The notes beneath the pieces are model-generated. The model saw only the letters and a list, made by a program, of their open reading frames with translations, made no database searches and had not been told where the DNA came from. From Zygnema cylindricum (lineage: Eukaryota; Streptophyta; Zygnematophyceae; Zygnematales; Zygnemataceae): DNA of 64,000 nt. This document shows, piece by piece, positions 1-64,000 of this stretch. Position 1 is the stretch's first letter, and every line of letters begins with the position of its first letter. Location: the NCBI GenBank assembly GCA_037447655.1, contig JBBHKE010000030.1, forward strand, positions 1 to 64,000, given 5' to 3'. A program made the position numbers and the translations under genes.

Positions 1-45
<45 letters not shown>

Positions 46-46
46 C
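1..46. repeat. (GA)n microsatellite
   Basis: An uninterrupted AG dinucleotide run fills the first 36 bases, and a slightly imperfect tail reaches about base 46. It is cut by the window edge, so its full length is unknown. Confidence 0.95.
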
Positions 47-230
47 TTGGAGTTAATCTCCTACGCGGTGACGGTAACTGAGTTGCAACTGAGTATACTA
101 GAATATACAGCAATAAGTTTTCCGAGTTTCATTTCAAGGCTTCTAAACAAACTACGGCAAAGCGAGAACCAAAAAGAGCAGGAAACCAAAAGTAAAAAAA
201 AAAATCTAAAAAAGGGCAGTTGCCGGAAAA

Positions 231-1448
231 CTATACAGTTGACGGCATGGAAAGAGGTGTCACAGAGACTCCCACATTAGGTCCATTGGACACATTTGGG
301 ATATTATTACCAACATTTGGGATAGATCCTACTACTTGCAAACTTTGTTGAAGAGTCGTCGAAATATTTTCCGGAAATGGAATATTCATACGTTCGAAAA
401 CTTTTGCTCCTGGAGCGATATCGTTTTGTTTATTAATAGGGACAGCTTTCGCCGGTCCAAAAACCACACCTCTGTAAATCAGATCCATATTCGCTACTTT
501 AAGAGTTACAAAATAACCAGCATCGAAAGTCCCATCGAAAATTCCCTCCACTGTCTTCCCGAGTAATGAACCCATTCCGTTCCCTGCTTCTTTCTTCTTC
601 TTCGACCCTCGTTTTTTCAAGCTCGATGAAGCCGGGGATTCTTGTAAAACTGCGTTTTGTATTACCGCAAGTCCCTCGGGTTCCGTAGGTGAGGGTTTAG
701 TTAACATTGGTTTCTTTTCTTTGAACTCAGGAATAGGTAATCCTGCATCTTCCATCTGTTTCCTCCGAATCTCTACCTCTTCTCGACTAGGTCTCCCTCT
801 CTTTCTCTTAAACTGCTGCTTAAACTGCTTCTCCTTCTCTATCTCCTCCTTTGTCCTTCGTCTCCTCCTCTGTTTTTGTCCCGTGGGATCCGCGAGTAGC
901 GCAACCATTTGCTGTTGGGCCAATACATGGAACCTCTGTTTTTCCGTTTCCGTTAAAGAAGCCCATCTTTGGGCAATTATATTCTCCACCCAATGGGCAC
1001 TTGCTGCGGGAAATTCTCCCACAATTCCCGGTCTTGTCCGGTCTTGGTAAATCCCATAAGCTCTCGCTAATATACTGTTTTGGAGGTTTCCGGGAGAGGG
1101 AGACTGAGAGAGAGCGGTAATGGTAGTTGAGGGATCGATGGAGACATTTGAATGAGAGGAATTTGGGACCAATTGAGAAGTTTGTTGAAAAGGGACCACC
1201 GACAAACTGCCTCCAAATGGGGCTTGGGGAGTGAGAAAAGAGGGACGAGAGTCGGTCGATGTGGTAGGTTTGGTAGTATTGGCGGTAGGAGGGAGAGGAG
1301 TAGGGGTAGGGGTAGGGGCAGGGGCAGGGGCAGGGGTAGAGGTATGGGTAGAAGTAGGGGCAGGGGTAGGGGTAGAGGTAGAGGAGGGAGGGAAAGTAGG
1401 TTGGTGTGCTCCATGTGGGAAAGTTTGAGAGGGAGGTTCTTGAGAATT
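231..1448 (-). CDS. AT-hook / HMG-box-like nuclear protein, 3' terminal exon
   Basis: This is the final coding exon of a probable chromatin protein. The frame stays open for about 405 codons and ends in TAG at 231-233. No ATG opens it. Instead a pyrimidine-rich tract ending in CAG (minus strand, 1449-1451) looks like a 3' splice site, so the exon probably starts at 1448 and the start codon lies upstream. Counting from that junction, there is a Pro/Thr/Ala-rich N-terminal stretch, then an HMG-box-like segment (about residues 125-185, with the pattern W-x2-L-x5-EK-x-F), a basic region, and an AT-hook with core KRKRGRP near residue 216. A conserved block near residues 297-358 (GTFDAGYFVT, RGVVFGPAKAVP, NDIAP) resembles plant AT-hook motif proteins. 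The C-terminus carries short IPNV-type repeats. DNA binding in the nucleus is inferred. Upstream exons were not identified. Confidence 0.65.
   Translation of the reverse strand, partial: NSQEPPSQTFPHGAHQPTFPPSSTSTPTPAPTSTHTSTPAPAPAPTPTPTPLPPTANTTKPTTSTDSRPSFLTPQAPFGGSLSVVPFQQTSQLVPNSSHSNVSIDPSTTITALSQSPSPGNLQNSILARAYGIYQDRTRPGIVGEFPAASAHWVENIIAQRWASLTETEKQRFHVLAQQQMVALLADPTGQKQRRRRRTKEEIEKEKQFKQQFKRKRGRPSREEVEIRRKQMEDAGLPIPEFKEKKPMLTKPSPTEPEGLAVIQNAVLQESPASSSLKKRGSKKKKEAGNGMGSLLGKTVEGIFDGTFDAGYFVTLKVANMDLIYRGVVFGPAKAVPINKQNDIAPGAKVFERMNIPFPENISTTLQQSLQVVGSIPNVGNNIPNVSNGPNVGVSVTPLSMPSTV
1270..1400. repeat. GGGGTA/GGGGCA hexamer minisatellite inside the AT-hook exon
   Basis: Imperfect tandem hexamers (AGGGGT, GGGGCA, GAGGTA). 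Read on the minus strand they encode the Pro-Ala-Pro-Thr repeat of the AT-hook protein, so the repeat is coding and likely to vary in length. Confidence 0.8.
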
Positions 1449-2105
1449 CTGCAAAAAATAGATTGCGATTTAAAAAAAAAAGTTAGAAACGGGGATAAAA
1501 AGTTTTATAAAAAAAAAAATTAGAATGAAAAGGGGATGAGAAAGGGAGAACAAAAATGAAACCGGAATCAAAAAGAGGCTTGTGTTCTTTAAATAGATTG
1601 TGACCTGTCAAACAACATCGAAACATTGGAATTTAACAGATTTACCTTAAGTTGAACTGGAAATTTAACTGCAAAATTTAACTGAAAAACTAACTGAGAA
1701 TTTGACTGAAAACTTAACCAGAAATGTAACTAGAAATTTGACTGAAAACTGGTACACTTATTTAGTTAATTACTATTTTTTACTAATTTACTGATTACTA
1801 CTAAGAGACCACCCACCATTACTAGAATTGGTGGGTTACCAGCATTAGTACTTTATTTGTAAATTGACTACACTAAATCAAATGTTGCTACGTGGATCAC
1901 TATAGGCCACTTGACTAAATAGTATTCATAACTGTTAAGATCGCAACGGTTGAAAAAAAAAATATATAAAAAAAAAGAAATCAAACAGTCAAACGCCCCT
2001 AATTGCCATAAAAACGTTCAACAATAATCAATGGACATTTGTACACCTTTCATTGATATTATTCTACTTAGAAACTCAAATTCAGTCAAAGGCGTTTTTT
2101 TCTCT
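1449..2105. other. Non-coding stretch upstream of the AT-hook exon
   Basis: AT-rich, with several short repeats of an AACTGAAAATTTAACTG type at about 1640-1750. It should contain the intron and first exon of the minus-strand AT-hook gene, but I could not fix a start codon whose phase agrees with the acceptor at 1449-1451. Confidence 0.4.
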
Positions 2106-2139
2106 TTTTGTTTTTTTTAAGTCATAAAAGTGGCCAAAA

Positions 2140-3700
2140 CCTTGTACACAACTCTCTTTCTCTATCTCACTCTCTCAACTTATTTTCAATCCTGCCTCTC
2201 GCTCTTTACCTTCAGCTCATAGTCCTATTCTCCCTCTCCTCTCTCTCCCTCTCCCCCACTCTCTCTCTCTCTCTCTTACTCTCTTTCACTCTTTACCTTC
2301 AGCTCATCCTCTTATTCTTTTTCTCTCTCCCTGCCTCGCTCTCCTCTCTCCTCCCTCTCGATCTTTACCATCGCCTCATACTGCTATTCTTTCTATCTCC
2401 CTCTCTCACCCTCCTCTATCTCACTCATTTCCCTTCCTCTTCTCCCCCCCCCTTTCTCCCTCTCATACTTTAACTTCAGCTCATACTACTATTCTTTCGC
2501 TCTCCTTCTCTCTATCTTCCTCTTCTTCTCTCTTACGCTCTCTTGTCTCTCCCCCTCTGCTCTCATTCTCTCTCTCACTCTTTACCACCAGATTCTGCTT
2601 CTTTTCTTTCTTTCTTTCTCTTCCCCTTCCTCAATCTCTCTCTCTCTCTTTCTCTCCCTCTCTCTCTCTCTCTCTCTTCCACTCTCTCCTCTCTCTAATT
2701 CCCTCCCAACTCTCTCTCACTGGTACTCTCTCCTCTCCTTCTCTCTCACCCTTTGCCTTCAGCTCTCTCTATCTCTCTTCCTATTTCTTTACCTTCACCT
2801 TCTATCCGCTCTCTCACTCTTTACTTTCAGCTACTACTTATATTCTTTTTTCATCTCTCTCTCGCCCTCTCTCTTTTATTTTTTCCTCTCCCTTTCTCAC
2901 TCTCTACTCTCTCCTCTCTCTCTCTTCACCTTCAGCTCATAATCCTATTCTTTCTCTCTCTTCCTCACGCTCCGTACCTTCAGCTCATACTCGTGTTCTC
3001 TCTCTCTCTCTCTCTCTCTCGACTTATTTCCACTCTTGTCCCTCACTCTTAACCTTCAGCTTATAGTCCTATTCTCCCTCTCTCCCTCTCTCTCTCCCTC
3101 TCTCTCTTCCCCTCTCCCCCTCCCTCTACTCATTATCCAACTCCTTCACTCTCTCTACTCTCTCCTCTCTCACTCTTTACCTTCAGCTCATAATCCTATT
3201 CTTTCTCTCTCTCTCCCTCACACTCCGTACCTTCAGCTCATACTCATTTTTTCCTTTCTCTCTCTCTCATCTTAATTTCACTCCTGTCCCTCACTCTCTA
3301 CCTTCAGCTCTTAGTCTTATTCCCACTCTCTCCAACTCCCTCTCTCTCTCCCTCTCTCTCTACTCACTCTCCCTCTCACTCACTCTCTCTACTCTCTTCT
3401 CACTCTTTACCTTCAGCTCATAACTATTCTTACTCTCTCTTCCTCTCTCTCCTTCGCACTCTGTACCTTCAGCTCGTACTCGTCCTCTCTCTCTCTCTCT
3501 CTCTCTCCCTCAACTTACTTTCATTCCTGTCATTAACACTCGCTAACTTCAGCTCATAGTCCTCACCTCCCTCTCTCTCTCTCCCTCTCTCTCCCTCTCT
3601 CAATCTTCCCTTTCTCTCTCTCTCTCTCCCTCTCCCTATCTATCCCTCTCTCTCCCACTCTCCCTCTCTCTCCCACTCCCTCTCTCCCCTCCCCCCCCAC
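2140..3700. repeat. Pyrimidine-rich satellite with a higher-order unit of about 250 bp
   Basis: CT-rich simple sequence is punctuated at least 14 times by an ACCTTCAGCTCATA core. Three variants of the core recur in order. One is followed by ATCCTATTC (near 2926, 3176, 3408), the next by CTCGT or CTCAT (near 2972, 3226, 3460), and the third by GTCCTATTC or a close variant (near 3046, 3298, 3540). The same variant returns every 232-254 bases, so the array is a three-subunit higher-order repeat over at least the last 650 bases. The open frames here are low-complexity artefacts. Confidence 0.85.
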
Positions 3701-5561
3701 TGTCCCCCTGTACAGCAGGCGTCGAGGCGCACCAAAGGGCCATGGCCAGATTGGTTCGCCTTGGGATCTTTCTTCGAAGCTTCGTCGACTTCCATTCCGT
3801 ACACTTCGTAGCACTCACAACGATTTTCGAGAGACGCCGATTTTGCGAAATAGACGCCTTTTCTTTTCTTTACTTTACTTTTCTTTTCTTGCGTTTCTTT
3901 TTCCTTACAAAGGTACTAAATTAGTAAACGACTACGAAGTACTAATGTAAGGTCTAATGGTTCCCTTTACTTTTGTTGGCGCCCCTTTACCCCTCTTCTA
4001 CCCCGTTCTGTCCGTTCCTCTCTCGTAAGTCCAATTTGAAATTTTCTTTAATACTGTCTCTCGTCTACGAATTTCGATTTAGGGTATTGGTTTGGTTAGA
4101 ATTGCTGAAATACGGAAGAAAGAAAGAGTACTTTCAATCGGTGGTACAAACGAACAACAAACAAACTTAAAAGGAATATGGCAGGAACAGTACGACGAAG
4201 TACCATAGAAGTACACAGCTATACCCGAGAAAGGGAAAGTATATAAAAAGAAAAGAGAGGTAGAAAACTGGAAACCCTAAAAAGGAAGAAAGTGGCAACT
4301 ACTGTGGCGGCGCGTATTTCCTTTACATATTTCTTTATTATTCGTAATTTTGTTACATATTTTTAGGAGGAACCTCAGCATCAACTGACATACGACAGAA
4401 TCTTTGCTCTGACGGATCATTAACCGTCGATTCCATACTTCAATGGTCACGATTTGAAAAAAACATAATACATACGTTTTATCGAATTGAACATCATTTT
4501 GGAAATGAGATGGCATTTTGAACGACTTCCGCAGGGGGATAAGTAATATCCCAGGTTCTGACTCCTTCTATGACGTATCTCGTTTTTAGCCGTCGATTCG
4601 CATAATCTAACGGCAAAATTAATGTTTGAGATTTCGGGTTTTCTGTCACATCGCATCATAATTTTTTGTGGCTGTAGTTTGACTCGAGAGTAGGTTCGGG
4701 TCGGGCGAGTTTCTCGACATACAGAATTTCCCCATAATAACTGTACGAAAATTAAAGAACGATCATTTTAGACGAAGCGAGGGCTGATTGGACAGCTCAT
4801 GCGAATTAATATTTCGAAGATTTGCCCCAAATTTTCCAATTTAAAATTTTGGTTTCAGATTTGGTTTCAAAGTTTCAAAACATTCAAAATTCAAATTCCG
4901 TTCAAAATTTTCATCCTCGAGGGAACCTTTGGGCTTTAGAGTGGGGGACACGTGTTGTTTGCACATAAATTCAAACATTAAAAAAGTACAGTACCGCTGG
5001 TCCCGACAGCTTTGGATCCACCGTCCACGACCAGAAAAAACAAAACAAGCCCAAGCGAATAGACATCGCGCTGAACACAAACTCTTATTAGTGTCTGTTG
5101 TGTCAGCAAATGAGGTGAAATCTCAAATCAATTTTTTAAGAGTACATAAAGGTACATATTGTCAAATCAATGAGCACGGACAGAAAAACTACGTACGGTT
5201 ACAATTAAACTGTACGTTTTTTAGGGGCAAAATGTCTGTCGACACTAAATTAAAAATAAGCTTTATCGTCACATGCTATTGGATGGTCACTTGTCAGCAA
5301 TAATCACACTTGTCGAAATGTCAGAACTCAGAACAAGGGCCTACAGTACGGAAAAGGTACAACTAGGTCCACAAGTCTAGGGGATTTCTTTCTCATAGAG
5401 TTCGCACACTACGAAAAAACGTCACAGTTAACGTGCGAATTAACTGCAATTGTACAAAACCGGTTTGTACCTTGACTGAACATCGCATGTACAAAGGAAG
5501 AACCATACATTTTACTGCAATGCGGCAGGCAAAATTGCCTCCGTTAAATGTACGATTGCAG
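3701..5561. other. Intergenic DNA, no gene recognised
   Basis: I see no supported gene. The short open frames (for example 3742-3924 plus and 4929-5303 plus) lack recognisable domains. AT-rich unique sequence dominates, with scattered GTAC-rich motifs. Confidence 0.5.
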
Positions 5562-5776
5562 TACACCGCCAATCGCTATTAGCGTAGAAGTTTCTTTAGC
5601 GTATACGAATAATTAGCGTGGTTTACGCTAATTGGGAATTTGGAAATTTTCGAAGAAATCGATTACTCTAATTAGGCATTAGGTTTTTTTTTAAATAGCG
5701 TGGATAATTCTATTTGAGAATTAAAAAAAGCGGGACGGGATTAGCGTACACAACGCTAATAGCGATTGGCGGTGTA
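5562..5776. mobile_element. TA-target MITE, copy 1 (215 bp)
   Basis: Terminal inverted repeats of about 24 bp: it begins TACACCGCCAATCGCTATTA and ends with the reverse complement of this. The outermost TA on each side is the target duplication, as shown by the copy at 48589-48791. The interior shares an inverted block (AATTTGGAAATTTTCGAAG) with the copy at 22743-22972. No coding capacity. Confidence 0.9.
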
Positions 5777-6247
5777 GCGTGACCGCCAAACATAGTGTCA
5801 CGTTGTCACCCGGCGTACTTTCTTAGGGCAAAAGCACGCGATAGTGAGATACACATGAGAGCCGTGAATACCCCTGGATTGAAACGTGGCGGGAGTACAG
5901 GGGACACCATGCGATTGAGTATGTAACTATGTACCCTGCTTCGATTTCAACTGCAGCTATCACGTCTCAAATCATATCGTTTCAAAGTCATATCGTGAGC
6001 TGTGGTACGCTCCTTACCTTGAGGCTTGAGCTAGAGAGCAAGTGGCAGAGACAATCGGGTACCCGAATCCGTACCCGATCCGTACCAGGTCGGCCGCGTC
6101 GGATTCGGAAGGGATTCCGGTGCCAAATTTTGTTGGCCGGCCGGATTCGGCCGGGCAAAAAAAAAAAACAATCGGGTACGGCCTAGTAACCTTAGGCCTT
6201 AAAAGAACGAAAAAAAATGAGGGTTTTGTAGGTACGTAACAATACAG
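5777..6247. other. Spacer with no gene recognised
   Basis: A GC-rich patch at about 6055-6180 contains repeated TCGGGTACC and GGCCGG motifs and an A12 run. I see no gene here. Confidence 0.4.
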
Positions 6248-6468
6248 TACACCGTGTATCGCTATTAGTGTTATTTTTTCCGTCACTTAAAACATCTTTG
6301 ATCCGTACACACTTGTCCGATTTTCAATTTGAGACCGTCAATCGGAAGGTGGGAATCTTGGCTTTCAATCGCAACCGTCCAATCCAAAATCAGACATGTG
6401 TGTACAGAGAAAAGATGTTTTAAGTGACGGAAAAATATATAACACTAATAGCAGCTATACACGGTGTA
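6248..6468. mobile_element. TA-target MITE, copy 2 (221 bp)
   Basis: Starts TACACCGTGTATCGCTATTA and ends with GCAGCTATACACGGTGTA, giving imperfect terminal inverted repeats. Subterminal arms (AAAACATCTTTGATCCGTAC and its inverse near 6400) extend the fold-back. Non-coding. Confidence 0.88.
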
Positions 6469-6476
6469 CTGTATAG

Positions 6477-7273
6477 TAGTGTTGGGTATCGGGTAATTTC
6501 ATATCGCAATAATTTCGATATTCAATATATCGAATATCAATCGAGCAAACTTCTCGATATATCGTACCGAGACCAACAAAAATTATCGCGATATATAGTG
6601 TTTTTTTTATATAATATGTTATTTTATAATATGTTATTTATTTTACAAATTGTTTGATACGCGACGTACGACGTGATTTTCGTTCCGTGACTTAAAGGTA
6701 GGCGCCGCAAAATGTAACCGACAAAAAAGTAATAATTATGTAATTCATATTATTAATTATTTAGTACGTAGAGATTTAACATACAAAAAGATCACACTAA
6801 TTAAGTCAAAGTATAATCTGAAAAAAAAAATGCAGACTTCTTTTCATGCTTTCACGCAGGAATACCTACCAATCATTTTTGCAGGCATCTACCAATTTGC
6901 AGATTGGTAGCCATTACGGCTTATCCATTTCAAGCGACTAATATTATAGAAAGCTTACACTTTTAGTTTTCTCCATGGATTCCCAAGGGATGGGAGGAAG
7001 CATGGGAGGTGAAAAGAAAAATGACACTGAAATGCTTCCGGATATTTACTACCAGCTGCAGCAACATTAGTTCTAGCAGCAATAGCAAAAATATTTATAA
7101 TTTTTTGTTTTAAAAAAGCCTCGATATATTGACGATACGATATATCGGCGATATATTGACGATACATCGCGATATTAAGTTTTTCGATATATCAAAGCGA
7201 TATATCGATTATCGGGTACCTGAAATTCGATATATATCGAATATCGGCAAATGGTCCTCGATACCCAACACTA
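6477..7273. mobile_element. Non-autonomous hAT transposon (797 bp)
   Basis: Terminal inverted repeats read TAGTGTTGGGTATCG and CGATACCCAACACTA, matching the TAGNG ends typical of hAT elements. The flanks CTGTATAG (6469-6476) and CTGTACAG (7274-7281) form an 8-bp target duplication with one mismatch and fit the hAT nTnnnnAn consensus. Subterminal regions are rich in CGATATATCG palindromes. There is no transposase. The insertion lies exactly in the 8-bp gap between two MITEs. Confidence 0.88.
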
Positions 7274-7281
7274 CTGTACAG

Positions 7282-7483
7282 TACACCGTGAATCGTTATT
7301 AGACTAAAGAAATTATTAGTGTCAAAAATTAATTAGTGTCATTGATGCTAATTTAGTGCCGGAAACGTGGAATATTATGGTCCACGTCCTTAAATAGTAT
7401 AATTTATTTTATTTAAGGTATCAATGTCAAAATTTTGGGGCGCTGATATAGAGTACATAAGTCTAATAACGATTCAAGGTGTA
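7282..7483. mobile_element. TA-target MITE, copy 3 (202 bp)
   Basis: Begins TACACCGTGAATCGTTATTA and ends CTAATAACGATTCAAGGTGTA. Internal blocks (GTACTCTATATC-type, TTTTGACATTGATACC, GTGGACCATAAT-type) match the copy at 48589-48791 in inverse orientation, so the two belong to one subfamily. Confidence 0.9.
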
Positions 7484-8872
7484 CTGTCCAATACTAGGTA
7501 CAGTACGTACCTTACTAGACTAGGTAGTACAGTTCTGTACTGTTCAGTACAATACTCTACTGTATTGCCTGCTATCGTTTTGTGATCGTTTAGACGTTTC
7601 AACCATATCTATTTAACTGTTAAAATTTACTATTTGGCATCGCTGTTACCACTTTATCATAAGGGAATTGATCATGACTATTGCGTGGTTCACACTTGAA
7701 AAGGGGGAAAACTGTATGGTATGAAAACAATATTTTTTTTTGTCCGCCGTGAACTGGCACGTGACGCTAGCCTACGTCAACTACACCGCGCATCGTTTTT
7801 TAGTGTCAAAGTTTAGATAGTGTAGAAGTAAATATATCGTCATTGATGCTAATTAAGAATTTGAAAATTAGAAAAAAAAAGGTTTATTCAAATTGCGGCG
7901 TTAACGCTAATTTGGGGACAGCAAAATTGGAATATTCTCCGTACGATTATACATTTTAATATGTGTAACCGTACACAATCTTAAAAACTGTACGTCGGCC
8001 CCAAATCGAGTATCCGTATCGATGAGACAATTTTACGACGGTTACGTGTCAATGCTATACCGCGTAACATAAAGTTTAATTACAGTTTTTTTTGTTTAAC
8101 GTTTACAGAAAGGGTTAACACGCCACGCCATTTCTACGCGTAACTTGGACGTATGGACGTAGTTCCGTTCGTCCGTATCTCATGTATTTAGTAACATCTC
8201 TTTTGGGTAGTTTTATTTCAGTTAAGTATGCTAATATGTGTCTTAATTGTAATAAGTGTGTTACCTCGTCTGTCTTTCAAACGTCTCACCTGTATTAACG
8301 TCAACGTTGTCCTGTACTAGAGTAAATGTTGACACTAAAATGAACCAAAAAGTACATAATGACCAACCAAATAATAATTCAAGTCACGTGATTGGCCGCC
8401 AAAGATTACACCTGTCCGATTTTTTATCCACGCATATGGGTTTTTTTACGGTGCAACATAACACGCGTGTCTTACCCGCTGCCTTTCCAAGAAAGATCCG
8501 TACATTCAATGAGCTGCCATGTTTTCCCACGCCATTTTCATGAAAAACGTCCATTGTCGACCACGTGCATACTATCACATTGAAAACTGACACAAATTTT
8601 AAAACTTTCCCGCTATCACCGTGTCGTTTTTAAAATCGAAATATTTGACTTTCAAACTAAATATTTGATTTAAAATTTTGAATTTTCAAATTTGGCTAAG
8701 CTTTTCCCTCCTTTTTTTCACAAGATATTCCCTTCCCTTCCTATATACACTCGTCTTCAACTCCAACAATGCCACTCTTTTTCCTCCCTTCGCATCTACC
8801 TTTGTTGTTGCATCTTATATTTGTTGCTTCATATTTATCTTTGACCAGTTGCCGTCACTATCTTAAGAAAAT
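7484..8872. other. Intergenic DNA with a truncated MITE
   Basis: At 7782 a MITE left end (TACACCGCGCATCG) starts and fades out by about 7920 without a right end. Around 7668-7700 the sequence GGAATTGATCATGACTATTG followed by CGTGGTTCACAC resembles the unoccupied target of the large inverted-repeat element at 20258-22629. No gene recognised. Confidence 0.5.
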
Positions 8873-9283
8873 ATGTGGCCCAATACCACCTTTTTTGCGG
8901 CGAAAGCCAAAGCTCTCGCTGAATTTTTCCCACATGAGGAGGAGATAGAGTGGGGCGAGAAAGAGGGAGAGGGAGAGGCAAGTGAAAGGATGGGATCACA
9001 AAATGATGACACCCTCATGGAATATGGTGGGTCTGATTTCGGCTCACCCCCAAATTCACCTCCGGACTCACCGCCAGACTCACCACGTGTGGACCACGGT
9101 ATCAGCTCGGTGGTGAGATGCAAGCTCTAACACGTGTCGACAAAGGCTGCACGCATTCGTGTAATCAATTGGATGATTGCGGATTGTAATGCAAACGGAA
9201 AGGAGTGCCTTATACCGAGGACCTTCGACAAGTTTCCGGAACACTTTACGGGCGAATATAATACAAATAAACAATATTACCTT
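8873..9283 (+). pseudogene. Probable N-terminal part of the pogo-like transposase
   Basis: One frame runs from ATG 8873 to about 9340, broken by a single in-frame TAA at 9128-9130. The first part is acidic with an NSPPDSPPDSP repeat. The second part (from about 9137) reads ARIRVINWMIADCNANGKEC followed by a FDKFPEHFTG segment. This looks like the N-terminal DNA-binding region of a transposase whose remainder begins near 12346, where the frame resumes with YQKTSRWWKGR. I infer that the two parts were once one gene separated by about 3 kb. I found no clean donor site at the end of this part. Confidence 0.45.
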
Positions 9284-10126
9284 TTTATTCTTACCTTATA
9301 TGAGTTTTTACGGCTGCTTACATTGTGTGCCTCAATATAGTATTCGCTTATAATGTGACATTTTTTTAACCTCTACCTTTATGTGTTCATTTCAATTAAT
9401 ATATATTTTTTCCTCGCCCCCACCACATTTTCTCGTGCACCGTCGTGAAACACCGATGACAGCGTGTCGTCGCTTGTGGTTGTAACATACTGAAATGTTT
9501 AGCAGGCGGCCACATCGAAGCGCCGACGCGTGGATGAAGAAATCGAATTGGCGACGACATTTCGTCGTCGCGACAAAGAGAAAAATGACGAAGTATAATA
9601 GCGAGCATAATTTAATTTTTTGTCCTTAGTTAGTTTAATAAATATGAACTTTTGTATGGTCGGCGAGGCTTTGTCTTTGTCTCATTGTTGGAATTGCATA
9701 ACTATTATACCGCGTGATTTTTTTATTCAGTTTCGTCGTCACATTGTTGGATTTTCCAAAAAAAATAAAGACATGACGATTTTCCTTTGACGTGGACCAC
9801 ACAATCTGTAAGTGTATTTTGCACGTCGTTGCCACTCTTGGAAACTTCTAAGCAGTGAGCCGCGATGTCTCCTAATCTCGTTTTGTCGTCACACTGTTAG
9901 AATGATCAAATTCATTGGATTAGCGACCACTTCGTGCCATCGCGAACAATACATCCAGCAAGTATATATCAAACGCATATAATGCGATAAAACCTCATGC
10001 GTTCTTTTTACGTGCGACCTTTAATTTTCAAGACAAACTCCTGAGTTTTCTCGTCCTTTTGTGAAGGTGACTCTTCTCCTTCATTTTTTTGTCACGTGTG
10101 GCTAATATACATGGAGGGCAGCAGCC
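9284..10126. other. Non-coding DNA with GTCGTCGC hairpins
   Basis: No supported gene. A perfect hairpin (GCGACGAC and GTCGTCGC arms, 9551-9571) and several TCGTCGTCAC motifs (about 9460, 9735, 9885) link this stretch to the hairpin clusters at 12.1, 14.4-15.1 and 16.1 kb. It may be intronic or untranslated sequence of the pogo-like element. Confidence 0.5.
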
Positions 10127-11941
10127 AGTCGTATAGGCGACAGCGTAGTGTTTTACCGTATCGTCGTCGCTACCCTCCATTACCTCGGCGTAATCTACGA
10201 CGTCGGCCAAGAGTAGAAAGGGAAGAGGTACGAAGGGAAGGAGTGGCGAGAGAAAACCCCACAAGGGAAAGGCAATCGCCGAGGGGGGTAGAGAGGGAAA
10301 GACATGGCCCGGAAACCGTGATAGGAGTAAGGGGAACCGCGGAGGAATTAGCGAGAGAAAGGGAGGCGGCCACTTTGGTACAAATCGGTTGGGTGCCGGC
10401 GGAGGGGAGGGATCATGAAAGGGAGGTGAGAGAAGAGGTAGAGGTGGAAGGATTGACACCGGTTGGGGGAGGAAGGGAAGAGACAAATTTGGATGAGGTA
10501 GCAAATAAGGGGGTTTTATCGAAGGAGGGAAGGGAGGAAATGGTTGAATCGGTTGAGGTGAGGAGGGGGGAGGCGGTAGAAAGTGAGATGAATAGGGGAT
10601 AAAATATTACATTAGAGGAGGGTGGAAAGACGGTAATGGGTGTAGACGGAGGGGAGAAGGAGGCAACGGTAGAAGAGGGTGAGCGAAGTGAGGCACAAGA
10701 AAGGTAGAGAAAAATGTAAAAAAAGAAAAAGAAAATTAATACTTCTTGATGAGGGCCACGACGAGGAAAAAGGTGGGGGTTTTAGGGAAGAGAAGTTGTT
10801 GAGTGAGGAGAGGGAGGGGAAGACAGAATTGGGAGAGGAAAGAAAGGGAAAGGAGGCGACAGTTGAAGAGGGTGGGTCAAGTGAGGTTAGGGGAAGATTA
10901 GGTAGAAAAAGAAGGATAATAAAAAAAACTATAGGGTTTTGTGAGACTGTGGAGGAGGAAGGAGTAGGGGGAGAGGCGACGTTTGAGAAAGGTGGGGGGA
11001 TTGAAGCACGGAAAAAGATAGCTAGGAAGAAACATATAGCAAAGGGTAAGCGTAAAGTGAAAGATGACAATGACAAATTATACGTCCCCTCGTCTTCGGA
11101 TAGCGACGAGATCATCGAGGATGGTGAAGAACCGCCGGAAAACAAGCCTGAAACCCGAAATTTCGGAACCCACCGATATCGTGGTGTGGAAAAACGAAGA
11201 TAATCCCACCACCGAGGACGAACAAACCCCGGATAGTGAGGAAAAGCAACGTGAGGGGGAATTTGATGATGACGATGACGTGTTTGGGGCGCCTCCCACG
11301 CCGACTAGGGAGAGAGCCATTGTAATGGCTCCTCCGCATCCTCAACCTCTATACCCGGTTGAGCATCCCGATTGGTATTTTCCTCCTCCCACGGGAGGGG
11401 AGGAAATGGACAATTTCTTGCCTCGACCCGAACATTATATTCCGGCTGCCGAATGGCCGGAACATTGGAGGTATGGTGAACCCCGACCCCTAAACCCATA
11501 ATTGAATCCTTTTCCGCAAATTCTCGACATCCCCGCGATGTCACCGCAAATCCAACATGGATGTTTATCTCGCTTGAGGACCGAGGCTCGACCTTTGCCC
11601 ACATAAGGCAATTTGATCCGGCGGATCCTTGGATAACGTGGGTTGTTCGTAGGCAGGACGGTTTTCGGGTAAATGTCTCGGAGTTGCTACATCATCATCA
11701 TCCGTGGGATCCCCGGTTATACAACATCCTAAAATATTGTCGAGTAACTCCCGAGGTACTTGCTCTCCGAGATGCTCGTACGACCATATCGCAAAAATGT
11801 CGCAATGTCAAAGTGCCACGCTCTCGCCTTTGGGAAATACAAAGGGTTCCGCCACTGATTAGGCCACCTTCACCTCCGAGAGAAGAGGATTTGCCTTTAA
11901 TAATCGCGACACTCACTCAACAAGTAGCGGCTCAACAATAA
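10127..11941 (+). pseudogene. Unknown accessory protein, acidic/basic repeats plus conserved C-terminal domain (copy 1)
   Basis: I do not recognise this protein. Coding-like sequence runs through three frames (about 10127-10602, 10679-11203, 11064-11501) and ends in 11561-11941, so frameshifts or unseen introns interrupt it. The N-terminal half is Arg/Glu-rich, with repeated KGREE/GGRE-type segments and a highly charged KKRKRK region. The middle is very acidic (EFDDDDDVFG). The C-terminal 120 residues are less biased and are conserved in a second copy at 61.9-61.7 kb: shared features are EWPxxWR, a DV-x3-P-x-W motif, RVxVSxLL, HPWD and VTPEVxAL. After a stop at 11939 the frame continues with a coiled-coil-like QIRADREQLVRLTRALSKK. 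It sits between the two transposase parts, on the same strand. A DNA-binding or transposition-accessory role is possible, but no domain supports it. Confidence 0.55.
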
Positions 11942-12345
11942 CAAATAAGAGCGGATCGAGAGCAATTGGTGAGGCTCACACGGGCATTGTCGAAAAAAAA
12001 AAACGGTAATTGGTATGTATTTTTTACTAACACTTACTCCACTATATCACTTCCCATCTTTCACCCACTCACTTACTTGTTTAACATTTTTTTTGTCACT
12101 TGTGGTATGTTTGACATTGCGACCTCTTCAACTCGTCGCTGAATCAGCTACAACAATTTGTCGTCGTTGAGTCTTGAAATGGCTCTAGATAACTAAACCA
12201 GCAACGACCAACAATGGTCCTTGACTTTAGCGAAGACAGCACGTCGTCGCTGAACCAAATTTTATATGATATATATAATTTTTCTATATGAATTAGGACT
12301 GACATGTTTTTGTTTTTTTTTCCCTTTCTTTTTGTTGCAGAATAC
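11942..12345. other. Intron-like spacer before the transposase body
   Basis: Contains GTCGTCGCT motifs (12133-12160, 12225-12255) of the hairpin family, then a pyrimidine-rich tract ending TTTGTTGCAG at 12340-12345. This is a good 3' splice site for the exon that follows. Confidence 0.55.
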
Positions 12346-12819
12346 CAAAAAACAAGTCGGTGGTGGAAGGGTCGGGTTGCGACATTGAGAAACATACGGG
12401 CGACGACACATACTTTGTCGTCTGCGGGATTTGGACGAAAAAATGTGGTGGTGATAAAGGCACTGCCCGGTAGGGGGAGGAAGGAATTTCCATGGGTGAA
12501 AGCAGTGCACTCAAAATTGGTGGAAGAGTTTTACCGCTTCAAGAAAGCGGGTATGAAAATGTCGCAAACCATTGTAGGGACCATGGCAGTTCATATCATT
12601 AAACGTATGAATGAGGAGAATAGGAGACTATTCATCGACAAAAAGGGTAATGAGATAAAAATGAAAATGACAAAACGATGGACTCAACGGTTTTGCGAAA
12701 AACACAATATTGTGACGAGGGCTCAAAAAGGAAAGTTACAATTAAGCCCAGAGAAGGAGGAATACATCGAAAAAACAGTTGCATATCACATGGGCGAATT
12801 AAAAAGGAATTTTTATCGG
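12346..12819 (+). pseudogene. pogo/Tigger-like transposase, HTH (CENP-B-like) region
   Basis: An exon-like frame opens after a TTGCAG acceptor and continues to a GTAAGT donor (12819/12820). The product reads YQKTSRWWKGR, then GRGRKEFPWVKAVHSKLVEE, FKKAGMKMSQ, RWTQRFCEKHNIVTRAQKG and KLQLSPEKEEYI. The pattern of aromatic and basic residues is that of the paired helix-turn-helix DNA-binding region of DDE_1 (CENP-B/Tigger/Jerky) transposases, ending just before the catalytic core. After the donor the frame runs into stops. The catalytic part resumes after 13000, but the phase does not fit the simplest splice, so either an additional exon or an indel lies between. Probably dead. Confidence 0.72.
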
Positions 12820-13002
12820 GTAAGTTTTTTAAACATTTGTACAACTCATTGCTATATGCTGTAATATATGTTACATATATTTTTTATATTGTATTTTCTA
12901 GGGATATAAATGCAAATAAGCAAATAAAAGGAGTTTCCCCTACCATCATATTTTCTTGTGTTGTGTTTTTCTTACAATTTTATGTGTTATTGTCATTATA
13001 GG

Positions 13003-13434
13003 TCGCTACAACGAGGATCTAATTGAAAACATGGACGAGACCCACGTGATTGTAAATATGGAAAACAAAAAGAAAGTGGGTATTCGCGAGGATGAGGTGG
13101 TTAAATACGCGGATGTTGCCGGAGGTAAGGAGTCAATGACTTTGATGGTTCGACTCACCGGCGGAGTGAAATTGAATCTCCTATGCTAATCTTCGACAAC
13201 AAGCCTGTAATTACCCGATCAAGGGCATCCACGATGACATAGCGGGTGTTTCTCTTTCCCTATGAATCTTTTTCCTTGTAAATTTTGACGCTATTGTCTC
13301 ACTTATTCTCCCTTGTACTCCACACTCAAAATATTATATATGGAGTGATATGTTGTTTATATTGATTTCTCCCTATAGACTTGTCGCCCTCTCGCTCCCT
13401 CTCTCACTCAATATCTTTTCCCACTCTCTTCTGT
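13003..13434 (+). pseudogene. pogo/Tigger-like transposase, first catalytic Asp region
   Basis: The frame after the intron-like acceptor at about 13002 gives NEDLIENMDETHVIVNM. The Asp of DETH (codon 13034-13036) is the first residue of the DDE_1 catalytic triad. After LTGGVKLNLLC a stop occurs at 13187, but the neighbouring frames continue the family pattern (IFDNK, then CNYPIKGIHDDIAG), showing two indels. A GT-AG intron from about 13248 to 13434 (acceptor TTCTGTAG) would join DDIAG to VCYRTG, matching the family. These lesions make this copy non-functional. Confidence 0.72.
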
Positions 13435-14139
13435 AGGAGTTTGTTACCGTACGGGCCGAAGGGTTGGAACGACAAGACGGTCTTCCCACAATGGATCGCA
13501 GAACCGAAGTCATACCAAGGAGACCGCGATAGGCGTGAAAATATTATATTTGTGGACAATTGTGGCGGTCACAATATGTCCGGAGAATTAAACACCGCTT
13601 TACGCGCAAAGAGAGCAACACTCCATTTTTTTCCTCCGTGTGCAACGCATTTAGTGCAACCTGCCGATTCATTTGAAATTTCTAAAATCAAAGAGGTGTG
13701 GTCAAGAAAATGGGAAGATTGAAAGATGAAGGGGGTAGAGAGCCACAAGTGGTCCTTACCTAAGGGCCAAAAATGGTCTGGTAAGTTAGTTGGACCGGGG
13801 AAAGCCTTTTTCTTAAAGTTGGCAATCGATTCGATACGAGAGGTGGACGAAATGAAGGACAAAAATGGCATGGGATATGCACGTAAGGCGATAATCCAAT
13901 GTGGATTGTCATTAAAAGATGGCAAATGGGAGGAGAGCATGCTTACGCAAGAGTTGCAAGTCATAATTATGAAATGGCGAAATCATTTCAACTGGAACGA
14001 GGTGCCACCTCTTTCGGTTCCTACACGGGATCTACTCCAACTCCTTCGAGAGGCCAACATTCAAGAGGATGAAGCCAGTCATGACGAAGACTTAGAGGAA
14101 AATAGTGATTATGAGGCACTTTTTAGAGAGGTGGTTTAA
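13435..14139 (+). pseudogene. pogo/Tigger-like transposase, catalytic core and C-terminus
   Basis: The frame begins with YGPKGWNDKTVFPQWI. The second catalytic Asp is in IFVDNCGGHN (codon 13555-13557) and the third in LVQPADSFEISKIKEVW (codon 13666-13668), separated by 36 residues as in DDE_1 pogo-type enzymes. A one-base shift just before GPKGW and an in-frame TGA at 13720-13722 break the frame. The rest (13726-14139) is a C-terminal region ending in an acidic tail (EDEASHDEDLEENSDYEA). Cut-and-paste transposition into TA targets is the family activity; this copy cannot make a full enzyme. Confidence 0.8.
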
Positions 14140-14424
14140 TTAGGAGTGGCGGTAAAATAGATAATGGGCCGTTTGCATAACTTTTTACTAATAGTGTGTT
14201 ATTTTTTTTGTTTTTTTTAGTTTTTTATTAATAGGTTAATACATTTTTTTTTTTATTGCAGTATGCACTATACATTGTATTTCTTTCTTTGACATTGAAT
14301 GTTATATATCCCTCTTTCATTTTCAGTTTTCATATTGTTTACGATACCTGAATGGCCCAAAATGTGGATGAAATGTATTTGTAGTGAATGTGTAAATTCG
14401 TATCTATGTTTGGAGTATCATGCT

Positions 14425-15085
14425 CCCATTTAGCGACGACACATTGTGGTCGCCTATTGGCCGAATGTGAAACAAACCATTCAGCGACGACACAGCATCG
14501 TCGCTGGATGGTAGATATTATCGTATGACATATAGACAACAACGATAAGATAGACAATGATATCAAATAGCGAGAAAATGTGATGGAAAGGATCATAAAT
14601 ATATAAAATTAATGGGATAGAGACAAATAGGAAAATGGAGAATGAAAAATAAAAAATGTGAAACATGAAAACACAAGTCGGATAATATGAGGGCAAATGG
14701 TCGGTTATTATGGTTAAGTTCAAAAGTAAACGTAGATGTAAATTAGGGGACAAATAATAATGTGATGGAGAAATGGATCTCGACATCTTGTGTTGACACA
14801 ATGTCGGTGCTGAATGGTGAAAAAGTGAAACATGGCGTTGAGCAACGAGACGTTCTCGTCGCTGACTGGCAGGAAATAACACAGACCATCTAACGACGAG
14901 ACAGTCTCGTCGCTAATTACCTCTAGGGAGACTGATAGACAGTAAAAAGAGAGAACGACATCTTCTGTTAACAGAATGGTGAAAAAGTCAAACATACCAT
15001 TGAGCGACGAGATGATCTCTTCGTTGACTGACAAGAAAGCAACACATACCATCCAGCGACGAGACAGTCTCGTTGCTAATTAACT
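14425..15085. repeat. Paired GCGACGA hairpin repeats
   Basis: Short inverted repeats of consensus AGCGACGAGAC-N-GTCTCGTCGCT occur in pairs about 52 bases apart: 14431-14455 with 14482-14508, 14838-14865 with 14890-14917, and 14999-15027 with 15052-15080. A weaker hairpin lies at about 14779-14813. The linkers are also similar (GTGAAACATACCATT type). They lie just 3' of the transposase and probably are subterminal repeats. Confidence 0.8.
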
Positions 15086-15719
15086 CTAGGGAGACAGATA
15101 GACATTAAAAAGAGAGAATTACAAAGATAAAATATATAATAAAATGAAAAAAAGATGACAACTGTAAATAAAAATAGTGAGAGAGAACAATCAGACGTTT
15201 GTCAACCAAAATAGTTATGGGTGTTCACAAACTCCATGGCATGTATCGTTTATCATTTACAAAACATAGAGCAATAAAATCATAGCACCCATCATTGCAA
15301 CAAGGTGAAAATGATTTACATTTTTTTAAAATATTAAAAAAATACACTTGGATATAAATTCAATCATTTTTCCCTAAGAATGACAATGAGGTACACCGTA
15401 AAAAAACTATAATATGTACTACCCAATTTGTCTTTTTCAAATAAAAATAAAATATAAGTCTACATTAACAAAATGTACATCGCACCTGAGAAGTATCCTG
15501 TGTAAACTTTAGTAATATAATAATATTTTACAAGCCATATACAAATTGTTTTGAAGTTCTAATATTAAATGCAATAAAGAAGAGTCGATGACATGTCCAC
15601 GATCCATGCATTTTTTCCTTCATTGCAAACAGTTGCCTCAATGAAATTTTGAGCCTACAACTAAGAAAAAAATACAACAACGGAATTAGTTTAAAAATAA
15701 TGTCAAAACGTGTATTTGT
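15086..15719. other. AT-rich non-coding DNA
   Basis: No gene recognised. AT-rich sequence follows the hairpin cluster and precedes the polypurine tract. Confidence 0.4.
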
Positions 15720-16535
15720 AATCGTGAAGCTCATGGGGGAGGGAGAGAGGAAATGGGAGGAAAAGTGAAAGCGCAAGGGAGAGGGAGAGGGGGAGGGAGG
15801 TAGTGCGGCAGCTGAAAAGAATGAGAGGGAGAGGGAGAGGAAAGGGGAATGTGGGTGGGAAAGATATTTGCAAATCAAGCGATGGGGAGAGGGAATGAAG
15901 AGAGAGAGAGGAAAGTAATGTGGAATATGGAAAATGAAATGGAAAGCGAGAGGGTGTGAGAGAGAGTAGATAACGGAGTGGGAAGAGAAAGGTAGAGATA
16001 ACGTCAGATTGAGGGAAAAGGAGAGGGAATGAAAGAGGGGGAGTGGGAAAAAGGAAAAAATCGACAGGATAGGTAGAAGAGGAAGGAAAAATAAACATGT
16101 CATTCATCGACGACCATTTACTGTCGCTAAATGAAAATATAGTAATACATTCCATTCAGCAACGATAAAACCTCGTCGCTGATTACCTTAAGGGAGAGAA
16201 AAACACACAATATAAAAATGAGGGATTGAATGACCCTAAAAAACATAATAACATGAAGATAGAGTGACAAAATAAATAGAGAGAGAGAGAGAGAGATGGC
16301 GACAAATCGGGAGGGTGGAAGATGGAGAGGAGAGGATTGAGGTAGTGCGGAAAATCTAGAGGGTGAGAAGGAGAGTGAAAGGGAGATGTAGAGAGAGGGA
16401 GAAAGAGAGGGAAAAAGAGTTTGTGAGAGAGAGAGAGAAGGGAGAGAAAGAGACAGGGAAAGAGAGTGGGAATGGAGATAGATTGGAAGTATGAGAGAGA
16501 GGTAGAGAGAGATGGCATAAAGGTGAGAGAGCACA
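15720..16535. repeat. Polypurine (GGGAGA/GAGAGA) tracts with an embedded hairpin pair
   Basis: Two purine-rich blocks (15728-16085 and 16270-16530) of imperfect GAGAGG repeats surround another hairpin pair at 16104-16132 and 16155-16185 (about 50 bases apart, as in the 14.4-15.1 kb cluster). Long open frames on the minus strand here are low-complexity artefacts. Confidence 0.75.
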
Positions 16536-17884
16536 TTTTGGAAACCCTCAATAGGTCAGCATGGATAGATTCGAGAGAAAAGGGAGCGTGAAAGAGGGGC
16601 GGTAGCAATGGAAAGGTAAATGGAGTGACGCGCCATATGCAGAGGGAGAATGAGCCGCCACATGCGACCTCGAATCCATGGAAATGAAATGAAGGTGGCG
16701 ACGGTATTTTCGCCTGCTTTTTCATGAAACGAATGAGATCTGTTCGTTTGCCAAAATGACGACGCAGCGTCAGATCCCTAAAAAAACAAAAAATAAATGG
16801 ATGGACGAGATAAGTTGAATAAAGGATCCATTTTTCTGTGGATTGTCCGCATTTGGCGTTAACCCGTCCCAAATATCATCAACGTCAAATGTTGTATTTT
16901 TATTCTATTTATTTTAATTCATTCACAGTAATTTGTTGTCCATTATCACTTCGACGCCTTATTAACGTATACATTAATTATAATTGGGAGTGAAATGATA
17001 TATTAACAGCATATTATAATAAACATTTACGATATATTCGTTCGTTGCACCAAAATAGAGTACATATTGACGCTAATTATACAAAATACATGTTATAGTG
17101 TTTATGTAAACTGAACATGAAAAGTTCACAAAAAGTAAGAGTACGCAGTTTCAAGACGGTTTACGTGGACGTGTAAAAAAAAACAGTTCACTTCTTTAAC
17201 TGTATAATCATGACTTCCCACTAGAGAACATATTTGACGTTCACACTGTAAAACAAGCGATTATAGGAGATCGTGTGCGAACGAGGTTTTTGGCGACCAG
17301 ATTGAACCCATTTTTTTAGCGCACGTTCATATGCATGCGGGTATAATTTATAATTTATTTTTTATAATTTCATGTAAAAAGGTACATATATGTACGTTTT
17401 GGGATCCACTGGAAACCTGCCACGTGTCAATCCGTCGGCTTTTTTGGCAAAAGCCGCCAAAAAAGCCATTCCGCGATGCCGGCGCTCACGCTGACCGTCC
17501 GCTCGTATTTTCTCATTGAATGTCGTCCGTTCGATTCCGGCGGCGCGCATAATGTTATTTTGCATCTGTTGTACTTTGTGTACGCCGTCTTTTTACTGTT
17601 CCATGATAATCAGTTTATCAGTACAATTTCGTACGTTCCCGTAAAATTGATGTTCAGTTAACCGCCCAAAAAGTACTACAAAGTGCAACGTATTTTTTCG
17701 TCAAATTCCGTACATTTCCCGTAAACAACCGTACATTTCTCGTAAATTTACCATTCAGTTTACCGGACAGAAAGCACTCCGGACAGAAAGTACAGAAAGT
17801 ACAAATATATCGGGACCGCTGACCGTTCGATAACCGATAACTATCGGTATCGGGGTTATCGCGATAAGTTTTTTACCGATACAC
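16536..17884. other. Intergenic DNA, no gene recognised
   Basis: No supported gene. Near 17815-17893 the sequence ACCGATACACAACACTA resembles a worn hAT right end (compare CGATACCCAACACTA at 7273). GTACG-rich motifs are common at 17560-17800. Confidence 0.4.
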
Positions 17885-18376
17885 AACACTAATAATTAGT
17901 ACTACTGCAGTTAGTAGTTTGTATAATCAGTATTAGTACAGTTATTAGTTTGTATAATTAGTATTAACACAGTTAATAGTCTATATAATTAGTGTTAGTA
18001 CAGTTATAAATACTGTTTAATTAAAATTAACACAGTTATTAGTGTGTATAATTAGTGTTAGTACGGTTATAAGTCCATATAATTAGTGTTAGTGCAGTTA
18101 CTAGCACTGTATAATTAGTATTAGGACAGTTTTTAGTAATGTATAATTAGTATCAGGACAATTACTATATAATCAGAATTTTTACATATAATTGTCTATA
18201 TCATTAATACTAACTCAATTTTTGGTCTGTATAATTAGTATTTGTACAGTTTTTGGTCTGTATAATTAGTATTTGTACAGTTGTTAGGTTGTATAATTAA
18301 TATTAGTACAGTTTTTAGTATGTATAAATAGTGTTAGCGCAGTTTTTAATTTGTAAAATCAGTAATAGTACAGTAA
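17885..18376. repeat. 31-bp AT-rich minisatellite, about 16 units
   Basis: Tandem units of 31 bp with consensus TATAATTAGTATTAGTACAG followed by TTTTTAGTCTG. The spacing is very regular near 18230-18300, where neighbouring units are nearly identical, and units diverge toward both edges. No unique spacers are present, so it is a minisatellite. Confidence 0.9.
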
Positions 18377-19190
18377 TGCCGGGGAAATAACTAGTCTGGA
18401 CCATATTTAAACCTTTTTAGAATCACAGTTGACATATGTATCCTTGTCATCTGATTCCAAGGCCATCTAAGTTTAGTAAAGATAAATATTTTCTTCTTTA
18501 TGGACGTACTAATTTTGTAAATCTTCGCAATTTTTTTTTGGTAAAAGTAATATTGCCAAAATCAAACAAAATCATCATCTCAAAAGGGCTATAGGGGGAC
18601 AACCAATAAGAAGCGTGAAGCCAGACTGGTGTAAAGAGTAATTAGACAATGTTGAATAGAAACCACATCATATATATATAATATATATACATATATAGAT
18701 ATATATATTTATATATATAAAACTGCAAATGGAAATGCAATGTGACAAGATTCGTGCTTTCCTAAATTGTGCATCTAAAGATGTTCACGCAATATACATT
18801 TTTGCTTTTAAATACACATGTTTAAAATGAACATAATTTGTAGCAGTCAATGACACAGTTTTGTCTTTCGACATTTCTTTCCGTGGTTCCCCCTAATTAT
18901 AATAACAATTATAAGAATAGATGTAAGCTTATTTTTTTATAAACTATTTAGGGTGTTTTTTTTTTTTCTTCACAGTTTGTCGAATTCAATTTTTATTCAC
19001 CTTTTTTCTCTTTTTTTGAGTCTACATATTTATGCTTGAAAATAAACACAAAGAGATCTCGAGTGAGCTATTACATACATAACTTGGACAAGTGTTATGG
19101 TCTTTAGGGGGGCGTTTAAACATAGATGTTAATTGTACTTGTATGGTTTACTACTAGTAGGTCCCCACAGGGCCAAACAGTTTGAAACGG
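18377..19190. other. Non-coding DNA with an AT microsatellite
   Basis: An (AT)n-rich block lies at 18671-18722. The rest shows long T and A runs and no gene. Confidence 0.5.
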
Positions 19191-19651
19191 TATGAAACTC
19201 TGTCCTTTTTTTGTGTGTCATTTTTATTTTCTCTTCTTACCACATCTAATTGGTGAAACAAAAACCGCATCGCTTCCCCCCCTCTCCACAAAATCCTTCC
19301 ATAGGGCAGAGGCCTCCGAAACTTTCCGGGAGGGAAGGGAGAGAGAGAGGAAAAATGGAGAAGGAAAGAAATAAGGAGAGGAAAAAGACAAGATGGAGAG
19401 GGAGAAAGAAAGGAAAAGAGAGAGGAAAAAAGCAAAGGGAAAGGAAAACCACAGTAATCCTATTTGTTATGTAAGTTTTACTAAGTATTACCTGCGAACC
19501 GAGATAGACAGAGACCGCCAGGACTTAGAGAAATAATGGAAAAAATGGAGCTTAACTACTGACCACGAGTAGTATGGAAAAGGAAGATTCCTTTAAGGAA
19601 TCGAAAGTAAAATAAGCATCTAAGTAAAATCTGGGATCCAAAAACGCCAGG

Positions 19652-19793
19652 CATAAACTGACATGAGTGATTATTTTTTAGAGAGAGAGGGAGAGAGAGA
19701 CAGAGAGAGAGGGAGAGAGAGACATAAACTGACATGAGTGATTATTTTTTAGAGAGAGAGGGAGAGAGAGATAGAGAGAGAGGGAGAGAGAGA
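19652..19793. repeat. 71-bp tandem duplication with GA-rich tail
   Basis: The segment CATAAACTGACATGAGTGAT plus the following GAGAGG repeats occurs twice head to tail, starting at 19652 and 19723, with a single C/T difference noticed in the GA part. A separate GA-rich tract lies at 19325-19445. Confidence 0.9.
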
Positions 19794-20257
19794 CAAACAG
19801 GGAGAGAGAGATTTGCTTTGCTGTAAAATAAGAGCGGAGCAGTACCAGCGGAGAGTGGGAAAAATGTGACTTTTTTTTTCTATCGGTGTTTTTTTTTTTT
19901 TTTTACAGTACATGTTCTCTTATGTGATTGGTCCTTTAGTTTGTTCATAAGTTTGCGAAGGGAAAAAATTCCTGTTCGGTTCACGTCCGTGCGCTTCGTT
20001 TCGAAATTCTTCAAAAACGAAAAAGTGCATTCCGAACATGATGTCCGATGGCGGGCGGCAGTTGCAGTCTGGTTTTCGCAGCTGTCGAGTTTTGATGCAT
20101 AGAACTGCATCTTTTGTCCGCCGCTACGCTCCAAAACGGTCGAAACCGACCGTCCTAACCGTCACCGCCGCGTTTTTTGTCATTTTATGAAATTTGGCGT
20201 ACGGATCCCAAAATTTATGACATCGTTTTCCCATTTTTCCAAATGTGAACCACGCAA
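19794..20257. other. Spacer, no gene recognised
   Basis: Contains two T-rich runs near 19868-19905 and otherwise unique sequence. Near 20240 GTGAACCACGCAA precedes the inverted-repeat element. Confidence 0.4.
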
Positions 20258-20336
20258 CTGCTTTGGTTGCGCACAGTCACTTACGTCATTTTGTCAAAAA
20301 TTGTACGTTTGAAGTATCTCACTGTACGGACAAGCA

Positions 20337-20466
20337 ATTTTTGCGATATATATCGCGATAATTTATGTTGGTCCCGGTACGATATATCGAGGAATCTGTT
20401 CGATCGATATTCGATATATCGAATATCGAAACTATCGCGATATGAAACTACCCGATACCCAACACT
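20337..20466. mobile_element. hAT element fragment (right end)
   Basis: About 130 bases ending CGATACCCAACACTA are close to the inverse of the left 130 bases of the 6477-7273 hAT element, including the CGATATATCG palindromes and a GTTGGTCCCGGTACGATA segment. The other end is missing. Confidence 0.8.
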
Positions 20467-20620
20467 AAAAATTAGCAATTCACACGGCCGACGAACGTTT
20501 ACGGTAACAAAACTGCGGTAGCCACACATAAATAAAAGTGTTGCAGAGAGTCACTTTTTTTCGTTACGTGAGCTCCACGGTGAGAGCAATTAAACGCAAA
20601 ATTGAAATTTAATCGTCTAA

Positions 20621-21393
20621 GGGTGCGTCTCCATGTACTTGAAACTTAGATAAAAAAACTTTGTTTTTTAGCGCAGATCCGACGAACCCGGATTTCGGGT
20701 GTCCCTATGTGTAACAACGACATAGTTACTTAAGCGTGTGACGATTGTATACGCTGACAATACCCGTGACGGCTGTCAACATCTACAATCTGTGATGATG
20801 CAAGCTATTTTTTGTATCAAGTTGTGACGTCGCATGAGTTTTCGTGTCATTGTAGACGTACCGCCATCCAGCCTGAGCCGTTTCACGGTTGAGGAAGATG
20901 CACTTTGCCTTTGCGTCTCCTGGTCGCGCGACTTGAAATGGCATCGGATCTTGAGACCCCTGGCGAAATAAAACCTGTACCAGGCACAAACGAACAAAAC
21001 TAAACAAATTGTGTACTTTGCTTTGTCGTACGTGAACGCAAACGGACAAAACATAGCGGATCGTGCACTTTTCGTCGTCGCTTGAATTCTTTTGAAATTT
21101 CCTGGAAATTTCTTACACGTGCGACTACATGTTTTTATTTGTTTTTCAAAAAATCTTTGTTTTAAAACACATCTTCCCTGTGTTTTAAAGAAAAGTTTGA
21201 AGATGACGTTTTTTGGCGTGGCCGTGGGTCGAAGAACACAAAACGACAATATGTAGTACATCTTAAATTCGATGATGACGCAAAATGTACTTCTCATTTT
21301 TTTTTGTACAGTTGAAACTTACGCGGTACGACTCTAAGTTTTACAGTAAAACGACAGAAAAAAACCCTTACTTAGGCATATGGAGACGCACCC
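20621..21393. mobile_element. PIF/Harbinger-like MITE (773 bp) with TAA target duplication
   Basis: Starts GGGTGCGTCTCCATGTAC and ends TATGGAGACGCACCC. The terminal inverted repeats are flanked on both sides by TAA (20618-20620 and 21394-21396). G-rich termini with a 3-bp TAA/TTA target duplication are typical of PIF/Harbinger elements. The 173-codon minus-strand frame inside has no recognisable domain and is probably not a gene. Confidence 0.8.
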
Positions 21394-21723
21394 TAAGCGT
21401 TACATTGAACTTAGACGCAAAGTGAAACGAAACCTCTTTAAACTGAAGTACTATAAGTCTTGTACGGATATATTAAAACGCACGAAACGAAAAAACTTTG
21501 TAAACTATAATAAAACGAACCGGCGTAAAAATATCAATCGAAATTGAATGAATAAAATGCGCGTCGTCACGCGCGACGAAATTGAGCCACACTATCTACG
21601 AATCAACATTCTTACATTGACAGCGAAATGTTAGGATATTGAGCGGATCGGCATCGGCCGAAATCGCGCCGTCAAATGTTTTGTTCGGTTCGCGTCAGTT
21701 ATGTTTTGTTTCGTTCGGTATAG

Positions 21724-22227
21724 TACACCGCGAATCGTAATTAGAGTAAATTACTCTAATTCGGTCGCTCAAAATTTCGACTCTATCACATGAAATAGAG
21801 TAAACGACTCTAATTTTTTCATTATTCTATTTAAGGTAGAATTTAAGTAGCGTTTTTAATTCTAATATGGGTTCGTTTTAAATAGTGTGGAAGACGGACG
21901 GTGTCAGACCGTGCAAATTGTACTTTATTAAATCAAAAAGTACAAATAATGATTTAATACAGGCCGTTATCATGTAACTGCGTTTTAACAAACGGCGTAG
22001 TGCAAACGTCATAGTAACGATAAACTGTACGTTTTGCCAAATCTTGTACGAATACCTTATTTACAGCAGAGGATATTAGCGTGCCAAATTAGAGTACTTC
22101 AATAAATTAGAGTAAACTTCATAGTTGTAAAAGCTCTATCACATAAATTAGCATCAATTACTCTATTTTTTTTTTTTAGTTTTTGTACTCTAATTTTTTC
22201 ATTACTCTAATTACGATTCGCGGTGTA
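21724..22227. mobile_element. TA-target MITE, long variant (504 bp)
   Basis: Ends are TACACCGCGAATCGTAATTA and its inverse. The interior is rich in short AGAGTAA/TTACTCT repeats and is more than twice the usual length of the family. Non-coding. Confidence 0.88.
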
Positions 22228-22742
22228 CTGTACTTTTGTGTTGGTTCGGTTTGGTGCAGCGGTATTCATTTGTACGAATCGCACGTTGGTCGATTTCGAG
22301 GAAATGTTGCGGCTAAAAGTGCTGTCACCGTGGGGGTTCACGTAACGACAAAAAGTGACTCTCTGCAACACTTTTATTTACATGTGATTGCCGCAGTTTT
22401 GTTACCGTAAACGTTCGCCGGCCGTGTGAATTGCTAATTTTATAATGACAGTCGACGTTCGCATGCGCGGCAAAATTTTAAGCGGTTGACACAATATTTT
22501 GAAAGTCAAAGTTGTCCAACCGATTGACCGTCAAATTTGTTTTCAACGGTACTTTAATTGTACCAATGTGTACTTCAAACGTACAATTTTTGACAAAATG
22601 ACGTAAGTGACTGTCCGCAACCAAAACAGTCACCGTCATGATCAATTCCCATAATTTATCTACACTTCGGTTCGGTTCTCGAGTCGCACGGGCGTTGCAC
22701 GCCTATGAGGTTACTATCCCGCACACCTAGAGTTCTGTACAC

Positions 22743-22972
22743 TACACCGCGCATCGTAATTAGAGTAATGAAAAAATTAGAGTAAAAAAAGAGAAAAAAA
22801 TAATTAGAGTAATTTACTCTAATTTATGTGATAGAACTGTTTCAGAAAGGAATTTACTCTAATTTGAGTAATCGATTTCTTCCAAAATTTCCAAATTCCC
22901 AATTAGCGTACACCACGCTAAATAATAGTATACGCTAATCAAACCTACACGCTAATAGCGATTGGCGGTGTA
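22743..22972. mobile_element. TA-target MITE (230 bp)
   Basis: Left end TACACCGCGCATCGTAATTA, right end TAATAGCGATTGGCGGTGTA. The two ends are different family variants, as if left and right halves came from the 21724-type and the 5562-type copies. It lies about 420 bases upstream of the CCT6 start codon. Confidence 0.87.
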
Positions 22973-23391
22973 CTGTACCGCACACTATTAGCGTTGTACA
23001 GGGTTGTACTCAACTGAGGATAATGTATACAGTGCAACTACACGGTACTGGCACTTAAAAGTACTTAGTAGAAGGAAACCGCCAGTTTAGCAGCACAGTC
23101 ATAGATGAGTGCTATGGTGCTTTCACATGGTCGGCATCTGCAGATTTCGTATGCGAAAGAGTCAAAGACTATGAGCTTTGGAAGTAAACATTTAAATACT
23201 CTATTAGAACCTTCTTTGCTGCTGCGGGAGGACTCTTCACAGCTGTGTCTTTCTCAGCCGTCGGTCTTCCTCAATTACTCCTCTTGTTGATGCGCATTTC
23301 GTTCACAGTTTCCCCGTCGTAGAAGCAGAGCGCAGCCAGCTAGTGTTTGCAAAGATAGGGCTGAGTATATTCGAACCATCAGTTGAGAGCG
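22973..23391 (+). promoter_or_regulatory. CCT6 upstream region / 5' UTR
   Basis: Sequence between the last MITE and the CCT6 ATG. I find no confident TATA box. The transcription start is probably here, by position only. Confidence 0.35.
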
Positions 23392-26300
23392 ATGGCCATT
23401 CGTGTGGTCAATCCTAATGCGGAAACACTTAGCAAATCCGCAGCCCTTTTTATGAACATCAATGCTGCAAAGGGACTTCAAGATGTCCTTCGCACAAATT
23501 TAGGTCCAAAAGGGACTATTAAAATGTAATTTTAAACCCTTTTTTCTGTTCGCCATTTTTTTTAGTTGTATGCAGGTTTTCCTAGTTTTTTGTACTTTTA
23601 TTCTATGGTTCGCAAGATTGTGGGAGAATCGCTAGTCCTTCTTGTTTTCTTTTTTTTTTTTTTTTTTTTTTTTTCCTTGTTTTTTGGCCGGAGGTTTCCA
23701 AGGTCATATATGCTTATGCTGTTTCTCTTCCTTTTTTTTTTTTCTCAGGCTGGTCGGGGGAGCTGGTGATATTAAGCTGACAAAGGATGGGAACACTCTG
23801 CTCCGAGAAATGGTAGGCAACCTTCTACAGCAACTCAGTACACACACAGTTCTGAAAAACTTGAAAGGAATCTACAGAAAACCTGAAAAGTCTTCAAAAG
23901 TCCTCATGAAACCTCTGGAAGGTATTGAAATGGTTATTTTTTATTGGGGAAGAGATCCGTTGTGACGAAAAAGAATGAGACAAGCAGTCGGCAGTTTTTC
24001 ATTTCCCTCTGTTTGGTATTGGTGTAGTGCAGCAAATCCAGAACCCGACTGCCATAATGATTGCAAGAACCGCCACGGCTCAAGATGACATTGCGGGAGA
24101 TGGGACAACCTCCACCGTTCTTTTGATTGGAGAGCTCATGAAGCAGTCAGGACGCTTTATCAGCGATGGTAGGGACTGTTACCTGTCAAAGGTTTCTCTA
24201 CCGCCAAATTTTTCTTTTCACAATTTATTTTTGAATAACTTGTCCTAGGATCAGCCCGGTAACAGGGAAGGAGGGTTTTCCTTAAATCTGTAAACAAGAA
24301 TTTGAACCCTTCTAATTGATCCTCCACTAGGAAGGGCATGACATTGGCGGGGCTGGATAAGACTTGTTATCTGTGGTCTCATGTGTTAAGGCTGTTATTG
24401 GCATCAGTCTAGACTCCTGCAATTTTTAAATCTCAAAGCAAATGTGGAAAGGGACATAGTGAATCTCTTTTAAACCCTAAACCTTTTCCTCGTGCATACA
24501 GGCATGCATCCTCGAATAATTTGCGATGGATTTGAAGTGGCCAAGAAAGCCACTCTGGAATACCTGGAAACATTCAAAACCCCAGTCGTGATGGGTGACA
24601 ATCCTGACAAGGAGATGTTGAAGATGGTAGCCAGAACAACTTTACGCACTAAGGTAAGAAACTAGCATTGTGCGACCAGTAACATGGTAATTAATTACAC
24701 CGTGAATCTTTATTAGAGTTAATAACACTATGTTGGTGCCCCAAAATTCTAGCCCTTGAACCTCAAATAGTCTTAATAATATTAATTGTTTTTTCTTAAC
24801 GCTAATTCTTTGGACGGCTGAAAAACAACCACACATTCGGAACTGAATTAGTACTAGTAACAATAATATAAACCTGACGTTAATAGTTTCTTTACTCTAA
24901 TAATGATTCATGGTGTACCTTCCTTCCTTTTGTAATCATTTATGGTCATTAGGGAGGTGGTTCGCAGTGGGCAAAATGGACAATACGACTTCAGAATTGA
25001 CTGAATTATACGCACCCCGCGCTAGTAATTTCTTTACTCTAATAATAATACACGGTGTACCTTCCTTCCTTGGTAATCATTTGTGGTCGATGGGGAAGTG
25101 TTCCGCGGTTGGGTAAATGGACAATAAGACTTTTAAGTTGCTCTTTGGAGTAGGTCGCTGAATATTATATTGATTGTCGACTATAGATGACATCCATGAC
25201 AAGATGACATCCACAAATAAGTAGGCTGACGGCTTCCTCATACTGGTTATGTTCTTATGGAACCACTGGATTTAAAGGTAAAGAACATTCTTATTGTAGA
25301 TATTTCCATGGTAGTGCATTTATTTGTGGCGTCTGGACCACTTGTTTAACTTTTTTTGCGATTAGTTTGCTTAGTTTGGCATTTTGTAATAAGTTTGTTG
25401 CGGGGGCATATATTCTCTAGGTACACGAGGAGCTTGCCGACCAGTTGACTGATATTGTTGTCAATGCGGTAAGTCTTTACTGATGTGAAGCTCGCCACTG
25501 TTTTTGCTGAGCCTTAACTTCGTGAATTAAGGTGGCGCAGTTTTGTTTTTGTTACGTTTTCTTTTATTTTTTCTGGGATATGTTGCCGTGAGTTAAATGC
25601 TCAGATGGTTGTCTGGTATGTTTGTTTCATTCTTGATCCTGAGTTTTTGCCATTCTAACTGGCTTGTTGTTTTCCCTTGCAACATGTTTAGGGTTGACCA
25701 TGTGAAGAAGCTTTTAGTTAGTGTTCCGTCATAGTCGATTTGCCACCTAAATGACCCTTGGATGTTTGAAGTATCGATTATTTCTGGTGTGTTGTAATAA
25801 ACTCGCAACTGCAATGTGACAGTGGAAAAGCTTAAAATATTTTAAAAAGCTACTCTATTGAATTTCGATTTGGTTTTTTACTCTCACTTTGGGTGAGGAA
25901 TGCAGGTTCTTTGTATAAGGCAACCTAGCGAACCCATTGATCTCTTCATGGTGGAAATCATGCATATGAAGCACAAATTCGACACTGATACACGCCTTGT
26001 AAGTCTCATGTGGTCGATGCGAACAATCAGGAAATTTGTCATTTGTTTGTTAGAAACATTGGTAAGGTTAAGGTATGATGTGAGCAGATTAGAACGCTGG
26101 CCGTTGAACAGCTGTTTAAACAGTTTGAAAGCCTCTAATCAAGAAAAAACCCTGGTGTACCTACCTTGTCATCAGAGAAGTTAGGGAAACCTTATTTTGC
26201 TGTCAGTCCATTCAGCGCTTTATTCTGTGCTGAGAAATGTGGCTGGCCTGTTCCTCTAGGCTTGTTGTTGTTGCTGAGATGCATTGTGAAGATGGATTTA

Positions 26301-29300
26301 GCTACGACAAACTAAATAGTTTTGCTTTTTCTGGGAAGCCTTTGTCTCATCGTTCGGAGAAACCGAGTTCACACGTTGTTTACCTTTTTAATGGTGGAGT
26401 GTGTTTTGGAGTAAAAAATAGTGTGTCCCACATTAATGGTGGTGAAAATGTGAAGAAATAGGGTCAATTATTAGTGTAACAAAACACTATTTTGTGAAGA
26501 AGTGAAATTTTCGACTCTAGAAGGCCACGTTAATAGTATTAGACGGGATTTTACAATGGATATGGTTGGTTGCCTCTTGGCTTTCCTGCTGTGGAAGGTC
26601 ATTGTACTAGGTGCCCACTCTTAATCGTCCTTTGTATTCTGTTTTTGGTGTGCAGATCAAGGGTTTAGTGCTAGACCATGGTGCTCGACATCCTGACATG
26701 AAAAAGCGGGTTGAAAATTGTTATATCTTGACCTGTAACGTGTCATTGGAATATGAAAAGAGGTACGTGAGTTGTTTGTCCATATAGTAACAACACCGTG
26801 TTTGAACTTATATTACCTGATGGCTTGAAGTATGCAGAAACAGAAGGAAAACCAATTCATTGTAATTTGAACTTATGTTGAAACTGTACTAAGAGTGAAC
26901 ATGTGAAATGTGTTGATGTTAAATGCGCCTTTAGTGGGATATAAGCACGTATAGTGCATGTAGTGTACACGCAAAGTTTACTTAATGTGACGTATATGTA
27001 TAGTGTACTTAAAAGTACACAATGTATGCTTGAAGTACATTTAAAGTGGGTATATCCTTATTAGCATCAAAGAATTGTTTACGTGTCAGTGCTACTAATT
27101 CTAATTCAGTTCCGAATAGCGTGGCTGGTTTTGAACCGTTTGAAGAAAAACCGTTAGGAAAAAAACTATTGTTGTCATTGACGCTATTTTAGGTTTGAGG
27201 GGCAAAATTTAGGGGCACCGATATAATGTCATCGACTTTAACAACAGTACACGGTGTACCGTACGCTATTGTGTTATACCACAAACTGGAACCAGAAATT
27301 TGGGAGCGGCCTTGAATTATGGTTGACCTAGGAAAAGTTTGGTCATTTGTACCATTTTTATTGGGATGTTTTTTGTTTTTGATTTTTTTTAAAAAGAATA
27401 TATTGTTAGGAAACATTTATTCTGTAGTTCATTTGCTGAAATTTGTCAATACAAGTTTTTTGGGTGTAGTGAGGTGAATGCAGGATTTTTCTACAATAGT
27501 GCAGAGCAACGAGAGAAGATGGTTGCTGCAGAAAGGAAATTTGTAGATGAGCGTGTGCAGAAAATTATTGATTTGAAGAAAAAGGTAAATACGGCTGGGA
27601 CTTCAAAGCCTTGGTATTTTACCCCTTTGCGGTGTCTGTTAAGTGCCTTAATCTGATTTGGAGTTTTCAAGGACAGTAGGGTCAGATTTTATTTGCGTCC
27701 TATTGCTGTAGCGTTTCTGACGAAGAGGTACCTCTAGCAATGTTAGTCTGCCAGCAAATCCAACATATCTTCTCTTTCGGGGGGCCTGGGAGAGTGGTTT
27801 ACAGGTCTGCTCCGGAACAGATAATAACTTGGTTGTGATTAACCAGAAGGGAATCGACCCAATTTCTCTCGACATGTTTGCAAGAGAGGGGGTAAGCCTT
27901 AAACACTGTATAATGTGTATAGAGCACGCATGAATATTTTTCCGTTGGACTATGTATGAATGTAGTCTTTTGTCTCTTAATGTTTGAAATCTCTGAAAGT
28001 TGAGTAGTGAATTTCTGCTCTCTCAGATTGTGGCACTTCGAAGGGCAAAGAGGAGAAATATGGAACGGTTGGTTTTAGCCTGTGGCGGAGAAGCCGTGAA
28101 CTCTGTGGACGATTTGTCCGAAAAGGACCTTGGGTGGGCCGGGCTCGTCTATGAACATGTGCTTGGAGAAGAGAAATACACTTTTGTGGAGGAGGTCAAG
28201 AATCCCCGCTCATGCACAATTCTCATAAAAGGTTGGGAAATTCGTATACGAGATATTTTTTTGTTTCCTTGTTGTTGCGTGGATTGTTTGGAAAACCAGT
28301 TGTCGGCTATGTGCCTGTATAACAAGTAGTTATCCGCCTGGTGTCGTTTGGTTTTGGTTTGTGTTTCAGACCTCAAAACCAAGTGAATGAAAACTGAACC
28401 ATCTTCCGGCTTCTAAATTGGGTCATTAACAGCCGAATGCATTTGTTAACCGCGATGATTCAGACACTTTTATTTTTTGACCAAAATTGTTATTGACATG
28501 GACAGTGTTGTATTTATTGCAGGTCCAAATGACCACACTATTGCACAGTTAAAGGGCGCAGTCAGGGATGGCCTTCGGGGTGTCAAAAATGCTATTGATG
28601 ATGAAGCATTGGTCCTGGTGAGCCTATGGGATGATTCTGAATCACACTCACCTTGCAACCCTCACTAATGTTTATCCTTTTCTAATATGCACAGATGTTC
28701 TACTGATTCTTGACCTTTTTTGGAGTTCAGATTTGAAAATAGCCATTTCTTTGTTTACTGAGCTTCTTATTGGCCGCTGTATTCAGGCTACAGAGGGCTC
28801 TGTGTGGTTTGAGTTTTGGTTTTCATTTGACTGACATCAGTCACTGCTGATTTTCAATGTCAGGGAGCAGGAGCATTTGAGGTGGCTGCTCGACAGCATT
28901 TGATGAACAATATAAAGAAAACTGTGCAGGGGGTATGTTCACAGTGCGTATTCCTGCTGCAGTGTCTTACTGGTTTAGTTTAGTGCATTCCGAAGGAGAT
29001 ATACTTCGTTTTTTCACCAAGAAAAAAAATACTGTGCATAATAAGCTGTGTGCATCAATCATGACCATTTTTTCATAAATGACTGTTGTTCGTGGAACAA
29101 TGTTAATTTCCTACTGTGTCCTACCGTGAGTTTTGACCTGTGTTTCGCCTTGTTCCTGGTCAAGCTCGGAACCTCTGGCTATTGTGAGCTTTTGCTGGAA
29201 GGGCAAAAAAACCCTGAAAAAAACCCTTTAAAAAGGTAGAAAACTTATTACAGTGAACTTTTGCTGGAAGGGCTGCAGAGAGCACAGCTCGGCGTGGAAG

Positions 29301-30226
29301 CTTTTGCAGATGCACTGCTGGTGATTCCCAAAACTTTGGCGGAAAATTCTGGACTGGACACACAGGACGCCATCATCGCTTTGCAGGTAGGGCCCACATT
29401 CCCTGACCAGTTTGCAATTCAGAATTCTGTAATGGTATTGATGTAAGAACCCTGTACCTTTATTGCTATAAGAATGCTGTACCATTATTGGTTTAAGAAC
29501 TTTTCACTGTTATTGGTGTCGCTTTGCGTTTTTTGGTACATCCTCGTTGCAGGGAATGTTTTATTTTTTACTGCATTATAGGGAAGAGTTGCCCAACTTC
29601 TACTATGCACTATGAGTCAGAAAAAAATGGGAAAGCTTGAACGAATGTTGTAAGGCAAAAAAATTAGATATGTGAAGCTCGTTTGTTGGTATTGCATTCC
29701 ATTGTACTATTTTTATTCTTTTTGGCCCTGCCTTCAGGTGAGTTGTTGCACGTAGGGTCCTAATTAAATTTTGATTATCCGCAAGCCTCTACTCCTTTCC
29801 AAAGATTTCAATGTTTCTATCAAATTGCGCTGACTTCCTTTTGTCCTCTTTTATTTTGGAATTTTGGTGGGTGATGCAGTCAGAGCATGATAATGGTAAT
29901 GTAGTTGGGCTCAACATTGTCACTGGGGAGCCCATGGACCCAACACTTGAAGGCATATTCGACAACTACTCTGTCAAACGGCAAATGATAGATTCTGCGT
30001 AAGTGTTTTGCACATGGCTTTGATGCGTTTTTGGGTTTATCGGAAGTCATTCAACCTGCAGATTGATGGACAGCTGATTCTGGAGGTTTGCATGTCAAAA
30101 TTGGAGTAGTTTCTTGTTCCCTGACGCGTGTTCTGGTGTGATGATGCCTGCAGGCCGGTGATCGCGTCGCAGCTGCTGCTGGTGGACGAAGTGATGCGCG
30201 CGGGACGCAACATGCGCAAAGCGTAG
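23392..30226 (+). CDS. CCT6: T-complex protein 1 subunit zeta (CCT6), 15 exons
   Basis: Zeta subunit of the cytosolic chaperonin CCT/TRiC, an ATP-driven double ring that folds actin, tubulin and other proteins. Exons: 23392-23525, 23749-23812, 24033-24168, 24502-24653, 25421-25468, 25906-25998, 26656-26762, 27470-27584, 27805-27891, 28027-28231, 28523-28617, 28864-28932, 29279-29386, 29880-29998, 30154-30226. All junctions are GT-AG, phases agree, and the total is 1605 bases (534 codons plus TAG), the normal family length. Start ATG gives [13 protein letters not shown]. Visible motifs: NLGPKG at residues 36-41, TKDGNTLL at 56-63, the ATP-binding GDGTTS at 88-93, the apical-domain [13 protein letters not shown] at 212-224, and GAGAFE at 413-418. 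Introns 4 and 7 contain MITEs. The reading frame is intact, so this is the one clearly functional gene in the window. Confidence 0.97.
24696..24917. mobile_element. TA-target MITE in CCT6 intron 4 (222 bp)
   Basis: Left end TACACCGTGAATCTTTATTA, right end CTCTAATAATGATTCATGGTGTA, flanked by TA. It lies wholly in intron 4 (24654-25420) and does not touch the splice sites. Confidence 0.87.
24875..25135. repeat. About 145-bp imperfect tandem duplication in CCT6 intron 4
   Basis: The MITE right end plus flanking intron sequence occurs twice: TTTCTTTACTCTAATAATGA ... GTGTACCTTCCTTCC ... AATGGACAATACGACTT near 24888-24992, then a diverged copy near 25029-25130. The duplication therefore followed the MITE insertion. 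Confidence 0.8.
27053..27258. mobile_element. Degenerate TA-target MITE in CCT6 intron 7
   Basis: The right end CAGTACACGGTGTA is clear at 27245-27258. The left end is worn (ATCCTTATTAGCATC). Interior blocks GGCAAAATTTAGGGGCACCG and ATTCTAATTCAGTTCCGAAT match other family copies. It lies in intron 7 (26763-27469). Confidence 0.7.
29183..29278. repeat. Duplicated pre-acceptor block in CCT6 intron 12
   Basis: GTGAGCTTTTGCTGGAAGGG (29183) recurs as GTGAACTTTTGCTGGAAGGG (29253), immediately followed by the CTGCAG acceptor used for exon 13. Only the second copy has the acceptor. Confidence 0.7.
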
Positions 30227-30329
30227 GGGGCAGAAGTAGGCGCAGGGTTTCTAGGCAGGCTTTGCCTTGGCACAGGTTTCAGGGCCTGGCTGAGGCGTAT
30301 ATGCTGATTTGTGTACAGAGCAACAGCCC

Positions 30330-30335
30330 AATAAA
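30330..30335 (+). promoter_or_regulatory. Poly(A) signal of CCT6
   Basis: AATAAA about 104 bases downstream of the CCT6 stop codon is the best candidate polyadenylation signal. Confidence 0.55.
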
Positions 30336-30339
30336 TGAA

Positions 30340-31838
30340 GCTACTCTTGGTGATCCGTGATTTGTGAGTCCTGTCTTCAAGTGGCGTGGACGTTTGTTGT
30401 GATTTTTATTGGGAAAAAGACTAAAGAATGACTTCAGCATTTTGTCTTGTAACGACCACTGTTGCTTCCAGAGCAAACTGATTGTTGCTGTAAGCTTTCG
30501 TAAACATCGACACTTTCTTCATAATTGTGCGAAATGAAAGCCATCCGTAAGGCTTTCTGATAAAGGCCAAAGGTTGTAGATCAAACAAGGAAATTCAGAG
30601 GTCAAAGAAGCGTAGATCCATATGCTGAAATTTGACTGTCCATTAGCAAGCCAAGTCAAGCTCAACATCCAAACATGGGCCACAAAACAATGTTCGCTGC
30701 AGTGGGACGTGTGGAGCCTTATGCATTAAATTTTTTGGCAGTGCTTCCTGTATTGCATCTTCCTTCAAAGGCTGCGGTTTGTGCATCATGGGCATGGCGT
30801 CAACCTACTGATGAGCACACACAGTCACATAATAAAATCTGGGATGCATAGCCGATGTACGAAGTCAGCAGGCTACGCTTGCTTTGGAATGTGACACTAC
30901 CACTGTGCCCTCAACCCAGGGGTCTCTATGGCCCTTGAGTGGACCTGGTTTTCTTGCACAATGCAGAAATAAAGGGACCACTCACAAATACCCGGTGCGC
31001 ACAGTGACCCGCCAGGCAATACTGCACCAATTTCTTTAGAGATTTTCCATTTTTATGCAGTTCTCACGTGATTGTGTGTGTCAAAGTTTTGACGCTAGAG
31101 GACCTGGGTTCCCTCTCTCTCGTCTCCCCGCGGCTTCCTGCCCCCAATGTGTGAATGCCGCCCTTCAATGAGCCCGGGCCTCAACCCTCATTGAACAATG
31201 GCGGCCACCGGCCGCAAACTTTGCGATGCGATGCCCGTGGAACTGGCTGCCTCCAGGACACGCAGATGATCGCCTTAGGGGTGGTCATTAGCAGAGGGCA
31301 GCCTTTAGATCAGGACCATGGGACCTCTGTTTCTTTTTAGTGGTAGAAGTAATTTTTACAGATAATTAAGTTTTGTAGCCAGTTACTTGAATGTTTTTTA
31401 AACTTTGTCGAAATGCTCATCTCTAGCCTTTAATGGTGAACCTTTTCCTTCTACTTTTGAGAATTATAGTAACAAGAACTAGTCTTTATTATTTTCACAA
31501 TTTGTTTTTATGTCTGATAAAGACATCTAATTATAAGAAACTTTCTTTGTTTTTTTTTTGCAAACTTTCTTAATGAATTGTGCAAAGAAAACTTTTACAA
31601 GATACATGGTGAGTCAATCTTGCGCAATAAGTCTACAACTTAGGAATCCCATATAGTACCGGGCATGCAGTCACACAACATACAAGGAGTTACTTCCTCA
31701 CTGGCAACATTCCTTAAATGTGGACGACCTGAAACAAAGAAATTTCTTGATTAGTTTCTTGACTTCAGCTGGAGACTGGAACAAAATGTGGAGGTGGTGA
31801 TGATGAAAGGTGAGAAATGCTTCTCATGGCTTCAACAG
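30340..31838. other. Intergenic DNA, no gene recognised
   Basis: CCT6 3' untranslated region and flank. The frame 31155-31340 has no recognisable domain. No repeats with clear ends. Confidence 0.4.
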
Positions 31839-31995
31839 CTAACCGTGAATATCTGTTAGGGTAAAGAAACTACTAACGTGGGGTTTGTATTAGTGCTATT
31901 AAGTCTAATTCAGTTCCGAAACACGCGTGATTTTGGAAGCGTTGACAGAACTATCGTGTTAAGCAAAAAAATGGAGATAGTAACTAAATTAATTT
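31839..31995. mobile_element. Truncated TA-target MITE
   Basis: TAACCGTGAATATCTGTTAG (a worn left end) is followed by interior blocks shared with the intron 7 copy (TAAGTCTAATTCAGTTCCGA). The right end is missing. Confidence 0.6.
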
Positions 31996-32789
31996 AGTGG
32001 TGCTTCAACACTTCTAAAAATCAAACTGCAGAAAAGGACAAAAACATACAAGAAGAAAACAGATAGGACAAAACAAGACAGAAAAATACAAAAATAAAGG
32101 ATGAGACAAGACAAGACAAACGTCACAGGACAAGATCCTCAAAGACAAAAACATTTAAAGGCAAGATCCTCACTGACAAGATCATCGACATTCACTTCCC
32201 ACTTCTCACTCTCCTTTTTCCACTGTGTTTTTCCCACTCTGTTTTTGTTTTCCCCTTTTTTCCTTCTTTGTTAAATTTTTTACCGACAAGATACTTACGT
32301 CCAGAATATTATTGACATTATTTGAACAGTCCTGTGGCGGTTTCCACTGCCTCCGGATTCGTCGTCCAATTGCCGACAATAATATACTTTTAATAATATC
32401 TCACAATCTACTCGTCATTAAATCCAAAAACAAAAATGTAAGTCACGACATGAAAAAACTTTTCATCTCGATCAGTTATTTTGTTATTTAATTATGTCAT
32501 ACCAACAAAAAACAGAGACTTTTTTGGCTCATATGAAATATCTGTACTGTTGTTAACAGAATGAGGTTTAAGAAAGCTTCTGCGTTTTTTCTAAGAGGCT
32601 TTGTATCCATTTTTTGAGTTTCTCAACGGTTTTTCTTGAGTATATTTATTCTTTTTGGACCAAAGGACCAAGTTTTTTTGGTTATTTTAAGGTTTTTTCA
32701 AAGCTTACCGGGAGTTGTCGTCGGTTGACCACCCATCGTCCCTCTTTCGCGACAAACTTTGCAGGAAGTCTCTGATTGCCACTCAAAAA
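31996..32789. other. Low-complexity flank, no gene recognised
   Basis: 32020-32200 is rich in irregular ACAAGACA/AAGATCCTC motifs. The remainder is AT-rich without a supported gene. Confidence 0.4.
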
Positions 32790-33440
32790 GAAAAAAAAGG
32801 GTATGAAAAAAGGGTCTAAAAGAGTCTTAAAAACGGTCTGAAAAAAATGCTAAAAAAACAATCTGAAAAAAACGGACTGCGTAAACGGTCTGAAAAAGCG
32901 GTCTAAAAAACAGTCTAAAACCGGACAGAAAAAAACGGACTGAAAGAAGAACTGAAAGAACGGTCTGGAAAAATGTACCAAACGGTCTAAAAACGGTCTG
33001 AAAAAACTGCCAGGAAAACACTGTCTGAAAAAAACGGACAGAAAAAAGAACGGTCTGACAAACAATCTAAGAAAATCTGTAAGACGGCCTAAAAAAACGG
33101 TCAAAAAACGGTGTAAAAACGGACAGAAAAAACAGGCTGAAAAAACGGACTGAAAAAACGGTCTAAAAAACGGTCTGAAAAAGCGGTTTGAAAAAACGAC
33201 ATGAAAAAACGGTAATGATAATACGGAATGAAAAACGACCTGGAAAAACAAAAAAGGACTCAAAAAAAGAACTGAAAAAAAGACTGAAAAATAGGTATGG
33301 GAAAACGGAGTCAAAAAAACGGATTGAAAAAAAGGAACTGGAAAAACGGATTGGAAAACGACCTAGAAAAATGGTAAAGAAAAACAGACTTAAAAAAAAT
33401 GGACTAAAAAAACAGTCTAGAAAAACGGTCTGGAAAAACA
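32790..33440. repeat. AAAACGGTCTG minisatellite
   Basis: Several dozen short imperfect units of AAAAAACGGTCTG / AAAAAACGGACTG type (about 11-18 bp) form the array. It ends exactly where the LTR at 33441 begins. Phe-rich minus-strand frames here are artefacts. Confidence 0.88.
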
Positions 33441-34079
33441 TGTAGGATCTTAAGCAAAAGACATTCACTCAAATAAATTCACAAAACATAAAACATTACA
33501 CAGCGGAAGCTCATAATAAACAAGAGGAATATTCAGCCAAAAAGATTTATAAGTGTTCTTGGCCGAAGCCTCTTTACATCATCTCTCTTCTCTCTTCTCT
33601 CTCTTCTTTAAATAATCTCTTACTCCAAGGTTAATCCTCTAAGATTTAATCATGTAAGATACAATACTCTGCACATGTACAGTGGTGCCTATATACTCGC
33701 TACTCTGCACTAAGAGACAACAAGGTAAGACAAGCAAAACTTAGCGTAGCGACAAAGTCTGTCCCTAGCTGACTATGCACACTGCAAGGAGGTTTCCACG
33801 AAAAAAGTAGCACGCGCTTTCTTCCTTCAAAACGACTTACTCCAAACGTTGACTTAAACACGTGTCGTCACACGGATACACTTGCACGCAAAATAAAACA
33901 CATGCGCACACAAACAAAAGTCACGCGAAACGAAATAGTACATTTCGTTCGTGGATAACAAAAGTACCGTCGCGAAACGACGTCGTACATTTTGTATGAT
34001 GACGTGATACTTCACGTCTAACAAATAAATGTTAGAATGTCGCTTCGCGAAAATACCGCGAAACGACAATAACCTTACA
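33441..34079 (-). repeat. 3' LTR of Copia A (639 bp)
   Basis: On the plus strand it starts TGTAGGATC and ends CCTTACA, so both ends form short inverted TG/CA repeats. A purine tract (AATAAGAGGGGGA on the minus strand, 34081-34093) abuts it and is the plus-strand primer site. The partner LTR is absent. Confidence 0.8.
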
Positions 34080-34179
34080 ATCCCCCTCTTATTGTCGGAA
34101 TCCCCAAACTTTTCAAAATAATCCAAGTTTTGGTCGCCCCCTCTCAAATACATCCTGTGTGGCAACCTTCGTCAACAAA

Positions 34180-34410
34180 TCAGTCGCCTCCTCTTTTGTC
34201 GGTACGTACGAAAAATACAATCTCGTTCCCTGTAACTAAATCTCTTACAAAATGCCATTGGATCCTGATGTGTTTCGTCCTCTTGTGAAACATTGGATTT
34301 TTCGCCAACGCCATCGAACTCATGCTGTCAGAATAAATCGTCATAGAACCAATAGGAACTCTTAACTCACGTAACATCTCTTTAATCCAAATTATATCGT
34401 ACCTCTCCAA
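34180..34410 (-). pseudogene. Copia A RNase H
   Basis: Frame with IWIKEMLRELRVP, IYSDSMSSMALAKNP and RTKHIRIQWHFVRDLV, which is the C-terminal half of Copia RNase H. The N-terminal half is missing: the frame overlaps the end of the reverse transcriptase frame at a shared VRY/ERY join. Roughly 200 residues between the RT thumb and the RNase H centre appear deleted. Confidence 0.85.
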
Positions 34411-35407
34411 GATCTGTCACTTTGATATGTAATCCAAAGTAAAGTTTCAACTCATTAATGTGCTCCAACTTGCCGCATGCCATCAAAAAAATCATCCACA
34501 TAAACAGAAAGATGATTTGGTCAACTCCTTCACATTTCACGTAAACTCGAGAATCGGACATAGTCCGTACAAATCCGAATTTCAATAGTACTTGAGGAAG
34601 TCTCAAATTCCACGTACGCGGCGCCTGTTTCAAATCATATAATGACTTTCGCAAACGCCATACATTTCCTTCCTGCAAAAAGGACACGCCTTTTGGTACC
34701 TTCATGCTTACCTCTTCCTCCAACTCACCATTTAAAAACGTAGTTTCCACGTCCATTTGATGGACGTGCTTCTTTCCCATCGCTGCAAGTGCAATAATAA
34801 TCCGTAGTGAGTCGAACTTCACCACGGGAGCATAAGTCTCCTTAAAATCGATTCCCTCACGTTGTTGGAATCCCTTACAAACAAGCCTCGCCTTGTACTT
34901 AATAATTTCACCCGAAGCTCCAGTCTTCGTCTTAAATACCCACTTTGCATCTATCACCTTTTTCCCCTCTGATAATTTTACTTCCTCAAAAGTTAGATTA
35001 TCAACCACCGATTTAAATTCTTTCTCCCACGCCGGTTTCCACTTACTCTCCCAATCTGCCAACCTCCTAGCCTCAACATAAGATTGAGGGTCGTCGGTCA
35101 TATTTTCCGTAAGTGGTTGCTGTAAAAGAAACTCTGTCTCTTTAGCATCGAAAAAAAAAATGTGAATTCGATGCATTTTCCCCTTTTCGATCGTAAGTGA
35201 GTTTCTCCATTTTCTTCCCCTTTGTACTCCGAGATCTCCTTCTAAGAACTTGCTCCTCCTCCTTCTTCTCTTTCTCTTCGTTGAATTCAATTTCAATTTC
35301 CTTCTCACTCCATTTATGACTCGATTTATAGCTTTGAGATTTCCGAATGTTCGAAGGCACTCGGGAATCCAAAGATCCGTTACTCTTTTTTTCAATTTCA
35401 ATTTCAA
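34382..35407 (-). pseudogene. Copia A reverse transcriptase
   Basis: Contains WEKEFKSVVDNLTFE, WVFKTKTGASGEIIKYKARL, GIDFKETYAPVVKFDSLR, HQMDVETTFLNGELEEEV and LYDLKQAPRTWN, all typical of the Copia RVT_2 domain. The catalytic YVDD box is present only in a shifted frame (the encoded stretch reads FMWMIF), and the original frame returns afterwards, so two compensating indels surround the active site. It ends abruptly at LGEVRYNLD. The N-terminal 100 residues are a basic linker after the integrase. Confidence 0.88.
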
Positions 35408-35460
35408 CTTATTTCCCCAATTTCTTTTTCTGAGTTTTTACATTCGGTTCCTCATCGGAT

Positions 35461-36240
35461 TCAGAATCCCCAATATACAGAAATTTCTTTAATTTCACTC
35501 TCCTCATAAAAATCCAAATTTTCTTTAAACTTCCCAATGGAATTCATGGTGGATTTGAGATCTTCATGAAAATCCACATTCCGAGATTCCTCCACGGTGT
35601 GACGAGCCGGATTATATACTCGGTACAAATTCCCCTTCGCACTATAACCAACAAAAATTCCCGGCAACACCTTGGTGCAAATTTCCCTTTCCTCTTAATT
35701 GATTCCACATAAACCGTAGCATGACATCCCCTAATTCTCAAGTGATGAACCGTGGGCTTTCTACCACTCCACAACTCTTCCGGTGTTTAACTTCCGGAAA
35801 CCAAAGTGAGTCTTCGGTTACAAATGTAATTTGTCGTAGGAATGGTGTCTCCCCACAAAAACATCTCTCGTCCGGAGCTATGAACCATCGCACGGACCAT
35901 TTTTTGTAAAATACGATTATTCCTCTCGGCCACTCTATTTGAATCTTGAGAATAAGGCGCCGTGAATTGATGCCTTATCCCCCGCTCCTTACAATACCCC
36001 TCAAAAACAACAAACTCCCCTCGATTGTCCGACCGAATGGACTTAATCTTCTTATCAATTTGCCGCTCGGCCATTACATGCCATTCTTTAGATTTTTCAA
36101 ATGCATCCGATTTCTTTTCAATAAATACACCTATGACTTCCGAGAGTAGTCATCAACAATCACTAAAGTATACTTATTACCTCCAATTGTCTCCCGTTTA
36201 ATATGTCCACAAAGATCGATGTGAACAACCTCCAAAGGAT
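35461..36240 (-). pseudogene. Copia A integrase
   Basis: Pieces in several frames: the catalytic core with IRSDNRGEF and SNRVAERNN (35787-36074), a segment with GRKPTVHHLRIRGCHATVYV (35544-35774), and a C-terminal segment IFVGYSAKGNLYRVY (35461-35670). An aspartate of the HID-type motif lies upstream near 36215. Frame changes make it non-functional. Confidence 0.82.
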
Positions 36241-36247
36241 TTTGAGC

Positions 36248-36588
36248 TCAATGTTTGATGTTTTTATTCGGATGGGATTTCCGAATTTGACGTCCTTTGC
36301 TACATCCTCCACATCCGTTCACCTTCTCACCGGATGCGCGGTCCAAGCCCCTCACCGAAGAATGACGAATCATCTTCTTCAAACTTACCTCGGATGTGTG
36401 ACACATCCGATGATGCCATAAGGTAAGATCACCTTTCAACTCCGAAATTTGATGTGAAATTCCCTCGGTGGGAACTTTAGATTTCGGCCTCCTCCATAAG
36501 AGCCAACTATGATTCGCATCTGTTACAACCCCTTCTCCAATTACATTCCCATTCTTATTCCAAATCTCAAAAAAGTGATCACTGTCGA
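36248..36588 (-). pseudogene. Copia A GAG-pre-integrase zinc region
   Basis: LTLWHHRMCHTSEVSLKKM and CGGCSKGRQ give the H-x-H ... C-x2-C zinc-binding pattern of the Copia GAG-pre-integrase domain. It is joined upstream to foreign repeat sequence at 36588, so protease and gag are lost. Confidence 0.85.
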
Positions 36589-36838
36589 GCGTGCCGGAAA
36601 ACATAAGAGGAGGGCCCACTGCCCGGGTGATTGGCATCGGAGTCCTGCAAGCAACCCCCACCAGAATGCGAATGCTTCCCACCACAATGCCTATGCCCAC
36701 AACTACCCTTCGGGCCCTTGTGAGCATGCATGCAAAGGTGGGGATGAGTGTTTGGGAAGGGCGAAAAGATATTTCCTCCCCCCTCTCTTCCCCCCCCCCA
36801 GGCCGGGGGAAAGGATGAAATCCTTAGAGGTAGAAGCC
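36586..36838. repeat. Repeat X, left copy (Gypsy 3' end region)
   Basis: TGTCGAGCGTGCCGGAAAAC to ATCCTTAGAGGTAGAAGCC. It is a close direct copy of 37267-37524, including a polypyrimidine block that is a polypurine tract on the minus strand. The two copies lie about 680 bases apart. Confidence 0.85.
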
Positions 36839-36987
36839 ACGTGTTTTTTCCATGATACACTTTTGAGCAGCAAAGTTCTAAATTGACGTGAACCGCCTAA
36901 CTTTGACTCTCCTTAATAAATGCTCTACCCGGCTAATGGACCTGAACTAACGTCTTGCGGATAGCCAACAGCAAAATTTACAAGACT

Positions 36988-37266
36988 ATCCCAAAAATTA
37001 CACGACACTACACAAGAGAGCCCCCAAAGCGATAGGTGGCAGCTGGTAGAAGGTAACAGGGGGACAATCTTTATAACTGCATAACTTTGTCGTTTGGCCT
37101 CCGTTAAACGCGAAACAAAGTGCATTCGGCTCACTTGAGAAAATAGAAGAATCTGGTCTGGCTGAGTGCCCTGTTTTCTTGGTGTTCTTATTACCGTACC
37201 AAGGGAAAAGGCTTGGAAATCCTTGGTTTGATAAAAGTGGAGCCTGTGAAGCACCCAAGCTTGACA
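36988..37266 (-). repeat. LTR-like repeat Y, left copy
   Basis: About 279 bases ending ..GCACCCAAGCTTGACA are a diverged direct copy of 47874-48147. The pair flanks the Gypsy pol region and is the best candidate for its LTR sequence. Homology fades to the left of 36988. Confidence 0.6.
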
Positions 37267-37524
37267 GCTGTCGAGCGTGCCGGAAAACATGAGAGAACGG
37301 CCCACTGCCCGGGTGATTGGCATCGGAGTCTTGCAAGCAACCCCCACTAGAATGCGAATGCTCCCTACAACCATGCCTGTGCCCAATGCTGCCCGCCTTG
37401 TTCTTGTGAGCATGCATACAAAGGTGGGGATGAGTGCTTGGGGAGGGCGAAAAGATATTCCCTCCCCCCTCTCCTTCCCCCTCTTGGCCGTGGGAAAAGA
37501 GGGAATCCTTAGAGGTGGAACCGG
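37267..37524. repeat. Repeat X, right copy
   Basis: Direct copy of 36586-36838. On the minus strand it carries a strong purine tract (about 37463-37492) just downstream of the Gypsy integrase, suitable as a plus-strand primer site. Either it is 3' UTR or part of a larger LTR; the structure is not resolved. Confidence 0.8.
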
Positions 37525-37605
37525 GTCTTTGATTTCCCCCCCTCTTAGTCAACTGTGACTAAGACCTTCGAATAATTACCCCCCCAATTCGCAGTTCTCG
37601 CAAAA

Positions 37606-38976
37606 CTAGAGAGCATAGGTTTTAGGACGGGAGTCCCAAGAGGAGGGGAGACAAGACTGATGCCAACACAGGTCGCATATATCACAGACCAGTACAAATT
37701 TGTGGGAGGAAGATGGGAGGCATTTGGAGGAACACAAAGGGGGATCAGCAAAATAGGTAAGGTGGAAAGTTGGTTCGTCTTCCAATCCCAGGAGGTGACA
37801 AGGAGCTACATTGATCTGATTTTCCTTGATCCTCCGACCATCCTTCCCTTCAAGTGTCAAGACCCCTTTATTGTAGACTTCCACTACTTTCAAAATCACC
37901 CTCTCCGCTGAAATGTCCAGAGTGTCCTTTTTCTGTTGCATCCGATACACAAAATCCCCGGGCAGAAATCGCCGTTGCCGCGGGACAAAATTCCCGCTCC
38001 GGCGTTGCGAATACCAGAGTTGATCTCGATGCTGGGCTGCTTGCAAATTCCCCATAGCCAGAGGTATTTCCCGGTGAAATACCCTGGCCCTGTCGGCAAT
38101 CAGTTTTTTGACCGTTCCCTTATTGTCCATCTCCGGAAGGACCACCGCTTCGGCAGAGGCGGCTCCGGGTAGGATTGGGTGTCGTCCAAACAAAATGAAA
38201 TATGGACTGTAGGAGTGGAGGGATGCTTGCCGGCTGAACCTGTACCCCATGGCAATCCAAGGCACCTTTCTATCCCATTCTCCCAAATCCTCTTCCACAG
38301 AATATTTACGCAGTGACCGCTTCTTTGTGTGTACGCACCTTTCGGCCTATCCGTCGGCCTGCGGGTGGTCTCCGCTAGTCAGCCTGTGGTCGATAAGACA
38401 CAATTCCAACAAGTAAGAGAATTCTCCCGCAAATTCAGAGCCCTGGTCGGTCAAAACTTCAGCAGGGGCCCCAAATTGGGATAGCACTCTCTGCAAGAAT
38501 GCGTCTGCAATCGCCTTAGACTCCTTCCGAGGTAAGACCACCAATTCGATTCACTTGGAAAAGTGCTCTATCAATACCAGTACAAAGCGGTTTTCTTGTG
38601 TGCTTGTGGGGAGAGGGCCCAGCAGATCTAAAGACCACCGATAAAATATTCCCTGGATTGGGAGTGAGTGAAGCTGGGCACCCCCCTTTTTGTCGAAGGC
38701 TGCCTTAACTCGGTCACAGGAGGAACACGTTTGCACAATCTGGTTGACTCGGGTCCGCAACCCGTGCCACCAGTAAGATCTGGTGACCAAGGAGGTAGTC
38801 TGTTTCTGCCCAAAATGGCCACATTGTTGGTGAAGACGAAAAATCAGAGTCTCCCGGTCAGCCGAGGGAGGAACCACTTTCCTTGTCCCGTCAGCCCATT
38901 TGCGGATCAAAATACCCCTTTCCCATTCATATGCGGTCATTCGAGTCAAAACCCGTGATAGCTGCACTCCAGACAA
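37606..38976 (-). pseudogene. Gypsy integrase with C-terminal PHD-like finger
   Basis: One frame throughout, broken by two stops (38548-38550, TGA where Trp is expected after HFSK; and about 38345, TAG between QADG and AERC). The N-terminal zinc-binding pattern is H-x-H-like HQQCGHFG with TCSSC. The core has RWSLDLLGPLP, VLTDQGSEF and the QADG region. After the core, FLPGDFVYRMQ marks the C-terminal SH3-like part. The last 50 residues read LCSSKC, then VLVCDICDLCWHQSCLP: C-x3-C, then C-x2-C-x4-H-x2-C, close to a PHD finger. A neighbouring frame continues with SPPLGTP, as expected after the CL of a PHD finger, so a late indel probably truncates it. Confidence 0.85.
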
Positions 38977-39140
38977 ATGGGAAAGAGGGGAACCTTGTTG
39001 GATAGATTGAAGCGCATCAGGGTCATTCCATATGTCTTTTCACCCGGCCCCTATTGGCGCTTGCCCCTCCACGTCTGTAGAGAAAGCTGGCTTTTCCCCC
39101 CTAGATTGAAGAAGCGAAATAAAGGTAGAGGAAGCTCGGA

Positions 39141-40460
39141 TTAGTCCCTAACTGAATCTGGATCCTCATCATGGCGGGCCCCGGTGGAATCTTTGGTGGA
39201 AGGGTTGAGATTTCTGCTAAGTCCGTCGGCATTTCCATGAATCTCTCTGGCCCAATGGATTATGTCGAAGTCATATTCCTCTAGTATCAACACACATCTG
39301 GCGAGCTTGCCAGTTAACTTGCTGTTCTCCATAATCCACTTGAGAGGTTGGTGATCCGTAATCAGCGTGAAATGGACTCCGTATAGGTATGGTCTGAAGT
39401 GTTGGATGGCCCAAACCGCCGCCAGTAATTTTTTGTGGTAGCTGTTGTAATTTCCCTCCGCTCGGTTGTTACTCCTACTGGCGTAAGCTACCACATATTC
39501 GGCCCCAGCATCATCCGGTTGGGCTAAAACAGCTCCCAATCCAAACCGGCTCCAATCAGTATAAAGGAGAAAGGGTCTCTGGTGATGGGGCATTCGAAGG
39601 ACGGGGTGTTGCTTCAGGGAATCCTTGAGGAACTGGAAGGCAATCTGTTGCACCTCCGTCCACTGCCACTCCTGGTCGTTCCGCAGCAACTGGTTCAGAG
39701 GTTGAGCGTGACTGCTAAATTCAGGGATGAATCTGTGGTAATAGTTAGCCAGGCCTAAAAAGGTGCGGAGTGCAGAGACGTCTTGTGGAGGGGGAAGGGC
39801 ATCAAGGGCTGCAACCTTGACCATATGGGGACCCACTGTCCCGGGGGTAACTTCGTGTCCCAGGTAAATAATTTTCTGCACCCCAAAAATTCCCTTACCC
39901 GGGTGACATTTCAAGCCCGCCGCTTGGAGAGCCTGGAGTACAATCTGTATGTGCTCTAGGTGTTCCTCTAAAGTCGTTGAGAAAATGATTACATCGTCGA
40001 TGTAGCACCGTGCACAATCAATCCCCCGGAAAGCCTCGTCCATAGCACGTTGGAATTTGGCGGGCGCATTCTTCTGCCCTAATGGCATGTAGAGCCATTC
40101 GAACAACCAGGATCCTCCCCAAAAAGTTGTTCTTTCCCGGTGCTTTGGCTCCATAGCAATCTGGTGGAACCCATTTTTCATGTCCAGGGTGGAGTAAATT
40201 GTGGCCCCGAACAGCGAGTCAAAAATCTCTTCCGAGGTAGGCATTAGGTATCGGTCAGGTACAGTGGCCGTGTTTAGCATCCGGTAGTCTCCACACATCT
40301 GAAAGTCTACCGTTTTCCCAGAAGAGTCCTTCTTAGGTGGGAGAACAGTTGGGGACGCAAATCCATGGAGTCCGGTACTTTCCTGCACCAATCTTGCTTC
40401 CACCAGAGTTTGTACCTTTGCCGTGATGAACTCTTTTTCCTTGAAACTGAAAGGGTACTG
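39141..40460 (-). pseudogene. Gypsy reverse transcriptase and RNase H
   Basis: A long open frame with FQMCGDYRMLN, YSTLDMKNGFHQI, MPLGQKNAPAKFQRAMD, the catalytic CYIDDVIIFS, YLGHEVTPG, LRTFLGLANYYHRFIP, then RNase H (LLYTDWSRFGLGAVLAQ, AVWAIQHFRPYLYG, LITDHQPLKWI, HGNADGLSR). Both aspartates of YIDD are intact. It is in frame with the methyltransferase upstream, separated by a TAG near 40460, and in a different frame from the integrase downstream. Confidence 0.93.
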
Positions 40461-42044
40461 CTAATGCCAAACAGTTGACGTCTCGTCAATTAAATCAATT
40501 CGAAAGGGGGTTCGTTTGTAGATGCCTACGTCGGTATCTGACCAGGAGAACACATGTTTTTTCTTCTCCAACAGGTCAGAGAGCCGGGACTTTTGCTGTG
40601 GGTCCAACTGCTCCCCTAGAGTCCAATCCATCTTTCCATGTTCAACCGCTGCCCAGGCCTCCGGGGGTCTACCCCAACGGGAGATATCGAATTCCAACCC
40701 TACCAGTGGGTCTACCTCTTCTCCTCTTGTCAGAATGCTGCTGCTAAAAACTTCCGCTAAGCTGTCCCCTTCCGAGCCTCCGCTTCCCCCCACTAAGGAA
40801 TCTCTCAATTTTTGTAAAATGTGGGGACTGGAAAATTTTGATGATAAAAACTGTTTTCTTTCCTTCCTCCCCCCCTCAAGCTGCAAGTGAGCCTGCACCG
40901 CTAACAACTTTGGAGCTTGAAGGTAGTTAGCCCTTGATGTTGGAGACTGTATGCTAGGAAAGGCCAGAGAATGTTTTATCACCCATGTTATTGCATTGAG
41001 ATCCATGCTCTGTCCGAGTAGGCTGTACCTCTGAAGGTCACAAATACCTGGTGCCGCCGTGCTGGCAGGTTGGAATCCCATGGCTTGTTCTCCTTCTTCC
41101 ACCGTTGGTGTTGTCCATACTCCACTTACGTTGTCAAATATCATTCCGGTTGCTCCCTTTCAATACGTATGGCTGTTGGGGAAGGAAACCAAGGTTGGCA
41201 GTGCTCGCCTTGGTTGTCCTGGTTGGTTGCACCGGAAGAACCGAGGACGATCAGCCTTCGTTACTGGTGTGGCCATTCGCCCTGGCCCTAAAAGTTGTTG
41301 CAGGGTAATCTGAGGATCAGGGTTATGGTTGAGTAAGAGCTTGGTGAGGATTGACAAAGGTATCAAATTCGTCCAGTACGCCCTGACTCTGTGAGCCCTT
41401 GATCCCAGTTGTGCTGCATCGAAAACAAGTGGAGCTCCTAAAATCTTTTTGACTTTATTCCAGCTATTGGCGACTTGTTTTCTCTGATCATCTTCAGGGT
41501 GGACATTCTCCAAAACAAACCCCACTGGTGTGTCTGAGGACCGCTGCAGCCAAGAAATTAATTTTATCATTTGGAAGAAAGTTCGACTTCTGCTGTCCTG
41601 ATGTCCCTCCCCTTTCTCTGCTAGAGAGTATCGTTGACATGGCCATCCTGCAATCACCAAATATACTCGCCCTAGAATAGCAAGATGAGGTTTCAGGACA
41701 TTGCCGATATTTTGCGGAACACTTCGGTGTGATCTGCAGATGGCGGATACTGGGAGTTCCTAGGGATACAATTGGTGGAGTTGTTCTAGTCGGTGTTCAC
41801 TGACGGCTCGAGCATCCGGTGAGATTTCTACGGCCACGTATGACTCCACTTTATATCCAGCTTTGAAGACAGCCTCGAGGTCTGAGCTAATTCCAGAAAA
41901 TAGGGATAATATCCGGAGTCCAGAACACGGGATCGATAATGATACCACTTGTCGATTGAAATTCTGATTGTCAGGGGGAACTTCCGAAGATTTCGCTGGA
42001 GCTTCTTTTCCTTTGACAAAAACAGTTGTTAAGGCTTTGTCCAC
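40461..42044 (-). pseudogene. C5-cytosine DNA methyltransferase domain of the Gypsy polyprotein
   Basis: Predicted to transfer methyl from S-adenosylmethionine to cytosine C5. Motifs run in canonical order: motif I ILSLFSGI (41912-41889) with VAVEISPDAR; motif IV GWPCQRYS with the catalytic Cys codon at 41637-41639; motif VI FVLENV (about 41519-41502); motif VIII-like GSRAHRVRAYWTNL (about 41405-41364); motifs IX-X TPTVEEGEQAMGF and RYSLLGQSMDLNAITWVI (about 41112-40960). The HRVRAYWTNL and LLGQSMDLN segments recall the DNMT3-type clade. Canonical motif order argues against a DRM-type permuted enzyme. Two stops (TAG about 41757-41759, TGA about 41157-41155) break the frame. Residues after motif X (to 40461) are a linker with SWSDTDVGIYKRTPF leading into the reverse transcriptase. 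The domain is in frame with RT-RNase H, so it was part of pol. Confidence 0.92.
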
Positions 42045-42210
42045 TTCCCGCCGAAGTTTTGTTATCTGTGATAATCTGTTGTGATATTCCTCTTCCCACC
42101 GCTTGGAAATAGGGACTTGCTAAATTTCTTTGGCGATATCTGTGGAACTGCCAAAGAGTTCAGTTAGAGAGGTTGTAGTGTACACCGGGTAGCAACCAGC
42201 CACTAGGACA

Positions 42211-42615
42211 TTAGTCTTCCCTCGGTTCCATAAATCCAGAGGAACCACTACTTTGGTTCCTTCCCGATTTTTTGGGGTCCCGGACGGTACATTGTTCTTT
42301 CCACATGCTGAAACTCATATTGAGCCGGGTCCAGGTGGCCATTCCCAACAGAATTTCGAATTGAGTCCCTTCCACCACTAAGATGGGAAGTTCAATTTTC
42401 ACCCGTTGGCCTCCGTCATCAGAAAACTCGATGACCATGGCCTTGATTATTCCATGTACTGGTTGACTGCCGCTGCTACAGTGCTTAAGCATATGTTGCT
42501 TGGGCAGATTTCGGGCCAGAGTTCCTCGGGCATTTTGTGCAACGCGGAGGTGGTAATGAGGTTGGGGAGAGCTCTGGTGTCGACCACAGCGTCTGGTATC
42601 CCCCGTATCCGTTGA
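42211..42615 (-). pseudogene. Gypsy aspartic protease
   Basis: The active-site region reads AVVDTRALPNLITTSALHKM, where DTR stands in place of the usual DTG, and a C-terminal ILLGMATWTRLN matches the retropepsin ILG motif. Two frames are needed, so a shift lies near 42490. It precedes the methyltransferase directly. The Gly-to-Arg change next to the catalytic Asp would by itself inactivate it. Confidence 0.75.
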
Positions 42616-42661
42616 GCCGAAAGTTCCCGGTTCTGTTCAGTATGAGAGCCAGTGATAAGGC

Positions 42662-43552
42662 TTAGTAGTCCCTATCCACTATAGGGGTTTTAGGATCGGC
42701 GGACAGAAATGAGGCGGTTCGCAGAGTGGTCTTGTCTACCCCCCCCTTTCCAGGGTGGATTTCCTCTCCCAATGCCTGAATGAGGATTTCTTTGGGCAAG
42801 TTGTGGGACGATGCGAGGGTCTTCACGTGGGTGAGAGCATAGGGCATAAGGTGTCGGACTAGCATGACAGCCGGTTTGGAGGAGGGAAGTGTCACTTGCG
42901 GTGAAGAGGGAGATGAGTTTTGTTCCTGCTGGTCTTGATCTTGTTCTTCGTGCCCGCTTTCTGAGCTAGAATCGGGAATAGGAGGGGTTTGGGGATCTTC
43001 ATTCTTCGGGCGTTCGGCCATATATTTTTCGAACCACTCCTGATTGTCCTTTTTCTCTTGTTCCAGTGACTTCTTCTCTTGCTGCTGTTTGTCGTTCTGG
43101 AAATTTTCGAAACCGGGAGGCAGTTTCTTCGCGGATGGTGGAGGTGGGTCTGTGGGTTTTATCCCGAGACCTATTTTGTCGTTCAGAATAACGACCCTGG
43201 GAGTGAAGGACAGAGGCCCAGTAGCGTTCCTGTTATGGTCTCCTGGAGCTAGCTGTTGCCTGTCTCTTCTCTGCGCCACAATTGAGTTCCGGAGATGCCT
43301 GTGATTGTCCCCCACACCGACATTCCAAGCTCCAAAAAGAAAGGTTTGTGCATGATGTGCTTTAGGAGGTTCCATGTCCCACCCCATCACTTTGTCATCT
43401 TCTTCGCCCGCCACGGTTTCTTGTTCAAGCTCCGCAAGCATTTGTATTAACTCCTGTTTTCTTCGGTGGAGTTTTTGGGCGGCCGTCAAAGCTAGGGTCA
43501 TGGAGGGCGGTCCTAATCGCAGTGCCGCCAATTCTGCAGCCATGGCTGCCAT
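42662..43552 (-). pseudogene. Gypsy Gag-protease linker, charged
   Basis: A 296-codon frame without a recognised domain. A helical start (KLHRRKQELIQMLAELEQE) is followed by a Gln/Glu/Lys-rich coiled-coil-like stretch (NDKQQQEKKSLEQEKKDNQE), then a Ser/Pro-rich tail. It lies between the second zinc knuckle and the protease and is in a different frame from Gag. Confidence 0.65.
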
Positions 43553-43598
43553 CTGCTGGCTCTGTTTTTTGGATGATTACCTCATGGGTTAGTCGCGC

Positions 43599-44639
43599 TT
43601 AACCTGTTTGCTGTCGTTCAGGGTTCTCCGGGGTGCGGCGTCCCCAATGGTAAAGAAGCTGCAGTGGGAGAGGATTCATGACAGTTTCGCCTTCCCCGGT
43701 GAAGAGTGCATACTGCATCATTTCTTTTGGAACTCCATTCTTTCGGAAGCACTGCCCTTCCTTGTGACCCATGAAACCGCAAGCCTCACATTTGGAGCCC
43801 TCTGTAGTATATTTACCCCTCAGCTCATTGGAGATTTGCGCGTCATCGAATTTTGGAAGTTTTATCTGTCGCAACTGGGCTTGCAACATTTTTGCAGTCT
43901 CAGATCGTGGAGTTGGCTAGTAATTTTCTTTGTTAACCGGAGTTTTGTCATCCGACCCTCCTCCTTGTATCCTTTCTTGCTGCCTCTTTGTCCTTTCAGC
44001 TCTCTCCTTCTCCCATTCCTTTTGCTTAACAGCTAATGCCGGTTTGAGCTTTCGGGGACATCGCTTCCATCCATGACCGGTTTGTTGACAGTTTAAACAG
44101 TTATGGAGGAAGACGCGATCATCGGCCCCCATGGCGGGTTCGGATCCGCTATGCGCCACCTGTTTCCCCTTGAGCTTCCGTAAAGCTAAGAGTTCGGGTG
44201 ACTCCTCATTTTCAGGAGGCATTTCCCCGGCGAATCCTGCAAAGTTTCCACGAGTTTTCCCTATCACCGTCTTTTCTTGGGCCTCTTTGTTTACGAAGTG
44301 ATCATAGAGCTTCATTGCGGCCAGAGAGATGTCTTTTGCGGTTGGATTGACGTCCTGGATGGCCTGTCCCGCAATCCAATTATCGAGGGCAGCCTGTCCC
44401 GTGGGTCCGAACGAGTTTCGGACGGCGATGAAGTATTTTGTTGCCATTGCCGGGAGATCAATGGTGGAGAGTTTGGTCTTTTGACAAAGGCTGGACAGTC
44501 TGTTAAAAAGAGTCTGGGGAGTTTCACTTTTTTGACAACAGAATTCCGTAAATTCCTTGATAGCAGATTCATTTCTTTCGGTGTAAAGAAGTCTCCAGGC
44601 GTTCAGAAGTGTTGTACAAGGGTTTGGGTCTGCAACCAT
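43599..44639 (-). pseudogene. Gypsy Gag, capsid and two CCHC zinc knuckles
   Basis: One frame with a stop at about 43914-43916. The N-terminal part (LNAWRLLYTERNESAIKEF, FNRLSSLCQKTKL, FIAVRNSFGPTGQAALDNWI) resembles a retrotransposon Gag capsid. The first knuckle is CLNCQQTGHGWKRC, and the second, after the stop, is CEACGFMGHKEGQC. Both are C-x2-C-x4-H-x4-C RNA-binding motifs. Confidence 0.85.
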
Positions 44640-44717
44640 CCGAGTGGTTGCTCTCGCAGCCTGGATGGCCTAAAGCTGAGCAACATAAGCTCGTCCTTGC
44701 GCCTGTAGTTTCATGTC

Positions 44718-45800
44718 TTATGAGAAGGTTGCGGTGACGGGAGCGGCTGCAACGGCAGCCAAGTGTGCTTCAGCCTGCAAAACTGCCTCATCAAGGGTAG
44801 GGTCTGAAATTTTGATGCTGGGAGCCATCAGAAGAGGTTGTCGCTCCTTGTAGTCGGCCAAAGCTCCACCAACAAGATAGTTCACCATCATGGGAAAAAG
44901 TGTGGTCTCGAAGTCATCCGGAATGGCTCCGCCCCTATATTTGTTGATTCCAGATTGGGTGAACAACTTCGGCAGCAATTCGAAATCAGAAAAAGCGATT
45001 CTCGAGCTTTCTCCTGTAAAGATCCTTGCGTCCCCCATTTCTTTCTCCTCCTCTGCAAGGTTAATGAATCGGGGAGATGATTCTCTGGTGGGACTAACAA
45101 ACAGAACCGGTGAAATGACCCCTGGATCCGCGTCGGGTGGCTCGGAGCCACCTCCTGCTCCTGTAGACGGTGCTGCCTGATGAGGGGTGGCCATCCCCCC
45201 CAGTGAAGAAGTTCCGGTTACAGGTGGGATAGTGAGAGGATGTGTATCTCCCTTGAGTTGGCCCTTGGGAAACGAGGAGCTTATCAGCTTGGGAAAAGTT
45301 GCCTGAAGTCTTGCTCCTCTATACCTAGGAGAGGCGCGTTCCTCCCGGAGGACTGGTTCCACCGATGGAATGTGGAGAATAGGTTTAATCACCGGTGTTC
45401 CTTGAGGGATTGGTGGAGAAGGGGATGGAGATGACTGAGGACTACGAGGGAAAGGTGTCTGTCTCCGTGTACGCCTTCTAGAGGTTTCTGGTGGAGGAGT
45501 TCCTTCGCTACAAGCAGGAGAACGTCGGTGAGGAGGTGAGTAGGCAGGAACGTTGTACTTGTAGGGTAAGACAGGTGGTCTCGGTGACCCACGCACTGCA
45601 GCGGCCGGAGAAACAGAAGGCGAAGGAGAGGATGCCTGAGGTGGAGATGGAGGAGGAGTGGAAAGTTGAAGAGAGATGTGTTGTCTTTGGTCAGGTTGTA
45701 ATAATACCACGACCTCCGCAGTTGAAGAACGAGCCACTGAGACAAAAGTAGGACGCTCTGTGGTGGCTGCTGCAACGTTACCCGGTAGATCTGCACCCAT
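44718..45800 (-). pseudogene. Gypsy Gag N-terminal region, proline-rich
   Basis: A 360-codon frame in phase with the Gag capsid part, separated from it by TAA and TAG stops at about 44640-44717. The first 230 residues are Pro/Ser-rich and disordered. The last 120 (FSDFELLPKLFTQSGINKYR, FPMMVNYLVGGALADYK) are more ordered and lead into Gag. No domain name can be given with confidence. Confidence 0.7.
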
Positions 45801-46559
45801 CTCCTGTTTATTAGGTCCTGTCGTTTCCCCCCCTTGACGCTGAAGAGAGGACTCTGGTCTACGTTCCGAAGAAGTCTAGGGAGTTGGAGTCTGAGTAGGG
45901 GCAGTCTGCCAGGTAGGTTGTCTCTCAGCAGAGGGGCTTGTCTCTCTAGGAAGAGATACCTGTCCACTAAGGATTCCCCTTGATATCCATCTAGCCTCCC
46001 TAATTAGGAACAATTCCTATTTTAGGGCCCTCTTCCGTTCTTCTTCTAGGGCCTCTTAATCTATGGTGATGGGTCTAGCCATCGCCGTAGCCTAACTTTG
46101 GGATCGTAGGATATCAACCAATTTTTGCTTGTTGCTCACCACCCCCGAGAGATGCGCAATCCCCAACCTGGGTACTTGAGGATCGGTGGGTCTAGAACGC
46201 CACAACTCCTCAGATGGTCGAACTACCGGGCAGATGGAGACTTTGAGCTTGGAGAAGGGGAGTACAAAGGGAAGAACGACTCCGCTTTAGGTCGGGGAGC
46301 GAACCTGCACTTGCGGTCTCGTTGATCGAACCGATACCCCTTCTTAGGCTCTGGTAACCCTCGCTTGCTAGTCCCTTCCTTGGCCCGTGTCTGAGGGATC
46401 CCCCTGCCCGGAGATGGCCAGCTGGTAGTAGTGTCCCGAGATTGAGTGGGTTGCGAGTAGGAAGTTGATGGTCCCCCCGGTTGCTCCTATACTGAAGTTG
46501 GGGAGCCGCTCTCTGACGAACTACTCAGTATCTCAACTACACTCCCACTGGGCGTACCA

Positions 46560-47107
46560 CCTTGGCTCGGTCTGACTTGGCCACCTGCTGCACGAACTCC
46601 TTAACCTTCAACTCATGGAGATTATGAAGGGCTAAAATTTCTTTGCGACCTGGCCGGTTATGATCAGCCAAAATCTCTGGATCAAGGTAAATCTTTGCTA
46701 TTGGTGCCTTAGACCTGGAATAGGGGCCAGTCTTGGGAAGGTGACTAGGGACCGCTTCCTTTGTGTGCTAACCCCTTTCTACGGCTTTTAGGGGATATGG
46801 GTGGCCTCTCTGCCTTCTCCCCTGCCCAAGCTCGTGCTGACTAGGACAAAGTTGGAAAACTCTCAGGGGAAAAGGTAGGTGGAGGTGGAGGAGAGGGTCG
46901 CCTCTCTGGCTGCGTTGGAGGAGTTTTGACTGCAACCTCCGGAGGCCTCTCTCCCTTAAGAAACCGCTCTATGTGTAAAGGGGAGCCAAATGGGGGTGCT
47001 TCCTCGGGCATCTGAGACTCTTCCTCTTGAGCCACCGCTTCCTGCCTCTCTTGCTCTTCCGATATGACACCCGGAAGATCCTTATCCTGAACTTCTCCTC
47101 CCCCCAT
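46560..47107 (-). pseudogene. Gypsy 5' ORF fragments
   Basis: Two pieces: 46841-47107 starts MGGGEVQDKDLPGVI and is Glu/Pro-rich; about 46560-46710 reads IYLDPEILADHNRPGRKEIL and FVQQVAKSDRAKVV. They lie upstream of Gag in frames broken by stops, and probably belong to the original N-terminus of the polyprotein. The stretch 45801-46559 is degraded further. Confidence 0.5.
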
Positions 47108-47109
47108 AG

Positions 47110-47873
47110 CTGACTAGAGAAGAAGATCTAAATCCCCTTATAAAGTACTCCGACCTGAGCACCTATCCTCTTTAACCTAAAGAGACAGGTTGTTGTTTCA
47201 GTACTGTGATGGTTTGTCGAAAGTCTAACAAAAGTCCTCTCATAATCCACTATCCTGGGACAAAAGATTCTGATAATCGCCCCCGGAGGAAACCCAACCG
47301 AAGCCACAAAAAGAACTACCAAAGACAGAGCAAAGATACTTCCACTCAGAAATATAAAAGGATAGAAATATAAAGAATGCTGTCTCATAATTAACAATAT
47401 CACCTTGCCCTTAGAAAAAATGGAGAATTAAGATAGAATATGAAAAATAACAAGCGAGCTCAACCTACCCCCAAAAAGTAACGAGGACACCAAAAGGAGA
47501 CGAAATCTCCCCCCGAAAACCCCGGAACAGATAAGGCCTCCTTAACTCCTCGGTTTCCGCGACCCGGAACCGGCAAGACCCTTATTGATTTCCAACAAAC
47601 ACCAGTCCACAAATTGCCCAAACAGGAAAGACAGTGCCAACCACCAAACCGGACTACGATTTCCACAAAGGACGGATGAAAATCAAGATGGCAATAGGGT
47701 CACAATCACACACAAAACAAAAATTCTCCACAAGAAAGTTTGCTGGAATTTCTAGGGTTTTTCTCAGGAGACAGTACTGAAACAGCAACCTGTCTCCTTC
47801 GGCCCCAAGTGCCTTATATAGACAAAGTTTGTCCTATCGACAGTGCCAAAGTCAAAGCAACACCAAAGACCAA
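47110..47873 (-). other. Gypsy leader / possible remainder of the 5' LTR
   Basis: Non-coding. A 25-bp motif AGACAGGTTGTTGTTTCAGT (47183) occurs inverted at 47772-47796. On the minus strand TATATAAGGC (about 47810-47820) could be a TATA box for element transcription. The limit between LTR and leader was not resolved. Confidence 0.45.
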
Positions 47874-48147
47874 TCCCAAAAATTACGTGACACTACACAA
47901 TGTAGCCCCCAAAGGGACAGGTGGCAGCTTGTCGTAGGTAACAGGATGACAATCTTTATAACTGAATAACTTTGTCGTTTGGCCTCCGTTGGACGCGAAA
48001 CCAAGTGCGTTCGGCTCAGTTAAGGAAATAGAAGAATCTGGTCTGAGTGAGCTATTTTCTCGTTGCTTTTATTACCGTACAAAGGGAAAAGGCTCAGAAA
48101 TCCTTGGTTCGATAAAAGTGGTGCCTGTGAAGCACCCGAGCTTGACA
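47874..48147 (-). repeat. LTR-like repeat Y, right copy
   Basis: Direct diverged copy of 36988-37266; both end CTTGACA on the plus strand (TGTCAAG as minus-strand start). Immediately after 48147 begins an unrelated plus-strand Gypsy fragment, so 48147 is a sharp element boundary. Confidence 0.65.
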
Positions 48148-49189
48148 AACATAGGTTCTAGATCCCATCATCACACTTTAACATATTATCGGACCAGGGT
48201 GAATGGCCACCCCTGTAACCACAGTTGATTGAACGCCCTTCTTCTATTGCAATAAACCCGAAAATCCTCGAAGGGCCCTGCCGACCCTGGTATTTTTCCA
48301 TGACATCCATGTTTTCCGGAAAGGCGCACCAAGGATGATCTTTGACTATACGGCCGCTACGTGGATAGCACCAAGTATTGAGGAACAAGAACGAGCAATG
48401 AGATTTCGACCGGCAACCATAGCAACACCAAGGTTATGAGCCTCAAAAAAGTGTAGTTTAATCGGGCAAAGTATGGATTTGAATGCATTTATATGGGTGC
48501 TACGGCATTCTCCTGCATTATCCAACCTTCAGTCTCCAAAGCAAAGGGCAACATACCTTCAATCTCCACTGTTGTTGGCCATGTAAGCTACACCGTGAAT
48601 CATTATTAGCCTCATGTACTCTATATCGGCACCCCAAAATTTTGACATTGATACCTTAAATAGAATAAATTACACTATTCAAGGATGTGGACCATAATCT
48701 GACACGTATCATGGCACTAAACTAGAATGAATGACACAAATTAATAAATGACACTAATAATTTCTATACGCTAATAACGATTCACGGTGTACTTTACAGC
48801 TTGAGGGGGGGAGAGAGGCAAAAAGGGGAAAATTCACCAAATTACGTTCAAATAGCACACTGAACCTAAGATTTTCCTCAGTGGGTTGGAGCGAAGGCTC
48901 AAAACAGGGTAGTTTAGGGGAAGTTAGCAGCGGCATCGTTTAGTTGCCAAGCAATGGACAGATCTAAAGGTAGAGCTAGAATTTGACATCTCCCGCTACG
49001 ATCTACCATCGAAAGCATTGGCAGTAGTGGAACCTGGTAAGATGGACTTGGCTTTAGGGGAACAGCTAGACCCAGAGCAAAAGGCCTGACTCTCCAAGCT
49101 CTTAGAGGAGAACAACCACGTGTTCTCTTGGTCTGACACAAATGTAGGGATCTATAAGGGGACCCCATTCGGATTGACCTGACCGACAA
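48148..49189 (+). pseudogene. Second Gypsy fragment with methyltransferase C-terminus (opposite strand)
   Basis: Translated pieces parallel 41360-40490 of the minus-strand Gypsy: NPRRALPTLVFF, MIFDYTAATWIAPSIEEQER (motif IX region), LIGQSMDLNAFIWVLRHSPA (motif X), QLEGGREAKRGKF, then LEFDISRYDLPSKALAVVEP and HVFSWSDTNVGIYKGTPF. Several stops interrupt it. A MITE (48589-48791) splits it, and a Copia LTR starts at 49190. It differs clearly from the minus-strand copy, so it derives from an older or different member of the same family. Confidence 0.85.
48589..48791. mobile_element. TA-target MITE inserted in the Gypsy fragment (203 bp)
   Basis: Begins TACACCGTGAATCATTATTA and ends CTAATAACGATTCACGGTGTA. 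Comparison with the uninterrupted minus-strand Gypsy shows the pre-insertion site AGC-TA-CTTACAGCTTG; the TA is now present on both sides. This fixes the target duplication of the whole family as TA and the element as CACCG...CGGTG. Confidence 0.95.
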
Positions 49190-50058
49190 TGTTGAAATAT
49201 CTAGTTTTTAGGTATTTTATAGGTCTAAAGTATTGGCGGAAAGAGATAAGGAAGATGTAGACAGCCTACCTCCATCACTTTTCTCTAGCCCCCATACTTG
49301 TTGTAGTCACAGAAAGAGAGAGAGAGTTATGGAACCATGGTTGCCTCAACTCTATAAGCAAAACTAAAGAGTGACTTAAGTCACTCTCAACAAAATGTTG
49401 AGTTTAACAGGACTCGAACCTTTGACCAGCAGAGCGCAACGTAGCCGTTACCTCTTACCAGTCTGTTGTAGAAGTTTGTAGTTTTATATTTATTTAAACT
49501 ATTGTATATTACTAAAACCGACAAACTAAAATTTGATTCATGGAACACATAACTAGTTGAAGTTTAGTGTGGACGTCATTGGGCACGAAACAAAAGAATC
49601 AACTATTTGTTTCGACGGCCGACATTGAATGTCGGGTTTAATTCGATGGCACACATTACCGCCGAGATCGCGAAATGGTCACTTTGGCTTTTATAGACGT
49701 GGCATGACCTGAAGCCACATGGAGGGATAACATTTGATCGTAAAAGTTCCGCTGAACATAAAGACGAGTTGAAGGGTGACACGCGTAAACTTAGTGGCCT
49801 TGACGTACACAGGCCGTACAGAAATGACATCGACCGTAATACCATTCAGTACTTTACAATCATATGATTGGTTTGTACTTCAGTAGATAAAGGTTGTGAT
49901 AGGGGTTTAGAACTTAGGAAAATTTGGTAGGTAGTCACTTCTCTCTAAAGAGCTTTGTATAAAATTGGCATTTTTGCCGGCTTATAACTTATCGGCTAGT
50001 TGGCTGTTTTTAGTGATTCTTTTTGCTGCAGACGTATGCGAGTCTCGGCTGTACAGAA
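49190..50058 (+). repeat. 5' LTR of old Copia C, first part
   Basis: Starts TGTTGAAATATCTAG. In order it resembles the 50059-51100 LTR (TATTTTATAGGTCTAAA, CAGCCTACCTCCATCAC, GTTATGGAACCATGG, GATTCTTTTTGCTG), but is strongly diverged. It is interrupted at 50058 by Copia B and resumes at 56499 until about 56618. Confidence 0.8.
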
Positions 50059-51100
50059 TGTAGAAACTAATGGTTTTATTAGTATTTTCTAGGTCTAAAT
50101 AGAAATATAGAAAGAAGCCGAGGCAGTCTACCTCTAACTTCTCTCTCCAAATCTCAAACTTGTCGCAGTCACTGAGAAATTGGAGAGGAAGCTAGAGCCA
50201 TGGCTACCTTGGCTATCCTGAGGTTTACGGGAATTTTATACTAGGGTTTATTTATTTATTTAAAAGGAATGTGCCGGCGGCAGGATTTGATCCTTGTACC
50301 TACCGGCCGGCAGACATGAAATAGCCGGTAGCCTTAGCCGTTAGATCTAGCAGTAGTATTACGTGATATATAGTTTGATAATTATATAAATTAGAATACG
50401 TACGATAATTCATTTAACTGTTACGATTTACGGGATACATAGATCCGGTACGAATGACAGTACGGATTACGAATCAATACCGCGCATTTGTTTCGGAAGT
50501 GAAATAAATACCGCGCATGTATTTATTACGGCCACGATTAAATCTGAATTTAATCGGACGGCCGGGATTAGCGCCGAGATCACGGAGGAAGATTTCGGCG
50601 GTTTGTGGCCATCGCCACATCGGATGACGCGTGGCAAAATTCCGTTGGATCGTAGAATCTCCGGAGATTATGGCACCGAATCCGGATTTGACATGTGTCG
50701 ACATTTAGGGCATGTCGTACAATGTCCGTACATAAAGTACACCGGCGGCTGTACTTTTACGTACGGAACTCAATTCTGATTGGTTCCGTACATCAGTAGA
50801 TAGAGTCTGTGAGAGAGATAGGACTTAGAAAAATTAGAAGATAGGACCCCCTCTCCCAGAGAGCTTCTGTACAAAAGGTCAACTTTGACCCCCCATAACT
50901 TACTGCTCAGGGGAGCAAATTCAAAGATTCTTTTTGCTATCGACTCAGGGGAGTCTTGTCTTCACAAGGGTGAAGTTGGTCAGCGTTTTTGTCTGCCAGG
51001 GTGGCAGTTATTTTTGCTTAAACACAAAGGGGTCAGGATTATCCTAGAGGCTTCTTGGAAGCTGTCCACTCTGAGGACTTATGGAGGTCTCAGAGTTTCA
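50059..51100 (+). repeat. 5' LTR of Copia B (1042 bp)
   Basis: Starts TGTAGAAACTAATGG, ends CAGAGTTTCA, with the same length as the 3' LTR. Differences seen: ACATGAAAT/ACAGGAAAT, GGCAAAATT/GGCGAAATT, ATGTGTCG/ATGTGACG, CACAAGGG/CACAGGGG, GAAGCTG/GAAGATG. Confidence 0.97.
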
Positions 51101-51104
51101 GGTT

Positions 51105-52880
51105 ATGGGCCCACCCTCTAGGGTACCAATCTTTAATGGAACTGGCTTCATATACTGGGAAAGTATGATGATAGGAGGTCTATGCGAAAAAACGTTTTGG
51201 GGGATAGTGAGTGGACGATTGGGGCGTCCATCAAGTCTTGGAATTCCTCCAGGGTTTGGAGGAAGCAGATTCACCAGGAAAGAGGATTCACCTTCAACGG
51301 AGGAAACAAAGGAAGGAGAGGTGGTGGACAAAGGAAAGGAGAAGGAGGCGACCACACCAAAAGCAACTGGTTTAGCATTCATGTCACCTATTCCGAGGAA
51401 CGAGGAGAATGATACTGAAACCTGGGACTTCAACAATATGGCGGCAAAGCACTTCATCCTACGCCATCTCACTCAAGGACTTGCATGTCCTCATTTGCAG
51501 GTAGAAAGGGCATCCGATCTTTGGATGGCTCTTATAGAGATGTACCGAAGTGGTACGATTCAGCAACAACAGTTGGCTGATCAGAAAGTTAAGGAGTATG
51601 TATACAAAAGGGGAAATATGTTGGATTTTTGCAATGAGCTTGCTACACTCTTCATGGAGCTACAGAGTGCGGGAAAAGATTTGAGTGAAAAAGAAAAGGT
51701 TAACTGTTTACTGATGAAGTTACCTGATGAGTTCGTGAACATAGTTTACCGTGTGCAGGACTTGCCTGACTCAAGGTGGATATGGAACTCAGTGGTAGGA
51801 ATGATTCTCGTTCAAGAGAATACAATTGAGATCCGAAGGGGAGGAAAGAGTGGCCAAGCCTTGGCAACAGCGACTGATTGGAGGAACAGGGATTCCCGAA
51901 AACCGGTCGGAAACTATGGGGGTAGGGAGCAGAAAACACCGGCCGATGAGTTCGAACCAAGGGCTCCCAAAGGACTATGTCATTTTTGTAAGAAACCGGG
52001 GCACTATATGGCAGAGTGCACTAAGCTAACCGAGCTTCGGTTAAAGGAGGGGCAGACCGGTGGTACCCCGAGAGGAAAGAAAAAGGCCCTTGTCACACAG
52101 GTACTTGAGCCTGAATCCGAGGACGAGGACGATGAGCTCCTTTTGGATGAGGAGTTGGAGGCGAAAAATGAGGTCGAAATTCCACGGAGGCAGAAATGTG
52201 CTTACGGTGGATTGAAAGGTGAAGCAGGCTGGATTGTAGATTCAGGTGCCTCCATGCACATGTGTAAGGATAGACACCTGTTCACTAAGATAAGAAAGAT
52301 TCCCACCGTAGAGATAGAGTACGGGGATGGGAGGATAGTCACCACTACTCTTGTAGGATCGGTAGATCTAAAAGTGTTAGTAGAAGGAAAGACATCCATA
52401 TTAACATTCTCCGATGTATTGTTTATTCCGGAGCTGAACAAAAATCTTATCTCTACATCAGTATTAGATGATAAGGGTTTTTTTACTAGCACTAGGGAAG
52501 GAGTCTTTACTGCTAGTTTTGAGGATGATGTCTATTTCATTGCTGAGAAAGGTAGCCATGGGATGTTTAGGCTGATCTTAAGTAATGAAAAGAAGAAACT
52601 TTATTATGCTGGTGTTCATGATATTATGATGTGGCATAAGAGGCTTGGGCATGTGAATCTAGATAAGTTAAGAGAGATGAAAAAGATGGGAGTGGTGGAA
52701 GGGATTCAGTTCAGTGAGAGTGATGATATAAGTGATTGTAGTGGATGTGCTCAAGGTAAAGCACACAGATTACCCTTTCCTAAGTCAGCCACCTATAAGG
52801 GAGAAAAAATTCTAGATCTAGTACACACAGATATTTGGGGACCGGCTAAAGTGCCCTCACCGGGGGGAAGAGATTTATGA
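51105..52880 (+). CDS. Copia B Gag-protease-integrase N-terminus
   Basis: I choose ATG 51105 (MGPPSRVPIFNG), four bases after the LTR, because the related Copia C starts the same way and an earlier in-frame ATG lies inside the LTR. The Gag core is FILRHLTQGLACPH to VQDLPDSRWIW. Then come a CCHC knuckle CHFCKKPGHYMAEC (about residues 292-305), the protease site WIVDSGASMHMC (Asp about residue 379), and the GAG-pre-integrase zinc motif WHKRLGHV with CSGCAQGK. The first integrase Asp is in HTDIWGPAK. The frame ends at 52878-52880 because of a one-base loss in a six-G run (52862-52867). Confidence 0.93.
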   Translation: MGPPSRVPIFNGTGFIYWESMMIGGLCEKTFWGIVSGRLGRPSSLGIPPGFGGSRFTRKEDSPSTEETKEGEVVDKGKEKEATTPKATGLAFMSPIPRNEENDTETWDFNNMAAKHFILRHLTQGLACPHLQVERASDLWMALIEMYRSGTIQQQQLADQKVKEYVYKRGNMLDFCNELATLFMELQSAGKDLSEKEKVNCLLMKLPDEFVNIVYRVQDLPDSRWIWNSVVGMILVQENTIEIRRGGKSGQALATATDWRNRDSRKPVGNYGGREQKTPADEFEPRAPKGLCHFCKKPGHYMAECTKLTELRLKEGQTGGTPRGKKKALVTQVLEPESEDEDDELLLDEELEAKNEVEIPRRQKCAYGGLKGEAGWIVDSGASMHMCKDRHLFTKIRKIPTVEIEYGDGRIVTTTLVGSVDLKVLVEGKTSILTFSDVLFIPELNKNLISTSVLDDKGFFTSTREGVFTASFEDDVYFIAEKGSHGMFRLILSNEKKKLYYAGVHDIMMWHKRLGHVNLDKLREMKKMGVVEGIQFSESDDISDCSGCAQGKAHRLPFPKSATYKGEKILDLVHTDIWGPAKVPSPGGRDL

Positions 52881-53734
52881 TGACTATAACTGATGATTGG
52901 TCTCGGTATTCCCGGGTATATTTTTTGAAAAACAAGTCCGAAGCTGAGGATTGTTTTAGACAATATAAAGCATGGAGCGAAAAACTCCATGAAACTCCAA
53001 TCAAGAGAGTAAGGAGTGACAATGGTGGAGAGTATACTTCTAACCAGTTTGAGGATTTTCTGAGGGAAGATGGGGTTCAACACCAAAAGACAGTTCCAAA
53101 AAATCCTGAACAGAATGGGGTAGCCGAGAGGTTAAATAGAACACTAAGTGATAGTGCTAGAAGTATGTTGTCAGATAAAAGGATAGGGAAAAGGTTTTGG
53201 GCAGAAGCAATGAACTGTGCTAATTACCTCAAGAATAGAGTTCTTACTTCAGCTATAAAAGATCAAACACCTTATGAGAGATGGACAGGCCGGAAACCAG
53301 ACATATCTCACTTAAAGGTTTTCGGCAGTCAACTGTTCAGTCTAGATACTGATCGGTCAAATTGGAAGCTAGATCCTAAAGGAAAACCAGGATACTTATT
53401 AGGATATGATGAAGATGTTAAAGGATATAGAGTTTATGATCTAAAAAGGGAAGATATAATCTTAGTAAAGCATCTAGTAGTTATGGATGAAGGAAAGTCT
53501 GTAGATCCCTTCAAATATACGAAGTCAGTAAAAATCAGATTTGAGTCAGAAAATTCCGATGACTTTGAGCTTCCTAACTATCCAGGTTTTAGAGAAGATG
53601 ACATTCTTGCAGGTACAAATCAGACCGAAAAGGACCCGGCTGTGGAAACTCCAGTGACAACTCTACTCGAAGCGGAAGACGTGGTGGAAATTGATTCGGA
53701 ATCAAGGGATAGGGGAGAAGTCGAGTTTGTTTGA
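52865..53734 (+). CDS. Copia B integrase core
   Basis: Continues the integrase in the next frame: FMMTITDDWSRYSRVYFLKN, RSDNGGEYTSNQF (second catalytic Asp), PEQNGVAERLNRTL (catalytic Glu), RFWAEAMNCANYLKNR, HLKVFGSQLFSLD and GYLLGYDEDVKGYRVYD. It stops at TGA 53732-53734, after which the same frame continues to the reverse transcriptase. All three catalytic residues are present across the two frames. Confidence 0.92.
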   Translation, partial: GKRFMMTITDDWSRYSRVYFLKNKSEAEDCFRQYKAWSEKLHETPIKRVRSDNGGEYTSNQFEDFLREDGVQHQKTVPKNPEQNGVAERLNRTLSDSARSMLSDKRIGKRFWAEAMNCANYLKNRVLTSAIKDQTPYERWTGRKPDISHLKVFGSQLFSLDTDRSNWKLDPKGKPGYLLGYDEDVKGYRVYDLKREDIILVKHLVVMDEGKSVDPFKYTKSVKIRFESENSDDFELPNYPGFREDDILAGTNQTEKDPAVETPVTTLLEAEDVVEIDSESRDRGEVEFV

Positions 53735-55438
53735 AAGAATCCACGAGAACCATCTATTCCGGCCTCAGATTTTGAGGGGGGGAGGAGAAGTAGTAAAAGA
53801 CTGCAAGAAAAACAGGTTAATAACAAGGTAACTAAACTATCTCATCAAGATGAACCTCAAACTTATGGAGAGGCGATGACTTGTCCAGAAAGAAACCGGT
53901 GGAAGACAGCCATCAATGAGGAGATGGCTTCAATCATGGCAGCTGATACTTGGGAGCTGGTGGACTGTCCACCTAACCGAAAACCAATCGGTTGTAAGTG
54001 GGTTTTCAAACTAAAACTGAACCCAGATAACACAATCGAGCGCTACAAGGCCAGATTAGTGGCAAAGGGATTTACACAAAAGGAAGGAATTGACTACGAG
54101 GAAACCTTTGCTCCGGTGGTCAGATTTCCCTCCGTCCGCATACTTCTCAGTTTAGCGGCGGCGGAAGACATGGAAGTGCACCAGATGGACATTAAAACAG
54201 CCTTTTTGCATGGAGAATTGGAAGAGGAGATCTTCATGCGACAACCCGAAGGGTTTGTGGAAGAAGGAGAGGAGAGTAAGGTATGCCGGCTGATTAAATC
54301 TCTTTATGGTTTGAAACAGGCACCTCGACAATGTAATAAGAAGCTTGATGAGTTTCTTACCGGTCTGGGATATATTCGGATCAGCTCAGATCACTCAATC
54401 TATGTTTTCGAAGATGAGGAAGGTTTGATATTTATTGCAATTTATGTTGATGATTTGCTTGTATTAAGTAAATCAATGGAAAAAATTAACAAACTGAAAA
54501 CCGATCTTAAGGGGAGATTTGAAATGAAGGATATGGGAGAAGCAAGATATATTTTGGGAATTCAAGTAGAGAGAGACCGAAAAAGGAAAATTATAAGATT
54601 GACTCAAAAAGAAGCAATAGGGAACATGCTTGAAAAATTTCAAATGGATAAAGCTAATAGTTGTACAACTCCAATGGAGTTGAAGAAGGGAAGTGAGGGG
54701 AGTGAGGAAGAAGGAGTCATAGTCTTAGACGAGGAATTATCTCCTGATGAACAGAAGTTCATGCAGACTATTCCTTACAGGCAAGTAGTGGGAAGTCTAA
54801 TCTATTTTATGAATTGTACCCGGCCGGATTTAGCTGCAGCTGTAGGAGTGCTGAGTAGAAGTCTAAATGCTCCCACTAAGAAGGATTGGGAGGCAGCTAA
54901 GAGAGTCCTTAGATACTTGGTAGGAACTAGAGATCTATGGTTGCATTTGGGTGGGGAGAATACTGACATCACTACTTGGAGTGATGCCAGTTATGGTGAT
55001 GCTCCGATGAGGAGATGTACTTCTGGATATGTATTATATGTGGGTGATGGGGCTTGCTGTTGGAGTAGCAAACAACAAAAGGTTATTGCTCAGTCCACCA
55101 TGGAGGCTGAGTATATGGCCTCTTGCTCTGCTGTAAAAGAATTGATGTGGGTCAAGTCTTTGCTTGGTGAGCTTGGTCACCTTAAGAGTGGTGTGCAGAA
55201 AATATTTTGTGATAATCAGGCAGCAATCGCTATCTCTGCCAATCCTAAACACCATTTTAAAGCCAAACACATGGACATCAGACTCAGTTTTGTTAGAGAG
55301 AAAGTAGAAAACAAAATAATCAGTTTAGAGTACAGACCAGATAGTGAGATGGTAGCAGATATGATGACCAAACCTGTGCCTTCCCCTAAGCTAATTTTTT
55401 GCAGGGAGAAGTGTGGTCTGAAATTAAAGATTGACTAG
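53735..55438 (+). CDS. Copia B reverse transcriptase and RNase H
   Basis: Same frame as the integrase core after the TGA, open from 53735; the first usable ATG is 53876. RVT_2 motifs: WVFKLKLNPDNTIERYKARL, ETFAPVVRFPSVRILLSLAA, HQMDIKTAFLHGELEEEI, LYGLKQAPRQCN and the catalytic IYVDDLLVLS. RNase H follows: RQVVGSLIYFMNCTRPDLA, TWSDASYGD, SSKQQKVIAQSTMEAEYMA, FCDNQAAIAISANPKHH and KHMDIRLSFVREKV. Both domains look intact and end at TAG 55436-55438, shortly before the purine tract. Confidence 0.95.
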   Translation, partial: KNPREPSIPASDFEGGRRSSKRLQEKQVNNKVTKLSHQDEPQTYGEAMTCPERNRWKTAINEEMASIMAADTWELVDCPPNRKPIGCKWVFKLKLNPDNTIERYKARLVAKGFTQKEGIDYEETFAPVVRFPSVRILLSLAAAEDMEVHQMDIKTAFLHGELEEEIFMRQPEGFVEEGEESKVCRLIKSLYGLKQAPRQCNKKLDEFLTGLGYIRISSDHSIYVFEDEEGLIFIAIYVDDLLVLSKSMEKINKLKTDLKGRFEMKDMGEARYILGIQVERDRKRKIIRLTQKEAIGNMLEKFQMDKANSCTTPMELKKGSEGSEEEGVIVLDEELSPDEQKFMQTIPYRQVVGSLIYFMNCTRPDLAAAVGVLSRSLNAPTKKDWEAAKRVLRYLVGTRDLWLHLGGENTDITTWSDASYGDAPMRRCTSGYVLYVGDGACCWSSKQQKVIAQSTMEAEYMASCSAVKELMWVKSLLGELGHLKSGVQKIFCDNQAAIAISANPKHHFKAKHMDIRLSFVREKVENKIISLEYRPDSEMVADMMTKPVPSPKLIFCREKCGLKLKID

Positions 55439-55451
55439 AAAATAAGGGGAG
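55438..55451 (+). other. Polypurine tract of Copia B
   Basis: GAAAATAAGGGGAG lies directly before the 3' LTR and is the expected plus-strand primer site. Confidence 0.8.
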
Positions 55452-56493
55452 TGTAGAAACTAATGGTTTTATTAGTATTTTCTAGGTCTAAATAGAAATA
55501 TAGAAAGAAGCCGAGGCAGTCTACCTCTAACTTCTCTCTCCAAATCTCAAACTTGTCGCAGTCACTGAGAAATTGGAGAGGAAGCTAGAGCCATGGCTAC
55601 CTTGGCTATCCTGAGGTTTACGGGAATTTTATACTAGGGTTTATTTATTTATTTAAAAGGAATGTGCCGGCGGCAGGATTTGATCCTTGTACCTACCGGC
55701 CGGCAGACAGGAAATAGCCGGTAGCCTTAGCCGTTAGATCTAGCAGTAGTATTACGTGATATATAGTTTGATAATTATATAAATTAGAATACGTACGATA
55801 ATTCATTTAACTGTTACGATTTACGGGATACATAGATCCGGTACGAATGACAGTACGGATTACGAATCAATACCGCGCATTTGTTTCGGAAGTGAAATAA
55901 ATACCGCGCATGTATTTATTACGGCCACGATTAAATCTGAATTTAATCGGACGGCCGGGATTAGCGCCGAGATCACGGAGGAAGATTTCGGCGGTTTGTG
56001 GCCATCGCCACATCGGATGACGCGTGGCGAAATTCCGTTGGATCGTAGAATCTCCGGAGATTATGGCACCGAATCCGGATTTGACATGTGACGACATTTA
56101 GGGCATGTCGTACAATGTCCGTACATAAAGTACACCGGCGGCTGTACTTTTACGTACGGAACTCAATTCTGATTGGTTCCGTACATCAGTAGATAGAGTC
56201 TGTGAGAGAGATAGGACTTAGAAAAATTAGAAGATAGGACCCCCTCTCCCAGAGAGCTTCTGTACAAAAGGTCAACTTTGACCCCCCATAACTTACTGCT
56301 CAGGGGAGCAAATTCAAAGATTCTTTTTGCTATCGACTCAGGGGAGTCTTGTCTTCACAGGGGTGAAGTTGGTCAGCGTTTTTGTCTGCCAGGGTGGCAG
56401 TTATTTTTGCTTAAACACAAAGGGGTCAGGATTATCCTAGAGGCTTCTTGGAAGATGTCCACTCTGAGGACTTATGGAGGTCTCAGAGTTTCA
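55452..56493 (+). repeat. 3' LTR of Copia B (1042 bp)
   Basis: Same ends and length as the 5' LTR; followed by the CAGAA target duplication at 56494-56498. Confidence 0.97.
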
Positions 56494-56622
56494 CAGAATG
56501 CATTCAAACCGTTAGTTTTCCTTCTTGGGCAATAGTGGTTGTGGCTTGAAGTGGGTTGGTTAAAAACAATCTAGAGGTTTCATATATTGTGAAGTCTAAT
56601 GGAGAACACAAAATTTCTGGTT

Positions 56623-58336
56623 ATGGGCCCACCCTCTAAGGTGCCCACCTTCAACAAATCTGGGTTCATCTATTGGGAAGCAATGATTATAGGGGCTTCG
56701 TGCTAAAAAAGATAATAGGGTATCGTCATTAGACAAGTGAAACATCCACCTTTGGGAACTCCACCAAGATTTGGAGGAGTAAGGTTTCCTGAAGCAACAA
56801 CTGCTTCAGCAAAGGAGGCAAATGATGGGAACAACATTGTGTCTGGAAAGGGGAAAGGGAATGAGACGCCCATCACTGGTGTTGCCACGGCACCGGGAGC
56901 GGCGGCTGTGAAGACCGTGGAGAACGATACTCAAATGTGGGAAGACGTAATCATGGCTGCCAAGAACTTCATTCTAAGGCACCTCACTCAAGCTTTGGCC
57001 ACACCTCACTTTCACATTTACAAGGCCGTGGAGTTGTCGGTGAGTTTGGTGGAGATCTATAGAGCAGGTACTATTCGGGAGCTCAAGTTGGTTGAGCATT
57101 AGCTAGTGAGATACACTTACAAAATATGAAAGATGTTACATTATTGTAATGATCTTTCTTGTTTATATATAGAGATGGAAGTGCCAGGTGGACAGGTATA
57201 ATTAAGATAAAAGTTTACACTCTTATCATGAAGTTACTAGACGTGTACGAAAACATATTGTGCCGCGTACAGGAAATGAATGATAGTTCATGGAAGTGGA
57301 ATAGAGTGGTTAGGATGATACTTGTGCAAGAAAACACCATGGAGATTAGGAGAGGAGGAATGAGCATTCAAGCTCCAACTCTAAGAGGGAAAACGATCGG
57401 GGAAGGACCTAAAGAAATCGTACAAAGGGGGAAGAGATCAAGCTGCAAGACCAAGGCCCCCAAAGGGCCTTTGTCATTTTTGCAAAAAGCCGGGACACTT
57501 TATCGTGGATTGTGTCAAGCTATTGGATCTGAGGCTCCAAGGGAACCGTGGAGGGTGTCCTTTTGGAGGGAAGAAAAATGCACTTGTGGTTACAAAAGTG
57601 ACAACAAAAATCGAGGAGGAGTCCTTTGAGGAGGATGGGGAGCTTTTCCTTGACGAGAGTCGGGAGGAGAAGGAGATCTCTTGGAGACAGAAGTGTGCCT
57701 TTCAAACAATTCGAGAAGCTCTACAGGAAGATGGATCATCGACTCAGTTGCATGCATGCATATGTGTCCTGATAATAACTCTTCACTAAGAGAAGAAAAT
57801 CCATATTATAGAAATAGAGTATGGGGATGGGAGAATGGCTACCATAGATCTAGTGGGGTTAGTAGATGTGAAATTCTTATTGGATTAAAAGACTTCTATA
57901 CTCACATTCTCAAATGTACTCTACATTCATCAACTGAGTAAAAATCTTGTCTATAGGTCTGTGTTAGATGACAAAGTTTTTGATACCTTCACTACAAAGG
58001 GAGTCTTTACCCCTAAGTATGGGGATGAAGTTTACTTCACAACTAATAAGGGTAGCCAAGGAATGTTTAGGCTTAACTTGAGTAATGAAAAAAAAAATTC
58101 TTATTATGTTGGTGTTCCTAAGTTGATATTTTGGCATAAGGGATTAAGGCATGTGCATTTTGATAGGTCGAGGGAAATGAAAAAGCTTGGGGTAGTGGAA
58201 GGCATTCAATTTGGGGATAATGAAATGATGGATGAATGTATTTGCTGTGATCAAGGTAAGGCTCACAGACTTCCCTTTTCCAAAACCGCCACATATAGAG
58301 GTGAGAAAGTTCATGATTTGGGCCACACATATATAT
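56623..58336 (+). pseudogene. Copia C Gag, protease, GAG-pre-integrase
   Basis: Pieces aligned with Copia B: FILRHLTQALATPHFHIY (about 56970), a broken zinc knuckle region near 57460-57520 (CQAIGSEAP-type frame), a worn protease site near 57740, and VEGIQFGDNEMMDE with CICCDQGKAHRLPF (58200-58280). More than five stops or shifts. The protease DSGA is no longer readable in frame. Confidence 0.85.
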
Positions 58337-59360
58337 AGGGACCTGCAAAAGTATCTTTGGTTGGAGGAAAGAGGTTTTTTTTTACAATAACCGGTGACTC
58401 TTCTAGATACTCTACAGTCTACTTCCTAAAAACATAGTGTGAAACATCAACTTACTTCAAAGAATATAAAGCATAGAGTGAAAAGTTGCATGAAACCCCC
58501 ATTAAGAGGATAAGGAGTGATAATGGGGGGGAATATACCTCTAACCACTTTGAGGAATATCTGAGAGATGAGAGAGTGCAGCACAAGAAAACTATACCAT
58601 ATAACCCGGAACAAAATGGGGTAGCTGAGAGGCTGAATCGAACACTACGAGACAGTGCATGCAGTATGTTGGCCGACAAGAAAATAGGAAAGAGATTTTG
58701 GGCACAAGCAATGAATTGTGCCTACTACATTAAGAATATAGTCCTTACATCTGCTGTAAAGGGAGTGACACTTTATGAGAGATGGGTTAGAAGGAAACGA
58801 GATATCTCACACCTTAAAGTATTCGGTAGCCAAGTTTACAGTCTTGACATGAATAGGAAAAATTAAAAACTAGATGCCAAGGGAAAACCTAGATACTGTG
58901 TGGGATATGATGAGGATGTCAAGGGATATATATTCTATGACTTAGCAAAGAAAGATATCATTCTAGGCAAACACCTAGTTGTCATGGATGAAAGGAAGTC
59001 ATTTGACCTCGTCAAGTATACTAAATTTATGAAAATTAGATTTGAGTCCAAAAGTGAGGAGAACTCGGTCGTTCCCGAAAGGGACATGAGTGAAACCGTG
59101 ATTGCAGATTTAGGGGATATCTAAGATACAAGAGACTCAACGGAAACCTTACATACTCCAATGGACTTCGAGGAGATAGAAGAGGAGGGACCCGAACCGG
59201 CTTGCATGGACAAGGGAGCCGATAAGACAGTAAGGAGAAATCCAAGATTTCCATCCATTCCAGCTTCGGAGTTTGAGGGTGGGAGAAGGTGCAGCAAATG
59301 GATACAAGAAAAATAGGCCATTCATAAGGTAACTAAGCTATCTCACCCAAATAAGCCTCA
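58337..59360 (+). pseudogene. Copia C integrase core and linker
   Basis: RSDNGGEYTSNHFEEYL and PEQNGVAERLNRTLRDS (58510-58660) keep the second Asp and the Glu. A stop follows DMNRKN (58864). The C-terminal parts (GYDEDVKGYIFYDLAK) continue to about 59124. The linker before the reverse transcriptase is degraded. Confidence 0.85.
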
Positions 59361-60822
59361 ATCTTACTCAGAGGTAGTGAATAGTCCGGAGAAAAAAAGA
59401 TTGATTAGAGCCCTAAATGATGAGATGACCTCCATCATGGAAGCAAATACTTGGGAACTAGCGGACTGTCCTCTAAACAAGAAACCTATTTGCTGTAAAT
59501 AGGTATTTAAACAAAAACAGAACCCAAATAATACCATTGAATGATATAAGGCTTGATTGGTAGCGAAGGGGTTCACTCAAAAGGAGGGGATTGACTATGA
59601 GGAGTCCTATGCTCCAGTTGTTTAGTTCTGATCAGTAAGGATTCTCCTCAAACTAGCACCAGCGAAACACATGGAAATACACCGGATGGATATGAAGACA
59701 ACCTTTTTTAATGGTGAGTTAGATAAAGAAATTTTCATGAGGCAACTAGATGGATTTGTGGAGGAAGGAGAAGAGAGCAAAGTGTGAAGGCTCATAAAGT
59801 TCTTATATGGACTGAAACAGGCTCCCCGACAGTGGAATAAGGAACTTGATGAGTTTCTCACCGGTCTGGGATATATCCGGATGAGTTTTGACCATACAAT
59901 CTATATGTTTGAAGATGAGAATCGTGTCATTATTATTGCAATTTATGTGCAATTTGTGTTGAGTAAATCTTTAGAAAAGATCAATAAGTTAAAGAAAGAT
60001 CTTAAAAGCAAGTTTTAAATGAAGGATTTAGGGGAGGCAAGATATATTTTGGGGATCCAAATGGAGAAAGATAGGGGGAAGAGGATTATCAAACTTACTC
60101 AGAAAAGAAACAATAGGTAATATGAAAAAATTCCAGATGAAAAACTCTAGCACTTGTACCACTACCATGGACTTGAAAAAAGTAAGTGATTGAAGTGTAG
60201 AAGGAGGAGTGATGATCTAAGATGATGTGATGAGTCCTAATGAGAGAGAGTTTATGAAGTCTATCCTTTATAGACAAGTCGTAGGAAGTTTGATCTATTT
60301 CATGAACTGTACAAGGCCGGACATAGCAGCTGCAATAGGAGTCCTCTGTAAGAGTCTCAACGATCCTAGGTAGAGAGATTGGGAGGCACCCAAGCGAGTC
60401 ATGAGATATCTGGTGGGAACCAAAGAGTTATGGTTGCATTTGGGAGGGGAGCACATTGATATCACTACTTGGAGTAATACCAGTTATGGGGATGCACTTA
60501 TGAAAAGCTGCACTTCTCGGTATGTGTTTTATGTGGGGGAAGGTGCTTGCTGGTTGAGCAATTAACAACAAAAGGTGGTTGCTCAGTCTACTATGAATGT
60601 TGAGTATATGGCCTCTTCTTTGGGTGTGAAAGAGTTGATGAGGGTCAAATCCTTGTTGCAAGCATTTGGGTATATAAAAGAGGGAGTGCATGACGTTTTT
60701 CTGTGATAATCACACTGCCATTGCTATTTCAGCCAATCCAAAACATCATTTCAAGGCTAAGGATATGGAGACAAGATTGAGCTACATGAGGAAAAAGGTT
60801 GAAAATAAAATTGTAAATCTAG
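59361..60822 (+). pseudogene. Copia C reverse transcriptase and RNase H
   Basis: Readable pieces: FVEEGEES (near 59755), the LYGLKQAPRQWN equivalent (59806-59840), IAIYVQFVLSKS where the YVDD box has been lost, SLIYFMNCTRPDIAAAIG (60289-60340), SNTSYGDALMKSC, and ANPKHHFKAKDMETRLSYM (60733-60790). Many stops. The catalytic aspartates are deleted, so this copy is inactive. Confidence 0.88.
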
Positions 60823-61307
60823 TGTAAAAATCCGATTTTAAAAGGAACAATGATAAGGCACAGCAATACACCATAATGCACAACGGAAAGCTCAAAAGAT
60901 CTTCCCGCAGCAACAGCAGGCGCACACGGCAATAACAGACAAAATTGCGCTTTATTACTCAAGAGAGGATTACAAGATTCCGCGCTCGCTGCGAAGGTTT
61001 ACCCAAAAGAGTCTCCTCTTTACTATGTTTGTTTCACTATTTAAGCTGACTAGCTGCTAGTTAACCTAATAATGTACATGTGTACACGTGGACTTTTACG
61101 GTCAATCGAGATCTATAACAGTTACATCTACATTCTGCGGCATTGCTATACTGCCACGTTGCGTTGCTATGTTGCGCTACGCTATTTCACTAAGTTGCTA
61201 CGCTGCTATGTTGCGCTGGTCTGGAATTGTAGCTGCGCTGCTCTACAACCGCAACTATAGCAGCTTAATTTCTAGCCATTAAGTACTTAGCTCGTAACCC
61301 TGTTACA
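60823..61307 (-). repeat. LTR of a further minus-strand LTR element (D), 485 bp
   Basis: Plus-strand ends are TGTAAAAATCC and CCTGTTACA, giving TG...CA. The next bases (61308-61320, TAGTGGGAGACAA on the minus strand) look like a polypurine tract, so this would be the 3' LTR of an element extending to the right. The layout resembles the Copia A LTR. The right partner LTR was not found with confidence. Confidence 0.65.
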
Positions 61308-61325
61308 TTGTCTCCCACTAACGAT

Positions 61326-62655
61326 TCAGTGTCCCGCTAAACTTTGCTTACTCAGGGTACTGTAATTTCCGGAGCATGCCGTATGTTTCCTCACGTTACT
61401 CCTCGAATTCATGTCGTAGGGTGTGAAGTTGATTTGGAGGTGCTCGTAACGCGTCTCCTGCACCGCAATATGATGGTCAGCTTGTGCCAAGCGTCTCCAG
61501 TGATTCGCTCTCGAACCCGGTCCTCCCCTTCCTCCGGTTCCTCCGCTAGTGCCTCGGGTTGTGGCGGGACGACCGCTGGTACAGGTGCTTTTAGTTCCTC
61601 GGCTTGTTGTTCTTCCCCCGCCACCCCCTCTACCGGTTCCCACCGCGGCACTTTCCTCAATTTAAAGGAAACGTGTTTCCTGGCGGCTCAGGCCCGCTGT
61701 AGAGCGCTCTTCTGGGCCAGCTTGAGTGCCCGTACCTCGGGGGTGACCTCTGCCCGAGAGATGATGTCATGCGGATGGACATCCCACGGGTGGTACTGAC
61801 AGAGTAACCCGGAAACATGCACCCTGTACCGATAGTGTTCTTCGACAACCTCCACAAATGGCAGGGCATGAGGGTCTAACATACATAGCCCTTATGGTTG
61901 TTCCTTAAGTTCTTCGTCCCCATCAAATTTCCAAGCTGGGTGCGACGGAACGTCGGCGGGAATATAGATAGGGTCCCCATGTTCTCTTGTGCGCCATGTT
62001 GCAGGCCACTCCGAAAGGTCCCAATACAGGCGCTTGGCGAAAGCTGAAGGTAGGGTCTAGATGCAGAGTGTCCATAGGAGATGGAAAGAGATAATCTAGG
62101 ATTTCTTCCTCCTGCTCACTTTCCCCGTCCGTGTCCCCTCTTTCCCTTCCGAGGAGAAATACCTCATCTCCGCTAGGGTATTGTGCTTCCGCCTTCTTCT
62201 CCGAGCTTTCCGAGGACTGCTCGTCCGCGTTGCTCTCCTTATTAGGGTCCCTCATCACCTCCAGATCAGAGGCAAACTCCTCAATTTGCGGGGGTGTCGG
62301 TTCCCATTCCGTCTCCTCCGCATCCGAAGTCTCATAGTCTTCGTCATCCTCTGATCCCCTTACCGCAGTGGGTTCTACTCGAGGTCTTATGAATTTTTTG
62401 ACCCCTCTCCTCCGTTGGTCTCTACTGGCCCTTCCCCGCTACTAGCTGTCTCCTCTGGTTCAGGGACTGCCTCTACCTCCTATCTCCTGTCTGCCTATAC
62501 CATGGCCTCTGTCGCCTCTAAAAATCTATCCGGGCGGGGTACATCTCCTCGCCCTACCCGTACGAGTCTCCTTCTTTTTGGTGGTGGAGAAGACGACGAT
62601 GCCATGGATGTTGTGGCGTCGGATAATTTTGGTAGTGCGAGAAGGGAAGGAAAGC
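61326..62655 (-). pseudogene. Unknown accessory protein (copy 2)
   Basis: Second copy of the protein at 10127-11941, in several frames. A possible start at about 62602 reads MASSSSPPPKRRRLVRVGRG. The middle is acidic (SEDDEDYETSDAEETEWEP, then SEQEEEILDYLFPSP). After a shift near 62020 come SEWPATWRTREHGDP, IPADVPSHPAWKFDGDEE, a stop near 61883, then RVHVSGLLCQYHPWDVHPHD and AEVTPEVRALKLAQKSAL. These align with copy 1 over about 100 residues. The last part is Pro/Glu-rich, and the frame ends just before the purine tract at 61320, placing the gene directly beside the LTR. Function unknown. Confidence 0.6.
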
Positions 62656-64000
62656 TAGCTGTGCAGAGTGAAGCACTTTCTAAACTGCCTGGACTAGGCT
62701 AGGCGCGAGGGCGCATGGCGACTTTATTACAGAGGGTTGAGGCTTTCACGTTTGGACTTTGCGAAGCGATGCAGCGTGCAAGGGTATCGCAGCGTCCAAC
62801 ATTTATAAAACTGCGCTGCTGCGGCGAAACTGAGGGTTCGTTGTCACCAATGTGGTGAAACACAATTGCACCGTTGCGCTTTCTTATCAGCGCAGCGGTG
62901 GCGCTGCGTTTCTTTGACTGCACCATGACTATGCTGCGCTCCGGTGGCTGCGCCGCTATATGGCTGAGGTGCGGTAACATCGTCGTTGCGTTCCTTCGCC
63001 GCGTCCCCAATATAATTGCGATTGTTGCGACACTGCGATTCGTTCCTTTATTGCGGCCGCTGCAATTGCCCCTCCAGTGAAGTCGAGTGTCCTCACTCTT
63101 CTGAAATCGGCGCAGTATCTCAGGGGAATGCAGATCCTTTTCTTCCACCCAAGAGTCATTATAAAAGAGGTGACAATACACCATAACACTGTTGTTTTTG
63201 GAAGATGAAGTTTCGTATGTGCGCACGCATGTTTGCGTGCGTATGTAATAATCTGATATATTGTGGAGGTTCGAAAGGATTTATGGATTGGGGAATTAAA
63301 TGTACACGTAAAATTAATGGAGTAATTGAGTGGCGCAAAATGTGAGAGGAAATGGACGGCGGATCGCGAAGCGATGTGACGTGAGATAATCAACGAAGAT
63401 AAAATGGTACGTCGCACGTAAAGTACATAATGCGACACGTGGGATATATAAAAAGGACGCCGCCGGTACATAGAATCTTTTTGGGGACAGGTGTACTTAT
63501 TTTTGGCAGGCGCATTTATGACGAGGAACAAAATTGCGGTACGGACAATTTCGGATGGTTTGACGAGGTTTCGACAAGTGGTTTTTTATGACCACGCGGC
63601 GCGACATCAAGAGTGCTGATTAAGAGCGACGGACGGCGGATATAGGCCGCCGAGATTTTTTATGTAATGGTGACGCGAAATCGCGTCAATCACACGATAT
63701 TTATTTTTGGACGTTCCAGATTGTTTTGACAAAATTTGAGGAGTTTCGTTGAGTGACTCAGCATGAGTCAACATAAGATTTTGTGAGATTTTGTGTACAA
63801 TGTCGGTTCACTACGTGGATCTATCTACTAATGATTAAGCGAGTTGTCGCTTATGACGCGTATTTTGCGGACGCGTCGGTGAAAATATTTGAAATAACAT
63901 TGTTTTGTCGTATGTGTAATAATAATTTAGTATTGATTATGACAGTTTTTATTTAGATGATCATCTAGGGTTTCGGCAGTTTAATTTGTGTGTTGTCGTA
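62656..64000. other. Right end of window, no gene recognised
   Basis: 62700-63080 is GC-rich with irregular TGCGCTGC/GTTGCG motifs, similar in style to 61130-61250 in the D LTR. A shared CAATACACCATAA (63174 and 60863) hints that the partner LTR of element D might lie here, but I could not align it. 63200-64000 is AT-rich unique sequence. Confidence 0.35.

Follow-up and report, generated by a model that had tools for sequence, protein, structure and literature searches.

A DNMT3-type cytosine methyltransferase inside Pol of Ty3/Gypsy elements in the Zygnema cylindricum genome, and the conserved UAG ahead of it in one of two families

Cytosine methylation is a transposon-silencing mark in many hosts, and an element that keeps a cytosine methyltransferase of its own under selection therefore raises the question of what it gains. 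This question is posed by a stretch of 64,000 nucleotides from Zygnema cylindricum (GenBank assembly GCA_037447655.1, contig JBBHKE010000030.1, positions 1 to 64,000; the window in the following), in which an earlier note, made from the letters of the sequence, had described a C5-cytosine DNA methyltransferase (DNMT) lying in frame between the protease and the reverse transcriptase (RT) of a Gypsy retrotransposon. The observation of a DNMT within a Gypsy Pol is confirmed by our analysis, and the interpretation that came with it is partly supported. The element in the window, an old copy that is no longer active, belongs to a Ty3/Gypsy family with a DNMT3-type enzyme inside Pol, and it is composed as follows:

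36582..48147, minus strand: whole Gypsy-DNMT element, a degenerate copy, bounded by the left repeat A1 and the last repeat, B2, with repeats and coding domains
47338..48147, minus strand: 5' terminal repeat; A1 covers 47873-48147 and begins TGTCAAGC, and the repeat continues to about 47338
44718..45875, minus strand: gag remnant, a 385-aa frame that by eye resembles the 716-aa gag frame of copy L016 (see below) and has no Pfam match
43599..44669, minus strand: gag remnant with two CCHC-like knuckles in two frames, recognized by eye in the translations
42211..43576, minus strand: remnant of the protease region in two frames, frameshifted, resembling the protease frame of L016
42120..42122, minus strand: in-frame UAG between protease and DNMT, window context UAG-CAA-GUC
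40890..41930, minus strand: DNMT3-type C5-cytosine methyltransferase domain, motifs I to X, domain ends approximate
40461..40890, minus strand: linker between DNMT and RT, with a stop at 40461-40463
39141..40460, minus strand: RT and RNase H (Pfam RVT_1 1.3e-24, RT_RNaseH 4.8e-34)
38551..39039, minus strand: integrase, H2C2 zinc-binding part and start of the core (PF17921 5.6e-16)
37606..38346, minus strand: end of the integrase and C-terminal PHD finger (37633-37728), eroded; PHD E 0.0054, under the Pfam cut-off
37268..37520, minus strand: repeat B1, 86.2% identical to B2, ending 1 base before A2
36988..37266, minus strand: repeat A2, from the repeat comparison
36582..36835, minus strand: repeat B2, right end; the distance between the start of A2 and the end of B2 is 685 nt here and about 1.47 kb elsewhere

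The five DNMT motifs that had been named are all present on the minus strand in canonical order and in one frame (LSLFSGI 41889-41909, GWPCQ 41634-41648, LENV 41502-41513, HRVRAYW 41373-41393, LLGQSMDLN 40995-41021), and the RT-RNase H part (40460-39141) shares this frame. The earlier note had proposed a search with PF00145, whose failure would have spoken against its reading, and this search does find the middle piece of the window DNMT (E 1.3e-8, 35 bits, cut-off 22). The description of the enzyme as being in frame holds for DNMT and RT, but the frame is broken in the window: three in-frame stops (41760-41762, 41160-41162 and 40461-40463) cut the DNMT-linker part, and the gag, protease and integrase pieces sit in several frames, those of protease and integrase outside the DNMT frame. 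Because of these stops and displaced pieces, the window copy has to be regarded as dead. The CCHC pattern of its gag remnant is also present in relatives, and the protease frame of L016 matches Asp_protease_2 slightly under the cut-off of 24.3 (E 2e-4, 22.3 bits).

In the source genome (352.8 Mb in 2,689 contigs), a search with the middle DNMT piece gave at least 150 scored matches of 1,515 candidates, with 61-100% identity; all genome-wide family counts given here are lower bounds. With so many matches in the window's own genome, the DNMT is neither a chance similarity nor a one-off insertion, and the possibility, considered in the earlier note, of an unrelated gene that was inserted once is contradicted by many copies with a shared frame. 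The note had suggested a search for intact copies, and copies with an unbroken frame from the DNMT to the PHD finger were found. Two of the 20 window-family loci that were fetched are open, L016 with one frame of 1,520 aa that comprises DNMT, linker, RT, RNase H, integrase and PHD finger, and L017 with one of 1,525 aa in the same order. A genome search with PF00145 revealed a second family (at least 123 scored of 782 candidates in that search), whose representative L056 has a single open frame of 2,395 aa with gag including CCHC, protease, DNMT, RT, RNase H, integrase and PHD finger, the CCHC and protease being under the Pfam cut-offs; at least 111 places of this type were scored of 1,909 candidates. 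The placement of the DNMT between protease and RT thus stands for the window family and for L056. As judged by the Pfam order, L056 and L016 have the Ty3/Gypsy succession of protease, RT, RNase H and integrase with a Gypsy-type RT, and the RT-RNase H part matches Ty3-G Gag-Pol (7q5b) with 272 bits. The integrase is of the DDE type, as PF17921 (H2C2) and PF00665 (rve) are both above cut-off in L016 and L056; in L016, 34 residues lie between the second D and the E. When the best 40 RT matches were compared by hand with the DNMT matches, one beside an N run being set aside, 28 of 39 had a listed DNMT match directly upstream; for the other 11, no DNMT was among the matches listed, so some of them may be devoid of it. 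No stop interrupts the DNMT in 17 of 55 window-family copies, and 38 copies have such stops. As a separate observation, the CpG observed/expected ratio is 0.63-0.69 in nine window-family loci versus 0.89 in the 2,395-aa frame of L056; the lower value would fit methylation and decay with age, the two families being otherwise unmatched.

To which type does this methyltransferase belong? In a profile search of solved structures (60 of 66 rows), DNMT3A ranked first with 82.5 bits, followed by DNMT3B (76), HhaI (45), DRM2 (41, a rearranged enzyme that is hence handicapped in such a comparison), HaeIII (39), DNMT2 (31) and DNMT1 (13, with an insignificant E of 0.32), and a single-sequence search agrees with a DNMT3-type assignment. 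The fold model of the L016 DNMT is of low confidence (mean pLDDT 57, pTM 0.63), and all 50 of its 50 listed fold matches are entries of DNMT3 complexes, with TM values by target length of about 0.70-0.76 for isolated catalytic domains. By scores alone, the Gypsy-borne DNMT resembles DNMT3 more than it does DNMT1, CMT, DRM, DNMT2 or bacterial enzymes, and the DNMT3-like character that had been claimed for it is favored by profile ranking and fold matches alike. We also considered an origin of the DNMT outside eukaryotes, using pattern scans that detect fairly near relatives only. Among 84,980 prokaryote species, 37 candidate stretches were found and none was a relative, and of 47 stretches in the viral scan, one was related, at 25% identity; bacterial and viral origins were therefore both set aside.

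The motifs I to X follow each other in unrearranged order in the alignment, and the residues expected to matter are kept in the window family: the catalytic Cys in 54 of 55 copies, the Glu of ENV in 52 of 55, the His of motif VIII in 54 and the Asn of motif X in 54 of 54, with an Arg conserved alongside. Median dN/dS of the DNMT is 0.42 (189 pairs) and 0.29 (251 pairs) in the closer divergence classes, in which dead copies weigh, and falls to 0.19 (98 pairs) and 0.09 (372 pairs) at greater depth. Of the 1,485 pairs, 575 were too distant for binning, and dS is saturated in the deepest class, with a median of 2.2. The RT values in the same classes are 0.35, 0.24, 0.095 (34 pairs) and 0.03 (337 pairs). 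Judged from these ratios, the DNMT is under purifying selection, and since its dN/dS is above that of the RT in every class, the constraint is weaker than on the RT. The two domains also travel together, as DNMT and RT distances correlate in 32 copies with r 0.34, a value that was reached in 0 of 2000 permutations.

A feature that bears on the mode of expression lies directly ahead of the DNMT. A UAG closes the protease frame of L016, Pol resumes directly behind it in the same frame, and L017 has the same UAG plus a protease stop further upstream. Of the 55 window-family copies, three are unaligned at this end and two align only from codon 12 or 14; in the remaining 50, this position is UAG in 47, UAA in two and UUG in one, with the proviso that L013 and L014 have equal scores and may be one duplicated copy. 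The context is mostly UAG-CAA-UUC, and CAAUUC follows the stop in 46 of 52 rows. Across the 1,519 Pol codon columns counted behind the UAG, not one is interrupted by stops in as many as 20% of the copies. All 44 copies counted have CAA directly after the UAG, and among 14 other conserved Gln columns within the first 400 codons, 13 mix CAA and CAG and one is fixed as CAA. The UUC after it is kept in 44 of 45 copies, but five of nine other conserved Phe columns are equally one-sided (92-96%), and the fixed UUC is therefore weak support for a readthrough context. Each of the residues directly behind the UAG, QFPISKRW, is kept in 44 to 46 of 44 to 46 copies counted, and no conserved Met exists at the start of the Pol frame in the alignment of window-family copies. 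For comparison, the context of TMV permits 6-10% readthrough in Arabidopsis, where UAG outperforms UAA and UGA, and the tested type-I context is UAG-CAA-UYA (PMC2754532), from which UAG-CAA-UUC of the window family differs at the last base. Programmed readthrough is the simplest reading of the conserved UAG, and it would imply that the DNMT is made as a Pol product only. It would not be general across the families, since the unbroken copy L056 has no stop before the DNMT. A use of UAG as sense codon was considered and rejected, as the frames of 1,520, 1,525 and 2,395 aa have no inner stop and all three kinds of stops occur in other copies. Separately, a weak stem UUCCC/GGGAA is predicted just behind the UAG (z -3.6 versus column shuffles, first 90 columns, 18 non-redundant copies), a weak lead without covariation shown.

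The conserved UAG narrows the answer to the initial question, as the enzyme would then be bound to Pol, which is scarce and packaged, and would not be a free protein made in abundance. We give a probability of roughly 60% to the whole explanation that the DNMT is made by readthrough, packaged as part of Pol, and most likely methylates newly made element DNA. In this mechanism, normal termination at the UAG would yield Gag-protease, and a minority of ribosomes would read through to produce Gag-protease-DNMT-RT-RNase H-integrase-PHD. According to the readthrough model, the DNMT would therefore be made in Pol amounts and packaged with RT. Within the particle or the pre-integration complex, it would most likely methylate cytosines of the new element DNA, and the methyl mark could make this DNA look like that of the host or bring it into silent chromatin once it arrives, while the PHD finger might help to choose the chromatin site. 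Candidate benefits would be hiding, self-restraint or a protection of the cDNA. The copy number and age range within one genome, together with a sister family that has an unbroken gag-pol frame, make the question testable.

What else could the enzyme be kept for? It might act on host chromatin, with PHD finger and integrase guiding the methylation of the integration site, so that the new copy would be silent and do little harm. We consider this unlikely. Chromoviruses carry a chromodomain behind the integrase, and in both Zygnema families the PHD finger occupies this very place, C-terminal behind the integrase. In L056 it is clear by profile (E 1.5e-9) and resembles histone readers in its matches to solved structures (PHF12 63 bits over two stretches, BAZ2B 50, KDM5-type about 45-49). 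The PHD finger of the window family is weak by profile, with 17.5 bits in L016 and a best solved match of 24.5 bits; the full cysteine-histidine pattern is present in L016 and L017. The PHD finger that the earlier note had associated with the element is thus well founded for the second family, and in the window copy and L016 it stays under the Pfam cut-off. Moreover, with readthrough little of the enzyme would be made and it would stay within particles, which argues against an action on host chromatin. The rival explanations are in part compatible with one another.

Quite improbable, in our view, is a retention of the DNMT for a non-catalytic role such as nucleic-acid binding or RT folding, or for a methylation of RNA. 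In motif IV, the residue that precedes the catalytic Cys is a nearly invariant Pro, and in the second family (of which at least 111 copies were scored) it is changed to Glu in 13 of 14 sampled copies and to Val in one (L057-L070); 11 of the 14 read GWEC, and at the Trp one has a stop and one a Ser. The change to Glu may weaken catalysis in this family, and RNA methylation has been raised for LINE-type elements by de Mendoza et al. (PMC5890265). In the window family, the conservation of the Cys, Glu, Arg and motif X residues speaks against such a role. We give about the same low rating to the idea that the UAG is an ordinary stop and Pol arises by re-initiation or from a separate mRNA. The stop-free L056 frame would agree with this, but the Pol start has no conserved Met, conservation begins with the codon after the UAG in the protease frame, and the CAA is fixed. 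A passenger DNMT, captured once and persisting by hitch-hiking, is very improbable and already disfavored: the stops within the DNMT of most copies and the RT copies that may lack it could be quoted in its favor, but purifying selection and the retention over a wide metagenomic clade (see below) oppose it. Our preferred reading thus remains the methylation of new element DNA by a readthrough-made, packaged enzyme.

The terminal repeats pose a second puzzle, namely how an element with DIRS-like split repeats and a DDE integrase is copied and inserted. The order in the window is A1 (48147-47873), coding part, B1 (37520-37268), A2 (37266-36988), B2 (36835-36582), and the window family, with its repeats split in this way, lacks a pair of equal terminal LTRs. 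A1 and A2 are 86.7% identical over 279 columns, the 5' repeat of the window is 92.4% identical over 538 columns to the 3' repeat of a copy on contig C2139, and the end of B and the start of A form an imperfect palindrome, GCTYGACAG/CTGTCAAGC. Genome-wide, at least 40 A matches of 389 candidates and at least 40 B matches of 425 were scored. C599, C1178 and C1927 have B-A-B arrangements in which a single base separates B1 from A2 and B2 lies 1.47-1.49 kb away from B1, so that the DIRS-like layout was found on these contigs and in the window, and B pairs lie 1,470 apart on C1884 and 1,465 apart on C2086. A self-comparison of the 20 loci gave no B-A-B; most of them end too soon behind A2 to hold one. 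The C2139 copy has no second B within 2.8 kb behind A2; another B on the same strand lies 8.7 kb off and may be its B2 behind a nested insertion. Within the examined stretch, repeats of the second family were not found. Tyrosine recombinase gave no Pfam match in ten window pieces, in gag, protease and Pol of L016 outside an unscanned gap of about 0.7 kb between gag and protease, or in L056.

Some observations on these repeats and on the surroundings may be added. A stretch of 943 nt that takes in the Pol end, B1 and A2 (window 36824-37766) is 99.8% identical to the C2139 copy (L071), whereas the A1 repeats of the two are only 89% alike, which could reflect recent duplication, conversion or a chimaera. 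On C2086 (242168-254684), there is a B-A ahead of the coding part (254684-254151) in addition to the downstream B pair, perhaps as a tandem of two elements that share a B|A junction. Remnants of a Copia-like integrase and pre-integrase region (35787-36581, minus strand, by eye) start directly at the B2 end, and the upstream flank of A1 has no matching Copia half, so an empty site is not demonstrable; this flank (48148-48300) resembles, by eye in the translations, the antisense of another DNMT-element fragment. A 300-nt direct repeat with 99% identity (50056-50355 and 55449-55748, 5.4 kb apart) perhaps represents the LTRs of a young separate element.

How far does this kind of element reach beyond Zygnema? 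A profile search of 5.8 billion proteins, with the best 8,000 candidates scored, gave 126 matches, of which 120 were listed. Among these metagenomic proteins, the DNMT is followed by RT in P0007, P0013, P0019, P0021 and P0056, and preceded by protease in P0037, P0038, P0077, P0087, P0088, P0093 and P0101; another arrangement is seen with RNase H before the DNMT in P0042 and P0055 and integrase behind it in P0022 and P0024. A tree was calculated with 67 rows, namely 14 from this genome, 46 metagenomic proteins with a DNMT stretch of at least 170 aa, five proteins taken for bacterial outgroups and two DNMT3 pieces. In this tree, the DNMTs of the elements group into a single clade (100/100). Long branches meet here as well as in a quicker, agreeing tree without five rows, and neither tree places the capture relative to host DNMT3, CMT or DRM genes. 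The four rows with RNase H-DNMT or DNMT-integrase order form one clade together with four unlabelled rows (100/99). Monophyly of the two Zygnema families was not rejected (p-AU 0.195), and in the careful tree the metagenomic P0007 is nearer to the window family than the second family is (support 99/92). By these trees, the metagenomic relatives are one clade in which the DNMT is placed either between protease and RT or between RNase H and integrase. A larger picture can be drawn, which we offer tentatively and consider possible but doubtful as a whole: a wide and old Gypsy lineage of algal or other eukaryotic hosts with PAT-like split repeats and a DDE integrase, whose Pol, made by readthrough, would combine a DNMT3 as writer with a PHD finger as reader, and which would methylate its own cDNA before insertion and have moved its DNMT within Pol between the two places.

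Known systems share several of these features. In the catalytic domain, animal DNMT3A, 3B and 3C are the best match to the element DNMT by sequence and fold, with 20-24% identity in the listed fold alignments and a long branch between; unlike in animal DNMT3, Pfam matches to L016 Pol and L056 include neither an ADD nor a PWWP domain. The A1-B1-A2-B2 split direct repeats are common to the window family and PAT, Kangaroo and Ngaro elements (PMC4157794), which are tyrosine-recombinase elements, whereas the window family has a DDE integrase (rve, H2C2). Capture of a DNMT by a retrotransposon is also known from SymbioDIRS-Dnmt3 and SymbioLINE-Dnmt of Symbiodinium, which the authors regard as independent captures; the SymbioDIRS types have DNMT and RT in one ORF with two different domain orders (PMC5890265). 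These elements differ in using a tyrosine recombinase or LINE machinery and not a Gypsy RT with a DDE integrase.

Among the matches listed in searches of open-licence papers, there was no further report of Gypsy-DNMT elements beyond that of de Mendoza et al. (2018, PMC5890265), and none on a PHD finger with a Gypsy integrase. The closest known element is KnitGypsy-Dnmt3 of Klebsormidium nitens from this report, which we compare by description and not by sequence. It likewise has an intronless Dnmt3-type DNMT in a Gypsy Pol ORF, with conserved catalytic residues and purifying selection, and despite its Gypsy domains its repeats are structured like those of a DIRS element (legend of Fig. 4). In yeast it had no activity, a result that the authors called inconclusive, and according to them K. 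nitens has fewer DNMT elements than Symbiodinium. The earlier note had suggested that position and PHD finger may define a distinct lineage; as the Gypsy-DNMT kind was published in 2018, this holds in part only. The Zygnema element differs in residing in another genome (353 Mb), with many copies. The main text of the 2018 report does not contain the term PHD, and its accessible part tells neither of a conserved stop nor of the place of the DNMT within Pol. As far as that report could be compared, the Zygnema elements and their relatives thus go beyond it in the conserved UAG, the PHD finger, the occurrence of two families side by side in the same genome, the replacement of Pro by Glu in the second family, and the two alternative positions that the DNMT takes within Pol.
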